DNA of 64,000 nucleotides from Candidatus Blochmanniella pennsylvanica str. BPEN (GTDB lineage: Bacteria; Pseudomonadota; Gammaproteobacteria; Enterobacterales; Enterobacteriaceae): contig NC_007292.1 of assembly GCF_000011745.1 (NCBI RefSeq), positions 372,001 through 436,000 on the forward strand. The letters run 5' to 3'. The notes beneath the pieces are model-generated. The model did no database searches. It was given only the letters and a program-made list of their open reading frames with translations, and was not told the origin of the DNA. Position 1 is the stretch's first letter. Each line of letters begins with the position of its first letter. Made by a program: the position numbers and the translations under genes. Positions 1 to 64,000 of this stretch are shown here, piece by piece.

Positions 1-261
1 ATTTAAAGTTTCAATTAATTGAAAAATCTCATTTTCTGTAGCCGTAATAGGTAAAGTATAAAGAAATGAAATCAAACCCACTTGTTCACATGCTTTTTTC
101 TTATTAGTTACATATATCTGAGAAATTGGATTATGTCCTACTAGAATCATAGCCAAACCTGGGGCACGTTTTCCGGAATTCATATTTTTACGTACTTGTT
201 TAGCTATTTCTTGTTTTATTTTTTCAGAAACATATTTACCATCAATTATCTTAGCGATCAT
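1..261 (-). CDS. folD: FolD, methylenetetrahydrofolate dehydrogenase/cyclohydrolase (5' part; runs off the window)
   Basis: This is the first 87 codons of the bifunctional enzyme that interconverts 5,10-methylene-, 5,10-methenyl- and 10-formyl-tetrahydrofolate in the cytoplasm, supplying formyl groups for purines and initiator tRNA. The visible part aligns without gaps to the E. coli N-terminus: AKIIDGK at the start, then RAPGLA and the catalytic-lysine segment [16 protein letters not shown]. The lysine of that segment, needed for the cyclohydrolase step, is present. ATG at 261 is the natural start. The C-terminal NADP domain lies outside the window. The next feature is tRNA-Arg(TCT); E. coli also has folD near argU, so this is ancestral linkage. 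Confidence 0.95.
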
Positions 262-438
262 TTTAAAATATATCCAATGAATTATATATTAACACGATGA
301 TATTATTTTCTGTAATATATATTACTATTAATTTTAAATTATATACTTTCTCTAAGCATATATTTCTTAAAAGAAAATATATGATCTAATAAGATATCTC
401 GAAAAAAGAATAATTATTTAGTAAAATATACAAGTAAC

Positions 439-512
439 GCGCTCTTAACTCAATTGGATAGAGTAACAGCCTTCTAAGCTGTAAGTTATAGGTTCGAATC
501 CTATAGGGCGCA
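439..512 (+). tRNA. argU: tRNA-Arg, anticodon TCT
   Basis: A complete cloverleaf can be folded. The 7-bp acceptor stem pairs 439-445 with 505-511 (one G-T pair), the discriminator is A512, the anticodon stem is ACAGC/GCTGT with loop CTTCTAA (anticodon TCT), and the T arm carries GGTTCGAATCC. The CCA end is not encoded. It reads AGA codons, which are very frequent in this AT-rich genome. Confidence 0.95.
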
Positions 513-688
513 TATCATCATATGTAATTGATCACACCAATTACATAAATCAGTCTTAATTAAATAATTCATATAACATGATTTAATAAAAATGTGTATA
601 CTTGATAATATATGCTTTTGATTTAATAAAAATAGATTTTTAATAAATAATAGTATCAAGCATATTTCATTAGTATAGTAAAAATATC

Positions 689-1630
689 ATGATATTAGGA
701 ATTGCTTTTGCTGTAATCTCAGGATTATTATGGGGATTGATTTTTATAGGTCCTTTATTAATACCAGAATACCCCAGCATATTACAAGCATCGGGTCGTT
801 ATATTGCGTTTGGATTAATTTCATTACCACTATCATGGTGTGATAGAGCGCGTTTACGCAAATTATTATTAAAAGATTGGTTAGAAGCAATAAAATTAGT
901 TTTAACAGGTCATATAGTATATTATACTTGTTTAACAAGCGCTATTCAACGCATCGGTGTTCCAATTTCAACTGCTATTATCGGTACATTACCTCTAATG
1001 TTAACTGTAACAACACATATCATTTCTCCTAATGAACAAAAATTACCAAACCATACTTTACTAATATCATTGTTTTTAATGGGAACGGGATTATTATGTG
1101 TAAATATTTCTGAATTGCGAGCTGAGTTCTTTATACTTAATATATGGCAATATGTAAGCGGAATAATTTTGGCAATTGTTTCTGTTTTATGTTGGGCATG
1201 GTATGCATTAAGAAATGCACATTGGTTAAAAACACATCCACACAATAAGCCCATGACTTGGGCTAATGCACAAGGCATGGTTACGTTACCACTATCGTGT
1301 CTCGTTTATTTTTTTGTATGTATCTGGTGTTCGGATCTGATCCAAGATGAATTTGCATTACCCTTCGGGCCTAGACCGATTTTTTTTATTTTTTTGATGG
1401 TATTAATTGGATTCTGTTGTTCTTGGTTAGGGACATTCTTTTGGAATGAAGCTAGCCAAAGATTACCGACAACATTAATAGGACCATTAATTGTGGTAGA
1501 AACTGTAGCAGGTTTAATATATTCATGCATACATCAACAATTATGGCCATCTCCCTTAATTTTAATTGGAATGTTCTTACTAATTTCTGGAGTTACATGT
1601 ATCATGCAAATTCGTAAGAACACACACTAA
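689..1630 (+). CDS. ytfF: YtfF-like DMT/EamA-family inner-membrane transporter
   Basis: This 313-residue protein has about ten hydrophobic segments and two repeated five-helix halves, as in EamA-type drug/metabolite transporters. N-terminal patterns such as GLLWGLIF.GP, PEYP..LQ..GRY and SAIQR.G.P.ST.IIGTLP, and the later CWAWYALRNA and SLPFGPRP-like segments, match my memory of E. coli YtfF. Its substrate is unknown; metabolite exchange with the host is only a guess. It stands alone between tRNA-Arg and the converging rodA block, so context gives no clue. The ATG at 689 is followed directly by the first membrane segment; no strong ribosome-binding site is visible. Family placement is firm, the exact orthologue less so. 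Confidence 0.8.
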   Translation: MILGIAFAVISGLLWGLIFIGPLLIPEYPSILQASGRYIAFGLISLPLSWCDRARLRKLLLKDWLEAIKLVLTGHIVYYTCLTSAIQRIGVPISTAIIGTLPLMLTVTTHIISPNEQKLPNHTLLISLFLMGTGLLCVNISELRAEFFILNIWQYVSGIILAIVSVLCWAWYALRNAHWLKTHPHNKPMTWANAQGMVTLPLSCLVYFFVCIWCSDLIQDEFALPFGPRPIFFIFLMVLIGFCCSWLGTFFWNEASQRLPTTLIGPLIVVETVAGLIYSCIHQQLWPSPLILIGMFLLISGVTCIMQIRKNTH

Positions 1631-2084
1631 AATAATTTTTTAAAAATTATTGATCTTTAAATAAATAATTAGAAGAATTTTGTTAAAACAGAGCATGTCA
1701 TTTTAATTTACAACAAATAAAACTCATGTACGCACCAAATCAACTATAATCAATAATAAATGGTGACAATACTCCTGCATACAATTATTTAATACATTTA
1801 TTATTTATATAAGTTCAAATCTATTTATCTGTTGATAACGCATATTTATTTACCCATGTAATGTCATTACATATTAATTAGATTATGTACGCACGAATCT
1901 ATTATATCATATCATTTCTTAATATTATTCATATTAAATTATTATATTTATATTAATTATTATTTTTATTTTTTGAAAAAAAATGTGGTGTATACACCTG
2001 TATTTTTTTTAGATTTTTAAATTTTTCACAAAATTAATGATATTTATAATAACGTTGATAACATATTATATAGAGTTTTCTAAT
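1631..2084. other. AT-rich spacer between converging ytfF-like gene and rodA
   Basis: No gene is supported. A weak AT-only inverted repeat (1631-1651) follows the stop codon of the transporter directly. A 17-bp palindrome with 8-bp arms around one base lies at 1856-1872. Neither has the GC-rich stem plus T-run of a classical terminator. In E. coli, rlpA, dacA, ybeD and lipB lie beyond rodA; no remnant of them could be read here. Confidence 0.5.
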
Positions 2085-3197
2085 TCATAAAATTTTAGAA
2101 ATCATTTTTCTGTGCCCGTTTATTGACATAACAATGCCAAATCCTGCCATTAATACTAATAAAGATGAACCACCGTAACTTATTAATGGCAATGGAATGC
2201 CTACTATTGGTAGTAGACCGCTAACCATACCAACATTTACGAATATATACATAAACAATACTAACATAAAACTTCCAATAATTAATCGCCCAAACATATG
2301 CTGCGTGTTGATAGCGATAAAGAGTCCGCGCAGTATAATCCCTAAATATAACGACAATAATATTAATATCCCAAAAAATCCTAGTTCTTCTCCTATCACT
2401 GAAAAAATAAAGTCAGTATGACGTTCTGGTAAAAATTCTAACTGTGATTGTGTCCCATGTAGCCATCCTTTTCCAGTAAAACCACCTGAACCGATAGCAA
2501 TTTTTGATTGAATAATATGATACCCGGCGCCTTGCGGATCGATTTCTGGATGTAATAGAATCTCTATTCTAGATCGCTGGTAATCGTGCATACAAAAAAA
2601 CCAAAATATAGGAGCAAATAAAACCATGAGTAATAATGTAAATACAATTAATTTCCAGCTAATTCCAGATAAAAATAGTGCAAAAAATCCAGAACTAACT
2701 GTTAAAATTGCTGTGCCTAAATCTGGTTGTAACAACATAAATATGGTAGGAATCATAATTAATAATAGTACAATACCAACATTTTTTAAGGATGGAGGAT
2801 GCTGCTCCCTATCAATATAACGCGCTACCATGAGCAAAACAGAAATCTTAACTATTTCTGATGGCTGAAATCTTATAATACCAAAATCTAACCAACGTTG
2901 AGCTCCTTTGCTAATTTGACCAATCATATTGACTGAGATTAATAATATAAGACATAAAAAATATATATACGGTGTCCAAAATTCATAAGTTCTGGGTGGA
3001 ACTTGTGCTAAAAAAAACATCAACAATAACCCTCCTATAATTTGAAACACTTTGAGTCGCATCATTTCAAAATTTTGACCACACGCGCTCCACATTATGA
3101 AAATTCCGTATAATAATAAACAAATAATTAATAGAAATAATGTTAAATCAATATGGTACCTATTCCATAATGAATTTTTCCGAATAATTTGACTCAT
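2085..3197 (-). CDS. rodA: RodA, SEDS-family peptidoglycan glycosyltransferase of the elongasome
   Basis: The protein polymerises lipid II glycan strands during lateral wall growth, together with PBP2. It is 370 residues, exactly the E. coli length, with about ten membrane segments. SEDS signatures are visible: RWLDFGIIRFQPSEIVK near residues 105-120, the large-loop FLPERHTDFIFSVIGEELG near 255-275, and GIPLPLISYGGSS near 335-350. It lies 64 bp downstream of mrdA on the same strand, so the pair is probably co-transcribed as in E. coli. Retention shows that this symbiont still builds a rod-type wall. The ATG start at 3197 aligns with the family N-terminus. Confidence 0.97.
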   Translation of the reverse strand: MSQIIRKNSLWNRYHIDLTLFLLIICLLLYGIFIMWSACGQNFEMMRLKVFQIIGGLLLMFFLAQVPPRTYEFWTPYIYFLCLILLISVNMIGQISKGAQRWLDFGIIRFQPSEIVKISVLLMVARYIDREQHPPSLKNVGIVLLLIMIPTIFMLLQPDLGTAILTVSSGFFALFLSGISWKLIVFTLLLMVLFAPIFWFFCMHDYQRSRIEILLHPEIDPQGAGYHIIQSKIAIGSGGFTGKGWLHGTQSQLEFLPERHTDFIFSVIGEELGFFGILILLSLYLGIILRGLFIAINTQHMFGRLIIGSFMLVLFMYIFVNVGMVSGLLPIVGIPLPLISYGGSSLLVLMAGFGIVMSINGHRKMISKIL

Positions 3198-3261
3198 GAT
3201 GCATTACGATAACTAGTTAGATTGACAAAATAAATAAAAAACAACTCAATTAAATGTTTAT

Positions 3262-5112
3262 TTATTGCAATAAGACATAATCAAATATTTTTCTTGTAAT
3301 TGATCCTATTGATACTCCAATTCTAGCGTTTTCTAAAATTACTACCACAGCTACCGTGGGATTTTCGTATGGAGCGAAAGCAGTCATTAATTTATGATCC
3401 CTAAGAGATTCAGAAATCTTACTTGGATCATAATTTTGGTTACTTTTTAAATTAAATAATTGTGCTGTACCAGATTTGGCTGCTGCTTTATATGAAGTGC
3501 CAGAAAAACTCCCACTTACTGTGCCATTTGGACGATTGGCTGCTCCAAACATTCCATCTTTAGCTATTTTCCATACATTTGATTTCGGGTCACCTACCTG
3601 GTCACATTCCGTTTGATGGTATGGAACACAATTTTTTTCCAATAAAACACTATCAAGTAAATGTGGAATGCGCACGTTACCGTCATTAATTAAAGTAATT
3701 AAAGCTTTAGACATTTGTATAGGAGTAGCGGTCCAATACCCTTGCCCGATTCCTACCGGTATCGTATCTCCTTGATACCATGGTTGATTAAAACGTTGTA
3801 TTTTCCATGCCTTAGTCGGCATCACGCCAGTTAATTCTTCGAATAGATCGATACCAGTATATCTACCATACCCAAATTTATTCATCCATTCTGATAAATT
3901 ATCTATTCCCATTTTGTAGGCTATTTGATAAAAAAAAGTATCAGAAGATTCTTCAAGAGCTTTCGTAATATTTAATTCTCCATGCCCCCAACGTTTCCAA
4001 TCACGAAAACGTTTTTCTGAACCAGGTAATTGCCACCAACCAGGATCAGAAAATAAAAAATTCTGATTAATCACCCCCAATGTTAAAGCAGATACAGAAA
4101 TATAAGGTTTTACTGTAGATGCAGGAGGGTATACCCCTTGGGTGGCACGATTAAGTAAAGGACAATTGTTATCCTTTAATAAAATACTATATTCTGTATT
4201 GGAGATACCGTCAACAAACAAGTTTGGATTATAACTAGGATGCGAAATTAAAGCTTGAATTCCTCCGTTGCGAGGGTCAACAACTATTACAGAAGACCGA
4301 TTTCCTACTAATAATTTTATAATATACTGTTGTAAATTCAAATCTAATGTTAAAACAATATTTTTTCCTGGTATCGGAGATTTTTTATATAATTCTCTAA
4401 TCACTTTCCCGCGATTATTTATTTCTACAGCTCCATATCCTGGCGTCCCATGTAAAATATTTTCGTAATAGCGTTCAATACCTAATTTTCCTATATTAGG
4501 AGCTGCAACATACTTACCCAAAATACCCTGCTTATTCAATCTTTTTATATCTTCCCCGTTAATTTTAGCGACGTATCCGATAACATGAGTTACATCGGAT
4601 CCATAAGGATAGTAACGACGTTGATAACTTTTGATTGTTACCCCGGAAAACCTAAATCTATTAACAGCAAATCGAGCTTGTTGTTCTTCCGTTAAATCAA
4701 TTTTAATAGGTAACGAAACAAATTGGGTAGAACGTTTCCGATTTTTTTCAAAACATTCTATATCATGATCACTTAAATTTAGTAATAATTTCAACTCATG
4801 AATCGTATGGCTTAAATCAATTGTATTCTCTGGAACTATTTCTAATTGGTAAATAGTACGATTTAATGCTAAAGCAATTCCATTGCGATCGTAAATAATT
4901 CCTCTTTTAGGTGGAATAGGAATAATCTTAATACGATTTTCATTAGAACGAGTAGTATACATATCAAAATGAATTATCTGTATCTGATATAGATGAATAA
5001 ATAAAATGCCAATGATCAATAATACAAAAACAGATGCAATTGTTATACGACGCGCAAACAACAACGACTCAGCTGAATAATTATGAAAAATTTGATGACC
5101 ATTGGACTTCAT
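3262..5112 (-). CDS. mrdA: PBP2, peptidoglycan D,D-transpeptidase of the elongasome
   Basis: This bitopic class B penicillin-binding protein cross-links new peptidoglycan with RodA. The 616 residues contain one N-terminal membrane segment (about residues 22-45), the non-catalytic pedestal with RGIIYDRNG, and a transpeptidase domain. The active-site motifs are intact: STVK (nucleophile serine) after YPPA, EESSD in the second motif region, and KSGTA as the third motif. It is slightly shorter than the E. coli enzyme (633) because the dispensable C-terminal tail is missing. rlmH, which separates mrdA from rsfS in E. coli, is gone; only about 120 bp remain. Confidence 0.97.
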   Translation of the reverse strand: MKSNGHQIFHNYSAESLLFARRITIASVFVLLIIGILFIHLYQIQIIHFDMYTTRSNENRIKIIPIPPKRGIIYDRNGIALALNRTIYQLEIVPENTIDLSHTIHELKLLLNLSDHDIECFEKNRKRSTQFVSLPIKIDLTEEQQARFAVNRFRFSGVTIKSYQRRYYPYGSDVTHVIGYVAKINGEDIKRLNKQGILGKYVAAPNIGKLGIERYYENILHGTPGYGAVEINNRGKVIRELYKKSPIPGKNIVLTLDLNLQQYIIKLLVGNRSSVIVVDPRNGGIQALISHPSYNPNLFVDGISNTEYSILLKDNNCPLLNRATQGVYPPASTVKPYISVSALTLGVINQNFLFSDPGWWQLPGSEKRFRDWKRWGHGELNITKALEESSDTFFYQIAYKMGIDNLSEWMNKFGYGRYTGIDLFEELTGVMPTKAWKIQRFNQPWYQGDTIPVGIGQGYWTATPIQMSKALITLINDGNVRIPHLLDSVLLEKNCVPYHQTECDQVGDPKSNVWKIAKDGMFGAANRPNGTVSGSFSGTSYKAAAKSGTAQLFNLKSNQNYDPSKISESLRDHKLMTAFAPYENPTVAVVVILENARIGVSIGSITRKIFDYVLLQ

Positions 5113-5233
5113 TGAATCAAAATTTATTTATATCTAATATTAATCATCGATATAAATAATTATACACTTATTTAATAGATACATTGCTATGTATGCGTAA
5201 TACTGTGTCCTAAACAGACATTTATAATTTATG

Positions 5234-5551
5234 TTAGTTCCAAAGCTTCTCTAATTCATATAATTTACGAATTTCTTTCTGCATTACATGTATAACTAAA
5301 TCACCTAAATCTACTAAAACCCATTCACCAATGCTCATACCTTCTGCGCCATAAGGCTGTAACCCTAAACTACGGGATTTACGCAATATCTCTTGAGATA
5401 TAGAAATTACATGACGACGAGACATACCAGTACAAATAATCATAATATCTGTAATATTAGTTTTACCAGATATATCGAAGCACGCGATATCTTGTCCCTG
5501 TATATTATATATAACATTAACTATAAATTCTTTAAGAACATCGGATTGCAC
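5234..5551 (-). CDS. rsfS: RsfS, ribosomal silencing factor
   Basis: RsfS binds ribosomal protein L14 and blocks joining of 30S and 50S subunits under starvation. The 105 residues equal the E. coli length, with the family core QDIACFDISGKTNITD, MIICTG.S.RHV near 38-48 and VDLGDLVIHVMQ near 82-93. The start codon is GTG at 5551, chosen because it aligns with the E. coli N-terminus (MQ..VL..F). It is kept although its usual neighbours rlmH, cobC and nadD have gone. Confidence 0.95.
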   Translation of the reverse strand: MQSDVLKEFIVNVIYNIQGQDIACFDISGKTNITDIMIICTGMSRRHVISISQEILRKSRSLGLQPYGAEGMSIGEWVLVDLGDLVIHVMQKEIRKLYELEKLWN

Positions 5552-6160
5552 AATTTAATGCCTAAATATGTGTTTACGTGTGATTTTTCTATTGTTTTAA
5601 TATACAGATAATGTATGGTATTTGATTAAATAATACAATAATTATCTTATCAATTCTTAATTTTTAAGATAAACGTGAAACTGTAACACATTTTTAATTC
5701 TAAAAAACAACATTATAAACCTACATTTACTGTAGAAATATAGTAAATAGCAAATTATTATTGTGTTTTGTTGTTTTTATACAGCCTAAATAAAAATGTT
5801 ATTCCATTAAATATTCAATTATCACACGTATAATCGTACTAAATATACACGATGTCATTATTTTATTTCATAAGAATTATAAGTTTTTCAATATATACTT
5901 ACATGTATTACAATATGTATGTGATACATGTACATATAACTATTTTTTAATAAAAAATTTAAAAATTATTTTAAACACATCAATATAATCAATCAAAATC
6001 ATTAATATCTTTATTGTAAATTATTTTTGATAAAAAACACATGTATATATTTGTATATAAGCATTTATTTTTAAATAAATAATTATCTCAAATCATCTAA
6101 TAAATAAGATTTATAAAAATTCTATTATAAAATATGGTTAATGTATTTGGATTAAAATAG
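5552..6160. other. Gene-free spacer where cobC and nadD stand in E. coli
   Basis: About 600 bp of very AT-rich sequence between rsfS and holA. No reading frame or recognisable remnant of nadD or cobC was found on either strand. A weak inverted repeat (TACATGTAT / ATACATGTA) lies near 5900-5935. I see nothing else. Confidence 0.5.
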
Positions 6161-7189
6161 CTATTTAAGCGAAACCTTCTTATCGTAACATAAGATGAGT
6201 GATAATAGTTCAAAACTTGATCGTGACAAAACAATATAATCCTTTTTATATATTAATTCTATTTGCGCTAATAATTCTATTGCTTGATATAATTGGTATA
6301 AACTTAACCGATTAACAGCTCTAGCTAACAACATACAATGATACTTTCTATATATTTTATATTTTTTTAACAAATTAAATAATGATTTTCCTTGCACCAT
6401 ATTGTATTTCATGTTAGTTATCATCAGTATTTCAGATTTAATCCTGCATAATAATAGTTCTAAATCGACACCTATATATTCCAATTTTTTTAGAATACGA
6501 TCAGCACGTTGTTTGTTGCCCGTTAAAATCGATTCTATCCAATGATTCATATTAAAACATGCTGAATCAGTTACTATTTTTTTTACACGAATAAAATTTA
6601 AATTTCCATCAGGATAGATTAAAGACAGATTCCGCAACGTTTGATTTAATAATGTTAAATTACCTTCATAATAATAACATAATAATTGACAAGCTAAATT
6701 TTCTATAACAAGTTTCATATTTTTAGCTTGATTTTCTATCCACATTATCAAGCGTGTATGCGTAGGAGTGCTGCAATCAACGAATATTCCTATTTTTTTA
6801 AAACATTGTAACCAAATATTATTTTTATTAATTTGATTCGATTCATGAATATATAAAATTAATACTAAATCATCATGAAGAAATGAGAACAATAAAGGCA
6901 CTTTTTTTTTTAAAATAGCAACAGGATAATTTTGAGGAAATTTCAGTGATAATATTCTGCGTTTTTCAAATAAACTTGATACTCTGAACAAATTACATAT
7001 ATTCTCCCAATCAGAATACATATCCAATGCTATATTAACAGATTCATTGAAATTTAGCATTCTGGCTGTATTAACAATATTTAGATAACTATCTCCTAAA
7101 AAATAAGAATCATTCCCTAATAATACATAAACAGATCTCAATTCCTTTTTCAATTCTATACACAATTGTTCTGGGTATATCCAAATCAT
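6161..7189 (-). CDS. holA: HolA, DNA polymerase III delta subunit
   Basis: The delta subunit is the wrench of the clamp loader that opens the beta ring. The 342 residues match the E. coli length (343). N-terminal PEQL....LR..Y.LLGND, the segment HDDLVLILYIHESNQINKNN, and CYYYEGNL..L.Q.L..LSL.YPDG all align. The fold should be two AAA+-like domains plus a helical collar domain. The coding strand has an A10 run (window 6902-6911) encoding leucine-lysine-lysine-lysine; it is in frame as written. ATG at 7189 is the start. The gene lies downstream of lptE and leuS, as in E. coli. Confidence 0.93.
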   Translation of the reverse strand: MIWIYPEQLCIELKKELRSVYVLLGNDSYFLGDSYLNIVNTARMLNFNESVNIALDMYSDWENICNLFRVSSLFEKRRILSLKFPQNYPVAILKKKVPLLFSFLHDDLVLILYIHESNQINKNNIWLQCFKKIGIFVDCSTPTHTRLIMWIENQAKNMKLVIENLACQLLCYYYEGNLTLLNQTLRNLSLIYPDGNLNFIRVKKIVTDSACFNMNHWIESILTGNKQRADRILKKLEYIGVDLELLLCRIKSEILMITNMKYNMVQGKSLFNLLKKYKIYRKYHCMLLARAVNRLSLYQLYQAIELLAQIELIYKKDYIVLSRSSFELLSLILCYDKKVSLK

Positions 7190-7254
7190 AATATATTTTT
7201 GATGGTGAAATAAAAAATTTATATTAAATATAAAAAATGATTTTACAACATATC

Positions 7255-7818
7255 CTAACTAAAATCTTCACATCGCAGAAATAATTGATATATTAGCTGT
7301 TGAGCCGCATCTCGATATATTTCTTTACGAATATCATTTTCTTGCATGTCATTAAATAAAGCTTTTTCAGGATTTCTTATAAGTGAACGATACACGTAAA
7401 CACTGATGGGGTAATAATTTCTGTTTGGAACGAACAAATGAGTTTGTATACTCAATGTCAATCGATATCCAGCTTCTTTTCCGTTCTGAAATACAGAAGT
7501 GGTTATATGTTTTTCTGAAGCATTGATGATATTTAAACGAGGAATTTGTGCCTCTCGTGTACACACATTACTACGTAAATCATTTAAATCATCAAAAATA
7601 TCAATACGACTTGCGTGTAACTCAGTCATTATAGCTCGATTTATCGGACCAAATGGGTCATAACTACATAATATTATAGATCTTATATTATTTGTCCGTA
7701 ATTTTTTTAAGGTTGTATCTGTATATAATTGATAACCACAACTTGTAAAGATAATCACAGTCAAAACACTTACAATCATTAAAAAAATTATTTTTTTTAT
7801 ATAAGCAATGTCCAGCAT
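7255..7818 (-). CDS. lptE: LptE, outer-membrane LPS-assembly lipoprotein
   Basis: LptE plugs the LptD barrel that places lipopolysaccharide in the outer leaflet. The 187-residue protein begins with a charged stretch, a hydrophobic signal segment (about 10-25) and a lipobox ending FTSC, so Cys27 should be lipidated. Family features follow: DP.GP..RA....L and VF.NG...GYRLTLSI, then YPISVYVYRS. A TTG codon lies 15 bp further upstream in frame (7833) and would overlap leuS; I chose ATG at 7818 because it gives a normal signal peptide and sits 4 bp after the leuS stop. The C-terminal tail of the E. coli protein is absent. Confidence 0.9.
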   Translation of the reverse strand: MLDIAYIKKIIFLMIVSVLTVIIFTSCGYQLYTDTTLKKLRTNNIRSIILCSYDPFGPINRAIMTELHASRIDIFDDLNDLRSNVCTREAQIPRLNIINASEKHITTSVFQNGKEAGYRLTLSIQTHLFVPNRNYYPISVYVYRSLIRNPEKALFNDMQENDIRKEIYRDAAQQLIYQLFLRCEDFS

Positions 7819-7822
7819 ATTA

Positions 7823-10441
7823 CTATTTTGCAATGATATTGATTACTCTATTTGGAACATAAATTATATTATTTATTTTTTTTCCAATAAGATATTTATT
7901 TAAAACTCCCTCTGTTTCTAATAATTTATAAACTACATTCTTATCACTATTTAATGGCGCAAAAACTTTATGTCGCATCTTTCCATTAATTTGTACTAGA
8001 ACGAGCGTTCTGTCATTTTGTATCGCTTGTGTATCTACAATAGGCCATGTCGCATTATCGATATCTTCAGATCCTCCTAAAGCCTTCCATAAAATAAAAC
8101 TAATATGTGGAGTAAATGGATATAGCAGCCTCACTATTACTAATAAAGCCTCTTGTAATACTGCTCTATCTTGCATGCTTGTTTTAGGAGCATTGTATAA
8201 TTTTTTTACTAATTTCATAATAGCTGATAAAGCAGTATTAAATGATTGCCTACGATCAATATCGTCAGTAACTTTTTCTATGGTTTTATGTACATTGTAT
8301 CGAATAAATTTTTGCGCATGATTCAGTATTACAACACTTAATGCATCTACAGGTCCATCTTGGATATGATGATATATTAAGTTCCAAATACGTTTAAGAA
8401 AACGCTGCGCGCCTTCTATGCCAGATTCTTTCCATTCCAACGGTGCTTCAATTGGAGCAGCAAACATTATAAAAAACCGCACCGCATCTGCTCCATATTT
8501 TTCAATAATTATATTTGGATCAATACCATTATTTTTTGATTTTGACATTTTACACATTCCATCATAAATTAAATCACGTCCATCTTTATCAATAGCTTTG
8601 ACAATACCTCCTATTCTGTCTCGTTTTATTGTAACATGAGTTGGATCTACCCATATATGTTGGCCATTAGGAGACACATAATAAAAAGAGTCTGCTAATA
8701 CCATACCTTGACATAATAAACGTATTGCAGGTTCGTCGGAATATACTAATCCTTCATCACGCATTAATTTGTGATAGAATCGAAAATATAATAAATGCAT
8801 AATAGCATGTTCAATTCCACCTATATATTGATCAACTGGCAACCAATAATTAGCAGCATGCACATTTAACATAGCATCATTATAACGAGGACAAGTATAA
8901 CGAGCATAATACCAAGATGACTCCATAAAAGTATCAAAAGTATCAGTATCACGAATGGCTGCTTGCCCTTTATAAGTAGTTTGAATCCAGTTAGGATACA
9001 TTTTTAAAGAATTATCGACATATCCATCGTTACTTCTGTGTATAGTTGACATATTTTTTGGAAGAATTACTGGTAATCGATCCAACAGTACTGGCTTAAC
9101 AACACCATTAGATAATGTTACCATAGGGATAGGAACCCCCCAATAACGTTGACGCGAAATACCCCAATCTTTTAAGCGATAATTAACTTTATATTGAGCG
9201 ACACCACGCGCAATTAACGATTTGACAATCGCGTTAGACGCAGTACAAGAACTTAATCCATCAAATTCACCAGAATTAAATAATATCCCATCACAAGTCG
9301 TTTCTTGCGCTTGCATCGCAATATTTGGTTCAATTGCATCCAGATTCTTTATAACAGGTTTTATTGGTAGATTATATTTATAGGCAAATTCCCAATCTTG
9401 TTGATTATGAGCTGGAATTGATATAGCTGCTCCCATTCCATCACACTCCATAGGTATTACAAAATTGGCGACCCAAATTGGTAATTTACTATTAGTAATC
9501 GGATGTATCGCATAGATATGAGTAGGCATTCCCATTTTTTCAAAATAAAAAACATTTTTTTTGTTTAATTTAGTATAAAAATCGTCATTTTTTTGAATAA
9601 AATGAGCTACATTTAAATCAGTTTTTGCCACCTGCAATGCTATTGGATGATCTGTAGATATGACTAAATAAGTAATTCCCATGAAAATATCTAATCGAGT
9701 CATGTATATTGTTAACGTATCATTAGAATTTTCAATTCTAAAAGTAACATTTACGCCTTTTGAACGCCCAATCCAATTTCGTTGCATAATTTTTACTTGT
9801 TCAGGCCAATGCGTTAATTGATCTAATCCATGTAACAATTGATCCGCATAATTAGTAATTCTTATAAACCATTGCGGAATTCTTTTATATTTTACAGGGG
9901 TATGACAACGCCAACAGCAATTATTAGTAACTTGCTCATTAGCCAAAACCGTTTTATGATATGAGCACCAGTTTACTGATGCAGTTTTTTTATATACTAA
10001 ACCTTTTTTATATAATACAGTAAAAAACCACTGTTCCCATCGATAATAGTCTGGGTGACAAGTTATAAGCTCTCTATTCCAATCATAAGCAAAACCTAAT
10101 GATTGCAATTGGCTTTTCATATAATTAATATTAGAGTATGTCCAGATTGATGGGTCTGTATTATTTTTAATTGCAGCATGTTCTGCAGGTAATCCAAAAG
10201 CATCCCATCCTATAGGTTGTAATACATTTTTTCCAAGCATACGTTGATATCGAGAGATTACATCTCCAATTGTGTAATTGCGTACATGCCCCATATGTAA
10301 GTTTCCAGATGGATAAGGAATCATAGATAAACAATAATATTTTTCTTTATTACTGTCTTCTATGACTGCAAAAGTCTTGTTTTTATACCAATGTTTTTGA
10401 ACAACACTTTCAATATCGCTTGGAGAATATGATTTACGCAT
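7823..10441 (-). CDS. leuS: LeuRS, leucyl-tRNA synthetase with altered CP1 editing pocket
   Basis: This class I synthetase charges tRNA-Leu. About 872 residues; the Rossmann catalytic domain has HMGH (near residue 50) and KMSKSKNN (near 630), and the tryptophan-rich, zinc-ribbon and anticodon-binding parts align along the whole length with E. coli LeuRS (860). ATG at 10441 fits the E. coli N-terminus; a GTG 12 bp upstream is in frame but less likely. The CP1 editing domain is physically present but odd. The near-universal TTRPDT motif reads MTRLDI, so the specificity-gate threonine (Thr252 in E. coli) is isoleucine. The later GTGAVMAVPGHD segment reads [12 protein letters not shown]. The downstream aspartate in QQDWEF is kept. 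Charging should work; proofreading is probably weak or lost. Confidence 0.97.
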
Positions 10442-10716
10442 AATAAATATCACAATAAATTAAAAAATGTTAATTAATTAATAATTGTAGTTAATTACAA
10501 ATATTAATTTTTTCTAAATAAACATTGTTTTTATCCAATAAAAATAACGAAGTATATAATCATATATACGTAATTGATAATATTTAATCAATTTTATTTC
10601 TTATTTTATAATAAATGTTCATTTAATACCTAATAAAAAGTATAGCATATATCTCTTTGAGATCTCTATGTAATTAGATACTTCATTTTGAAGATTTGAT
10701 AAAAATTTTTTTTAAA

Positions 10717-12249
10717 TTATATATAATTTTTGCATTTAAAAATTAGAAATATATATATAATAATGCCCAGAAAAAAACCGGATCCAAATTTTGCATATGG
10801 TGTTAAACCTGTGGTTGGAATGACCTTGTCACTAAGCACCGCAGAAATGAACTGAGGCAGTTGTGCTTGCAGAGAACCATCTGCATTAACAATCGCTGTA
10901 ATTCCATTATTTGTGCTACATAATAAAGGTCTGCCTAATTCTAGAGCACGCATACGAGCCATTTGGAAAAACTGCCACGGTCCAATAGACCGACCGAACC
11001 ACGCATTATTTGCAACAGTTAATAAAAAATCAGTATCAGATTTAAAATTGTCACGTATTTGTTTACCAAGAATTATTTCATAACAAATAGCAGTAGTCAT
11101 TTTTACGCACGACACACTCAATTGTGGTTGAAAATAACAACCTTCTTGCATAAAAGGCACAGGTATATTAAAAAGATTCAGTAATGGTTTAAAAAATCTC
11201 TGAAATGGAAACTTTTCAGACCATAACACTAAATGATGTTTATCATATCTATTGCGATTCGGATATTTATAGGATTCAGATTCTCCTAGTACTATAACAC
11301 TATTATAGTAATGATAATAGTTTTGAATGTAACGTATTCCAATAATTCCGGTAATTAAATTCGTTTGAAATTGTCTACATTTATGATCTAATAATGTTAA
11401 AATTGTATTATGCTCAATTTCATTTCCCGGGATAGCTGATTCGGGCCAAATAACTATTTTTGTTTTGCCAAGTAAAGGTAAAGTATGGTTTATATATGTC
11501 TGCAGTATTTTTTCTACATAATTAGAATTCCATTTTATATGTTGATCAATATTACCTTGCACTAAAGAAACGTGAATAGCGCGTTGTGGCTGAAAATGAT
11601 ACCATTGTATCCTCGTTAAGGGTGATAACAATAATAATATTCCGAAAGATATGATTAATGACGATAATTGCGTTCTTTTGATAGAAACAGCTAATAATCC
11701 ACTGATTAAAATAAGAGTAAATGTAATACCTTCTACACCAAAAATAGGAGCAATACCTTTTAGGGGGCCATCAATTTGACTATATCCAAATTGTAACCAT
11801 GGAAAACCGGTGAACATATACCCCCTGATATATTCAACAATTGACCATATCACTGGAGCAGCGCTTACTGCATACCATATAGTTGTATATGATTGCATCA
11901 GCGACAATAAAACAGAAAATAATATAGGAAACAGTATCAGATATAACACCAAAAAAACAATTAATAAAATATTGATACAATTACACATATTACTAAATTG
12001 GTCTATACTTATATAGATCCATTGTAACCCGCTACCAAAAAATCCAATACCCCAAAAAAATGTATTCCATGCTGCTTTTTTCCATGTAGAATCTAAAATG
12101 GTTTTTAAAAAAACAGTTAAGGAAATAATACTAGCTGGCCAAAAATTATATGGAGAAAATCCTAAAATACCGAATGCTCCAAATAACAACACTGTAAAAA
12201 ACACAAAATATTGTTTATATTTATAATATGTAGTAACAACAAAAATCAT
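10717..12249 (-). CDS. lnt: Lnt, apolipoprotein N-acyltransferase
   Basis: Lnt adds the third acyl chain to the N-terminal cysteine of lipoproteins in the inner membrane, which allows Lol sorting to the outer membrane. The 510 residues (E. coli 512) comprise an N-terminal bundle of membrane helices, a periplasmic nitrilase-like domain and a C-terminal helix. The Glu-Lys-Cys triad is visible: Glu in WPESAIPG, Lys in DKHHLV, Cys in ICYEII. The loop that follows the lysine reads LVLWSEKF rather than the usual LVPFGEF. The substrates encoded in this window are LptE, Pal and LolB. It sits 2 bp downstream of corC, so translation is probably coupled. Confidence 0.95.
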   Translation of the reverse strand: MIFVVTTYYKYKQYFVFFTVLLFGAFGILGFSPYNFWPASIISLTVFLKTILDSTWKKAAWNTFFWGIGFFGSGLQWIYISIDQFSNMCNCINILLIVFLVLYLILFPILFSVLLSLMQSYTTIWYAVSAAPVIWSIVEYIRGYMFTGFPWLQFGYSQIDGPLKGIAPIFGVEGITFTLILISGLLAVSIKRTQLSSLIISFGILLLLSPLTRIQWYHFQPQRAIHVSLVQGNIDQHIKWNSNYVEKILQTYINHTLPLLGKTKIVIWPESAIPGNEIEHNTILTLLDHKCRQFQTNLITGIIGIRYIQNYYHYYNSVIVLGESESYKYPNRNRYDKHHLVLWSEKFPFQRFFKPLLNLFNIPVPFMQEGCYFQPQLSVSCVKMTTAICYEIILGKQIRDNFKSDTDFLLTVANNAWFGRSIGPWQFFQMARMRALELGRPLLCSTNNGITAIVNADGSLQAQLPQFISAVLSDKVIPTTGLTPYAKFGSGFFLGIIIYIFLIFKCKNYI

Positions 12250-12251
12250 GT

Positions 12252-13136
12252 CTACAAATTATTTTCTTTAGGTGTATATAATGAGTTGTTGGGAATTTGT
12301 ACAAGTAATTGTACAATACGATGACTGTCTATAAGTGTAACTTTAAATTTGTAGCCCAAAATATCAATAGATTCCCCATTTGTAGGTAAATGCCCGAAAG
12401 ATTGCATAATAAAACCCCCAATAGTGTCTATTTCTTCATTATGAAAACAGGTGTTAAACATTTTATTAAAATCTGCAACAGGGGTTAATGCATTAATAAT
12501 AAAAGTATGTTGGTTTATTTGACAAATATTAAAACTATCTTTATTATCGTATTCATCTTCAATCTCACCAACAATTAATTCTAATATGTCTTCGATGGTA
12601 ATCAGTCCAGACATTCCTCCAAATTCATCTATTACAATAGCCATATGACAGTGTTGTAGACGAAATTCTTGTAACATTCTATCTACGCCTTTCTGTTCTG
12701 GCACTACCATTGCTGGACGTAAAATTTTATCAATACTACGTGGTTGTGATTGTTTTAGTATGAATGGTAATAAATCTTTAGCAATCAAAACACCCTTAAT
12801 TTTATCCTGATTACCATACAACACTGGGAACCTAGAATGAGCAGATTCTATAATAATGTTAAGTTGTTCATCCCAAGACTGGGTATTTTTCAAAAAAATA
12901 ATTTGCGCCCTAGGTACCATAACATCTCTAACTTTTTGTTCAACAATATCCATAACCCCTTCTAACATATCTCGAGTATCTGAATTTATCAAAGAATTTT
13001 GTTCAAAATCACGTATTAAATTTAATAAATCATTGCGATTTTTAGGACTACTATGAAAGAGATGATGTAATATAAAGGTGAAAAAACTTTTTTTACGAAT
13101 AGAATTAACGTTCTCCTCTGAATTATTGTTATTCAT
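12252..13136 (-). CDS. corC: CorC/YbeX, CBS-pair protein
   Basis: A cytoplasmic protein of the CorC/HlyC family, linked in enterobacteria to magnesium/cobalt efflux and to ribosome-related stress through ybeXYZ. The 294 residues (E. coli 292) contain two CBS motifs (about 75-200), with VMVPRAQI, SRFPV and the DEFGG..GL.T.EDI.E.IVGEI.DEYD signature, then the C-terminal CorC_HlyC domain (about 210-285) ending in the I.GY.F.V family pattern. It is part of the compact minus-strand run ybeZ-ybeY-corC-lnt. Confidence 0.93.
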   Translation of the reverse strand: MNNNNSEENVNSIRKKSFFTFILHHLFHSSPKNRNDLLNLIRDFEQNSLINSDTRDMLEGVMDIVEQKVRDVMVPRAQIIFLKNTQSWDEQLNIIIESAHSRFPVLYGNQDKIKGVLIAKDLLPFILKQSQPRSIDKILRPAMVVPEQKGVDRMLQEFRLQHCHMAIVIDEFGGMSGLITIEDILELIVGEIEDEYDNKDSFNICQINQHTFIINALTPVADFNKMFNTCFHNEEIDTIGGFIMQSFGHLPTNGESIDILGYKFKVTLIDSHRIVQLLVQIPNNSLYTPKENNL

Positions 13137-13168
13137 AATATTATTTATTATATCTTATAAAAATTTTA

Positions 13169-13642
13169 TTATCTATGTGCAACATGACAACACGTTCGAT
13201 ATCCACATTTCTGAAGTATATTTCTTTCTACTCGTTGCATTAATATAGCTTCTTTGTCCACAATATGATTGTACCCTAACAAATGTAGTGACCCATGAAT
13301 TATCATATGCGCCCAATGTGATCTACCAGGTACATTTTTTTCTTTAGATTCGTATTCTATGATCTGGCGACAAAGCACTACATCACCAAGTAATGGGGAT
13401 TTCATTCCCAATGGCGGCGTAAAAGGAAATGATAAAACATTAGTAGGGCAATCTTTTTTTAAATAATACCAATTTAAATAGTGCATCTCTTTTATATCTA
13501 CTATACGTACAGTTAATTCTATTTTTTTTTTATATATAGAAAATATAGCAGATACCCACGACTGAAACATTTTCCGATTAGGTAATCCATGTAAATTTTT
13601 ACATGCTAATTGTAAATCGATAATTACTTGGTTACTCGTCAT
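13169..13642 (-). CDS. ybeY: YbeY, endoribonuclease for rRNA maturation and quality control
   Basis: YbeY is a single-strand-specific zinc RNase needed for 16S rRNA 3'-end maturation. The 157 residues (E. coli 155) keep PTNVLSFPF and the zinc site HGSLHLLGYNH, in which all three histidines are present; the usual aspartate before the last histidine is asparagine. The coding strand carries an in-frame A10 run (window 13522-13531, tyrosine-lysine-lysine-lysine). It lies about 110 bp downstream of ybeZ, as in E. coli. Confidence 0.94.
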   Translation of the reverse strand: MTSNQVIIDLQLACKNLHGLPNRKMFQSWVSAIFSIYKKKIELTVRIVDIKEMHYLNWYYLKKDCPTNVLSFPFTPPLGMKSPLLGDVVLCRQIIEYESKEKNVPGRSHWAHMIIHGSLHLLGYNHIVDKEAILMQRVERNILQKCGYRTCCHVAHR

Positions 13643-13752
13643 CTATTATCCTTAGTCATAATAATAATTATTATTAATCGCTACTATTTGTTTTATTTAT
13701 ACTTTAATTTACAATTACTCTCATGTATATCTGTATATCTTATGATGTATAT

Positions 13753-14745
13753 TTAAAATTGTTTTTTCTCATCCCATGCTTCGTAAGCATCTATTATGCG
13801 ACTTACTATTGCATGACGTACCGAATCTTCTTTAGTAAAAAAATTAAAACTAATATCTTTAATTATGGATAAAACTTTAATGGCGTGTGTTAAACCAGAT
13901 GATTGATTAGATGGTAAATCAATTTGAGTGATATCTCCAGTAATAATGACTGTAGAATGAAATCCAATTCGGGTTAAAAACATCTTCATTTGAGTAATAG
14001 TTGTATTTTGACTTTCATCAAGAATAATGACAGAATCATTTAATGTGCGTCCGCGCATATAAGCTAACGGAGCTACTTCTATTATATTCTTTTGTATCAA
14101 TTGCTCTACTCTTTCACGCCCAATTATATTAAATAAAGCATCATATAATGGACGCACATAGGGATCAGATTTCTGATTAAGATCGCCCGGTAAAAAACCT
14201 AATTTTTCTCCTGCCTCAATAGCAGGACGAGTTAAAACAATATATTTGTTTTTTTTACGCTCTAATAAATCTACCGCAGCAGCTATAGCTAGATACGTTT
14301 TCCCAGTACCTGCAGGTCCTATTCCAAAAGTAATATCATGATTAAAAATATTATAAATATACTTTGATTGGTTTTTTGTACGAGGCTTTATTGTCCCATT
14401 TTTTGTTTCAATTTGTATCAAAGTATTATGATTTTTTTTTGTATATTTATATTGAGTTTGTAATATTTGGATTTGTTTAATAGTCAAATATACTTGCTCT
14501 GGATCAATGTCATGAATCACACCACATTCGGTCTCGGTATCCGAATATAAAGACACCAAAGCATTAGTGGCAGCATTAACTGATACTGATGTTCCTATTA
14601 ATCTAAAAAAATTATCACGCCTATTGATAGTAATATTCAATTGAGATTCTAATTGTTTCAAATTATCATCAAAAGGTCCGCATAGACTGATCAAACGTTT
14701 ATTATTTGCTGGTTGTAATCTAATCTCTTTAGTTTCTAAATTCAA
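13753..14745 (-). CDS. ybeZ: YbeZ, PhoH-like ATPase
   Basis: A cytoplasmic PhoH-family P-loop ATPase that interacts with YbeY. The 330 residues contain an N-terminal part matching CGPFDDNLKQLE and an ATPase domain with Walker A GPAGTGKT near residue 143 and Walker B VIILDESQN near 235, plus ITGDITQIDLP. The start is TTG at 14745: it reproduces the E. coli N-terminus (MN..T.EI.L.PA.N) and is preceded by AGGGGT. The charged C-terminal tail of E. coli is missing. miaB, the first gene of this operon in E. coli, is not found upstream. Confidence 0.93.
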   Translation of the reverse strand: MNLETKEIRLQPANNKRLISLCGPFDDNLKQLESQLNITINRRDNFFRLIGTSVSVNAATNALVSLYSDTETECGVIHDIDPEQVYLTIKQIQILQTQYKYTKKNHNTLIQIETKNGTIKPRTKNQSKYIYNIFNHDITFGIGPAGTGKTYLAIAAAVDLLERKKNKYIVLTRPAIEAGEKLGFLPGDLNQKSDPYVRPLYDALFNIIGRERVEQLIQKNIIEVAPLAYMRGRTLNDSVIILDESQNTTITQMKMFLTRIGFHSTVIITGDITQIDLPSNQSSGLTHAIKVLSIIKDISFNFFTKEDSVRHAIVSRIIDAYEAWDEKKQF

Positions 14746-15213
14746 AAATTACCCCTAAATTAATCATAATAAAAACAATTAATAGTAATACTTACATTGA
14801 ATCAAGACATTAAATGTAATTTATAACATTATTTAGAAATAAAAAATCTATCATCATAAGCTATGAAAAAATTTTCAACATATACACGTTTTTAAATACA
14901 TGCTTGAAATTTTAAAAATAAACAATAATAAGTATAACAACATATTAAAAATATAGATAAAAATTAACTTAATTTACTAATATAAATTAATAAATTAGTA
15001 ATATAACTGAAAGTTAAAATAATTGCAATCATATGTCAAGGACATATGATTGCAATTAAATCTTTAAATTTTTAAGTATTTATTTAATTTGAAACTTCTA
15101 TGTGTTATATGCCCGATTACTTACTTAAATTAATATTCGCTTGCATAAAATCTTAACATCATATAAAAATATACTTATATACAGTTTAACCTTTATGTAG
15201 ATCATAAAATATT
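14746..15213. other. Divergent spacer between ybeZ and ubiF
   Basis: This spacer should hold the promoters for ybeZ (leftward) and ubiF (rightward). miaB stands here in E. coli, but no miaB remnant was recognised. The main structure is a perfect 18-bp hairpin at 15020-15058, listed separately. Confidence 0.5.
15020..15058. repeat. Perfect 18-bp inverted repeat with 3-nt loop
   Basis: Left arm 15020-15037 and right arm 15041-15058 are exact reverse complements separated by AAG. The stem contains ATATGTC/GACATAT next to the loop. No T-run follows on either strand, so it is not a classical intrinsic terminator. It sits about 155 bp before ubiF. Confidence 0.9.
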
Positions 15214-16384
15214 ATGAATAAATTATTCTGTGATGTATTAATATTTGGTGCTGGTATTATAGGGGCATCTTTAGCATTACGTCTTTCTAAATCTGGTATT
15301 AAAGTAATCATAGTAGACCATACACATCCTGTTCCAATGAAAAAAAAAACCGCATATTCGAGTTGCTGCTATTAATTATGCTTCAATAGAATTTTTAAAA
15401 CAAATTAATATATGGAAAAAAATTCCTTCTAATTTTTGCACGCCATATCACCGCCTAGAAGTATGGGAATGCCCATCATCAAAAGTAATTTTTCATTCCA
15501 TGGCTGCAGGAGTATCCATGATGGGGTGCATTATTGAAAATAATCGGTTACAATTAGCACTTTGGGAAGATTTCGTAAACTTCAAAACAATAACATTATA
15601 TTGCCCATCCATATTAGTATCCACACATTATGACGGATTTTGTTGGCGATGCATTCTTGATAATGGTGTCGTAGTTGTTAGTCGTTTATTAATAGGAGCT
15701 GATGGAATTTATTCTCAAGTTCGAAAAATATTGGGAATCGGGGTAATTGGTTGGAAATATCGTCAATTTTGTATGTTACTCACCATTAAAACAGACAAAT
15801 GTAAAAATGGAACAATTTGGCAAATATTTACTCCTTGGGGTCCCATAGGATTTTTACCTCTGTATAATCATTGGGGATCATTAATGTGGTACAATACTCC
15901 TGAGCGTATTCAGGAGTTACAACAATTACCTGTAGCAATGTTGGAAAAAAAAATCGAAAATAATTTTCAAAAACAACTAGGTAACGTTAAGTTACACAAT
16001 ATGACTGTAGTTCCATTGATTCGTCAATGTGCATACAACTACATAACTTCAGGAGGTGCATTAGTTGGAGATGCGGCACATTCTCTGCACCCTTTAGCAG
16101 GGCAAGGAATAAATTTAGGACTTCGTGATGTCATGAGTTTATCCCGATTACTAATTAATTCACGTGTTTTTGACGAGTATTCGAGTATTTCAGAGGTGTT
16201 GATATCCTATCAAAAAAGCCGTAAATATGACTCTTTCCTTATGCAATCATGCATAGATTGGTTATACGTTGTTTTTCATAATAATTACTTGCCACTAAAA
16301 ATAGCTAGGAACGTTGCATTTATGACAGTTGAGCGCTCCTTATATTTAAAAAGAAAAGTATTAAAATATGCTTTAGGTATATAA
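15214..16384 (+). pseudogene. ubiF: UbiF, 2-octaprenyl-3-methyl-6-methoxy-benzoquinol hydroxylase; single frameshift in an A10 run
   Basis: UbiF is the FAD-dependent monooxygenase for the last ring hydroxylation of ubiquinone. Frame 1 from ATG 15214 encodes the FAD-binding start (DVLIFGAGIIGASLALRLS) and ends early after the poly(A) run. From the run onward another frame continues without a stop to TAA 16384, with RVAAIN, the HR.E.WE region, LVIGADGIYSQVR-like, LVGDAAHS.HPLAGQGINLG and the YALGI end. The run is A10 at 15340-15349; with nine As the whole gene would be one open frame of about 390 codons matching E. coli UbiF (391). Every other part is intact, which suggests very recent damage or rescue by RNA polymerase slippage, known at poly(A) tracts in Blochmannia and Buchnera. 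Confidence 0.92.
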
Positions 16385-16627
16385 GAGTATATACAGTATT
16401 GCGACATATATATCAAATGTAGAGAGATTCTAAATCTATCTTGAATTTAATTATAAAAATAAATTTTTATACTTATATTACTACAATGCATTATACATGT
16501 AAAAATGATTCCTACTCAAATATATTTTGATTGTTCATTTTTAATAATCATTCATGAAACATGATATAGACTTTGAAAACGCAATATTTTTATATTTTTT
16601 ATTTGAGTATAATAACATGAAAATCCA

Positions 16628-16699
16628 CTGGGGCACCAGGATTCGAACCTGGGAATGGCGGGATCAAAACCCGCTGCCTTACCGCTTGGCTATACCCCA
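16628..16699 (-). tRNA. tRNA-Gln, anticodon TTG
   Basis: On the minus strand the 72-nt gene starts TGGGGTATAGCCAAGCGG and ends GGTGCCCCAG; the anticodon arm is GCGGG-TTTTGAT-CCCGC, anticodon TTG. The T arm carries GGTTCGAATCC. CCA is not encoded. It heads a three-tRNA remnant of the E. coli glnX-metT tRNA cluster, which also follows ubiF there. Confidence 0.95.
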
Positions 16700-16782
16700 T
16701 TTATCATAATATGCTTATTCATGTATATTTTTATATTTATTTATGTATTCCTTTTGTTGCATAGTCACTTAAATAAACAACA

Positions 16783-16864
16783 TACGGGAGGCGAGATTTG
16801 AACTCGCATACTTCTCAGTATCAGATCCTAATTCTGACGCGTCTACCTATTTCGCCACTCCCGC
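16783..16864 (-). tRNA. leuW: tRNA-Leu, anticodon TAG
   Basis: This 82-nt class II tRNA has a variable arm (ACTGAGAAGT region) and an anticodon arm TCAGA-ATTAGGA-TCTGA giving anticodon TAG. The acceptor stem begins GCGGGAG and ends CTCCCGT plus discriminator A, so the first pair is G1-U72 rather than G-C. CCA is not encoded. Confidence 0.95.
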
Positions 16865-16891
16865 TTTGTTGTACCTATCTGATTATATAAA

Positions 16892-16965
<74 letters not shown>

Positions 16966-17408
16966 AATATTTTTAATTATCCTGTGTTATGGATCCCATT
17001 ACGAACTGAAACACATAAATTTATACTACATTATGCAATAATTATAAAATATCCGTCAACTTTCTTTTATGGATATAAAATGGGTATATTTTTAGTTATT
17101 ATGTAAACTTATAATTTTGTTAAAAAAATTATAAAATTATATGATTTACTTTATGAGCACGCTCATATAAAAATAACTATAATTTAAGTAATTTGAAAAT
17201 AAAAATAAAATATTTCTGCATAGAAACATATATTACGAAGCTATTCCATATAATAGTTCAACTTTGTTCATATGTGAATATGGTAACACATAATTTGTAG
17301 TAATAAAAATTTAAAAATTGTTAGTTTAATACACAAGATCATTAATGAGATAAAAAATTCCATCATGGATGAACATTTATTTAAGCATATGTCTATATGT
17401 AGTCGAAT
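16966..17408. other. Spacer between tRNA-Met and nagA
   Basis: In E. coli asnB, nagD and nagC lie between this tRNA cluster and nagA. Nothing of them is readable here. A 7-bp inverted repeat (TATGAGC/GCTCATA) near 17150-17167 is the only local structure I see. Confidence 0.5.
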
Positions 17409-18569
17409 TTATGGCAATGATGTATTCACTATTTTTCCGTTAACTATGGTTTTTTTTATTTGATAGTCTGTGTTAAAAACAGTTAAATTAGCAATCTTAT
17501 TTATTTCTAAGCTACCTAAACAATGGTCCATTCCGATAGCTTTGGCTGGATATAAGGTAGCCATACGCACAGCTTCATCTAATGGTATTCCAGCATATTT
17601 AACACTGTTTTTTATTGCTTGAATCATGGTTAAAGTCGATCCACTAAGTGTGCCTTTACTATCCTCACATATGTTATTACGATGATATATGGTTTTATTA
17701 GAAAAAAGAAATCGGGATCTAATTTTATTAGATCCCGCAGGACTAGTGGCATCAGTTACTAAAATTAAACGATCTCCTTTAATTTTTTTAGCATATCTAA
17801 TATTAGCCCAATGAACATGCAATCCATCTGCTATAACACTGCAATATATTTCTGGCACATCAAAAATAGCTCCGATAACACCAGGTTCACGAGCAATTAA
17901 CGGTGGCATAGCATTAAATAAATGGGTTCCAAAACTAACACCGTATGAGAAACTAAATCGTGCTTGTTCATAAGTAGCGTTAGAATGTCCAATTGCAACA
18001 CAAATACCCGATTTTTTTAATTTTTGAATAAATGTCATATCTAATTGTTCGGGAGCAAGAGTTATTTTTCTGATAACATCACTATTTTCACACAGATAAT
18101 TTATCATCTCTTTTGTCGGACAACGAATCAATATCGGGTTATGTATACCTCTTTTTGTAGAGTTTAAGAATGGCCCTTCCAAATGTAATCCTAAAGCCTG
18201 ATTTTTATTTTTAGATAAAAAAATACGCATGATCTCAATAGCTCGTTGCATCAGAACATTATTACTAGTAATCAACGTTGGAAGAAAACTAGTACACCCT
18301 GAAAATTGGTTAGTTTCCTGCATTTTTTCAAGTGTACATATTGATATTGCATTTATATGATCGTTGAATTGTACGCCGCCGCACCCGTTAATTTGTAAAT
18401 CTATAAATCCAGGTGTCAATAAAGATCCTGATAAATCATGTACATCTATGTTTTTAGGCAACTCGCTACTCAAACAAATAGCTTTAATAACATTTTCAGA
18501 AACGATAAGCGCATGATTATCAATAATTTCCTTACCAGTGTATATCGTACTATTAATTAAAGCATACAT
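17409..18569 (-). CDS. nagA: NagA, N-acetylglucosamine-6-phosphate deacetylase
   Basis: NagA releases acetate from GlcNAc-6-phosphate, giving glucosamine-6-phosphate for NagB. The 386 residues (E. coli 382) fold as an amidohydrolase TIM barrel. Visible motifs are PGFIDLQINGCGG (about 53-65), LHLEGPF with the metal-binding glutamate (about 128), GHSNA, THLFNAM with metal histidines, and LVTDATSPAG with the catalytic aspartate (about 273). It lies 10 bp downstream of nagB, so the pair forms one transcript. nagC, nagD and nagE are absent nearby, so the substrate probably comes from wall recycling or the host rather than the usual PTS. Confidence 0.96.
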   Translation of the reverse strand: MYALINSTIYTGKEIIDNHALIVSENVIKAICLSSELPKNIDVHDLSGSLLTPGFIDLQINGCGGVQFNDHINAISICTLEKMQETNQFSGCTSFLPTLITSNNVLMQRAIEIMRIFLSKNKNQALGLHLEGPFLNSTKRGIHNPILIRCPTKEMINYLCENSDVIRKITLAPEQLDMTFIQKLKKSGICVAIGHSNATYEQARFSFSYGVSFGTHLFNAMPPLIAREPGVIGAIFDVPEIYCSVIADGLHVHWANIRYAKKIKGDRLILVTDATSPAGSNKIRSRFLFSNKTIYHRNNICEDSKGTLSGSTLTMIQAIKNSVKYAGIPLDEAVRMATLYPAKAIGMDHCLGSLEINKIANLTVFNTDYQIKKTIVNGKIVNTSLP

Positions 18570-18579
18570 ATTTTAGAAA

Positions 18580-19383
18580 TTACATTATGATTGTCTGATT
18601 ATTTATTTCTAGTTCTCGAAAATACTTGACTGTTTTCATTTTTAATTCCATAGTTGATAGCTCATCGCATACTAATACTGATTTAGGATGTAACTGTAGA
18701 CAACTAATAGTCCACATATGATTAACATTACCTTCAATTGCTGCTTGTACTGCCGCTGCTTTATTTATTCCAGTTGCTATTATTATTATTTCTCGTGACT
18801 CCATTAATGTAGCAATTCCAATAGTTAATGCAAATTTAGGGACAGAATCAATATTATTATTAAAAAACTTAGCATTTGATACACGAGTTTCTTTACTTAA
18901 GTTTTTAAGTCTGGTGCGCGATGTTAAAGAAGAGCCAGGTTCATTGAAAGCAAGATGTCCATCACTACCAACCCCCCCTATCAACAAATGAATACCCCCA
19001 TATAATTTTATTTTTTCTTCATATCGTTGACATTCATCTTTAACATTATTGGTATTTCCATTTAAAACGTAGACATTTTCTTTAGGAATATCAACATGAT
19101 CAATAAAATTTGTATGTATAAAAGTATAATAGCTTTTTAAATCTGTATGAGATAAACCAAGATATTCGTCCATAGTAAATATTACTACATATTTAAAACT
19201 TACTTGATTAGACCGATGCAGCGCTATAATATTTTTATAAGTCTTTATTGGAGTTCTTCCTGCAGGTAAACCTAATACAAACGGATTGTCGATGGTAGGA
19301 TGAAAAGAATTAATACGGCAAACAACGTAGTGCGCAACCCATTGAGCAACGTGATCAGAGGTATCTAAAAATATAACTCTCAT
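18580..19383 (-). CDS. nagB: NagB, glucosamine-6-phosphate deaminase
   Basis: NagB converts glucosamine-6-phosphate to fructose-6-phosphate and ammonia. The 267 residues (E. coli 266) keep the active site: TMDEYLGL with the ring-opening aspartate (about 72), and [14 protein letters not shown] (about 136-149) with the Asp-His-Glu relay. [13 protein letters not shown] near residue 40 binds phosphate. AAGGATC lies just before ATG 19383. The repressor NagC is not present, so expression is probably constitutive. Confidence 0.96.
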
Positions 19384-20298
19384 ATAAAGATCCTTGTTTA
19401 ATTGAGCTGATAATAAATCATCCTATATTATTTAAAAACTAATAAAACACTATATATACATATATGGTTAATTGCGGACCTGATGCGATTTCTTTTTTAA
19501 AATTAAAGATAATAATTTTATTAGCACAGTATTGTACTGATAATAAATTATAGAAATAAACACACCTCATGAGATAATTCGTTCCTTACGTGCTCCAGTA
19601 GCTGTCGAACAATTATGTATGTATATTAACATATAATCATTTGCACAATTGTTACAATACTTAAATACATGCGTTTATCTCCATTATGTACCCATTCCTG
19701 TATACTGATTAAAAAATTACATATTCCTGCGCATTACAACCGTCTTTAAATAAAGATTTACGATTAATTTATTTCAAAAAAACGTTATCTTTCTCATAAT
19801 AAAGTTAACACAAATATATTCTATACAGAAGTATTAAAATTTACAACAGCAAAGTAACGTTTATATTATTCTCAATTTGAGTAACAATGCAGATCTACAT
19901 AATTACCTACTTATTGATCTAAAAAAATAATTGCAAAGACCATAATGTCTTCACGAAAATATATAGATATCAATCTATATTGGCTTGGATACGTAAAATA
20001 TGACATCTTAATTATAAAAACAGAATCTATTATTATTTGATTTGTATTGTAGCTATTCTAGGAATATATTTAGATTTAAGATAATAATTATAACGCTGTT
20101 AAATATTTCAAATATTAATTAATGTACTTGTCAATATATTGTATATATGCATATTATTATTGTCATATAGAATGATATTTTTTAAAAATTTTTATATTTT
20201 TATGTAATAATCTTCATTCGATATCGTCATTTAAATTAATGAAGATATGTTATCTACGGATTAGCAATGATAGTATATATTTAGAAAAGGATAAAAGA
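19384..20298. other. Long spacer upstream of glnS, where nagE stands in E. coli
   Basis: About 900 bp with divergent flanking genes. I could not read nagE (the GlcNAc PTS permease) in any frame. A sigma-70-like pair TTGTCA (20128-20133) and TATTAT (20152-20157) 18 bp apart may drive glnS, but in such AT-rich DNA this could be chance. A clear ribosome-binding site AAGGAT is at 20287-20292. Confidence 0.45.
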
Positions 20299-21957
20299 AT
20301 GAAAATTCTTATGAATTATCGACCTAATTTTATTAACCATATTATTGATAAAGATTTGAAATCAAAGAAACATACTAATGTGCGCACACGATTTCCTCCA
20401 GAACCTAATGGATATTTACATATCGGACATGCTAAAGCTATTTGCCTCAATTTTGGTATTGCTCAATATTATCATGGTCAATGCAATTTACGATTTGATG
20501 ATACCAATCCAGAAAAAGAACACAAAGAATATGTTGAAAGTATAAAATATGACATTCAATGGCTTGGATTTATGTGGCACGGAGATGTACATTATTCATC
20601 CGATTATATTGAAGAATTGTATGATTATGCTATCAAATTAATTAAAAAGGGTCTAGCATATGTAGACGAATTATCCATAGATGAAATTAAAAAATACCGG
20701 GGAACATTAACACGTTCTGGTAAAAATAGCCCATACCGATCTCGTAGTATTAAAGAAAATTTAATTTATTTTTCTAAAATGCGAAATGGGGATTTTCTAG
20801 AAGGTAAGGCCTGTTTACGTGCTAAAATTAATATGGCCTCTCCTTCTATGGTGATGCGAGATCCGGTATTATATCGTATTAAATACACTCCACATCATCG
20901 CATTGGAAAAAATTGGTGTATTTATCCAACATACGATTTTAGTCATTGTATTTCAGATGCAATAGAAGGTATTACTCATTCTTTATGTACTTTAGAATTC
21001 CAAGAGAATCGCATTCTATATAATTGGATATTAAATAATATTGATATAAATACACACCCCGCTCAATATGAATTTTCTCGGCTTAACTTAAAATATATAA
21101 TCACATCTAAACGTAAACTTAATATATTAGTTACAAAAAACATAGTTGATGGATGGGATGATCCTCGAATGCCTACTATTTCTGGATTACGACGCAGAGG
21201 ATATACAGCCAGATCAATTCGCGAATTTTGTCATCGTATCGGCATCAGTAAACAAGAAAGTCAAATAGAATTATCACTTTTAGAATCATGTATTCGTGCG
21301 GATTTAAACAAACATGCGCCACGACTTATGGCAGTAATCAATCCAATGAAAATTATTATTAATAATTTACCTGTAGGATATGAAGAAAAAATAGAAATGC
21401 CAAATCATCCTAATAACTCTGATATGGGGGTGCGTCATGTCATTTTTAGTCAAGAAATTTTTATTGATCGTTTTGATTTTTGCGAAATATTAAATAACAA
21501 TGAATGTTATAAATTAACTTTTGGGCAGGAGATACGATTAAGATACGCTTATGTCATAAAAGCAGAGGGTGTCAAAAAAGATAAAAATGGAAATATCATT
21601 TGTATTTACTGCAGTTACGATCCATTTACTTTACATAAAAACCCAGTAGGTGGCAGAAAAATTACTAGAGTAATCCATTGGGTATCAGCAACAAGAAACA
21701 TATCAGCTGAATTTCGTCTATATGATAAATTATTTATTCACCCCAATCCTGCTGTTGCAAGCAACTTGATTGCCAATATCAATCCTAATTCTTTAATAAT
21801 TTCTCAAGGAGTTGTTGAAGAAAATATAATTCACTCTTATAGCTCTGGTCCATACCAAATTGAACGAGAAGGATATTTTATCCTGGACCACCATTATTCT
21901 AAAAAATCTTACCTAGTATTTAACAGAACCGTAACCTTAAAAGAATCTAAAAATTAG
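20299..21957 (+). CDS. glnS: GlnRS, glutaminyl-tRNA synthetase
   Basis: This class I synthetase directly charges tRNA-Gln. The 552 residues (E. coli 554) have HIGH in [12 protein letters not shown] (about 40), the KMSKS counterpart SKRKLN, and a C-terminal anticodon-binding beta-barrel ending FNRTV. The frame stays open another 60 bp upstream, but ATG 20299 is preferred because AAGGAT ends 6 bp before it and the sequence then matches the E. coli N-terminus (NFI..IID.DL). No editing domain is expected in this family. The tRNA-Gln(TTG) gene lies 3.6 kb away. Confidence 0.96.
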
Positions 21958-21995
21958 TAAAGAAATACACTCAAATTGTTACACAATTATATCTA

Positions 21996-22017
21996 GTTAA
22001 TCTTTCTATTGATTAAC
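21996..22017. terminator. Possible bidirectional terminator between glnS and fldA
   Basis: The 7-bp arms GTTAATC/GATTAAC enclose an 8-nt loop between two converging genes. There is no strong T-run, so the assignment is weak. Confidence 0.3.
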
Positions 22018-22114
22018 AATCATACCGCAAACATAAAAATAGTATGTTGATACATGATGCTCAGAGGTAGTTTGTAATAATCCTAATAATATAATAGTAC
22101 CAAATATAATAATT

Positions 22115-22642
22115 TTATTTGTTGTTAATATTCATCTCATTCCGAATTTGATTCACCCAATGTTGTACACGAATCTCGGTCATTTCAGGTTGGCGATCTT
22201 CATCAATAGCTAATCCCACAAAATTATTCGTATCAATTAAACTTTTTGAAGTGTCGAAATGATAACCAGACGCAGGCCATAATCCTGTAACAACAGCTCC
22301 GTTTTTCAAAATAATATCGTATAAAATGCTCATTGCATCACAAAAATATTCTGAATAATCTTCTTGATCTCCACATCCAAAAATTGCTACTTTTTTTCCA
22401 GAAAAATCAATATTTCTTAGTACAGGTAAAAAAATATCCCAATCACATTGGGGTTCTCCATAATACCAAGTAGGAATGCCAAATAATAAATTATCATAAT
22501 TTTCTATATCTTCTTTAGAGCTCATAGCTATATCAAAAACATCTGCGATATCTTTTCCTAACTGTGCTCGAATCATTTTAGCAAGTTTTTCAGTATTACC
22601 TGTATCACTACTAAAAAAAATACCTACTAACGCTGCTTTCAT
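22115..22642 (-). CDS. fldA: FldA, flavodoxin I
   Basis: Flavodoxin carries low-potential electrons on FMN to enzymes such as IspG/IspH and radical-SAM proteins. The 175 residues equal the E. coli length. The FMN phosphate loop SSDTGNTE, the isoalloxazine-binding GIPTWYYGE.QCDWD and FGCGDQEDYSEYFCDA are all present. The frame is open 30 bp further upstream, but ATG 22642 is preferred: it follows an AAGGATTGGA ribosome-binding region and aligns with the E. coli start. The fur gene that neighbours fldA in E. coli is missing. Confidence 0.96.
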   Translation of the reverse strand: MKAALVGIFFSSDTGNTEKLAKMIRAQLGKDIADVFDIAMSSKEDIENYDNLLFGIPTWYYGEPQCDWDIFLPVLRNIDFSGKKVAIFGCGDQEDYSEYFCDAMSILYDIILKNGAVVTGLWPASGYHFDTSKSLIDTNNFVGLAIDEDRQPEMTEIRVQHWVNQIRNEMNINNK

Positions 22643-22861
22643 AGTATTCCAATCCTTTATGTTACATAACATAAATTATATTTTTATAATCGATCAAAAT
22701 GCATCCATCTTCGCAATATCACATCAAAATGTCAACACAACCACAATGCTCATAATACCATGTATTATCATGGCTAATCAATTTTAATTAATCATTAATA
22801 TTATTTGTTTACGATTACATAAATTTTTACAAAAATACCAAATAAAATATATATTTAAAAA

Positions 22862-23626
22862 TTAATGGATAATAAATTCATTAATCCTACTTAATACATA
22901 TATAGCATTATCCCAATGCACCCAATGCCCTGCATTAGGTATCATGCAAATGTGCGCCTGGGGAAATTGATGGTAAACATCGTGCAAATAACGATCATCA
23001 AAATATGAAGATAATGCGCCCCTAATAAACAATGCTGGACCCCACCAAGTTTGGTATGTGTTCCAATCACTGATATGAATATAATTATTTCTAATAGACG
23101 AAAAATTAAAAACCCAAGATCCTTGATGGAAAGATTTTAGTAAAAATAATATTAATGTTTGGTCGATACAACACTGCCGCATAAGATGTGCAGCTTCGTT
23201 TCTATTTTTTACTCCAGATATATTAACGCGTTCAATTGCATGAAAAATATTATCATGATTATGTAGATTATATTTTATTGGAGCTATATCAATAACCACG
23301 ATTTTGCTTATACGTTGGGGGGCCAACATACATAATGTCATAGCAACTTTACCACCCATTGAATGACCAATAACTATGCATTTGTTTATTAACAAATGAT
23401 CTAGCAAATCTAAGATATCTTGTGCCATTACCAAATAATTCATAGATTGTTCATGAGGAGAACGACCATGATTACGTAAGTCAACTTGCACGACATAACA
23501 ATATCGAGCTATGCTTTTTACAACAATCCCAAGATTACTAAGATCCCCGAAAAGTCCATGGAGTATTATGACTGGCGTTCTGCGGTATACGGTTTTAGGA
23601 ATTCGTAATCGATAATTAAGTTGCAT
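22862..23626 (-). CDS. ybfF: YbfF, alpha/beta-hydrolase esterase
   Basis: A cytoplasmic acyl-CoA/palmitoyl esterase-type hydrolase whose physiological substrate is uncertain. The 254 residues have the oxyanion-hole segment ILHGLFGD..NLG, the nucleophile elbow GHSMGGK (serine near 89), VDLRNHG.SP and the catalytic histidine in AGHWVHW near the C-terminus. Start ATG 23626 matches the E. coli N-terminus (MKLN-like MQLN); the frame also stays open 45 bp upstream. seqA, divergent from it in E. coli, is absent. Confidence 0.9.
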   Translation of the reverse strand: MQLNYRLRIPKTVYRRTPVIILHGLFGDLSNLGIVVKSIARYCYVVQVDLRNHGRSPHEQSMNYLVMAQDILDLLDHLLINKCIVIGHSMGGKVAMTLCMLAPQRISKIVVIDIAPIKYNLHNHDNIFHAIERVNISGVKNRNEAAHLMRQCCIDQTLILFLLKSFHQGSWVFNFSSIRNNYIHISDWNTYQTWWGPALFIRGALSSYFDDRYLHDVYHQFPQAHICMIPNAGHWVHWDNAIYVLSRINEFIIH

Positions 23627-23950
23627 ATCATAATTACTTATTAAGTATAACACTGAGATATTGTTTATCACGATCTAAACAATATTTTGTGTATTTAGTA
23701 GGTTGTATACATTAGATTATCTACTTAATAAACATAGCTGTTATTGTTGCGTAATATTTAAACATTGCTAATGCATACCTATGAATTATCAGTATTTTCG
23801 AAAATTAAATCTAGTGTGGTCATCAAAACGATGTTCTAATATTTCTTTATATATTAAAGACCACAAATTCAATACCCTGGTAGACCCTACGAAAATGATA
23901 TCATAATATTTTTAAAATTTCATAAAATAATCAATTTAGGGGATTTTCGA
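23627..23950. other. Divergent spacer between ybfF and pgm (seqA position)
   Basis: About 320 bp with no gene. E. coli has seqA here. No remnant was recognised. The pgm ribosome-binding site AGGGGAT lies at its right end. Confidence 0.5.
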
Positions 23951-25609
23951 ATGAAGAATCATATCCATTCTGGACAACTAGCGTCACATAATGAAGTTAT
24001 TAATACATCTCGATTAATAACACAATATTATACTTTATCTCCCGATCCAAGTAATGGCGCTCATAATGTTGTATTTGGTACTTCAGGTCATCGTGGTAGT
24101 TCTCAAAGATACAGTTTTAATGAAGCACACGTATTAGCAATTAGTCAATCGATTGTACAAGTACGCGCACAACAAGGTATATCTGGGCCATGTTACATTG
24201 GAAAAGATACGCACGCTCTTTCTGAACCAGCATTTATATCTGTACTTGAAGTATTAGCGGCTAATTTCGTCGATGTTATTGTTCAAAAAAATAATGGTTA
24301 TACTCCAACCCCTGTTATTTCTCATGCTATCACTCAATATAATAAAAATCATCATAATAATCATTCAAAAAAAGCTGATGGTATCATCATTACATCTTCC
24401 CATAATCCACCTGAAGATGGTGGTATAAAATATAATTCAATATATGGAGGACCAGCTCCTACTAATATAACTCGCACAATTGAACAAATCGCTAATAAAT
24501 TTTTAGTGAATAATCTACAACACGTACGCCGTATGACGTTGAAAAATGCTTGGAAAAGCGGTTATATACACACACAAGATTTCATTCAAAATTACGTAAA
24601 AAAACTATCTACAATAATTGATATGCAAGCCATAAAAACATCTGGTTTGAAACTGGGAGTACATCCCTTAAGTGGATCAAGTATAGATTATTGGCAAAAC
24701 ATTGCCCAATTTTATCAATTAGATTTAAATTTAATCAGTGAAAAAATTGATAAAACTTTTGGTTTTATACATCTTGATTATGATGGCTGTATTCGATTAG
24801 ATTGCTCTTCTGAATTCGCAATGGCTGGAGTATTAAAGTCACATGATAATTTTGATTTGCTTTTAGTTAATGACCCAGATTGTGATAGACATGGAATTAT
24901 TACTCCTATTGGTTTAATAAAACCTAATCATTATCTTATTATTGCAGCGCATTACCTTTTTAACAATCGTCCATTGTGGCGTAATCGTTCACTATTCATA
25001 GGAAAAACTTATGTATCTAGTATTATGATGAATCACGTAGCATACGATCTCTCTCGTCAATTGATAGAAGTACCAGTAGGTTTTAAATGGTTTGTACGAG
25101 GATTATTTAATAGCTTATTCGGTTTTGTAGGCGAGGAAAGCGCAGGAGCATCTTTCTTAGATTTTTATTGCTCTCCATGGTCTACTGATAAAGATGGGCT
25201 AATTATGTGTCTATTAGCGGCTGAAATGATTGCTATTAGTGATAAATCTTTACAAAAGTATTATGATCAATTGGTTCAAAATTTTGGTATATCTAATTAT
25301 AATCGTATTCAATTACCTATTAATTACACACAAAAATCCATTATCTCTAACACATTATTTAATCAGATTAATATGACAGAATTAGCAGATGATCCTATTA
25401 CTAAAATCATAAATATGAGTTCATTAAAAAATCAAATATCTATGGATGGTGTAAAAATCATCACTCACAATGGTTGGGTGGCGTGTCGATTATCAGGCAC
25501 TGAATCAGTGTACAAAATTTATTGCGAAAGCTTTTTAAGTGTTTCTCATAGAAAAAAGATTGAAAAAGAAATAATAAGTATCATCGATACTATCATCAAT
25601 CAATCTTAA
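23951..25609 (+). CDS. pgm: Pgm, phosphoglucomutase
   Basis: Pgm interconverts glucose-1- and glucose-6-phosphate, feeding nucleotide-sugar and LPS precursors. The 552 residues (E. coli 546) comprise the four-domain phosphohexomutase fold: FGTSGHRG near 36, the phosphoserine loop TSSHNPPEDGG near 150, the metal loop NDPDCDRHG near 310, the sugar loop GEESAG near 395 and the phosphate loop CRLSGTES near the C-terminus. A strong AGGGGAT precedes ATG 23951. Confidence 0.97.
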   Translation: MKNHIHSGQLASHNEVINTSRLITQYYTLSPDPSNGAHNVVFGTSGHRGSSQRYSFNEAHVLAISQSIVQVRAQQGISGPCYIGKDTHALSEPAFISVLEVLAANFVDVIVQKNNGYTPTPVISHAITQYNKNHHNNHSKKADGIIITSSHNPPEDGGIKYNSIYGGPAPTNITRTIEQIANKFLVNNLQHVRRMTLKNAWKSGYIHTQDFIQNYVKKLSTIIDMQAIKTSGLKLGVHPLSGSSIDYWQNIAQFYQLDLNLISEKIDKTFGFIHLDYDGCIRLDCSSEFAMAGVLKSHDNFDLLLVNDPDCDRHGIITPIGLIKPNHYLIIAAHYLFNNRPLWRNRSLFIGKTYVSSIMMNHVAYDLSRQLIEVPVGFKWFVRGLFNSLFGFVGEESAGASFLDFYCSPWSTDKDGLIMCLLAAEMIAISDKSLQKYYDQLVQNFGISNYNRIQLPINYTQKSIISNTLFNQINMTELADDPITKIINMSSLKNQISMDGVKIITHNGWVACRLSGTESVYKIYCESFLSVSHRKKIEKEIISIIDTIINQS

Positions 25610-27358
25610 TATAAAAGACACACGATAATAAATTGAATGAATAGTATTGAATAATTACAGATTATTAGTCTTTATTGTTATTTAACAAGACCTTATAACA
25701 AGGATACAAAATAGATACAAATAAAAAAATTATATCTGCATTATATATAGAATATATGCAATGCACGTTATTATTATGAACACTTAGGATTTTAAGGCAA
25801 AATTTATGTTCATTATTTTTGCACAAAAATATAAACACATACAATTACCATCAACGTCATTAATTACTATATCGTTAAATATTATTAATATTAATGCGTA
25901 TTTTCATAAAAATAAACACATTTTTTATGTTTATAACTCCTTATTATAAAATAAATCGCTATAAATATAAGCATTCGACATCATGTTTTTTGAAATAATT
26001 CTTAGATAAAGCTTTGCTTTTTAAACCAATACTGTATTCAATACAATACAAATCATCTGAAGAATGCATTGTAATATAATAGTTGTTTAAATGATTTTAA
26101 ATTAAATATATGATTTGACTATTATCTTCGATACATTTGATGCGCAAACAACATAAACACATAATTCGAGTATGCGACTATCCAATTTATCATCACCTAT
26201 GATAGTATAGTTATTGCTATTTTTAGATATTCATATATGTATATATCAATAATATTTTTCATATATAAATAGATTTTTTGGGGGGGGTTTGTTGAAATGA
26301 TCACATATATGATCTAAATCATTACCCTAAGAATCAAGTATATATTTTATATAATTACATAGTAATCCCTTTATAATCACGCTAAAACATATGTAGATAT
26401 AGAATATAGACTCGTTGCTAATGTTAAAATTAATTGTATAAATAATGCATTCATAAAAACCAAAGACCATACATACTAAACTCGATACAAAAAACAACTT
26501 ATTTTGTATTTTAGTATTTTTATTTTGAAACACAGCACATTATTTAAAAGTAAAAACATCAATACTATTGACGCAAGGGATGCTGTTATTTCAACAATTA
26601 TTTTATTGTAAAAAATAAGTTTTTAGATCCAAAAAAAAATAACATATAATATCAGCATCACAAATAACATATCCACACTTTCTTACTTATTTATCTTGTA
26701 TTAAATAAAACGGATCAGTCTTTAATAAGACTAAAGCAGTGTAATTTTCGCAATAAAAATAATTGTTGAAATACAGCGTTCTTATTATCTAAATGCTATT
26801 ATCGTTTGATCGCATGGTAATTATCGACACTATCTTTCGGAATAATAACATCTAATCCAACTAATAAATATTTAGTATATTCATTGTTCAACTTTAGGGT
26901 GCCATAAAAGATATTAAACACTAACACTCAAAATTTGAGTAAAGTGTTGTCAAATTTAAATTCTACTATTTTTGTCATTATCTTTTTTTGATCAGGATAA
27001 AAACAAATTTACAATCTACCTCATTTCATTATTACATATATACCCTTTTTGAAAATTAAAAACTGAGTTCAATTCTAAATTTTTTTAATATTATTAAATT
27101 GTTAATAATATACAGGATGTGATATTATGCTAATCAAATCATTTGTTATAATACTGAATCGATTAAAGTAATTTAGAGGTATCAAAACAAAAGATAATAT
27201 ATGTGTATATATTTATAATAATTGTATTTATAGAATAAAACTATAATAGTAATCCGTCTTTATATCATATATTATCTTTTGTTTTATGATGTTTTAAGGA
27301 TGTATCGTGAGTCGCGTGCAAGCATATGTTTTACCGTGATATATTTAAGAGCGTTTAT
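25610..27358. other. 1.7-kb AT-rich spacer between pgm and sdhC
   Basis: This is the second-longest gene-free stretch. In E. coli gltA (citrate synthase) is divergent to sdhC at the right end and several other genes lie in between. I read both strands and found no gltA or other recognisable remnant. Notable items are a G8 run (26280-26287), a nested AACACT/AGTGTT hairpin around 26920-26950, and the 20-bp inverted repeat before sdhC. The small open frame at 26327-26533 (minus) has no recognisable features. Confidence 0.5.
27184..27285. repeat. Perfect 20-bp inverted repeat upstream of sdhC
   Basis: Arms 27184-27203 (AAAACAAAAGATAATATATG) and 27266-27285 are exact reverse complements separated by 62 bp. 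The right arm ends 73 bp before the sdhC start, so the pair lies in the likely promoter or leader of the sdh-suc operon. Confidence 0.9.
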
Positions 27359-27766
27359 ATGATCAAAAAAAACCAAAGACCAATATATTTAAATATCAGA
27401 ACTATACGATTTCCCATTACTGCTATTACTTCTATTTTACACAGAATCTCCGGAATTCTGTTATTCATAATAATTGGTCCAATTCTTTGGATATTAAAAT
27501 TATCTTTATCTTCTAATAATGAATTTTGCAAAATTCATCGGTTTCTATTAATGAATCATTACATTTTTCAGTTTGTATTTTGGACAGTTACGATCTTACT
27601 AAGTTATCATATAATTGCTGGTATCCGTCAAATATTAATGGATTTTGGGTGCTTAAATCAAACGTTACTAATAGGAAAAATTAGCGCAAAAGTTGTATTT
27701 GTATTAACCATTTTGTTATCTATTTTCATTGGAATTTTAATATGGTATCCATTAAATCAATTTTGA
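27359..27766 (+). CDS. sdhC: SdhC, succinate dehydrogenase cytochrome b556 subunit
   Basis: One of the two membrane anchors of complex II, binding heme b and ubiquinone. The 135 residues contain three membrane helices. N-terminal KKNQRPIYLN..TIRFPITAI.SILHRISG includes the quinone-site serine and arginine; the heme histidine is in YHIIAGIRQ, followed by LMDFG. The frame is open 33 bp upstream, but ATG 27359 fits the E. coli start and has AAGAG 8 bp before it. It overlaps sdhD by 25 bp. First gene of sdhCDAB-sucABCD. Confidence 0.95.
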   Translation: MIKKNQRPIYLNIRTIRFPITAITSILHRISGILLFIIIGPILWILKLSLSSNNEFCKIHRFLLMNHYIFQFVFWTVTILLSYHIIAGIRQILMDFGCLNQTLLIGKISAKVVFVLTILLSIFIGILIWYPLNQF

Positions 27767-28089
27767 AATATCACGGAGTGTACGAATGGTTGCTAGTACG
27801 AATTTCAGCCGTCTGGATGTTGCTATACATCGTGTATATTTCTATTTTTATTATTTCAGCTAACAACTTATCTTATGATAAATGGTACGATTTTTTTAGC
27901 AAAAACACCACCAAAATATTTAGTATCATGGTTTTGTTATCTGCCCTAAATCATGCTTGGATTGGTATGCGCCACATACTAGAAGACTATATAACATTAC
28001 CTGTGCTAAGGCAGTTAGGAGTATGGATAACCGGTTCTATATTGTTCGCATACTTATTTTTTGGGATGATTATCATTTGGAGTGTATAG
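27742..28089 (+). CDS. sdhD: SdhD, succinate dehydrogenase membrane anchor subunit
   Basis: The second complex II anchor. The 115 residues equal the E. coli length, with three membrane helices, G.YEWLLVR.SA near the start and NHAWIGMRH..EDY in the middle; the heme and quinone site residues histidine and tyrosine are there. The start ATG lies inside the end of sdhC, and the stop abuts the sdhA start directly, so translation is coupled. Confidence 0.95.
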   Translation: MVSIKSILKYHGVYEWLLVRISAVWMLLYIVYISIFIISANNLSYDKWYDFFSKNTTKIFSIMVLLSALNHAWIGMRHILEDYITLPVLRQLGVWITGSILFAYLFFGMIIIWSV

Positions 28090-29874
28090 ATGCATCAGAT
28101 ACCAGTTAAAGAATTTTTTTCTATTGTCATAGGAGCTGGCGGCGCGGGTATGCGCGTTGCATTACAAGTTTCTAAAATGGGGTTTTCTTGTGCCTTAATA
28201 TCTAAAGTCTTTCCTACACGTTCACATACAGTATCTGCTCAAGGAGGAATTACGGTTGCTCTCGGTAATAATCACGAAGATGATTGGCAGTGGCACATGT
28301 ATGATACTGTAAAAGGATCTGATTACATAGGAGACCAAAATGCTATTGAATATATGTGTAAAACAGGACCGAAAGCAGTTCTGGAGTTAGAACATATGGG
28401 GTTACCATTTTCTAGACTAAAAAATGGTCGTATTTACCAACGTCCATTTGGAGGACAAACTTTATATTATGGAAAAAAACAAGCAGCACGTACTGCTGCA
28501 GCTGCTGATCGTACCGGACATGCGCTATTACATACATTGTATCAACAAAACTTGAAGAACAAAACAACCATATTTTCAGAATGGTACGCATTAGATTTAG
28601 TAAAAAATCAAGATGGAAGAATACTTGGTTGTGTTGCTTTTTCTATTGAAACAGGAGAATTAGCATATTTTAAAGCACGTGCTACAGTACTTGCAACTGG
28701 AGGAGGAGGACGTATTTATCAATCTACCACCAATGCCCATATCAACACAGGGGATGGAATTGGCATGGTGTTGCGAGCAGGTATTCCTGCTCAAGATATG
28801 GAAATGTGGCAATTTCATCCCACTGGTATAGCTGGTGTCGGGATCTTAGTAAGTGAAGGATGTCGTGGTGAAGGAGGATATCTTTTAAATATTGCAGGAG
28901 AAAGATTTATGGAGCGTTATGCTCCTAATGCAAAAGATTTAGCCGGACGCGACGTGGTAGCTCGGGCAATTATGTTGGAAATTCAAGAAGGTCGAGGTTA
29001 TTCAGGTACATGCGGTCCTCATGTTAAATTAAAAATAGATCATTTGGGAAAAGAATTATTAGAATTACGTTTACCTGGTATCTTGGAATTAGTGCGTACT
29101 TTTTCTTATATAGATCCCGTAAAAGAATTAATTCCAGTATTTCCTACCTGTCATTATATGATGGGTGGTATTCCTACAACAGTGCGCGGAGAAGTAATTA
29201 CTGTAAACAATGCGGGTACAGATACGATAGTACCAGGTTTATTTGCAGTTGGAGAAACTGCTTGTGTATCAGTACACGGGGCTAATCGACTAGGTGGAAA
29301 TTCTTTATTAGATTTAATCGTATTCGGACATGCTACAGGAACATATATACAAGCGTATTTATCAGAAGAAGAATGGCCGGCTCGCGGACCTACCGATTCT
29401 GATATAGAACGATCATTAGCTCGTTATATTCGTTGGAATAATAATAATAATAAATCGGGTGCAACAGAAAATCCAGTAACAATACGCCAAGATTTGCAGT
29501 CGTGTATGCAAAACAATTTCTCTGTTTTCAGAGAAGAGCAAAAAATGCTGAAAGGATTACAAGAACTAAAAGAAATACGTAATCGATTAAACTGCGCGGT
29601 TTTATCAGATAAATCTTATACATTCAACACACAACGTGTTGAATGCTTAGAATTAGATAATTTATTAGAAACTGCTTATGTAACTGCTATGGCTGCTATT
29701 TTTAGAACCGAAAGCAGAGGAGCCCATAGTCGTTATGATTTTCCTATGCGCGATGATAAACATTGGTTGTGTCATACGTTATATTTACCAAAAAATGATA
29801 TTATGATTCGTCGTAATGTGAATATGCAACCAAAATTTCGTTCTCCTTTTCCTCCGAAAACTCGTGTTTATTAA
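28090..29874 (+). CDS. sdhA: SdhA, succinate dehydrogenase flavoprotein subunit
   Basis: The catalytic subunit oxidises succinate to fumarate on a covalently bound FAD. The 594 residues (E. coli 588) keep [10 protein letters not shown] at the N-terminus, [10 protein letters not shown] with the FAD-linking histidine (about 45), HPTGIAG, the catalytic GRDVVARAI arginine region, GHATG-type capping segments and the C-terminal [11 protein letters not shown]. It is highly conserved, in contrast to many other genes in the window. There is no gap to sdhD. Confidence 0.98.
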
Positions 29875-29890
29875 AAAATGGAGTTTAAAT

Positions 29891-30637
29891 ATGCAAATTA
29901 AATTTTCCATTTACCGTTATCATCCTGAAATTAGTAAAAATGCCTGCATGAAAAATTATACACTTAATTTATTACATGCAAAAAATATGACATTATTAGA
30001 TGCCTTAATTAAATTGAAAGAACAAGATCCAACTTTAACATTTCGGCGTTCTTGCAGAGAAGGGGTATGTGGTTCTGATGGAATGAATATTAATGGCACA
30101 AATAATCTGGCATGCATTACTTCATTGAAGCAATTATATGATAGCAATCATCAAAATGCAATTGTAGTACGTCCATTATCTGGATTTCCAATAATTCGTG
30201 ATTTAGTAGTAGATATGAGTCAATTCTTTCTTCAGTATGAAAGAGTACAACCATTTTTAATACATGAGCGTTCCAATCAACAACCTCAATTTCTTCACGA
30301 ACATTTACAATCTCCAGAAGAACGTTCTAAATTAGATGGATCGTATGAATGCATATTATGCGCATGTTGTTCTAGTGCTTGCCCCTCTTTTTGGTGGAAT
30401 CCAGATAAATTTATTGGCCCTGCTGGATTATTGACCTTATATCGCTTTTTGATGGACAGCCGCGATACTAACGATCAAGAACGCTTGGAACTCTTACAAG
30501 ATTCTTTTAGTATTTTTCGTTGTCATAACATTATGAATTGCGTTAGTGTGTGTCCTAAAAAGTTAAATCCAGCCAAGGCTATAGGTCATATTAAACGAAT
30601 ATTAGCAAAAAATTTAATTGGCATACATAACATTTAA
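29891..30637 (+). CDS. sdhB: SdhB, succinate dehydrogenase iron-sulfur subunit
   Basis: SdhB passes electrons from FAD to quinone through three Fe-S clusters. The 248 residues (E. coli 238) have the [2Fe-2S] ligands in SCREGVCGSDG, the [4Fe-4S] ligands in CILCACCSSACP, and the [3Fe-4S]/[4Fe-4S] ligands in CHNIMNCVSVCPK. The frame is open 27 bp upstream inside sdhA, but ATG 29891 is preferred because GGAG lies 7 bp before it and the protein then starts like E. coli SdhB (FSIYRY.P). Confidence 0.97.
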   Translation: MQIKFSIYRYHPEISKNACMKNYTLNLLHAKNMTLLDALIKLKEQDPTLTFRRSCREGVCGSDGMNINGTNNLACITSLKQLYDSNHQNAIVVRPLSGFPIIRDLVVDMSQFFLQYERVQPFLIHERSNQQPQFLHEHLQSPEERSKLDGSYECILCACCSSACPSFWWNPDKFIGPAGLLTLYRFLMDSRDTNDQERLELLQDSFSIFRCHNIMNCVSVCPKKLNPAKAIGHIKRILAKNLIGIHNI

Positions 30638-30837
30638 GAGAACAACAATAATTATAAAACACAATTTAACACAATACACAAACAACAGTCCAAATAAAAT
30701 GAAATATATCTATGCATGATTATAGTAACTAATAAAATTAAAACCGATTATTTATAATATAGCAAATACTGTATTAAACTAATTACTTGATGTCGAGTGT
30801 TTTAAAAATAAATGTAATAAAATACAAGGATTTTAGA

Positions 30838-33699
30838 ATGTATAGTGACACACTGAAAAATTGGTTAAACTCTTCTTATTTATCAAAAAATAATCAATCT
30901 TATATAGAACAAATTTATAAAGATTTTTTAAAAAATCCCAATTCCATAGATTCTAGTTGGATTGAAGTTTTTAAACAATTATCTGTTGAAAGCAATTATA
31001 ACAATCAATATTCTGATAATTTAAAAAATAACACGTATTCTAAATTAGAATACAACATCGCATCTCGTGATTCACATGCACAAGATAATACTTGTAGTGA
31101 TATTACTTATATACAGATATTACAATTAATAAATTCTTTCAGAATATATGGACACCAATGCGCCGCATTAGATCCTTTACAGTTACGGAACAGTGAATAC
31201 AAAAACTATCTTTTAGACTTAGAGAGTTATAATTTCGTTTTACAAAATCTTCAAAGAAAATTCGATATAACCCATTTTGGAATACACAAAGAATCAATGA
31301 CCTTATTAGAAATATATGAATTTCTTAAAAAAACTTATTGTGGTCCTATAGGCATTGAGTATATGCATATTCTTGATATAAATATAATACTGTGGATTCA
31401 AAATCACTTTGAATCCACAGAGGGAATGTTTAAGTTTCATAGTGAAGAGAAAAAACAATTTCTCGAAGAAATTGTTTCGGCAGAAGGAATAGAGCGTTAT
31501 TTAGGAATAAAATTTCCAGGAGTTAAAAGATTTTCATTAGAGGGGGGGGATGTTTTAATCCCTATGCTAAAAGAAATTATACGTTACTCCGTTTGTCATC
31601 ATAACATTAAAGAAATATTTTTAGGTATGGCTCACCGTGGTCGTCTAAATGTATTAGTTAATATTTTAGGTAAAAATCCTCAAGATTTATTTGACGAATT
31701 TTCTAATAAACACCGTACTCCTTGCGGTAGTGGCGATGTAAAATATCATCAAGGATTTTATTCGGATATTACAGTGAATGGAGAGATCATACATTTATCT
31801 CTACTGTGTAATCCTTCTCATTTAGAAATTGTTAGCCCAGTAGTCATGGGATGCACACGAGCGCGGATTGATCAGTTGCTTAAAGAATCGATTCATCATG
31901 ATGAAAAAAAATGTAATATCGTGCTCCCAATTACAATTCATGGGGACGCAGCAATCAGCGCTCAAGGCATCGTTCAAGAAACTTTTAACATGTCTAAAAC
32001 TCGTGCTTATGATGTAGGCGGCACGGTACATATTATTATTAATAATCAAGTGGGATTTACAACATCAAATATCCACGACATTCGTTCTACTCAACATTGT
32101 ACAGATATCGCAAAAATGATACAAGCCCCTATATTCCATGTTAACGCAGATAATGTAGATGCAGTCGTTTATGTTACTCGCGCCGCATTAAATTTTCGCA
32201 GTGTGTTTAAACGTGATGTAATAATTGATCTAGTATGTTACCGCAGGCATGGACACAATGAAGCTGACGAACCAAGTGTTACTCAACCTCTGATGTATAA
32301 AAAAATTCGTAATCATCCAACATTACTTAATATTTATTCTGATTTTTTAAATAAAACTGGAATTATAAATACAAATGAAATTTCTCAAATGATTAATACA
32401 TATCGTGAAACATTGGAAAAAAAATGTTGTGTTCTGAATAAATGGAAACCGATACATATTCGCGCTTCTTTACATACAAATAGCTTACATAAAAATAAAA
32501 ACGTTCTACATTCTAACAAAATAAACATCCAATACTTAAAAAATTTAGCCTATCGTATCAGTGATATTCCATCAAGTATCGCTATGCACTCTAGAGTAAA
32601 AAACATTTATCATGAAAGAATAGAGATGGCTTTAGGTAATAGACTGTTTGATTGGGGAGCGGCAGAAATGCTAGCGTACGCTACTTTATTAGATCAAGGA
32701 ATTTCTATTCGTTTATCTGGAGAAGACGCTGCTCGAGGAACTTTTTTTCATAGACATGCTGTAATACATGATCAAAATAATGGTACGAAATATATCCCTT
32801 TAATGCACCTTATTAATACAAAAGAAAATAAAAAAGGATCTCTTTTTATCTGGGATTCAGTGTTATCCGAAGAAGCAGCTTTAGCATTTGAATATGGCTA
32901 CGCCAGTTTGGCAAATAATATGCTAATTATTTGGGAAGCACAATTTGGAGATTTTTCTAATGGAGCGCAAATTGTTATCGATCAATTCATTAGTTCCAGT
33001 GAGCAAAAATGGGGCCAATTATGCGGTTTAGTAATGCTTTTACCTCATGGATATGAAGGACAAGGACCGGAACATTCTTCTTCTCGTATGGAACGATATT
33101 TACAATTGTGTGCTGAACATAACATACACGTTTGTGTGCCTTCCACCCCAGACCAAATGTACCATATATTACGTCAACAAGCAACATGTGATATGAATTG
33201 TAAAAAACCACTAATTATTATATCACCAAAGTCTCTATTAAGACATCCCGTAGTAACTACTTCATTAGAAAATTTAGCATACGGATCATTTAAAACGGTC
33301 TTGAATGAAATAGACGATAATATCGTTTCAAATAAAATCAAACGTGTGATAATATGCTCTGGAAAGGTATATTATGATTTATTAATTCAACGACGTAAAA
33401 ACGAACAATATAACATAGCTATTATTCGCATTGAACAACTATATCCTTTCCCTTATACAAATATACAGGTTATTTTAGCTTCTTATTCGAATGTACAGGA
33501 TTTTACTTGGTGTCAAGAAGAACCTAAAAATCAAGGAGCTTGGTATTACATACAACATTGTTTTCATAACATAATATCTAAAAATGTTACGTTAAATTAT
33601 ATAGGACGTCCTGATGCTGCTGCACCTGCAGTAGGATATTTTTCAGTGCATCAACAACAACAAAAAAAATTAATTGACGATGCATTAAATCTAAATTAA
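30838..33699 (+). CDS. sucA: SucA, 2-oxoglutarate dehydrogenase E1 component
   Basis: This thiamine-diphosphate enzyme decarboxylates 2-oxoglutarate and succinylates the lipoyl group of SucB. The 953 residues (E. coli 933) include the N-terminal arm (LKNWLNSSYLS, binding SucB), GMAHRGRLNVL, the ThDP motif GDAA..AQG through NNQVGFTTS, and the C-terminal YGYEGQGPEHSS. The frame opens 51 bp upstream, but ATG 30838 follows AAGGA by 7 bp and matches the E. coli start. A G8 run (31552-31559) and a perfect 13-bp hairpin (31390-31420) lie inside the coding sequence; both keep the frame. Confidence 0.97.
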   Translation: MYSDTLKNWLNSSYLSKNNQSYIEQIYKDFLKNPNSIDSSWIEVFKQLSVESNYNNQYSDNLKNNTYSKLEYNIASRDSHAQDNTCSDITYIQILQLINSFRIYGHQCAALDPLQLRNSEYKNYLLDLESYNFVLQNLQRKFDITHFGIHKESMTLLEIYEFLKKTYCGPIGIEYMHILDINIILWIQNHFESTEGMFKFHSEEKKQFLEEIVSAEGIERYLGIKFPGVKRFSLEGGDVLIPMLKEIIRYSVCHHNIKEIFLGMAHRGRLNVLVNILGKNPQDLFDEFSNKHRTPCGSGDVKYHQGFYSDITVNGEIIHLSLLCNPSHLEIVSPVVMGCTRARIDQLLKESIHHDEKKCNIVLPITIHGDAAISAQGIVQETFNMSKTRAYDVGGTVHIIINNQVGFTTSNIHDIRSTQHCTDIAKMIQAPIFHVNADNVDAVVYVTRAALNFRSVFKRDVIIDLVCYRRHGHNEADEPSVTQPLMYKKIRNHPTLLNIYSDFLNKTGIINTNEISQMINTYRETLEKKCCVLNKWKPIHIRASLHTNSLHKNKNVLHSNKINIQYLKNLAYRISDIPSSIAMHSRVKNIYHERIEMALGNRLFDWGAAEMLAYATLLDQGISIRLSGEDAARGTFFHRHAVIHDQNNGTKYIPLMHLINTKENKKGSLFIWDSVLSEEAALAFEYGYASLANNMLIIWEAQFGDFSNGAQIVIDQFISSSEQKWGQLCGLVMLLPHGYEGQGPEHSSSRMERYLQLCAEHNIHVCVPSTPDQMYHILRQQATCDMNCKKPLIIISPKSLLRHPVVTTSLENLAYGSFKTVLNEIDDNIVSNKIKRVIICSGKVYYDLLIQRRKNEQYNIAIIRIEQLYPFPYTNIQVILASYSNVQDFTWCQEEPKNQGAWYYIQHCFHNIISKNVTLNYIGRPDAAAPAVGYFSVHQQQQKKLIDDALNLN

Positions 33700-33719
33700 T
33701 TTTTTAAAAAGGATAGAAA

Positions 33720-34964
33720 ATGAGTAGTATTGACATTGTGGTTCCGAATTTACCAGAATCGGTTGCAGACGCTACTGTTGCTGTTTGGCATAAAAAATCA
33801 GGAGATACAGTTAAACAAGATGATATTTTACTGGAAATAGAAACAGACAAAATTATGTTAGAAATTCCCGCTCCAAACACAGGAATTTTAGAATCAATTT
33901 CAGAACAAGAGGGATCAACAGTAGTATCCGGCCAAATTTTAGGCCGTCTAAATATTGATCATATCGTTTCCCAAAAAGATACAAAAAAAATATTTCAAGA
34001 TCAAAAATCTATTACATCAGTAGCATCTCAAGAACATATTCTTACCCGAGATAACAAAAATCATAACATTTTAACTCCATCTATTCGCAAATTAATGACA
34101 GAGCATAATTTACAGCTAACAAATATTCAAGGCAGTGGAATAAAAGGACGTCTAACTCGTCAAGATATAGAGTCACATATTCATTCCGAAAAAAAATTAC
34201 ATTATACTAATCAACAAAATAATGAAAATGTAGCGCATCATCACATACAAAATACAAAAAACGATCGCAAAGAAACACGTATTGTAATGAATCGATTACG
34301 AAAAAAAATCTCAGAACGCCTATTAGCTGTTACTAAAACTACAGCTATGTTAACTACTTTTAATGAAGTAAACATGCAACCCATCATAAAACTGCGAAAA
34401 AAATATGGAGAATTATTTGAAAAACGTTATGGAATTACATTAGGAATCATGTCTTTTTATGTAAAAGCAGTTTTAGAAGGATTGAGACATTTTCCTGAAA
34501 TTAATGCATCTATTGATGGAGAAGAAATTGTATATTATCATTATTTTGATATAAGTATTGCAGTATCTACAGTACGTGGTTTAATTACTCCAGTGTTACG
34601 AGATATCGATACATTAAGCATGTCTGACATAGAAAAAAATATAAAATCTTTGGCTGAAAAAGGAAGAGACGGTAAACTAACAATTGAAGAATTAAGCGGA
34701 GGTAATTTTACCATTACTAACGGTGGAGTTTTTGGGTCATTAATGTCTACTCCTATCATTAATCCTCCACAAAGCGCAATTCTTGGTATGCATGCAATAA
34801 AGGACCGACCCATAGCTCAAGATGGGCAGATAGTAATATTACCTATGATGTATTTAGCATTATCATATGATCATAGATTAATAGATGGAAAAGATTCGGT
34901 AAGATTTCTAGTATATATCAAAGAGTTGTTAGAAGACCCAACACGCTTGTTTTTAGAAATATAA
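33720..34964 (+). CDS. sucB: SucB, dihydrolipoyl succinyltransferase (E2)
   Basis: E2 core of 2-oxoglutarate dehydrogenase, transferring succinyl from lipoate to CoA. The 414 residues (E. coli 405) comprise a lipoyl domain (about 1-78) with the modified lysine in [12 protein letters not shown], a peripheral-subunit-binding domain (about 115-150, [12 protein letters not shown]....I.GSG..GR.T..D), a charged linker, and the catalytic domain with [10 protein letters not shown]. The lipoate could come from the lplA product at the right end of the window. AAGGAT precedes ATG 33720, 20 bp after sucA. Confidence 0.97.
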
Positions 34965-35080
34965 TAACACAATATATATAAATATTTTTTATATTCTTAT
35001 ATTTTTAATAAATTAATACATTATATTAACTAAATTATTATCTTAATCTTAAGCAATCACAATACGTACGATCACATATT

Positions 35081-36256
35081 ATGAACTTATATGAATATCA
35101 AGCAAAAAAATTAATGGAAAAATACAATTTACCTGTTTTGAAAGGTTTTGTATGTGCTACTATAAATGATATAGAGCATTGTATTGTATCAAATAGCATA
35201 GGTTATGGCCCATGGGTAGTAAAATGTCAAGTGCGAGCAGGAGGGCGCGGGAAATCAGGAGGAGTATGTCTTGTACATTCCACGAAAAATATATTATCTT
35301 TTGCTAATAAATGGCTTGGTAATAGATTGATAACATATCAAACTACCGATACCGGGGAATTAGTGACTTCTATTTTAATAGAACCAGCTGTAAAAATTAT
35401 TCAAGAATTTTATTTAAGCATATCAATTGATAGAGATGAATCCCAAATAATATGTATGGCTTCTACGCAAGGTGGTATGAACATTGAAATTACAGAACAA
35501 AAAACACCTAATTTTATTCACAAAATTGTCATAAATCCTTCAGTAGGAATATATCCGTATCAAGGACGGATATTAGCATGTAAATTAGGCTTATCTGGAG
35601 CCAAAATAAATCAATTTTCCAGAATTATTGTTAGCATAACACGTATGTTGCTGGAACATGACCTAACGTTAATTGAAATTAATCCATTAGCTATTACTGA
35701 TGATGATTATTTTTATTGTTTAGATGCCAAAATGATTGTAGATCGTAATGCTATATTTAGACAATCAGAATTGTTAAATATATGCGCTATAAATAAACCA
35801 ATCGATATGCTGAATTTTATCAATTACATTCCCTTGGAGGGAAATATTGGCTGTATGGTCAATGGTGCTGGGTTAGCAATGGCTACTATGGATGTAATTA
35901 AATCATTAGGAGGGATTCCTGCTAATTTTTTAGACATCGGGGGAGGTGCTAATAAAGAATGCATAATATCAGCTTTTAATATGATTTTAAAAAATGCTAA
36001 AGTGCAAGCGATACTTGTAAATATTTTTGGGGGAATTGTATGCTGTGATTTAGTCGCTGAGTGTATCATAACTGCATTGGCCAGATATACCACAAAACAT
36101 ATTCCTATTGTGGCTCGGTTAGAAGGAAATAATTCTACATTAGGTTCTAATCGATTAATTAATAGCAAACTTAATATTATTGTTACCGATAATTTAATTT
36201 ATGCAATTCAACAAAGTGTAACTGCGGTGAACTTAAAAAATGTCAATTTTAGTTAA
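35081..36256 (+). CDS. sucC: SucC, succinyl-CoA synthetase beta subunit
   Basis: SucC grasps the nucleotide in the reaction succinyl-CoA + ADP + Pi to succinate + ATP + CoA. The 391 residues (E. coli 388) begin [11 protein letters not shown], with [15 protein letters not shown] in the ATP-grasp lobe and [15 protein letters not shown] and [10 protein letters not shown] in the C-terminal domain. The end overlaps sucD by 17 bp. The gene is 116 bp from sucB, so it probably shares the operon transcript. Confidence 0.96.
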
Positions 36257-37121
36257 CAAAGATACAAAAATAATTTGTCAAGGATTTACTGGTAAACACG
36301 CCAGTTTTCATTCTCAACAAGCATTAAATTATGGTACTAAAATAGTAGGCGGAGTTACCCCTGGAAAAGGAGGAAGTATCCATCTTGGATTGCCAATATT
36401 TAACACTGTTGGTGAGGCAATAAATAACACCAGTGCGACGACTTCTATTATTTATGTACCCGCTCCTTTCTGTAAGGACGCAATTTTAGAATCAATTCAT
36501 GCCGGTATTAAATTAATTGTTTGTATTACCGAAGGAATTCCAATATTGGATATGTTATTAATAAAACAACAATTAAAAAAACATAACACATGTATGATTG
36601 GACCAAATTGTCCAGGAATCATTACTCCAGGCCAGTGTAAACTTGGAATTATGCCAAGTGATATCCATAACCCAGGTTGCGTAGGAATTATATCCAGATC
36701 AGGTACCTTAACATATGAAGTAGTAAAACAAACAACTGACCTTGGATTGGGTCAGTCCACATGCGTCGGCATTGGAGGTGACCCGATACTTGGTTCTGAT
36801 TTTATTGATATATTATCATTATTTGAACAAGATCCTCAAACATCATTAATGGTAATGATTGGTGAAATAGGAGGTAGATCTGAAGAAAAAGCAGCAAAAT
36901 ATATTAATAAATATATTAAGAAACCAGTGATTGCATATATTGCTGGAACTACCGCTCCTAAAGGGAAACGTATGGGGCACGCAGGTGCTATTATTTCTGG
37001 CATTGGCAGTACTGCTCATGAAAAATACGAGATTTTATCGCAATCAGGAGTACATATCGTAAATAATTTTATTAACATTGGCCAATTTATTAAATCTATT
37101 GATAAACAACAATACACATAA
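36240..37121 (+). CDS. sucD: SucD, succinyl-CoA synthetase alpha subunit
   Basis: SucD carries the phosphohistidine and binds CoA. The 293 residues (E. coli 289) have CQGFTGK.A.FHS.QA at the N-terminus, the CoA-binding [21 protein letters not shown] and the active-site histidine in GHAGAI near residue 248. It begins inside the last codons of sucC. It is the last gene of the sdh-suc block. Confidence 0.97.
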
Positions 37122-37498
37122 TATATGTAAATAACATATACGCATATGCCATGTACATTACTAATAATATTAGTAGCTATATTACCTATATTATGGTAAT
37201 AGTAAGTGAGACATGATTAATATTGTTTTTATTATATCCAAAATGGATAATGTAATCGCTTCTTACTTTTATCTTATTTCACTTTTTAGATAAAATTAAG
37301 TAATATTTTATTATAATATATTTTTTAAAAACTACATGTTATTAAAAGATTATTTTGTAAGAACTACCTTTTATAACTGTTATGTGTGTACGATTATGTT
37401 ATCTTAGGAATTGAATTACTTTCGTAATAATAAAGATTATCTATGATAACAACACATTGTTATGCCCTTTATACAATATTTAATTTGAATTAATTAGT
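37122..37498. other. Spacer between sucD and tolQ
   Basis: In E. coli the mng, cydAB and ybgC genes lie here; all are missing without readable remnants. A small palindrome (37159-37175, TACTAATA/TATTAGTA) and an ATTACC/GGTAAT hairpin follow sucD by 38-80 bp and might end the suc transcript, but neither has a T-run. Confidence 0.45.
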
Positions 37499-38248
37499 AT
37501 GAATATTTTTGACTTATTTTTGGAAACTAATATTTTAGTACAAATTAGCATATTCATATTAATTGGATTTTCTGTTTTATCTTGGAGTATTATCTTCCAT
37601 CGTATCTTCGTACTAAGTTCAGCACAGAGAAAATTAAAAGTATTTGAAAACGAATTTTGGTCTGGAATAGATTTATCTAGTTTATATCAAAAAGCTGCAG
37701 CTCATCGTAATAAATTAAATGGAGCTGAACAAATTTTTTATGTAGGTTTTAAGGAATTTTCTAAGTTATATCAAACAAAACATTGTTCACCTGAAACAAT
37801 GATGTCTAGAACACTGGATAGTATGCATACTGCAATAAATACAGAATTAAAATCGTTAGAAGATTATATTCCATTAATAGGTACAATCGGATCCATTAGT
37901 CCATATCTTGGCTTATTTGGAACCGTATTGGGGATTATACACGTTTTTATAGAATTAGGTAAAACAACGGCGACTAACAATGTCGCCACTCAGATGATTC
38001 ATATGCAAATTGTTGCACCAGGTATTGCTGAATCATTAATTTCTACAGCAATTGGTTTGTTTGTAGCGATTCCAGCGGTTATAGCATTTAATTACTTAAC
38101 TACACAAATAAACAATATGGATCAAGATTATCACAACTTTATAGAAGAATTTATTACGATTCTATATCATCAAATTTTTTTTAATATTGATTCTGCGCTA
38201 AACAAGGAAAATCAATATGAAGAGAAAGCGTATCAGAAACACGATTAA
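37499..38248 (+). CDS. tolQ: TolQ, inner-membrane proton-channel subunit of Tol-Pal
   Basis: TolQ with TolR forms the proton-driven motor that energises TolA for outer-membrane constriction. The 249 residues (E. coli 230) have three membrane segments: about 12-32, 130-155 and 170-195, with GTIGSISPYLGLFGTV and the third-helix VAPGIAESLISTAIGLF.AIPAV. Just before VAPGIAE there is an extra segment of about eight residues (KTTATNNV region) compared with E. coli. The gene end overlaps tolR by 32 bp. Confidence 0.95.
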   Translation: MNIFDLFLETNILVQISIFILIGFSVLSWSIIFHRIFVLSSAQRKLKVFENEFWSGIDLSSLYQKAAAHRNKLNGAEQIFYVGFKEFSKLYQTKHCSPETMMSRTLDSMHTAINTELKSLEDYIPLIGTIGSISPYLGLFGTVLGIIHVFIELGKTTATNNVATQMIHMQIVAPGIAESLISTAIGLFVAIPAVIAFNYLTTQINNMDQDYHNFIEEFITILYHQIFFNIDSALNKENQYEEKAYQKHD

Positions 38249-38642
38249 GTCTGATATTAATATCATACCGTTTTTAGATATATTATTAGTTCTTTTAATG
38301 ATCTTTATGTTGATACCATCTAAATGGATACAAAGCTTTGAAGTAAATTTGCCAAATAGCCCAGTAACACCAAACATTATCAACAATGAAAAACTTATAA
38401 TTACTATTGAAATTTTAGGAATGGGATTCTATAATCTCATTATTAATACTAAACATGTAGAGAAAGTGCGTTTAGACCAAATTTCATCAGAAATAAGTCA
38501 TCAAACACACATCGCTCCTAATATAACGTGCTTGATCGCTGCTTCAAAAACTGTAGAATACGACGAAATAATTAAAGTATTGAATTTGTTAAATAAGATC
38601 GGTATAAATTCAATTGGAATGATAACAAATCCTTCCGTTTGA
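38217..38642 (+). CDS. tolR: TolR, Tol-Pal motor subunit
   Basis: This bitopic partner of TolQ is 141 residues (E. coli 142). The single membrane helix (about 17-37) carries INIIPFLDILLVLL with the proton-relay aspartate. The periplasmic domain ends YDEIIKVLNLL..IGI.SIGMIT, matching the E. coli end. It starts within tolQ. Confidence 0.95.
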   Translation: MKRKRIRNTIKSDINIIPFLDILLVLLMIFMLIPSKWIQSFEVNLPNSPVTPNIINNEKLIITIEILGMGFYNLIINTKHVEKVRLDQISSEISHQTHIAPNITCLIAASKTVEYDEIIKVLNLLNKIGINSIGMITNPSV

Positions 38643-38687
38643 ATACGGAACGATATTCTTACACAACTTGGATGATAATTATTAAAT

Positions 38688-39872
38688 TTGTTTAATAGAT
38701 ATTACAAAAAATTTAGATCTGCTGTTATGATATCAATCATTGTACATGTGATCGTCTCTTTATTGCTATATAAACATATAATAAAAAAACAACAACAATA
38801 CACTGCTAAAATAGCTAATAACAAAAATTCAATTAATACCTTCATTCACAACTCTAACCCGAAAAAAGAAAAAAACAACAACATAAAAGATCAATCAAAT
38901 CGATTCAAAATAACAGAAGCACAGCCTCCATTGGCAGGACCAACAGCGCCCAACACCCCTAAAAAGAAAAGTCAAGATCAATCAAATCGATTCAAAATAA
39001 CAGAAGCACAGCCTCCATTGGCAGGACCAACAGCGCCCAACACCCCTAAAAAGAAAAGTCAAGATCAATCAAATCGATTCAAAATAACAGAAGCACAGCC
39101 TCCATTGGCAGGACCAACAGCGCCCAACACCCCTAAAAAGAAAAGTCAAGATCAATCAAATCGATTCAAAATAACAGAAGCACAGCCTCCATTGGCAGGA
39201 CCAACAGCGCCCAACACCCCTAAAAAGAAAAGTCAAGATCAATCAAATCGATTCAAAATAACAGAAGCACAGCCTCCATTGGCAGGACCAACAGCGCCCA
39301 ACACCCCTAAAAAGAAAAGTCAAGATCAATCAAATCGATTCAAAATAACAGAAGCACAGCCTCCATTGGCAGGACCAACAGCGCCCAACACCCCTAAAAA
39401 GAAAAGTCAGAATACTATAGAAAAAAATATACTAATACATGATAAATTAAATTATCAATCCCATGACTCTAACGAACTCAATAATTTACTGAATACATTA
39501 ATTAACAAAAAAAAATCTATAGAAAATAACAAAAAATCTAAATTAGACTTGACAACAAAAAAAAATGATAATGAAAATAATATTTCAAACGAAATGATTA
39601 AAAGTAATGAAATTAATATATATAAGCGTATGATCAGCGAATCAATACAACAAAAATTTTATAACTTTTCGTATTATGTTGGTAAACAATGCAATCTACG
39701 CATCAAATTAGCACCTGACGGCACGTTATTATCAGTAACCGCTATATCTGGAGATTACGATTTATGCCAAGCAGCAATTATCGCCGCCAAATTAGCAAAA
39801 ATTCCTAAACCACCAAATTCAGATATTTACGAAATATTTAAAAACACAATATTAAATTTTTCTCCTCAATAA
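38688..39872 (+). CDS. tolA: TolA, Tol-Pal energy-transducing protein with a proline-rich tandem-repeat stalk
   Basis: TolA spans the periplasm and links the TolQR motor to TolB/Pal. The 394 residues have a TTG start, a short cytoplasmic end, one membrane helix (about 13-30), a stalk, and a C-terminal domain (about 305-394) with CNLRIKLAPDGTLL, LCQAAIIAAKLAKIPKPP and the FKNTILNF end, which clearly matches E. coli TolA domain III. The stalk is unlike the E. coli helical alanine/lysine-rich domain II: residues 68-241 are six copies of a 29-residue proline-rich unit. The ATG at codon 14 is an alternative start but would remove the cytoplasmic anchor and cut into the helix. The coding sequence also contains an A9 run near 39507. 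Confidence 0.93.
   Translation: MFNRYYKKFRSAVMISIIVHVIVSLLLYKHIIKKQQQYTAKIANNKNSINTFIHNSNPKKEKNNNIKDQSNRFKITEAQPPLAGPTAPNTPKKKSQDQSNRFKITEAQPPLAGPTAPNTPKKKSQDQSNRFKITEAQPPLAGPTAPNTPKKKSQDQSNRFKITEAQPPLAGPTAPNTPKKKSQDQSNRFKITEAQPPLAGPTAPNTPKKKSQDQSNRFKITEAQPPLAGPTAPNTPKKKSQNTIEKNILIHDKLNYQSHDSNELNNLLNTLINKKKSIENNKKSKLDLTTKKNDNENNISNEMIKSNEINIYKRMISESIQQKFYNFSYYVGKQCNLRIKLAPDGTLLSVTAISGDYDLCQAAIIAAKLAKIPKPPNSDIYEIFKNTILNFSPQ
38889..39410 (+). repeat. Six tandem copies of an 87-bp unit inside tolA
   Basis: Six head-to-tail copies of 87 bp (29 codons, DQSNRFKITEAQPPLAG through NTPKKKSQ) occupy exactly 522 bp. By eye all copies are identical at the nucleotide level except the last base of the last copy (CAG instead of CAA). 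One unit has 38 G+C of 87 bases, well above its surroundings. The unit length keeps the frame for any copy number. Confidence 0.98.
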
Positions 39873-39949
39873 ACAAAATATTTACACATTTATAAAATAA
39901 TAATAATATATTGGTCCATTAAATAATCTATTTTCATTATAAAATTTTC

Positions 39950-41311
39950 ATGTATTTAATAATTAAAAAAACTCATAAACTACCACACTGGTTGCAAAAA
40001 GTATCTTTATCAATAATGTTAATTATATTTTTATGGAAACCTGCGTTACTTGCAGATATGCATATCGAAATTACATGTGGAGTAAATGCTGCGCACCCCA
40101 TTGCTGTAATACCTTTTACATGTGTTAGTAATCAGTATAACAAATCAATATCAATTGAAGATATAGCATCAATAATAGCCGCGGACTTACGCAATAGCAG
40201 CAAATTCAATACTATTCCCGTAGAATATTTACCACATAAACCCACTAAAGTATCCGATGTTATCCCAACTTTTTGGGAGAAACTGGGTATTAATATTATT
40301 GTATTAGGAACAGTACATATAAACTACGATGAAAGTTACATTATCTCATATCATTTAATAGATACTTCCAGCAACCCTGCATTAATAATATCAGAAAATC
40401 AATATTCAGTAGAAAAAAAATGGCTACGCTATGTAGCCCATGCTATAAGCAATGAAATTTTTGAAAAGTTAACCGGTATAAAAGGTGCATTTTGTACACG
40501 TATTGCTTATGTTTTGCGCATTCATAATGATCACTATCCCTATGAGTTATATATTTCTGATTACGATGGTCATAATCAAATTTCAATTTGCCGCTCGACA
40601 GAACCATTAATGTCTCCGGCTTGGTCTCCAGATGGAAAAAAAATTGCTTATGTTACCTTTGCCTCCGGCCATTCAGAACTTGTTATTCAAGCATTAAACA
40701 CTGGGTTAGTTAATAATATTGTTAGTTTCCCGGGCCATAATGGCGCCCCTTCTTTTTCTCCCGACTGCAAAAAACTAGCTTTTTCTTTATCCAAAACAGG
40801 TAGTTTAAATTTATATATTATGGATTTAGAATCTGGAGAAATTACACAATTAACTAAAAATAGGAACAATAATACCGAACCTAGTTGGTTTCCGGATAAT
40901 CAAAATATAGCCTATACTTCAGACCAAGGAGGCAGTCCACAAATATATAAAATTAATGTTAAAACTACTGAAATTCAAAGATTATCTTGGCTACATACTA
41001 GTAATCAAAATCCAAATGTTAGTTCAGATGGGACATTTATAATAATGGTTAATAGACATCAAGGAAAACAAAATATTGCTAAATTAAATTTATTAACTGG
41101 ACAAGAAGAAATATTAACAGATACACTGTTAGCTGATTCTCCTAGTATAGCGCCCAACAATACTATGGTATTATACAGTAATATTAATAAGGATTTAACA
41201 ACAAAATCCAATTTAGAATTAATCTCTATTGATGGTCATTTTAAAGCTCATATACAAGGAGATCAAGGAGATATAAGATTTCCAACTTGGTCTCCATTAC
41301 ATTTAGAATAA
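39950..41311 (+). CDS. tolB: TolB, periplasmic beta-propeller protein of Tol-Pal
   Basis: TolB binds Pal, Lpp and OmpA-like partners and communicates with TolA. The 453 residues (E. coli 430) begin with a signal peptide (hydrophobic segment about 17-32, cleavage probably after ALLA), then the N-terminal domain (AADLRNS.KFN, ALGI-like region) and a six-bladed propeller with repeated SPDG/SPD and W.PD motifs ([41 protein letters not shown]). The end FPTWSPLHL matches the family. Confidence 0.96.
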
Positions 41312-41370
41312 GATAATAACTATTTTCATTACGATTAACAATTTAAAAATAATGAACAATGGATATATAA

Positions 41371-41898
41371 ATGAAACCAAACAATTTTTTTAAACAACTA
41401 ATATCCGCGATAAGTGTGAGCATAGTAATAACTGCATGTTCTTCGTTATCTCAGTACGATACTGTTACTCCTAATCAAAAAAAAGTTGAATTAAATCATT
41501 TTAATCATACTAATATAAAAAATAGTAGAGTAATCGATGAACAAATACAATTAAAAACACAAGAATTAAAATCCAATAATGTTATTTATTTTCCTTTAGA
41601 CCAATATGATATTCCTTCTAATTTTTTTTACTCATTAAACATCCATGCCAATTTTTTATATAATAATCCATTACAACATATTAAAATTGAAGGCCATGCT
41701 GATGAACGTGGTACTCCAGAATACAATATTGCATTGGGTGAACGTCGAGCTAACTCTGTAAAATCATACCTCCAAAGTAAAGGTGTATTATCTGAACAAA
41801 TGTTAACTATATCTTATGGTAAAGAAAAACCAGCTGTATTAGGACAAAACGAAGAAGCTTACTCTAAAAATAGACGCGTTGTATTAATATATAAATAA
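41371..41898 (+). CDS. pal: Pal, peptidoglycan-associated outer-membrane lipoprotein
   Basis: Pal tethers the outer membrane to peptidoglycan and is pulled by the Tol motor. The 175 residues (E. coli 173) have a signal peptide with lipobox VITAC (Cys24-25 region), a linker and the OmpA-like domain. Peptidoglycan-binding residues appear in [22 protein letters not shown] and YGKEKPAV. It should be matured by Lnt and sorted by LolB, both encoded in this window. Confidence 0.97.
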
Positions 41899-41905
41899 TA
41901 TTCAT

Positions 41906-42691
41906 ATGCTTAAGTATATACTATTTCTATGTAAATTAAATATAATCATCATAATGATGATATATTTTAATATTACAAATAATAATATTGTATATGCTAA
42001 AGATGTAAATCATAAGATAGATACCAATCAACGTATTAATCAATTACATCAGATATATGACGCACATAGTCAATGCTTAATTCAAATGCAACAGCAATTA
42101 GCTGAAAATCAACGAGATATTGATATCTTGCGTGGACATATTCAAGATATGCAACATCATATATCAGAAATTATAAATAACCAATCAGCATCACCTCAAC
42201 ATACTAATAATATTTCAAATAAACGTAACATACACTATTCTAACAATATTCCTGATAAATTATCTAGTCACTCAAACATTCAAAGACCAAAAAAAACAAA
42301 TAATGCAATGATAATAGATGTAGATACTGCGTATAAACAAGCAGTATCATTAGTATTAGAAAAAAAACAATATAATCAAGCAATAGAAGCTTTCCAGAAT
42401 TTCATAAGAAACCATCCAGAATCAATTTACCAATCAAATTCGCATTATTGGCTAGGACAGCTTTACTACAACAAAGGCAACAAACATGACGCTGCTCGGC
42501 ATTTTGCATTAGTCGTAAAGAATTATCCTAAATCATTAAAAGCATCAGATGCATTATTAAAAATCGGTATTATCATGCAAGAAACAGAACAAAAAGACAA
42601 AGCCAAAACAATATATAAAAAAGTAGGCAAATTATATCCTAACAGCAATGCAGCAAAACAAGCTCAAAAACGTCTAATACACCTATCATAA
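41906..42691 (+). CDS. cpoB: CpoB (YbgF), periplasmic Tol-Pal/PBP1B coordinator
   Basis: CpoB coordinates outer-membrane constriction with PBP1B. The 261 residues (E. coli 263) have a hydrophobic signal segment (about 8-28), an N-terminal coiled coil (about 42-92, glutamine-rich heptads) and C-terminal TPRs with YKQAVSLVLEKKQYNQAIEAF, SNSHYWLGQLYY and DALLKIG. It is the last gene of the tol block, 8 bp after pal. The linker is rich in asparagine, serine and histidine. Confidence 0.92.
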   Translation: MLKYILFLCKLNIIIIMMIYFNITNNNIVYAKDVNHKIDTNQRINQLHQIYDAHSQCLIQMQQQLAENQRDIDILRGHIQDMQHHISEIINNQSASPQHTNNISNKRNIHYSNNIPDKLSSHSNIQRPKKTNNAMIIDVDTAYKQAVSLVLEKKQYNQAIEAFQNFIRNHPESIYQSNSHYWLGQLYYNKGNKHDAARHFALVVKNYPKSLKASDALLKIGIIMQETEQKDKAKTIYKKVGKLYPNSNAAKQAQKRLIHLS

Positions 42692-43745
42692 TAATGAATT
42701 ATTGTTCAAAATAAATCTTTTATCTTTCATACATTAAAGAATACAAAACAAATAAAATTTACTAGAATTTTTAATTCTAGTAAACATAAAGTTTTTCTTC
42801 CAAAATAACAAAAACAACAACCTTATACACTGCAATCCCAATTATTTATCAAGTTGCAGCGATTCAATCTACCATTATAATTATAATGGTGTTATTTTAT
42901 TTATTATTGATGAATATTCTTATTGTATTCTATACAAAATGAAATATCTGGAGATAAAAGATATTTTTAATAGAAACAATACAATCTAAATATAATTCTA
43001 TGTATGTAGATATCACAATTTAATATATATATTATCACATATACAATTAATCAAACTAATTCATTATATTAAATGTCATATTTAATATTTAAAAAAAATC
43101 AACTAATTTATGTACTAAACAAAACATATACTCATATGATATATGAGTACACTCATTTTACTCACAAAAAAATCAACAAAAATGTTTAGAATAAGTAAAT
43201 GTTCTTTTGTTTAAAAAATATTTAATATATCTAAAATGTTTCTAAAATCTGTAGATTTAATTACTCAAGATGAATATTCATGACACTTACATAATGCAAA
43301 AATAATCACAAACAATCATAACAAATTTAAAAACAAAGATCCTATCTTTCGCATTATTCGCCTCCAGAGTTCCCTATTATACAATTTACTTAAAAAGTAA
43401 ATTATAAATTTTGAAGATTATCAGTTAAAAAATCTGATAGAACAAACATAGTAAAATAACAAAATAAAACAAAAGTTTTTGTGTTTTTATTACACTTATA
43501 ATAAGACAAAATCCAATATCTTATCATTGTATAATGATAAACCTTGTTTTATACTTTACCAATAACATACTTAAACGGTAGTTTTATCCGATTATGGCTT
43601 CTATATTCTTAACACGAATATATAAAATACAAATATATTCACATAAATTTACTATTAATTTATAAGTACATAAAAAATCATACTTATAAAAAATTATGCT
43701 TTACATGACCATCATCGTGTAAGAATGAATGATTTTGTTGTATAC
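42692..43745. other. 1-kb spacer with several small hairpins, at the E. coli Lys/Val tRNA-cluster and nadA position
   Basis: No gene is readable. Small perfect inverted repeats occur at 42758-42784 (12-bp stem), 42881-42900 (20-bp palindrome), 43129-43149 (9-bp stem) and 43383-43403 (9-bp stem). E. coli has the lysT-valT tRNA cluster and nadA after ybgF; a stretch around 42855-42880 vaguely resembles a tRNA T arm but no cloverleaf can be made. Confidence 0.5.
42758..42784 (+). terminator. Possible terminator of the tol-pal operon
   Basis: A perfect 12-bp stem (TTTACTAGAATT/AATTCTAGTAAA) with a TTT loop starts 67 bp after the cpoB stop. A GTTTTTC stretch follows after a few bases. The stem is AT-rich and the T-run short, so the call is tentative. 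Confidence 0.45.
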
Positions 43746-44759
43746 TCATTTGCAATTCAACGTAATAATACTAACCCACATAGGACCCTTTCCTGATGAA
43801 TAACGAGACAACATAGTTAATGTTCCATTATCTGAATCAATCTTATATAAAGAGATACAATTTGATTTTTGACCTGCGACCACTAAAAATTTTCCCTGAT
43901 AATCAATTGCAAAACCACGCGGCTGTTCTTCAGTGAGTTGATAACCAACAAATTTTAATTTTTTTGTCTTTTTAGAGATCTCCAAACAACTAATAATATT
44001 AATAGATCTATCAGTACAATATAACCAACGCCCATTAGGAGTGATATGTATATCAGCTGCCCAACATCGGTTAATGCTGATATTTTTAGGAATTATACTT
44101 ACTGTTTGAACGATACTTGGAATTTTTTGAAAATTATTATATTTTATAACATCAACAGTACTCGTTAATTCATTAATGACATATGCGTAACAATCGAAAT
44201 CACAGAAAATCATATGACGCGGACCAGAACCAACATTAATTTTAATAATAGATGGATCGTATGATGTCAACATTCCAAACGAATTTATGTTAAATAACCT
44301 AATAGCATTTTCCTTCAAACAAGGAACCCAAAGTAATTTTTTGAATTTATCTATATTTGCGGAATGACACCCTAACAGGCCTTCTATAATTTGTATAGGG
44401 CTATCAAGAAGCATTCCTGACATACTTATAGGAATCACACTCACCGTGTTATTTCTATAAGATGTGCAATACAAAAACGCACCCTTTTTGTCGCTAATCA
44501 AATGAGTGGGGCTACTGAAGATCCCAATTGTCCCATGATCCGCTAACAAACCTATCTGATCGATACGATAAGTAGTAATTCCAAAATTGGGACGTATTCC
44601 AACATACAAAAATCGCTTATTAGGATGCACAGCCATAGGTTGTGCCTGTCCGTGAGTATATATCACCTGTATTAATTCTAGTAGCCCATAAATACTATCT
44701 AATTTCCAAACGTGAATTTGCTGACTTTCCGGGCTCGCTACATAAATAATTTGTATCAT
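43746..44759 (-). CDS. pgl: Pgl, 6-phosphogluconolactonase
   Basis: Second step of the oxidative pentose-phosphate pathway, hydrolysing 6-phosphogluconolactone. The 337 residues (E. coli 331) form a seven-bladed propeller; VYVASPESQQIHVW-like at the N-terminus, RFLYVGIRP, LLGCHSANI, GPRHMIF, AADIHITPNGRWLY and EQPRGFAID...KFLVVAGQ align along the length. It stands alone and points toward the spacer behind cpoB. Confidence 0.95.
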   Translation of the reverse strand: MIQIIYVASPESQQIHVWKLDSIYGLLELIQVIYTHGQAQPMAVHPNKRFLYVGIRPNFGITTYRIDQIGLLADHGTIGIFSSPTHLISDKKGAFLYCTSYRNNTVSVIPISMSGMLLDSPIQIIEGLLGCHSANIDKFKKLLWVPCLKENAIRLFNINSFGMLTSYDPSIIKINVGSGPRHMIFCDFDCYAYVINELTSTVDVIKYNNFQKIPSIVQTVSIIPKNISINRCWAADIHITPNGRWLYCTDRSINIISCLEISKKTKKLKFVGYQLTEEQPRGFAIDYQGKFLVVAGQKSNCISLYKIDSDNGTLTMLSRYSSGKGPMWVSIITLNCK

Positions 44760-45046
44760 ATATTTATTCGTTTTATAACAATGTAATTAAATATAAATAA
44801 AAAATCATACTGTATGTGACCGTATTTCAGTATGGGACTACAAACCTATTTTAATTTTTTGTTTAATTCATAAAAATTATCACTTTTAAACTGCATTAGA
44901 GTACGAAATATTATTCGTATATGCACGTATTAAAAATTTAAGTTTATTTCGATATTACGCATCATACAATTAAAATAGCCAATCTAAAACAAGCAGTATA
45001 TAATCACTTCACATGTTCGTAAACAAAAAAAATAAGAGAACAAATT

Positions 45047-45745
45047 ATGCATATAACTAAATTAGTTTTAATAAGACACGGAGAAAGTCAATGGAACAAA
45101 GAAAATAGATTCACTGGATGGGTTGATGTAGACTTATCAGAAAAAGGACGTTCTGAAGCGCAATGCGCTGGTAGAATATTAAAAAAAAATGGATTTTTTT
45201 TTAATTATGGATATACTTCAGTATTAAAACGAGCAATTCATACTTTATGGATCATATTAGATCAATTAGATCAAGCATGGCTACCAATAGAAAAATCTTG
45301 GCGACTCAATGAACGTCATTATGGGGCACTGCAAGGATTAAATAAAGATGAAGCCATAAAAGAATATGGATACAAAACAATTCAAAAATGGCGTCGTAGT
45401 TTCAATGTTATTCCTCCAAATATTTGTGGTGGAAATAATCAGTTTATTGCAACAAATGACAATCGTTATGCTAACATCAGTACTGATGAATTACCTAGTA
45501 GTGAAAGTTTAGAACTAACCTTAAAAAGAGTAATCCCTTATTGGAACCAATCCATAATACCTCATATCAAAAAAGGTCAAACAATTATTATCGTTGCCCA
45601 TGGAAATTCTATACGCGCTATAATAAAGTTTCTCAATCACTTAAATGAATCAGAAATATTTCAAATTAATGTGCCAACAGGTGTTCCGCTAATATATGAA
45701 TTTGACAAAAAAGCAAATACTGTTCAACATTATTATTTAAAATAA
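45047..45745 (+). CDS. gpmA: GpmA, 2,3-bisphosphoglycerate-dependent phosphoglycerate mutase
   Basis: Glycolytic interconversion of 3- and 2-phosphoglycerate. The 232 residues contain [18 protein letters not shown] with the phosphohistidine (about 10-27), [22 protein letters not shown] and AHGNSIRA with the second histidine. It ends 18 residues earlier than E. coli GpmA (250): the flexible C-terminal tail after YYL is missing. A9 (45181-45189) and T9 (45194-45202) runs lie 4 bp apart in frame. AAGAGA precedes ATG 45047. Confidence 0.96.
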
Positions 45746-45933
45746 TTATTTAAATAATAATTTATTTTCAGTTATTACTTTTGATAAAGTAATATATACG
45801 ATTATTTAATATTCATTTGAACTTCACATTCATTTTTAAAATGATGTTATGAAACATTTTGTTGATCACATGATTTGCTTGCGATATAATGCACATAAAT
45901 TTTTTATTTCAATCATTTTTGAAGGTGATAAGT

Positions 45934-46644
45934 ATGGATCAATTTCCCCGTTTTCAAAATACAGCGTCAGAACAGGTCAATAACGCAATACAGCCATATA
46001 TCTTGCAAGTATTTGGGTGGATGTCTTGCGGGTTATTGTTGACAGCCTTTGTTGCTTGGTACGCTTCTCGAACTCCGGCAATACTTCAATTATTATTTTC
46101 CAATCAAATAATATTTTTTAGCCTGATTATTGGTCAACTAGCATTAGTATTTGTTCTTTCTGGTATGGTAACACGATTAAGTGGTTCTTTAGCAACTACC
46201 TTATTTATGTTATATTCAATGTTAACAGGTTTAACCTTATCCAGTGTATTTATACTGTATACTACGTCATCCATATCTAGCGCGTTTGTCGTGACGTCAG
46301 GTATGTTCGGAGCAATGACATTATATGGGTATACTACTAAACGAGATTTAAGCAGTTTTGGTAATTTATTATTTATGGCGCTAATTGGTATAGTACTAGC
46401 CTCAATGGTTAATTTATGGTTAAAAAATACAGCTTTAATGTGGCTCATTACATATATTGGCGTTATTATATTCGTCGGGTTAACTGCGTATGATACTCAA
46501 AAACTCAAATCTATAGGAGCATCTTTATCTATAGACAATCAAGATCAATTTCGTAAATACTCGATTATAGGAGCATTAACTTTATATTTAGATTTCATTA
46601 ACTTATTTTTAATGATAGTTCGTATCTTTGGAAATCGCCGTTAA
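45934..46644 (+). CDS. ybhL: YbhL, Bax-inhibitor-1/YccA-family membrane protein
   Basis: A seven-helix inner-membrane protein of unknown function. The 236 residues match E. coli YbhL (234) from MD.FPR to the identical C-terminus LDFINLFLM..RIFGNRR. Conserved segments are GLLLTAFVAWYA, YGYTTKRDLSSFGN and FVGLTAYDTQKLK. The frame is open 45 bp upstream, but ATG 45934 has AAGGTG 6 bp before it. The 60-bp palindrome follows 16 bp after the stop. Confidence 0.93.
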   Translation: MDQFPRFQNTASEQVNNAIQPYILQVFGWMSCGLLLTAFVAWYASRTPAILQLLFSNQIIFFSLIIGQLALVFVLSGMVTRLSGSLATTLFMLYSMLTGLTLSSVFILYTTSSISSAFVVTSGMFGAMTLYGYTTKRDLSSFGNLLFMALIGIVLASMVNLWLKNTALMWLITYIGVIIFVGLTAYDTQKLKSIGASLSIDNQDQFRKYSIIGALTLYLDFINLFLMIVRIFGNRR

Positions 46645-46660
46645 TAATAATAGCCGCATA

Positions 46661-46720
46661 TAACAACAATAGCCCGGTCTATTGTTTCTATAGAAACAAT
46701 AGACCGGGCTATTGTTGTTA
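46661..46720. repeat. Perfect 60-bp palindrome between converging ybhL and ychF
   Basis: Bases 46661-46690 and 46691-46720 are exact reverse complements with no spacer, giving 30-bp arms that contain AGCCCGGTCT/AGACCGGGCT. It lies between two convergent genes and probably ends transcription from both sides. Neither side is followed at once by a T-run, so it differs from an ordinary intrinsic terminator. Confidence 0.97.
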
Positions 46721-46753
46721 ACTACCCCAAAAATTTTTAAGATAATAAATACA

Positions 46754-47830
46754 CTAAATTTGAAATAAAAACTTCAATATATCCCCATCCTTTACACAAT
46801 AATCTTTACCTGCATAACATATCTTACCAGCTTTCTTTGCACCTAATTCCCCACGATAAAAAATAAAATCATCGAACTTAATAATTTGAACACGAATAAA
46901 ACCCTTTTTAAAATCACTATGTACTTTTTTAGCTGCTTCTAATGCAGTCATCCCGACTACATATATCCAAGCACGTGTCATATGTGAATTAATAGTAAAA
47001 AAAGTACGTAAATTTAACACAGAAAAAATAACACTAACTATATCACACAATATATCTTTTTGCTGTTTCATAGCTGTTTTAAAACGATCATCTCTATTTT
47101 TTGATGAAGATAACATTGCACAACATGAGATCAATGGTATACTATTATTAAATGCAAATGCGTGCAATTTATTTAAATAAGTATTATTCGTAACAGATTT
47201 TTCATCAATATTAGCAAAATAAATAATTGGTTTGTTAGTTAAAAAATTAAATTTTTCAATATTCGTTCTTTCTATATTAGAAAAATGTACCTTCCTTAAA
47301 AGAACTCCATCATATAAATAATCCAAACATTTTTTCAATACGAATAGCTGTTGTTCAATATTTTCGTTAATAAGTTTATGTTTTTTTTGTAAAGAACAAA
47401 TACTTTTTTCGCACTGAGAAATATCAAATAATATAAGTTCGGTATTAACAATGTCCGCATCTCTACAGGGATCTATATTATTAAAAACATGAACAGTTTG
47501 ATTATCATCAAAACAACGTACCACATGACACAATACTTTTGTTGTTTGAATATGATTTAAAATTTTGCTACCTAGACCAATACCTTGAGCAGCCCCTTTT
47601 ATTAAACCGGCAATATCTACAAATTTAATCTTACCATGTACTGTTTCACGTGACGCAACAATACCTGCTAATTGATATACACGCGGATCAGGTATCCGAA
47701 CCACAGATATATTGGGATGAATAGTACAAAAAGGGAAGTTAGATATTTTAACAGGTGCATTAGTCAATACGCTAAATACAGTAGATTTACCCACATTCGG
47801 TAATCCGATAATACCACAATCAATTTGCAT
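46754..47830 (-). CDS. ychF: YchF (EngD), ribosome-associated ATPase
   Basis: An Obg-family P-loop protein that hydrolyses ATP and binds the 70S/50S ribosome. The 358 residues (E. coli 363) have Walker A GLPNVGKST, DIAGLIKGAAQGIGLG, a coiled-coil insertion, and a C-terminal TGS domain with the family end GEL/QGAK.AGK...GKDY.VKDGD...FLF. It is more diverged than its neighbours in the middle. ATG 47830 aligns with the E. coli start; an in-frame codon 15 bp upstream is less likely. pth lies just upstream on the same strand. Confidence 0.95.
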   Translation of the reverse strand: MQIDCGIIGLPNVGKSTVFSVLTNAPVKISNFPFCTIHPNISVVRIPDPRVYQLAGIVASRETVHGKIKFVDIAGLIKGAAQGIGLGSKILNHIQTTKVLCHVVRCFDDNQTVHVFNNIDPCRDADIVNTELILFDISQCEKSICSLQKKHKLINENIEQQLFVLKKCLDYLYDGVLLRKVHFSNIERTNIEKFNFLTNKPIIYFANIDEKSVTNNTYLNKLHAFAFNNSIPLISCCAMLSSSKNRDDRFKTAMKQQKDILCDIVSVIFSVLNLRTFFTINSHMTRAWIYVVGMTALEAAKKVHSDFKKGFIRVQIIKFDDFIFYRGELGAKKAGKICYAGKDYCVKDGDILKFLFQI

Positions 47831-47923
47831 AAATTTTTTTAACAATCAAAAAATAAATATTAAAATCCATTGTTGCAACCAATATTTTTATAATTAAAAT
47901 TAAACATTTTTAAATCAACATTT

Positions 47924-48517
47924 CTATAAAAAATCAGGATTATAGGAATGTAGTTGATTCATAACTTCAATAAATTTTTTATTAACTATACTTTCAGTAT
48001 GTAGTATTGCTTCATTAATTACACGGTTAATCTTATATTTCTCATAAATAGTTGGTTTATTTAACACAAAACCAATGACTTTACTTTTGTTACCAGGATG
48101 ACCTATCCCAATACGTAAACGATAAAAATCATATTTATTATGAAGTTTAACGATAACATCCTTGACGCCACGATGACTATTATTAATGTTTTTACCTAAT
48201 TTAATACGCATTACGCCAGGCGGTAGATCAAGATCATCATGTGCAATCAATATTTCCTGTGGACATAATTGATAAAAATCAACACATTTAGATATTGAAA
48301 GTCCATTATTGTTCATATTCGAATCTGGTATTAATAAATGCACAATATTAGTTGCTAATTTTAACCTCCCAACATATCCACATAATATAGTATTTTTACT
48401 TAGTATTACTTTATATCTTGTTGCTAAAGATTTAACATATCTGGCACCAAAATTATGTCTGGTATTAAAATAACTCGTTTCAGAATTTCCTAATCCAGCA
48501 ATAAGCTTAATAGTCAT
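47924..48517 (-). CDS. pth: Pth, peptidyl-tRNA hydrolase with substituted substrate-site motif
   Basis: Pth recycles peptidyl-tRNA released from stalled ribosomes. The 197 residues (E. coli 194) keep the catalytic histidine in TRHNFGA (about 20), GLGN with Asn10, the aspartate in AHDDLDLPPGV (about 93), MNNNGLS with Asn68 and RLRIGIGHPG. The usually near-invariant GGHGGHNGLKD loop reads NINNSHRGVKD: the histidine is kept but the following asparagine (Asn114 in E. coli) is arginine and the glycines are lost. ATG 48517 matches the E. coli start. Confidence 0.95.
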   Translation of the reverse strand: MTIKLIAGLGNSETSYFNTRHNFGARYVKSLATRYKVILSKNTILCGYVGRLKLATNIVHLLIPDSNMNNNGLSISKCVDFYQLCPQEILIAHDDLDLPPGVMRIKLGKNINNSHRGVKDVIVKLHNKYDFYRLRIGIGHPGNKSKVIGFVLNKPTIYEKYKINRVINEAILHTESIVNKKFIEVMNQLHSYNPDFL

Positions 48518-48761
48518 TATTATATACACCACTACACAATTTTATAAATTTAAAATTTAATTAATCCCAATATTTATGTTATAAAAATATATTTTTACTT
48601 GAACACATATACATATATTAAAAATCGTTTGATATTTTCATGATATATATTTTAGTATAATACTAGATCTTCTATCATTAAAATGATAATAAAACAATTA
48701 ACATGAAGAAAAATACAATATTTACATAAATTAATATTTTTATATATACAACATAATCTTA

Positions 48762-49712
48762 TTAATGATCAAACATAGCAGAAATTGATTCCTCATTGCT
48801 AATACGCCGAATTGTTTCAGCAAGCATACCAGATAAGGTTAACACACGTACGTTAGATAAAGATTTTATTTTTGGTTTTAATGGAATAGTGTCACAAACA
48901 ATAATTTCATCTATCATAGAATTTTGAATATTCTCATAAGCATCTCCAGAAAAAATTGGGTGGGTAGTGTACGCAAATACACGGCGCGCTCCTCTTTCTT
49001 TCAAAACATCTGCGGCTTTACACAATGTTCCCCCCGTATCAATCATGTCATCTACCAATATACAATCACGATTACATATATCCCCAATAATATGCATAAC
49101 TTGAGAAATATTAGCGCGAGACCTTCGTTTGTCTATAATTGCCATATCAGTATCGTTAAGTAATTTTGCAATAGCACGAGCACGTACTACCCCTCCAATA
49201 TCTGGGGATACTATAATAGGATTATTAAAATTCTGTTGCGTCATATCTTCCAATAAGATTGGACTCCCGAAAACATTATCTACTGGCACATCAAAAAATC
49301 CTTGTATTTGTTCAGCATGTAAATCTACCGTTAAAATTCGATCCACTCCCACACTAGATAAAAAATTTGCTACAACTCTAGAAGTAATAGGTACTCTAGC
49401 AGATCGCACTCTTCGATCTTGACGAGCGTATCCAAAATAAGGAATTACAGCGGTAATTCTAGCGGCTGACGCGCGTTTTAATGCATCAACCATAACAATT
49501 AATTCCATTAAATTATCATTTGTTGGAGCACAAGTCGATTGAATAATAAACACATCTCCACCGCGCACGTTTTCATTAATTTGAACACTTACTTCTCCAT
49601 CACTAAAACGACCAACAGAAGCTTTACCGAGATTAATGTATAATCTATTAGCAATACGCTGGGCTAATTCTGGAATAGCATTTCCAGTAAACAGTTTCAT
49701 ATTTAGAAGCAT
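48762..49712 (-). CDS. prs: Prs, ribose-phosphate pyrophosphokinase
   Basis: Makes PRPP from ribose-5-phosphate and ATP for nucleotide, histidine and tryptophan synthesis. The 316 residues (E. coli 315) are highly conserved: [32 protein letters not shown], the cation-binding [12 protein letters not shown], the flexible loop KRR.RAN and the PRPP-binding [11 protein letters not shown]. The C-terminus [14 protein letters not shown] is nearly identical to E. coli. Confidence 0.98.
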
Positions 49713-49785
49713 CTCTTAATTTTATATTTGCTAATACTATTAAGTATTTATATAATTAATAATGACGATGATAGTAAGACATTTA

Positions 49786-50673
49786 TTAAGATAAAAAAAT
49801 TATACTACTATATGCGGTACATTTTAATAATTTTTGATGCAATGGAGATAGATTTATTCCGCGTGTTATAATACTGCTGACCCATGATGGCAAGTAACTT
49901 TGAACTTGATAAGCAAGTTGTTCAGTCTTAAATTCAGCAAAAATACAAGACCCTGTTCCTGTTAGTCGTGCTAATGCGAATTGCGACAAACACGCAAAAA
50001 AAATTTTTATTTCAGGAGATATTTTTTTTATAATTTCTTCGAAATCATTATGAAATGAAACAGACAATAACTCTCTCATCGAACGAAATGGAGAATAACA
50101 ATGATTCTCTAATTCATACATTTGAAAACCCCAGAAAGTACTAATTCGAACCGGTGGAATGAGAATGAGGTACCATTTTTTAGGAACAAAAACCGGTATT
50201 AATATATTTCCAATACCTTCAGCAAATGCTGAACGTCCATACAGAAAAAATGGCACATCAGCTCCTAGCATCAAACCTAAATGCATTAAAACGTGTTTGT
50301 TCAAATAACATCGCCATTGTTGATTAAGTACCATCAATACAGTTGCCGCATTAGAAGAAGCGCCTCCTAAACCAGATCCGATAGGCAATATTTTATCAAG
50401 AAAAATATCTGCACCGAATACCGGCTTTTTATTTGGCCAACAATAATATTGCAATAATTTTGCCGCTCGTATAATTAAATTATCACGACATACCAAATCA
50501 TTCATAATAGTAAATAATCTAATTCTACCATTATTTGTTACAAATATTTTGATCGTATCGCCATACTCAATCAACTGAAACAATGTCTGTAAGTAATGGT
50601 AACCGTCTGCACGACATCCAGTTACGTATAAAAATAAATTAAGTTTTCCTGGAGAGGGCCATTGATAATTCAT
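49786..50673 (-). CDS. ispE: IspE, 4-diphosphocytidyl-2-C-methyl-D-erythritol kinase
   Basis: Fourth step of the MEP isoprenoid pathway, feeding undecaprenyl and ubiquinone side-chain synthesis. The 295 residues (E. coli 283) have QWPSPGKLNLFL, GCRADGYH.LQTLFQ.I.YGD, the GHMP-kinase ATP loop LPIGSGLGGASSNAATV (about 95-110) and RLTGTGSC. ATG 50673 overlaps the lolB stop as ATGA, which fixes the start and suggests translational coupling. Confidence 0.96.
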   Translation of the reverse strand: MNYQWPSPGKLNLFLYVTGCRADGYHYLQTLFQLIEYGDTIKIFVTNNGRIRLFTIMNDLVCRDNLIIRAAKLLQYYCWPNKKPVFGADIFLDKILPIGSGLGGASSNAATVLMVLNQQWRCYLNKHVLMHLGLMLGADVPFFLYGRSAFAEGIGNILIPVFVPKKWYLILIPPVRISTFWGFQMYELENHCYSPFRSMRELLSVSFHNDFEEIIKKISPEIKIFFACLSQFALARLTGTGSCIFAEFKTEQLAYQVQSYLPSWVSSIITRGINLSPLHQKLLKCTAYSSIIFLS

Positions 50674-51287
50674 CGTACATTCCAATTATTAATTATTAGC
50701 TTAATATGATGTTGATCATAATGCGCATCCAAGACTTTAGGCAAAATTGGTATACTATTAGTATAGTAATGACGATAATATATAGATATATTTTTATTGC
50801 CATAGCAACAATTTACATGAGATAAGCAGCCTATAGCATTCAGATTATATTCTGCATTACTACCAGGTAATCCAAGTATCCATTGTTGTAATTGTTTTAA
50901 AAAATAGTTGAAATCCACAATCCATTTTTGTATTTCATTTTTAAAATCATTATTTTGATAAATTATACCATTTAAAATACAAACAACTCCATTTTCTACA
51001 GATATAGAAATTATAGTTAATCCTAAAATATTAAATAATTTCATGCAATAATTATTATCATTATTATGAATCCAAATAAACCTAAAATGCATCTTCTTTT
51101 GGTGATTAACTGAATAAATAATAGTACCTTGTGTTTGATAATAAAATATCCGGGATATTGATTTCTTATGATTATTCCACATATATACCAATTTATCTTC
51201 ATACAAACCAAAATTATGATGATAAACGCAGGAAACACAGATCAACATCACTATACCAAACACTCTAAAACACCTATGTTGACACAT
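50670..51287 (-). CDS. lolB: LolB, outer-membrane lipoprotein receptor
   Basis: LolB accepts lipoproteins from LolA and inserts them into the outer membrane. The 205 residues (E. coli 207) have a signal segment with lipobox ICVSC (Cys20) and a weakly conserved body, but carry the diagnostic LQQWILGLPG (about 136-146) and the end INNWNV. It is strongly diverged and rich in tyrosine, asparagine and histidine, so the call rests on the QWILGLPG block, length and synteny with ispE and prs. Confidence 0.9.
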   Translation of the reverse strand: MCQHRCFRVFGIVMLICVSCVYHHNFGLYEDKLVYMWNNHKKSISRIFYYQTQGTIIYSVNHQKKMHFRFIWIHNNDNNYCMKLFNILGLTIISISVENGVVCILNGIIYQNNDFKNEIQKWIVDFNYFLKQLQQWILGLPGSNAEYNLNAIGCLSHVNCCYGNKNISIYYRHYYTNSIPILPKVLDAHYDQHHIKLIINNWNVR

Positions 51288-51966
51288 TTAAATATTAAAA
51301 TTTAAAAAACTATCTTCTAAAAAATAAATTTTATTTATTTTATTCATATTAAAATTCACATCTTAAATGTAATCATCTATCTGCTAATCAAAAGAAATAA
51401 TGTTTTGAATTATCTAAATATTTATTAAATTTGTTATTTAATATTTTTAAACAAAAACACATAATTGTTTCTATTTAATTCTTTGAATCCCAATACTTTA
51501 ATTTTCACTATTCATTCATATATTCATATATATATATTACTTTTATTAAATAAATAATCATAATAATTAGGTATCATTTAAATTAATAAAAAATTTAAAC
51601 ACTGTTTTGATAATCTTAATTATATACACAAATACAATACTTAATGACTGTTAAAAATCTATTTAATAATAAATATTCATTACTCACGAGGTATATATGT
51701 TTTAAAAAATAAAAATTAAATTATTTTATAAATAAAAAATATATGATACCATTCTGGTATGTTGATACTTTAATATTATTTGTAAAAAGACGTGTATAAT
51801 TCTATTAATATTCACGTGTAAATGTGGTTTAAATATAATTAATGGTATATAAAAAAGATCAATAATATCTTCATATATACAATATATATTTAAATTATAT
51901 TGATAATTATTGATGTTATCCATTTTTATCTAAACAAAAATCCACCTCTCCTTAAGATAAAGATAT
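51288..51966. other. Spacer between lolB and prfA (hemA position)
   Basis: E. coli has hemA here, divergent from lolB and ahead of prfA. About 680 bp remain with no readable hemA remnant. The small minus-strand open frame 51726-51923 has no recognisable features. No strong structure seen. Confidence 0.5.
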
Positions 51967-53049
51967 ATGAATTCTATCATTGTCAATAAACTAATAGCTT
52001 TACAGGAACGTTTTAATGTATTAGAAAAATTACTCAGTAAACCCAATGCTATTGATGACAAAAAACATTTTTGTACATTAGCTAAGGAACACGCTCGACT
52101 ATCTGAAATAGTTGTTTGTTTTGAACGTTGGTTGGATATAAAACAAGAAATAATTAATACAAAAAAATTGCTTGAAGATGTAGATATGCATGATATTGCT
52201 CAAGATGAGCTAAAAACATTCTATTTAAATCGGAATAATATTGAAAAAAACTTAAAAATACTACTATTACCCACTGATTCTAATGATAAGCTAGGTTGTT
52301 TTATTGAACTACGGGCTGGCACTGGAGGAAAAGAAGCAGCAATTTTTACGGGAGAATTATTTCGAATGTATGTTCGTTATTCAGAGGTTCGTCGATGGAA
52401 AATGGAAATTATCAATGCTACTTATGGAGAATGCGGTGGTTATAAAGAAATTATTGCTAAAATTCCTTATAGAGGTGCATATAGTCTCTTAAAATTCGAA
52501 TCTGGAGGACACCGCGTTCAAAGAATACCGCATACTGAATCTCAAGGTCGCATTCATACTTCCACTTGCACAATCGCTGTAATTCCAGAGATACCAGATA
52601 TCGAATTGCCTAGTATTGATCCTCATGATTTAAGAATCGATACCTTTCGGTCATCAGGTGCAGGAGGACAACATGTAAATACTACCGATTCAGCAATCCG
52701 TATTACCCATGTACCAAGTGGATTGGTTGTGGAATGCCAAGACGAACGCTCACAACATAAAAATAAAGCCAAAGCATTATCAGTACTTGGTTCGCGATTA
52801 CATGCTATCGAAATGAAACGTCGACAACAAGAAGTATCTTGCACCCGACGTAACTTACTAGGTACTGGGGATCGATCTGATCGAATTCGTACATATAATT
52901 TTCAACAAGGCCGAATTACTGATCATCGTATTTCTTTTACATCATATAAATTAAATGAAATAATGAACGGAGAATTAGATCTCTTGATACAACCCATCAT
53001 TCATCAACATCAATCCGATCAACTTAATAAATTATTAGAATTAGAATAA
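51967..53049 (+). CDS. prfA: RF1, peptide chain release factor 1
   Basis: Recognises UAA/UAG and triggers peptide release. The 360 residues equal the E. coli length. The peptidyl-transferase motif [16 protein letters not shown] (GGQ about 235) is intact. The codon-recognition loop [14 protein letters not shown] has PHT at the PxT position. The TAA stop overlaps the prmC start as TAATG, and PrmC methylates the glutamine of this GGQ, so the two are coupled. Confidence 0.97.
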
Positions 53050-53885
53050 TGACATGGGATCAATGGTTACATTGGGCCAATTTAAAACTAAAAAAATCCA
53101 TCAGCCCAAAAAGAGATGCAGAGATTATTTTAGGTCAGGTTACCAAAAAATCTCGCGCTCAATTGTTAGCATTTGGAGAATCATTATTAGAATATGACAC
53201 TATTATCCAGTTAAAATCTTTAATCTATCGAAGAAAAAAAGGAGAGCCTATAGCTTATCTCGTTGGTTCAAAGGAATTTTGGTCCTTAGATCTTAAAGTT
53301 TCGCCAGGTACATTCATTCCTAGACCAGATACTGAATGCTTAGTAAAGCATGTATTCGATTTATTAAAGGTATCTCATTTAAATGTTTTAGACTTAGGGA
53401 CCGGAGTAGGTACTATAGCTTTAGCTCTTGCATCAGAACGACCAAACTGGAATATTACAGGAATAGACTGTCAAAAAAAAGCATTATTTCTTGCTCATAA
53501 AAATAAGCTGTTACTTAATTTTAAAAATGTAAAATTTATATATGGAGATTGGTTTAAATATCTAAGAAATAAAAAATTTAATCTCATTGTTAGCAATCCA
53601 CCATATATCGATAAAAATGATTCATGTTTACAATTCAGAGATATGATTTTTGAACCTAAAAATGCATTAGTATCAAAACAAAAAGGTTTAGAAGATTTAA
53701 CAGTAATTTGCAAATATTCCACTCAACATTTGCGTCAGAATGGATGGCTGGTGTTGGAACATGGATGGAATCAAGGAAATTATATGCGCGCGTTATTTTT
53801 TAAATTTGGATTTACTCATATCCATACAATACGTGATTATCATCATTATGAACGCGTAACATACGGAAAATGGAAATCCCATTAA
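53049..53885 (+). CDS. prmC: PrmC, release-factor glutamine methyltransferase
   Basis: N5-methylates the GGQ glutamine of RF1 and RF2. The 278 residues (E. coli 277) have an N-terminal helical domain (W..WA....., KSRAQLLAFGE), G.PIAYLVGSKEFW, PRPDTECLV, the SAM-binding DLGTGVGTIALALA (about 117-130) and the substrate motif NPPYID (about 183). The start overlaps prfA. Confidence 0.96.
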   Translation: MTWDQWLHWANLKLKKSISPKRDAEIILGQVTKKSRAQLLAFGESLLEYDTIIQLKSLIYRRKKGEPIAYLVGSKEFWSLDLKVSPGTFIPRPDTECLVKHVFDLLKVSHLNVLDLGTGVGTIALALASERPNWNITGIDCQKKALFLAHKNKLLLNFKNVKFIYGDWFKYLRNKKFNLIVSNPPYIDKNDSCLQFRDMIFEPKNALVSKQKGLEDLTVICKYSTQHLRQNGWLVLEHGWNQGNYMRALFFKFGFTHIHTIRDYHHYERVTYGKWKSH

Positions 53886-54211
53886 AATATTATATTAATA
53901 AACGCAAATAAATAGTACAATATTTAATTGACAGAATAATGTAAGTTAAATAAATAAATTAAAAACCAATAAACATTACAACTTGAATGACCGTAAAAAC
54001 AAGATATTTATATAAATCATATTTTTTTGTTGTATAAGTATTAAATTTAACTAATATTTAATATTATAATGGATTTACTTGATTAAATTATAGGTAATTA
54101 ATGATCATTACGTAACTGATACACTATGGTTGTCTTTAATAAATATTAAAGCTATTACTAATAAATTTACAGTTTTATAATATTAAAATTAAAAATATTG
54201 GATGTATATGC
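53886..54211. other. Spacer between prmC and kdsA (sirB2/sirB1 position)
   Basis: About 325 bp; the two E. coli sirB genes between prmC and kdsA are gone. Nothing recognisable remains. Confidence 0.5.
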
Positions 54212-55045
54212 ATGCAACAATTAATAGTCAATATCTCTGACATAAAAGTATCCAACAATTTACCGTTCGTATTATTTGGAGGAATGAATGTTTTGGAGTC
54301 ACGAGACATAACCATGAAAGTTTGCGAACATTATGCAAAAATAACTCATAAACTCAATATACCTCATATATTCAAAGCATCTTTCGACAAAGCAAATCGT
54401 TCATCAATTGACTCATATCGTGGACCAGGATTAGAAGAAGGGTTGCGTTTATTTCAAGAATTACAGGAAATATTTGGAGTTAAACTTATGACTGATGTAC
54501 ATGAAATTTACCAAGTAAAAACTGTATCGGAAGTAGTAGACGTACTACAGATTCCTGCGTTTTTAGCTCGTCAAACTGATTTAATTGCATCCATTGCGCA
54601 GACTGGTATGCCAATTAATATAAAAAAACCACAATATATGAGTCCTACACAAATCATACATATTGTTAAGAAATGTCGCTCATTTAGCAATAAAAACATT
54701 ATTTTATGTGAACGAGGCACTGTATTTGGTTATGATAACTTGGTAGTGGATATGCTAGGATTCAACGTAATGAATCACGTTTCCAAAGGTTGTCCAATAA
54801 TAGTAGATGTCACGCATGCTTTGCAAAAACGTAATCCATTAAGTCCTATTTCTGGAGGAAGAAACAGACAAATTTATGATATGGCTAGAGCCAGCACAGC
54901 AGTAGGCATAGCCGGATTATTTCTTGAGGCGCACCCTAATCCTCATCGTGCTAAATGTGATGGATCTTCTGCATTACCTTTAAATCAATTAGAAAATTTT
55001 TTAACACAAATAAAATCTATTGATGAACTAGTCAAATCTTTTTAA
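54212..55045 (+). CDS. kdsA: KdsA, 3-deoxy-D-manno-octulosonate-8-phosphate synthase
   Basis: Condenses PEP with arabinose-5-phosphate for Kdo, the sugar that links lipid A to the LPS core. The 277 residues (E. coli 284) form a TIM barrel: [40 protein letters not shown], the NIKKPQ segment (E. coli NVKKPQ) and [16 protein letters not shown]. The short C-terminal tail is missing. Its retention fits a cell that still makes LPS with LptE. Confidence 0.96.
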
Positions 55046-56529
55046 AATCTTACACTAGACTAAAATTTTAAATTAATAATAAAAAATTTTCTGATTGAAA
55101 ATCATTTTTTTAAAAAACCTGAATTTTTTATATTTCATATAAATATCTTGAATTCATTTTATTTTTCATGCAATTAGGAATGTTTACAACTTTTAAAATC
55201 ACTATAATCATGATGATATCTGTTTAAAAAATTTTTACTTAAAATATAAATATATAAATTCAATAACACAATATATACTAATTATAGTAAAAAAATATCA
55301 TAAATTCAGTATAGATAAATCAAACATTTAATATTTTAACAATTAAGTTTTACTGAGCTCAGTATCAATAACAAATAAGAATATGATCCGAAATAACTTA
55401 TAATATAATATTAACTCAAAAATCATAAAAAAATGATACTTATTGATTTTCTAAACTTTGTTGGATATCCATCATTTTTATTATCATTTATAAATTTTAT
55501 TATTATTATATAGATTTTAAATTTTTATTAATATTCATCAATATTATTACATTAATGACAAATGTTGACAGATTATATCTGTATCAAGTATAATAACGAC
55601 TTGTTATGATTAGTGTGTTTTTTACAAAAACCCATATCAATAATGTTGCAAATATTATATCATTGAATACATCAAGAATTATAATGATGAAATATGATTA
55701 TTTAAACAAAAATACAACGCGATACAGTATATTAAAGACTATAACAATGGTGCCTTGTGTCTTTATATAGTAAATAAAAAATAGATATATATATATTAGT
55801 TGTCTATAAACATTTTTTAAAAAATTCTGGGGTGTTTTATTTTAAATAGACTTAAATTAAATTATATTTATTATATTTTTTAATACATATTAATAAAAAA
55901 TTTTAATACAGAATTAACTTGATTTTAAGGATTAAATGTATTGAAAAATTAATTAATAAATTATTATTTATTTTAAAAAATCATAATCTTCATAAAATCA
56001 AGATAAAAAGACTTATCAATTTATTACAAACATAATGATTAAACCAAAAGATGACAGGCACTACTAATCATAAGTTCCGCATTTGGTAAAACACAAAAAA
56101 AGAATCAACTTCTAAAAATGAACCTCCGTACACTTCTTATAAAATATATATTTATTAATTAAAAATTAATATTGTTATTAACAGTTTAAAAAAACATCAG
56201 TTAAATTCAACATAGTTTTTAGTATTTTATGTTCTTCACGCACAATAATATTATGATAGAATGAAATAAGCGTTACTACGTGAAGAAAACATTTCATGTG
56301 TATCCAATAAATTTAAAATCTTTACAAGTACTTTATTATTTTCTTCAAAATAAATTATTATCCCTATAATGTAATTTATAGGGATAATAATTGAATATAT
56401 AAATGATATATTTAATATTTCTACATAATGGATATAGCATCCAATGAAAATTAAAAATAAACTTAAAGCATTCAATCCTATTATAACAAATGACTATATG
56501 AAATATTTATAGTATGAATGAATCATAAA
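55046..56529. other. 1.5-kb AT-rich spacer between kdsA and the thrS remnant
   Basis: The longest gene-free stretch. No gene or confident remnant was read on either strand. A less AT-rich patch at about 56040-56115 may be decayed coding sequence, but I could not assign it. The perfect 17-bp hairpin at 56353-56392 is listed separately. The minus-strand open frame 56251-56475 covers that hairpin and has no recognisable features. Confidence 0.5.
56353..56392. repeat. Perfect 17-bp inverted repeat with 6-nt loop
   Basis: Arms 56353-56369 and 56376-56392 (core TTATCCCTATAA/TTATAGGGATAA) are exact reverse complements around TGTAAT. It lies in gene-free DNA about 840 bp before the intact part of thrS. 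Confidence 0.9.
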
Positions 56530-57231
56530 TTTTTTTTGTAACTTTACGAAACGAAAAATCAATATAATTATATTGTATCTCTTTTATGAGTTTATCGAGA
56601 TACGTATTTAAATTTGCGTAAAAAAACATTTATTTAAGCAGACAATGGTTAAGTTTATTGATATTGTCGAATTAATACATCATAATTTAAACATTAGGTT
56701 TATGTTTATTATACAGACTATGATGTAAGATGACATGTAATTGCTTTCTTGCGCATATTTATTAGAACACGCAGTGAAAAAATTAGTCTGTTATAATGCA
56801 GACCAAATAGTATTCAGTCCAATAACAAACATAGGATTTTATTATGACATAGATCTCTCTATTATTGTCTTGTTCAAGATAACCTAGTAATTATAGGAAA
56901 CACAGCTAATGATTGTTAATAAAAATACAAATATTATAACCAACGTTATCTGCAGGAAAACTAAATAAACTTTATCTATCATTTGCTGAAAATATATAAA
57001 ATATCAATTATAAATGAAAAAATATTTACCCTATTGAACATACCAGGTTATATTATCATGAAAAATATATAAATATATATCATGGACTACATACTCAACA
57101 TTAATTTTATCATAATTTTAAATTATCTAAAATTTCTAAGTTTTACTGGATTAAAAACAGTAAAATTAAAAATTGCACATACTTGTAGTCTCTACAGAAC
57201 AAAAAATAAATAATGTATAACTCACAAAAAT
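56530..57231 (+). pseudogene. thrS: Decayed 5' part of thrS (TGS and editing domains)
   Basis: This stretch still shows ThrRS N-terminal sequence broken over several frames. About 56639-56698 reads KQTMVKFIDIVELI, resembling the end of the E. coli TGS domain. 56747-56857 reads SCAYLLEHAVKKL, then SPITNIGFYYDIDL, matching E. coli SCAHLL.HAIKQL and GPVIDNGFYYDVDL. About 57078-57164 reads YHGLHTQH, a stop, then FYHNFKLSKIS..YW, matching CRGPH....FCHHFKLMKT...YW. The fragments lie in different frames from each other and from the intact thrS. Spacing is close to that of E. coli, so the region decayed by point changes and small indels. The editing-site histidines of the RHSCAH motif and the cysteine of CRGPH are replaced. 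Confidence 0.88.
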
Positions 57232-58458
57232 ATGTCACAAGTACCTAAAAAAAATGATCATCGCAACCTTGCGAAACAACTACACTTATACCATACACAA
57301 AAAGATGCTCCCGGTATGGTATTTTGGCATCAAAATGGATGGATTTTATTACAAGAATTAAAAAAAATTATAAGAACGCAACTTAAAGAATATAAATATC
57401 AAGAAGTGAAAAGTCCTACCATGATTAATCATACATTATGGAAAAAAACAGGCCATTGGGATAATTATCATGAACATATATTTACTACTTCTTCAGAAAG
57501 TCATGAATATTGTATTAAACCGATGAATTGCCCAGGACATATTCAAATTTTTAATCAAGGTATTAAGTCTTATAAAGATTTGCCTTATCGTATAGCTGAA
57601 TTTGGAAATTGTCATAGAAACGAACCATCTGGGTCTTTACATGGACTCATGAGAACACGCGAATTTACCCAAGATGATGGTCATATTTTTTGTACAAAAA
57701 CACAAATATTCGACGAATTAAACCACTGTATCAAAATGATGTATGATATATATAATACATTCGGTTTTAAAACGATTTTGGTAAAATTATCTACTCGTCC
57801 TGCAAAGCGAATTGGTACAGATTCGATATGGGATACGGCAGAACAACATTTATCTACTGTACTTCAGCATAATAATATCTCATTTCAATATCAACCTAAT
57901 GATGGTGCATTTTATGGTCCTAAAATAGAATTTGCTTTACTTGATTCTTTAGATAGAACTTGGCAATGTGGTACAATACAATTGGATTTTTCTTTACCAA
58001 ATCTATTAAACGCACGGTATATTGATCGTCATAATAGTCGCGTAGTCCCCGTAATGATTCACAGAGCAATTCTTGGTTCCATGGAACGATTTATTGGTTT
58101 AATAACAGAAGAATACGCAGGATTTTTCCCGACGTGGTTAGCCCCGACACAGGTTGTGCTCATGAATGTCACTGATCAACAATCTGAATATGTTTCTGTT
58201 ATAGAAAAAAAGCTAATAAATAAAAAAATAAGAACGAAAGTAGACTTGAGAAATGAGAAAATAGGATTTAAAATTCGTTATTATACCTTGCAACGCATAC
58301 CTTATATGTTGATTTGCGGAAATAAAGAAATGAATCAAAATACAGTAGCTATACGTACATATCGAGGTCAAACATTAAAAAACTGTAATATTGATATATT
58401 TATAAAAAAATTACTTTGTGAAATTAACAGTTACAGTCTTTATCAAATGGAGGAATAA
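57232..58458 (+). CDS. thrS: ThrRS, threonyl-tRNA synthetase reduced to catalytic and anticodon-binding domains
   Basis: Charges tRNA-Thr. Only 408 residues, against 642 in E. coli: it begins where the class II catalytic domain begins ([11 protein letters not shown]...YH). Motif 1/2/3 regions are intact, with [21 protein letters not shown]-type [23 protein letters not shown] and [15 protein letters not shown]. The zinc ligands (Cys in MNCPGH, His in DDGHIF, His in MIHRA) are present, as is the C-terminal anticodon-binding domain ([20 protein letters not shown]). The TGS and editing domains are gone; their remnant lies directly upstream. ATG 57232 is an internal start with no clear ribosome-binding site. 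The protein should aminoacylate but cannot clear Ser-tRNA-Thr by the usual site. Confidence 0.95.
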
Positions 58459-58464
58459 CATATT

Positions 58465-59004
58465 ATTAAATTCGCAAAAAAAATACAATCAATACGACTA
58501 AATCGTATTAACAGAGAAATTAGTGCTGTAAAAGTCCGACTAACCGGAGTAGACGGAAAACAAATTGGTGTAGTCAGTTTACATGAAGCGCTGAAGCAAT
58601 CCGAAGACATCGGTCTTGATTTAGTTGAAGTTAGCCCTAATTCCGATCCACCTGTGTGTAGAATTATGAACTACGGTAAATTTTTATACGAAAAGAACAA
58701 ATCTACAAAAGAACAAAAGAAAAAACAAAAGGTGATTCACGTCAAAGAAATAAAATTTAGACCAAGTACTGATGAAGGAGATTATCAAGTCAAATTGCGT
58801 AATTTAATTAAATTCCTTAATGAAGGAGATAAAGTCAAAATCACCTTACGTTTTAGAGGAGGGGAATTGGTGCACCACCAACTTGGAGCAAAAATATTAT
58901 ACCGAATACGTCACGAATTGCATGAATTAACAACAGTAGAATTTTTTTCTAATAAAATTGAAGGGCGCCAAATGACTATGATTTTAGCGCCAAAAAAGAA
59001 ATAA
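58465..59004 (+). CDS. infC: IF3, translation initiation factor 3, with ATT start codon
   Basis: IF3 keeps subunits apart and proofreads the start codon. Translating from ATT 58465 gives 179 residues (E. coli 180) that align with E. coli IF3 from the first residue (MK...K.IQ..R.NRIN.EI). Later landmarks are [39 protein letters not shown] and [15 protein letters not shown]. The ribosome-binding site GGAGGA (58449-58454) lies inside the last codons of thrS, 10 bp before the ATT. The rare start is the same used in E. coli for autoregulation by IF3. Confidence 0.96.
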
Positions 59005-59066
59005 TAATTCACATTATCTATACATCAGCGTCAACGCATATAATGAAAAATTATAGGGGTTAATTT

Positions 59067-59264
59067 ATGCCTAAAATTAAAACACTTCAAGCAGCTAGTA
59101 AACGATTTAAAATAACAGCTTTAGGGAAATATAAGTATAAACATGCCAATATGCGACATATTTTAACAAAGAAATCTACAAAACATAAACGTCATTTACG
59201 TCAAAAATCTATACTTCCTAAAATTTATTTAACTACAATTATGAAGTATTTACCATATATATAG
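59067..59264 (+). CDS. rpmI: Ribosomal protein bL35
   Basis: 65 residues, the same length as E. coli L35. It starts MPKIKT, has AAKRFK-like [14 protein letters not shown] and [21 protein letters not shown] in the middle, and is rich in lysine. AGGGGT precedes the ATG. It is placed between infC and rplT as in E. coli, where L20 represses both ribosomal genes. Confidence 0.96.
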
Positions 59265-59337
59265 ATTAATGCTGTTTTAATGATTAGGGCAAACTTCAAT
59301 ATATGCCATCGCTTACATTATTAGGAGAGCAGTACAT

Positions 59338-59700
59338 ATGACACGCGTAAAAAATAGTGTAGTAGCCCGTGCTCGCCATAAAAAAATTTTAAAACAAGCA
59401 GCAGGTTACTATGGCGCAAGATCACGTACTTATCGTGTTGCCTATCAATCAGTTATAAAATCTGGACAATATTCGTATCGCGATCGTCGTCAGAAGAAAC
59501 GTTTATTTCGTCGATTGTGGATTAACCGCATCAACGCCGCATCGCGTAAATATGGTATGTCTTATAATCATTTAATAAATGGATTACAAAAATGTAATGT
59601 GTGTATTAACAGAAAAATGCTTGCTGATATAGCTATTTTTGATAGAGAGACTTTCTCTGCTTTAATCGATAAAGCAAAGATTAATTGTGAACATACATAA
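59338..59700 (+). CDS. rplT: Ribosomal protein bL20
   Basis: 120 residues (E. coli 118), binding 23S rRNA early in 50S assembly. It starts [30 protein letters not shown] and continues [24 protein letters not shown]...I.GL. AGGAGAG lies 11 bp before ATG 59338. It is basic throughout. Confidence 0.97.
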
Positions 59701-59802
59701 ATCTACTCAATCAAAAATACATGTTCATGAAATATTAAACTCATAATGATAATACAAAAAACTCGTATTAATAATATTTAATAATTAACACAGTTAGTCA
59801 AA

Positions 59803-59832
59803 TTGACATATCATACAATTATTAATTATATA
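59803..59832 (+). promoter_or_regulatory. Candidate promoter of pheST
   Basis: TTGACA at 59803-59808 and TATATA at 59827-59832 are 18 bp apart, upstream of pheS. A 7-bp hairpin (CACTATA/TATAGTG, 59853-59870) follows before the ribosome-binding site GAGG (59875-59878). No phenylalanine-rich leader peptide like E. coli pheM was found, so attenuation is probably lost. Confidence 0.4.
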
Positions 59833-59884
59833 TATTAAATTAATCAAGACAGCACTATATGAATATAGTGACACGAGGATATTT

Positions 59885-60880
59885 ATGTCATTAGATCCGG
59901 TAAAAAAATTAGTTATACTAGCAAAATCAAATATAATGCAATCTAATAATATGGATGCATTGGAAGCAATACGTATTAAATTTTTAGGTAAAAAAGGATA
60001 CCTAAACCAACATATTAAAAATCTTAATGATACCTCATTAGATATTAAACCTAAATTAGGAGCAGCTATTAATCAAGCTAAAGAAGACATATACACATTA
60101 CTTATTGAACGAAAAAATATTTTACAATCAAAAAATATAAAAAATACCCTGATCACTGATACATTAGATGTTACTTTACCAGGACGGTTATCAGATATAG
60201 GGACACATCATCCAATAACAAGCACTATAAAACGCATGAAGATTTTTTTTAACACTTTAGGTTTCTCCGTAATACATGGTCCAGAAATTGAAGATGATTA
60301 TTTTAATTTCGACGCCTTAAACATTCCCAAGTATCATCCTTCCAGAGATGAACATGATACCTTTTGGTTTGACGAAAAACGCCTACTTCGTACGCACACT
60401 TCCGGCGTTCAAATACGTGCTATGATTAATAAAACTCCCCCAATTCGTATCATTTCTTTTGGACGAGTATATCGCAAAGATTACGATCAACATCATACAC
60501 CTATGTTTCATCAAATGGAAGGATTAATAGTAGATTCTAATGTTAACTTCAGTTATCTAAAAAAAATATTATATGATTTTTTGTATAATTTTTTTGAAAC
60601 AGATATTATTTTGCGTTTTAGACCGTCTTATTTTCCATTTACAGAACCATCGGCAGAAATAGATGTAATGAAAAAACAAGAAACTGGAAATTGGTTAGAA
60701 CTTTTAGGATGCGGTATGGTACATCCCAAAATATTACATCATGTTGATATTGATACAGAAAAATTTTCAGGATTTGCCTTTGGAATAGGAATAGAACGAT
60801 TAACAATGCTACAATACAATATTGACGATATACGAGTTTTTTTCAAAAATGATTTACAATTTCTTGATCAATTTAAATAA
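59885..60880 (+). CDS. pheS: PheS, phenylalanyl-tRNA synthetase alpha subunit
   Basis: The catalytic subunit of the (alpha-beta)2 enzyme. The 331 residues (E. coli 327) have an N-terminal coiled coil for tRNA binding (about 1-85, including FLGKKG.L), class II motif 2 in [37 protein letters not shown], and motif 3 in [15 protein letters not shown]. It is followed 13 bp later by pheT. Confidence 0.97.
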
Positions 60881-60893
60881 TATAAGGATTTAA

Positions 60894-63287
60894 ATGAAAT
60901 TTAGTGAAATGTGGATACGCGAATGGATAAATCCACCTATTAGTAGCATTGAATTAGCTGATCAATTAACCATGGCTGGATTTAAAGTTAATGAATTAAA
61001 ACCTGTTACTAATATTTTCTATGGAGTAGTTATTGGTGAAATTGTAGAATGCAAAATGCATCCTAATTTACATAATGTATGGATAACAAAAGTCAATAAC
61101 GGGGATAATAAATTATTAAATATTGTTTGTAATGCTCCTAATTGTCGTAAAAATATTCGAGTAGCTGTTGCTCAAATAGGAGCAATGCTACCAGATGGAC
61201 GTAAAATCAAATTAAAAACGATACAAGGTAAACAATCAGAAGGAATATTATGTACTTTTTCAGCATTAGGAATCACTAGTCACACGGTAGGTATAATTGA
61301 ATTACCTATAAATGCGCCTATTGGAGAAAATTTTTATAACTATTTACGTCTTAATGATAATATTATTGAAATCAACATTACTCCTAATAGAGGAGATTGT
61401 CTTAGTGTAATCGGAATTTCTAGAGAAATAGCAGCTATAAATCATTTAAAATTAAAAAAAATAAAAATAGAATCAATTATTCCGACAATTAATGATATTA
61501 TTCCCATTTCTATTGAAGTTCCGGATACATGCCCGCAGTTCTTTGGAAGAATTTTAAAAAACATTCATATTACTTCCCCCACTCCCTTATGGATAGCAGA
61601 GAAATTACGTCGCTGCGGAATCTGTTCAGTTAACATAGTTATAGATATTGTTAACTATGTATTATTAGAACTGGGGCATCCAATTCATGTTTTTGATTAT
61701 AAAAAAATTGACGGTAACATAATACGTATACGTTTTTCCAAAATCGGAGAAATTCTAACATTATCTGATAATAACAGTTTAAAACTATTGCCAAATACAA
61801 TAGTCATCTCTGATTGTAAAAAACCATTATCAATTGCTGGAACAATCACTCCAAATAAATATTCTATTTGTTCCGAAACTCGTCATATAATATTACAATC
61901 TGCTTTTTTTACTCCGTCTGTTATCGCGAGTCAATCCACATTATATCATATGCATGATCTTTATTCCTTTCATTATGCGCGAGGAGTAGATCCAAGTATA
62001 TCTAAATTAGCTTTAGATCGTGTCACCTCGTTATTAATAAGAAGCTGCGGTGGTTATCCTGGTCCAATAATAAACATGACTAACAAAAGTATGTTGCCAA
62101 AACCTACCAATATTATATTACATCGAACTAAATTAGACAAAATTATTGGATTTCATATCTTAGATTCAGAAATAACACATATTTTAAAACGGCTTGGTTT
62201 TCAAACAGAATTTTCAGACAACATCTGGAAAATACTCCCTCCAACTTGGCGTTTTGATATCTCTATAGAAGAAAATTTAATAGCAGAAATAACACGTATT
62301 CATGGATATAACAATATCCCTTGTGTTTCTCTTTGCACAAACTTCATAACAGATCGATCCCACGCATCAACCATACCGTTATCAAGAATAAAAAATTTAT
62401 TAATAGATCGTGGTTATCAAGAAATAATGACATATAGTTTCGTAAATTATAATATTCAAAAATTATTACACCCACAAAAAATACCATTAATTTTAAAAAA
62501 TCCAATTACTTCAGAAATGTCTACTATGAGGTTGTCTTTATGGTCTGGATTAATCAAAACAGTAATATATAATCAAAATAGACAACAAAAACAAATGAAA
62601 TTATTTGAAAGCGGTATATGTTTTATTCCACAAAAAAATGCTGAAAATCAAGTAAATCAAGATTTGATGATAGCTGGTATACGATCCGGACTCAGATTTA
62701 ATGAACACTGGGATCTGACAAAAGTATGTCCAGTAGATTTTTACGATATAAAAGGAGATGTAGAAGCGTTGTTAAACATAACTAATAAGTTACATTGTAT
62801 TAGATTTAAAAAATATACACATCCCGCATTACATTCCGGTCAAAGCGCAGCAATTTATTTGAAAAATATATGTATTGGATATATTGGAATGATTCATCCT
62901 ACTATACAAATGAAATTAAATTTACGTTCACAGGTACTAGTCTTCGAATTATCGTGGAATATGATTTCTCAATTTACATTACCTAAAATTACTACCATTT
63001 CTAAATTTCCTAAAAATTTCCGTGATATTTCTATAATAGTACCAAATAAAGTGGCTTCAGAATCGGTTATTATTGAATGTAAAAAAATTGCTAACGAAGA
63101 TCAATTAATTGACATCAAGTTATCTGATGTTTACACAGGTCAAAACATTGCAAAAGGTTTTAAAAGTTTTACCATTAGATTATTTTTTCAAAGTAAAACC
63201 CATACTTTAAAAGAAGAAGAAATTTCTGATATTGTTAACAAATGTTCGATAATTTTGAAAAAACGTTTCCACGGAACTTTGCGATGA
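60894..63287 (+). CDS. pheT: PheT, phenylalanyl-tRNA synthetase beta subunit with degenerate B3/B4 editing site
   Basis: The beta subunit binds tRNA and normally hydrolyses Tyr-tRNA-Phe. The 797 residues (E. coli 795) align along the length: EMAP-like tRNA-binding domain (about 40-150, HPN......KVN.GD....IVCNAPNCR), B3/B4 domain (about 210-390), B5, the class II-like core and the C-terminal ferredoxin-like domain ([13 protein letters not shown]). In B3/B4 the histidine of HPIHVFD is kept. However, the E. coli segment MGGIFGGEHSG reads [11 protein letters not shown], the glutamate of LLECAFF is glutamine (ILQSAFF), and HTDAS...YERG reads HDLYS...YARG. Structure is kept but the editing residues are mostly gone. 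AAGGAT precedes ATG 60894. Confidence 0.96.
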
Positions 63288-63320
63288 TGATACTCGTATT
63301 GTTATTATCATTATTTTTTT
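63284..63320 (+). terminator. Intrinsic terminator after pheT
   Basis: Arms 63284-63292 (ATGATGATA) and 63303-63311 (TATTATCAT) pair over 9 bp with one G-U, around a 10-nt loop, and a T-run (TATTTTTTT) follows. The stem begins within the pheT stop region. Confidence 0.5.
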
Positions 63321-63872
63321 AAACCCTATTTCATATTATTCTAAAAAGAATGGTCAATAAATAAGTTGTAAATAAATAATCATCTATATATGCATGCTCT
63401 TTAATTCTTGTAATTGCTTAATCTTTCAAAAATAAAAACTCATATACCCACATAGTAAGCATACATATGAAGAATAAACACCATATATAATTATATAACA
63501 ATTAATTATTTAAAAAATAAAAAATGCCCGCATCTTTTTTTTAAAATTCATTGAATAAAATCTCAAACTTATCTAAAGATTAAAATGTTTAAAGATTGTA
63601 CATATATATAATTTCTCTATCACAATGAGAAATGAAAATATATTATTGCAATAATATATAAAATAATAAAGAAAATTATATTCATTGCCATTAATGAAGC
63701 TATTTGTACTAATTATATATAATTTTAAATTAAAAAATATATAAAAATTTGCTTCCAATACTAATATTTTTAATAAAAAATAATTAAAAAATGATTATTA
63801 TTAATGATAATATAATTATATTTTACATATAAGATTTACCTTTCGATATTAAATATCGAAAAAGGAGGAACT
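63288..63872. other. Spacer between pheT and lplA (ihfA position)
   Basis: About 585 bp after the pheT terminator. E. coli has ihfA next to pheT; it is not readable here. The small minus-strand open frame 63573-63758 has no recognisable features. A hairpin at 63841-63861 sits directly before the lplA ribosome-binding site. Confidence 0.5.
63841..63868 (+). promoter_or_regulatory. Hairpin abutting the lplA ribosome-binding site
   Basis: TTTCGATA (63841-63848) pairs with TATCGAAA (63854-63861), and the strong ribosome-binding site AAGGAGG (63862-63868) follows at once. CC just before the left arm could extend pairing into the GG of the site across a two-base bulge. Confidence 0.4.
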
Positions 63873-64000
63873 ATGTGTTCTTTGCGGTTATTATTATCTG
63901 ACTCTTACGATCCCTGGTTTAATTTGTCACTTGAAGAATATATTTATAAAAATATACCTAAAAAGCAATCTATACTGTTTTTGTGGAGAAATCAAAATAC
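63873..64000 (+). CDS. lplA: LplA, lipoate-protein ligase A (5' part; runs off the window)
   Basis: The first 42 codons match the E. coli LplA N-terminus: [19 protein letters not shown] and later LFLWRN. LplA activates free lipoate with ATP and attaches it to lipoyl domains, such as that of SucB in this window. AAGGAGG 4 bp before ATG 63873 is one of the strongest ribosome-binding sites seen here. The catalytic domain is outside the window. Confidence 0.93.

Follow-up and report, generated by a model that had tools for sequence, protein, structure and literature searches.

TonB carries a proline/lysine segment between its N-terminal anchor and its C-terminal domain, and a related proton-channel pair drives it. 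Closer to the locus described here is tolA of Escherichia coli, in which the 234 isolates surveyed by Zhou et al. (2012, PMC3477136) carried between 8 and 16 units of a variable tandem repeat in domain II. Stress tolerance shifts with unit number, genes with 2 to 39 repeat copies keep at least partial function, and contraction of the repeat falls to 15% (1.0e-5) when recA is missing and rises 3.3-fold when uvrD is missing (PMC3477136). The tolA array of Blochmannia pennsylvanicus itself is already known, having been published in 2015 by Williams and Wernegreen, whose Table 2 (PMC4389277) gives a 1185-bp gene with an 87-bp unit in 6.0 copies, a score of 1046 and positions 200-722. The published values for other species are 87 bp x 6.0 for chromaiodes, 99 x 6.5 for floridanus, 102 x 5.1 for vafer and 81 x 4.4 for turneri, and tolA of obliquus is given as lacking an array (PMC4389277).

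The whole stretch of DNA analyzed here, referred to as the window, comprises 64 kb (bases 372001-436000) of the one-contig, 791,654-bp genome of B. pennsylvanicus. Tandem Repeats Finder (TRF) reported in it an 87-bp period with 6.0 copies, 100% matches and a score of 1046 at 38887-39409, which corresponds to positions 200-722 of an ORF starting at 38688, exactly as published. The earlier reading had been right to take the organism for a Blochmannia. Periods and copy numbers obtained with TRF in the genomes taken as vafer, floridanus and turneri also equaled the published ones, the assignment of vafer and turneri itself drawing on these arrays.

The tolA gene and its cluster

The features of the gene and its neighbors, in window coordinates, are as follows.

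37499..38248, + strand: tolQ, proton-channel subunit (TIGR02796 above cut-off, PF01618)
38217..38642, + strand: tolR (PF02472 above cut-off; TIGR02801 at 119.9 bits, slightly below its cut-off of 127.3)
38688..39872, + strand: tolA, 394 aa, TTG start, 1185 bp (ORF; PF06519 and TIGR02794 above cut-off; PMC4389277 Table 2)
38733..38747, + strand: SxxxH (S16, H20; SIIVH, residues 16-20) in the predicted N-terminal membrane helix (translation by eye)
39417..39551, + strand: post-array linker, predicted to be partly helical (residues 244-254 and 261-288; low-confidence model)
39597..39860, + strand: TolA C-terminal domain, residues 304-391 (PF06519)
39950..41311, + strand: tolB, beta-propeller protein (TIGR02800 above cut-off, PF04052)
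41371..41898, + strand: pal, peptidoglycan-associated lipoprotein (ORF with OmpA-like end in translation; gene order as in PMC4389277)

The assignment of the gene to tolA, made earlier from the sequence alone, was borne out by the match of its C-terminal domain to PF06519 (104.4 bits, cut-off 25), by the whole-protein match to TIGR02794 (91.4 bits, cut-off 59.45) and by its position between tolR and tolB, while the match to PRK09510 (152.8 bits) stayed below its cut-off of 213. S16 and H20, read by eye, occupy the place of the Ser/His pair of E. coli TolA. Profile scans of the protein returned TolA families only and no TonB family match; in addition, the TolQ model scored above its cut-off and the ExbB and ExbD models far below theirs. 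The order tolQ-tolR-tolA-tolB-pal is present, with pal recognized from its translation only. Composition and a low-confidence coil model indicated no long Ala/Lys-rich helical domain II of the E. coli kind in B. pennsylvanicus TolA, and such a domain is not demanded by the TolA family models that matched.

Two further observations concern the surroundings of these genes. The ORF following pal (window 41906-42691) has a TPR-like end by eye and is probably ybgF/cpoB, which would complete the Tol-Pal cluster. Immediately 5' of tolQ, at window 37308-37374, lies an AT-rich repeat (32 bp x 2.1, 80%) that ranked second-best in the window.

Geometry of the array

The array lies entirely within the 394-aa ORF (38688-39872).

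38889..39410, + strand: six in-frame 29-codon units DQSNRFKITEAQPPLAGPTAPNTPKKKSQ (TRF limits 38887-39409)
38889..38915, + strand: core of unit 1, codons for DQSNRFKIT (unit comparison)

The core restarts every 87 bp, at 38976, 39063, 39150, 39237 and 39324. Copies 1-5 show no difference from one another, and copy 6 deviates from them solely in its final base (CAA to CAG). The runner-up tandem array within the window scored only 85, compared with 1046 for the array in tolA. In random sequence of equal size and composition, exact repeats would be expected to reach about 18 bp at most, so a chance origin of identical 87-bp units is excluded. No further copy of the unit was found anywhere in the B. 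pennsylvanicus genome, which rules out a mobile or dispersed repeat. Each unit encodes five prolines and three alanines per 29 residues, plus a KKK cluster. TRF and the in-frame comparison of copies thus agree with the sequence-only reading, which had described six near-identical 87-bp repeats making up most of the TolA stalk, with a frame-neutral unit of 29 codons holding five prolines and a lysine cluster; diverged copies were not seen, a single terminal base being all that differs among the six.

Composition of the unit across the genus

The GC content of the B. pennsylvanicus array is 0.436; the window as a whole has 0.293, and tolA outside the array 0.251. Per codon position the unit has values of 0.52, 0.52 and 0.28; the excess falls on positions 1 and 2 and not on position 3, hence the high GC reflects amino-acid content. 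Biased gene conversion was considered as its source and ruled out, since the GC3 of the unit (0.276) resembles that of its neighbors (0.15 to 0.28). The unit had been called GC-richer than its surroundings, which is correct for B. pennsylvanicus but not as a general feature: array and locus GC are 0.364 vs 0.265 in vafer and 0.322 vs 0.259 in turneri, while floridanus shows no excess (0.247 vs 0.255).

Prolines per unit number five in pennsylvanicus, four in turneri, two each in vafer and in the type found in genome G006, and none in floridanus, which rules out proline richness as a conserved trait. The proposed proline-rich, TonB-like stalk therefore holds for B. pennsylvanicus only. The unit lengths found in the genus (81, 87, 90, 99 and 102 bp) are all divisible by three. 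One genome per species was covered; differences in copy number between strains, which the earlier reading expected a frame-neutral unit to allow, are documented for another tolA repeat, that of E. coli (PMC3477136).

Concerted evolution of the copies

To follow the history of the copies we compared the genomes with 29-codon units, G000 (B. pennsylvanicus), G013, G007 and G002, as an unrooted set. Unit positions 31, 57, 58, 59 and 83 set B. pennsylvanicus apart from the remaining three genomes, and all six copies carry its particular base at each of these five positions. Among the six copies compared, no private change was found inside any single one. The right edges of G013, G007 and G004 share the terminal G of copy 6, which accordingly represents a long-standing edge rather than a recent private mutation. 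Had the copies evolved without homogenization since the split from G013, the expectation would be about 10 (rate of the neighboring genes) to 30 (rate of the unit itself) private changes; the probability of observing none is 3e-5 or less by a simple Poisson estimate from this unrooted comparison. With TRF, vafer, floridanus and turneri were likewise each seen to have near-identical copies of a unit of their own, in line with the published table (PMC4389277). These sequence comparisons show a concerted pattern of evolution among the copies of the B. pennsylvanicus array, and the earlier claim that they are kept homogeneous is upheld by the five genome-particular bases in every copy and the zero private internal changes.

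Identity of the copies could also stem from a recent burst, in which one ancestral unit was amplified to six too recently for differences to accumulate, making continuing homogenization unnecessary. Besides the identity itself, the single unit in G002, G004 and G007 and the one core without array in G001 would fit such an event. However, the published table lists 87 bp x 6.0 for chromaiodes as well, together with arrays in vafer, floridanus and turneri (PMC4389277), and G013 has five copies of equal unit length with the identical right edge CAG. The single-copy cases, moreover, are probably collapsed short-read assemblies; G004 (783,921 bp) is taken as ASM2358568v1, which is credited to a study using the MinYS short-read pipeline (PMC10838126). 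A burst following a collapse would in any case be one form of the same turnover, and we regard a recent burst as an unlikely substitute for continuing homogenization.

Reliability of the assemblies at tolA

Several congener assemblies are disturbed at this locus. The contigs of G005, G006 and G013 stop within the tolA array (chance probability about 2e-7), the array copies contain in-frame stops in G006 and G013 and a frame shift in G011, and the assemblies of G002, G004 and G007 contain one copy of the unit. Short-read artefacts probably account for the one-copy genes and the stops, which were therefore set aside. As a side observation, G005, G006 and G013 are single-contig 'complete' genomes cut within the array, and the tolA annotation there is probably split.

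The interrupted contigs, the stops and the frame shift raise the question of whether copy number or identity might be wrong in B. pennsylvanicus, too. We consider an artefact in this genome very improbable, because the published table holds an identical pennsylvanicus array and a similar one for chromaiodes (PMC4389277), PCR gave the size of the vafer array and Sanger reads closed it (PMC3017870), and a second pennsylvanicus assembly differs by only 155 bp genome-wide (791,499 vs 791,654; PMC10838126). The check for assembly collapse or expansion that had been proposed thus came out in two ways: the pennsylvanicus array agrees with the published table, but congener assemblies break or probably collapse at the array. 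Copy numbers at tolA from short-read Blochmannia assemblies are unreliable unless backed by long reads or PCR sizing.

Repair genes and homogenization without RecA

recA (PF00154) was matched in none of the 14 Blochmannia genomes and in all 14 controls; its loss is described as ancestral in Blochmannia in PMC4389277. Homogenization must therefore be RecA-independent. mutS was present in only one of the 14 genomes (G008:C1:212174-214672), taken as turneri, for which PMC4389277 also reports the gene. In B. pennsylvanicus, uvrD is a remnant with stops, and recB is intact in nearly all 14 genomes. Near-full, stop-free uvrD-like frames of 654-675 aa were noted in four genomes (G005:C1:479619-481556, G006:C1:304181-306106, G009:C1:116361-118286 and G011:C1:208956-210881); according to the 2015 paper, no Blochmannia sequenced by then had an intact uvrD (PMC4389277).

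Since the tolA repeat of E. coli still contracts at 1.0e-5 in a recA mutant (PMC3477136), replication slippage without RecA would be sufficient and is probably the route of homogenization. What is new here is modest, namely that homogenization persisted in a lineage without recA: a coding array has remained identical despite the loss of recA, a mostly missing mutS and, in B. pennsylvanicus, a broken uvrD. Blochmannia tolA could thereby serve as a natural setting in which to ask to what extent concerted evolution can be driven by slippage alone.

Structure and proposed function

The array position, copy identity, frame, concerted pattern and absence of recA are directly established. B. pennsylvanicus TolA was modeled with AlphaFold2 from a two-sequence alignment, and the low confidence of the model is itself no proof of disorder. 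The model has a helix at 2-54, renders the array as coil (pLDDT near 30) and places two further helices (244-254 and 261-288) before the C-terminal domain; its mean pLDDT is 40.5. The extended stalk proposed earlier fits this low-confidence coil and is plausible.

Our preferred reading, to which we give a probability of about 0.72, is that the array is a flexible spacer kept uniform by in-frame, RecA-independent slippage. It would encode a largely disordered periplasmic segment joining the N-terminal membrane anchor, with TolQ-TolR as partners, to a C-terminal domain extending in the direction of the outer membrane. The Ala/Lys-rich helix that makes up domain II in E. coli would for the most part be replaced by this segment. 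Copies would be gained and lost in frame through template switching between copies during replication, and this turnover would spread some new mutations array-wide and purge others, so that the array would look uniform in any one lineage but differ from one lineage to the next. Spacer length may be the selected property. G001 and the obliquus-like G012 have no tolA array, from which it follows that a long spacer is not essential across the genus.

Comparison with tolA of other Blochmannia, which the earlier reading had suggested, revealed that arrays differ by lineage and that the core recurs, while the prolines and the high GC are not general. The motif common to the genus is near [DE]Q[SP]NR[FL]K[IL][TS], with unit length and tail varying by lineage. 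Six to nine of the nine core residues are identical in 10 of the 12 compared genomes (G013, G007, G002, G004, G006, G009, G011, vafer, floridanus and G001, the last with one core and no array); the core is weaker in G005 (4/9) and turneri (3/9). Between distant species the tails defy alignment, and within the close clade substitutions have affected the core less often than the tail. In floridanus, the best of five models, likewise weak (mean pLDDT 47.7), places a short strand at each core, the sole part of the array modeled as strands.

These features of the core, its retention beside unalignable tails, its rarer substitutions and its strands in floridanus, would suit a multivalent docking stalk in which DQSNRFKIT is a short putative binding motif, its partner being a porin, for example, or some other envelope component, while the variable tails are only linkers. 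On the other hand, the floridanus strands have a confidence of about 45 to 50 and appear in one of five models, the pennsylvanicus model contains none, the core is weak in turneri and G005, and no partner is known for it. A docking stalk is thus doubtful and somewhat less probable than a recent burst. A more specific version appears slightly less probable still. In it, a conserved strand-forming core, repeated at intervals that differ by lineage, would fasten TolA to a partner in the envelope, and selection and RecA-independent slippage would jointly maintain its uniformity; the stalk would thus contrast with the passive helix of free-living relatives.

Comparison with known systems

Three described cases come closest to the Blochmannia locus. 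The array in the window and that of Williams and Wernegreen (2015) come from the same genome and show no difference in the published table; PMC4389277 gives arrays by length and copy number, and the shared core, the concerted pattern and homogenization without recA are not discussed in its accessible text. TonB and Blochmannia TolA are alike in having a proline/lysine segment between anchor and C-terminal domain, but C-terminal domain and operon identify the latter as TolA, and the number of prolines per unit is not conserved among Blochmannia. The tolA genes of E. coli and Blochmannia share in-frame repeats in the periplasmic TolA stalk. The E. coli units, however, are shorter, Ala-rich, helical and diverged, each being unique, and lie near the end of domain II (PMC3477136), whereas the Blochmannia copies are near-identical; and contraction in E. 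coli is mostly RecA-dependent (PMC3477136), a route that is closed to Blochmannia.
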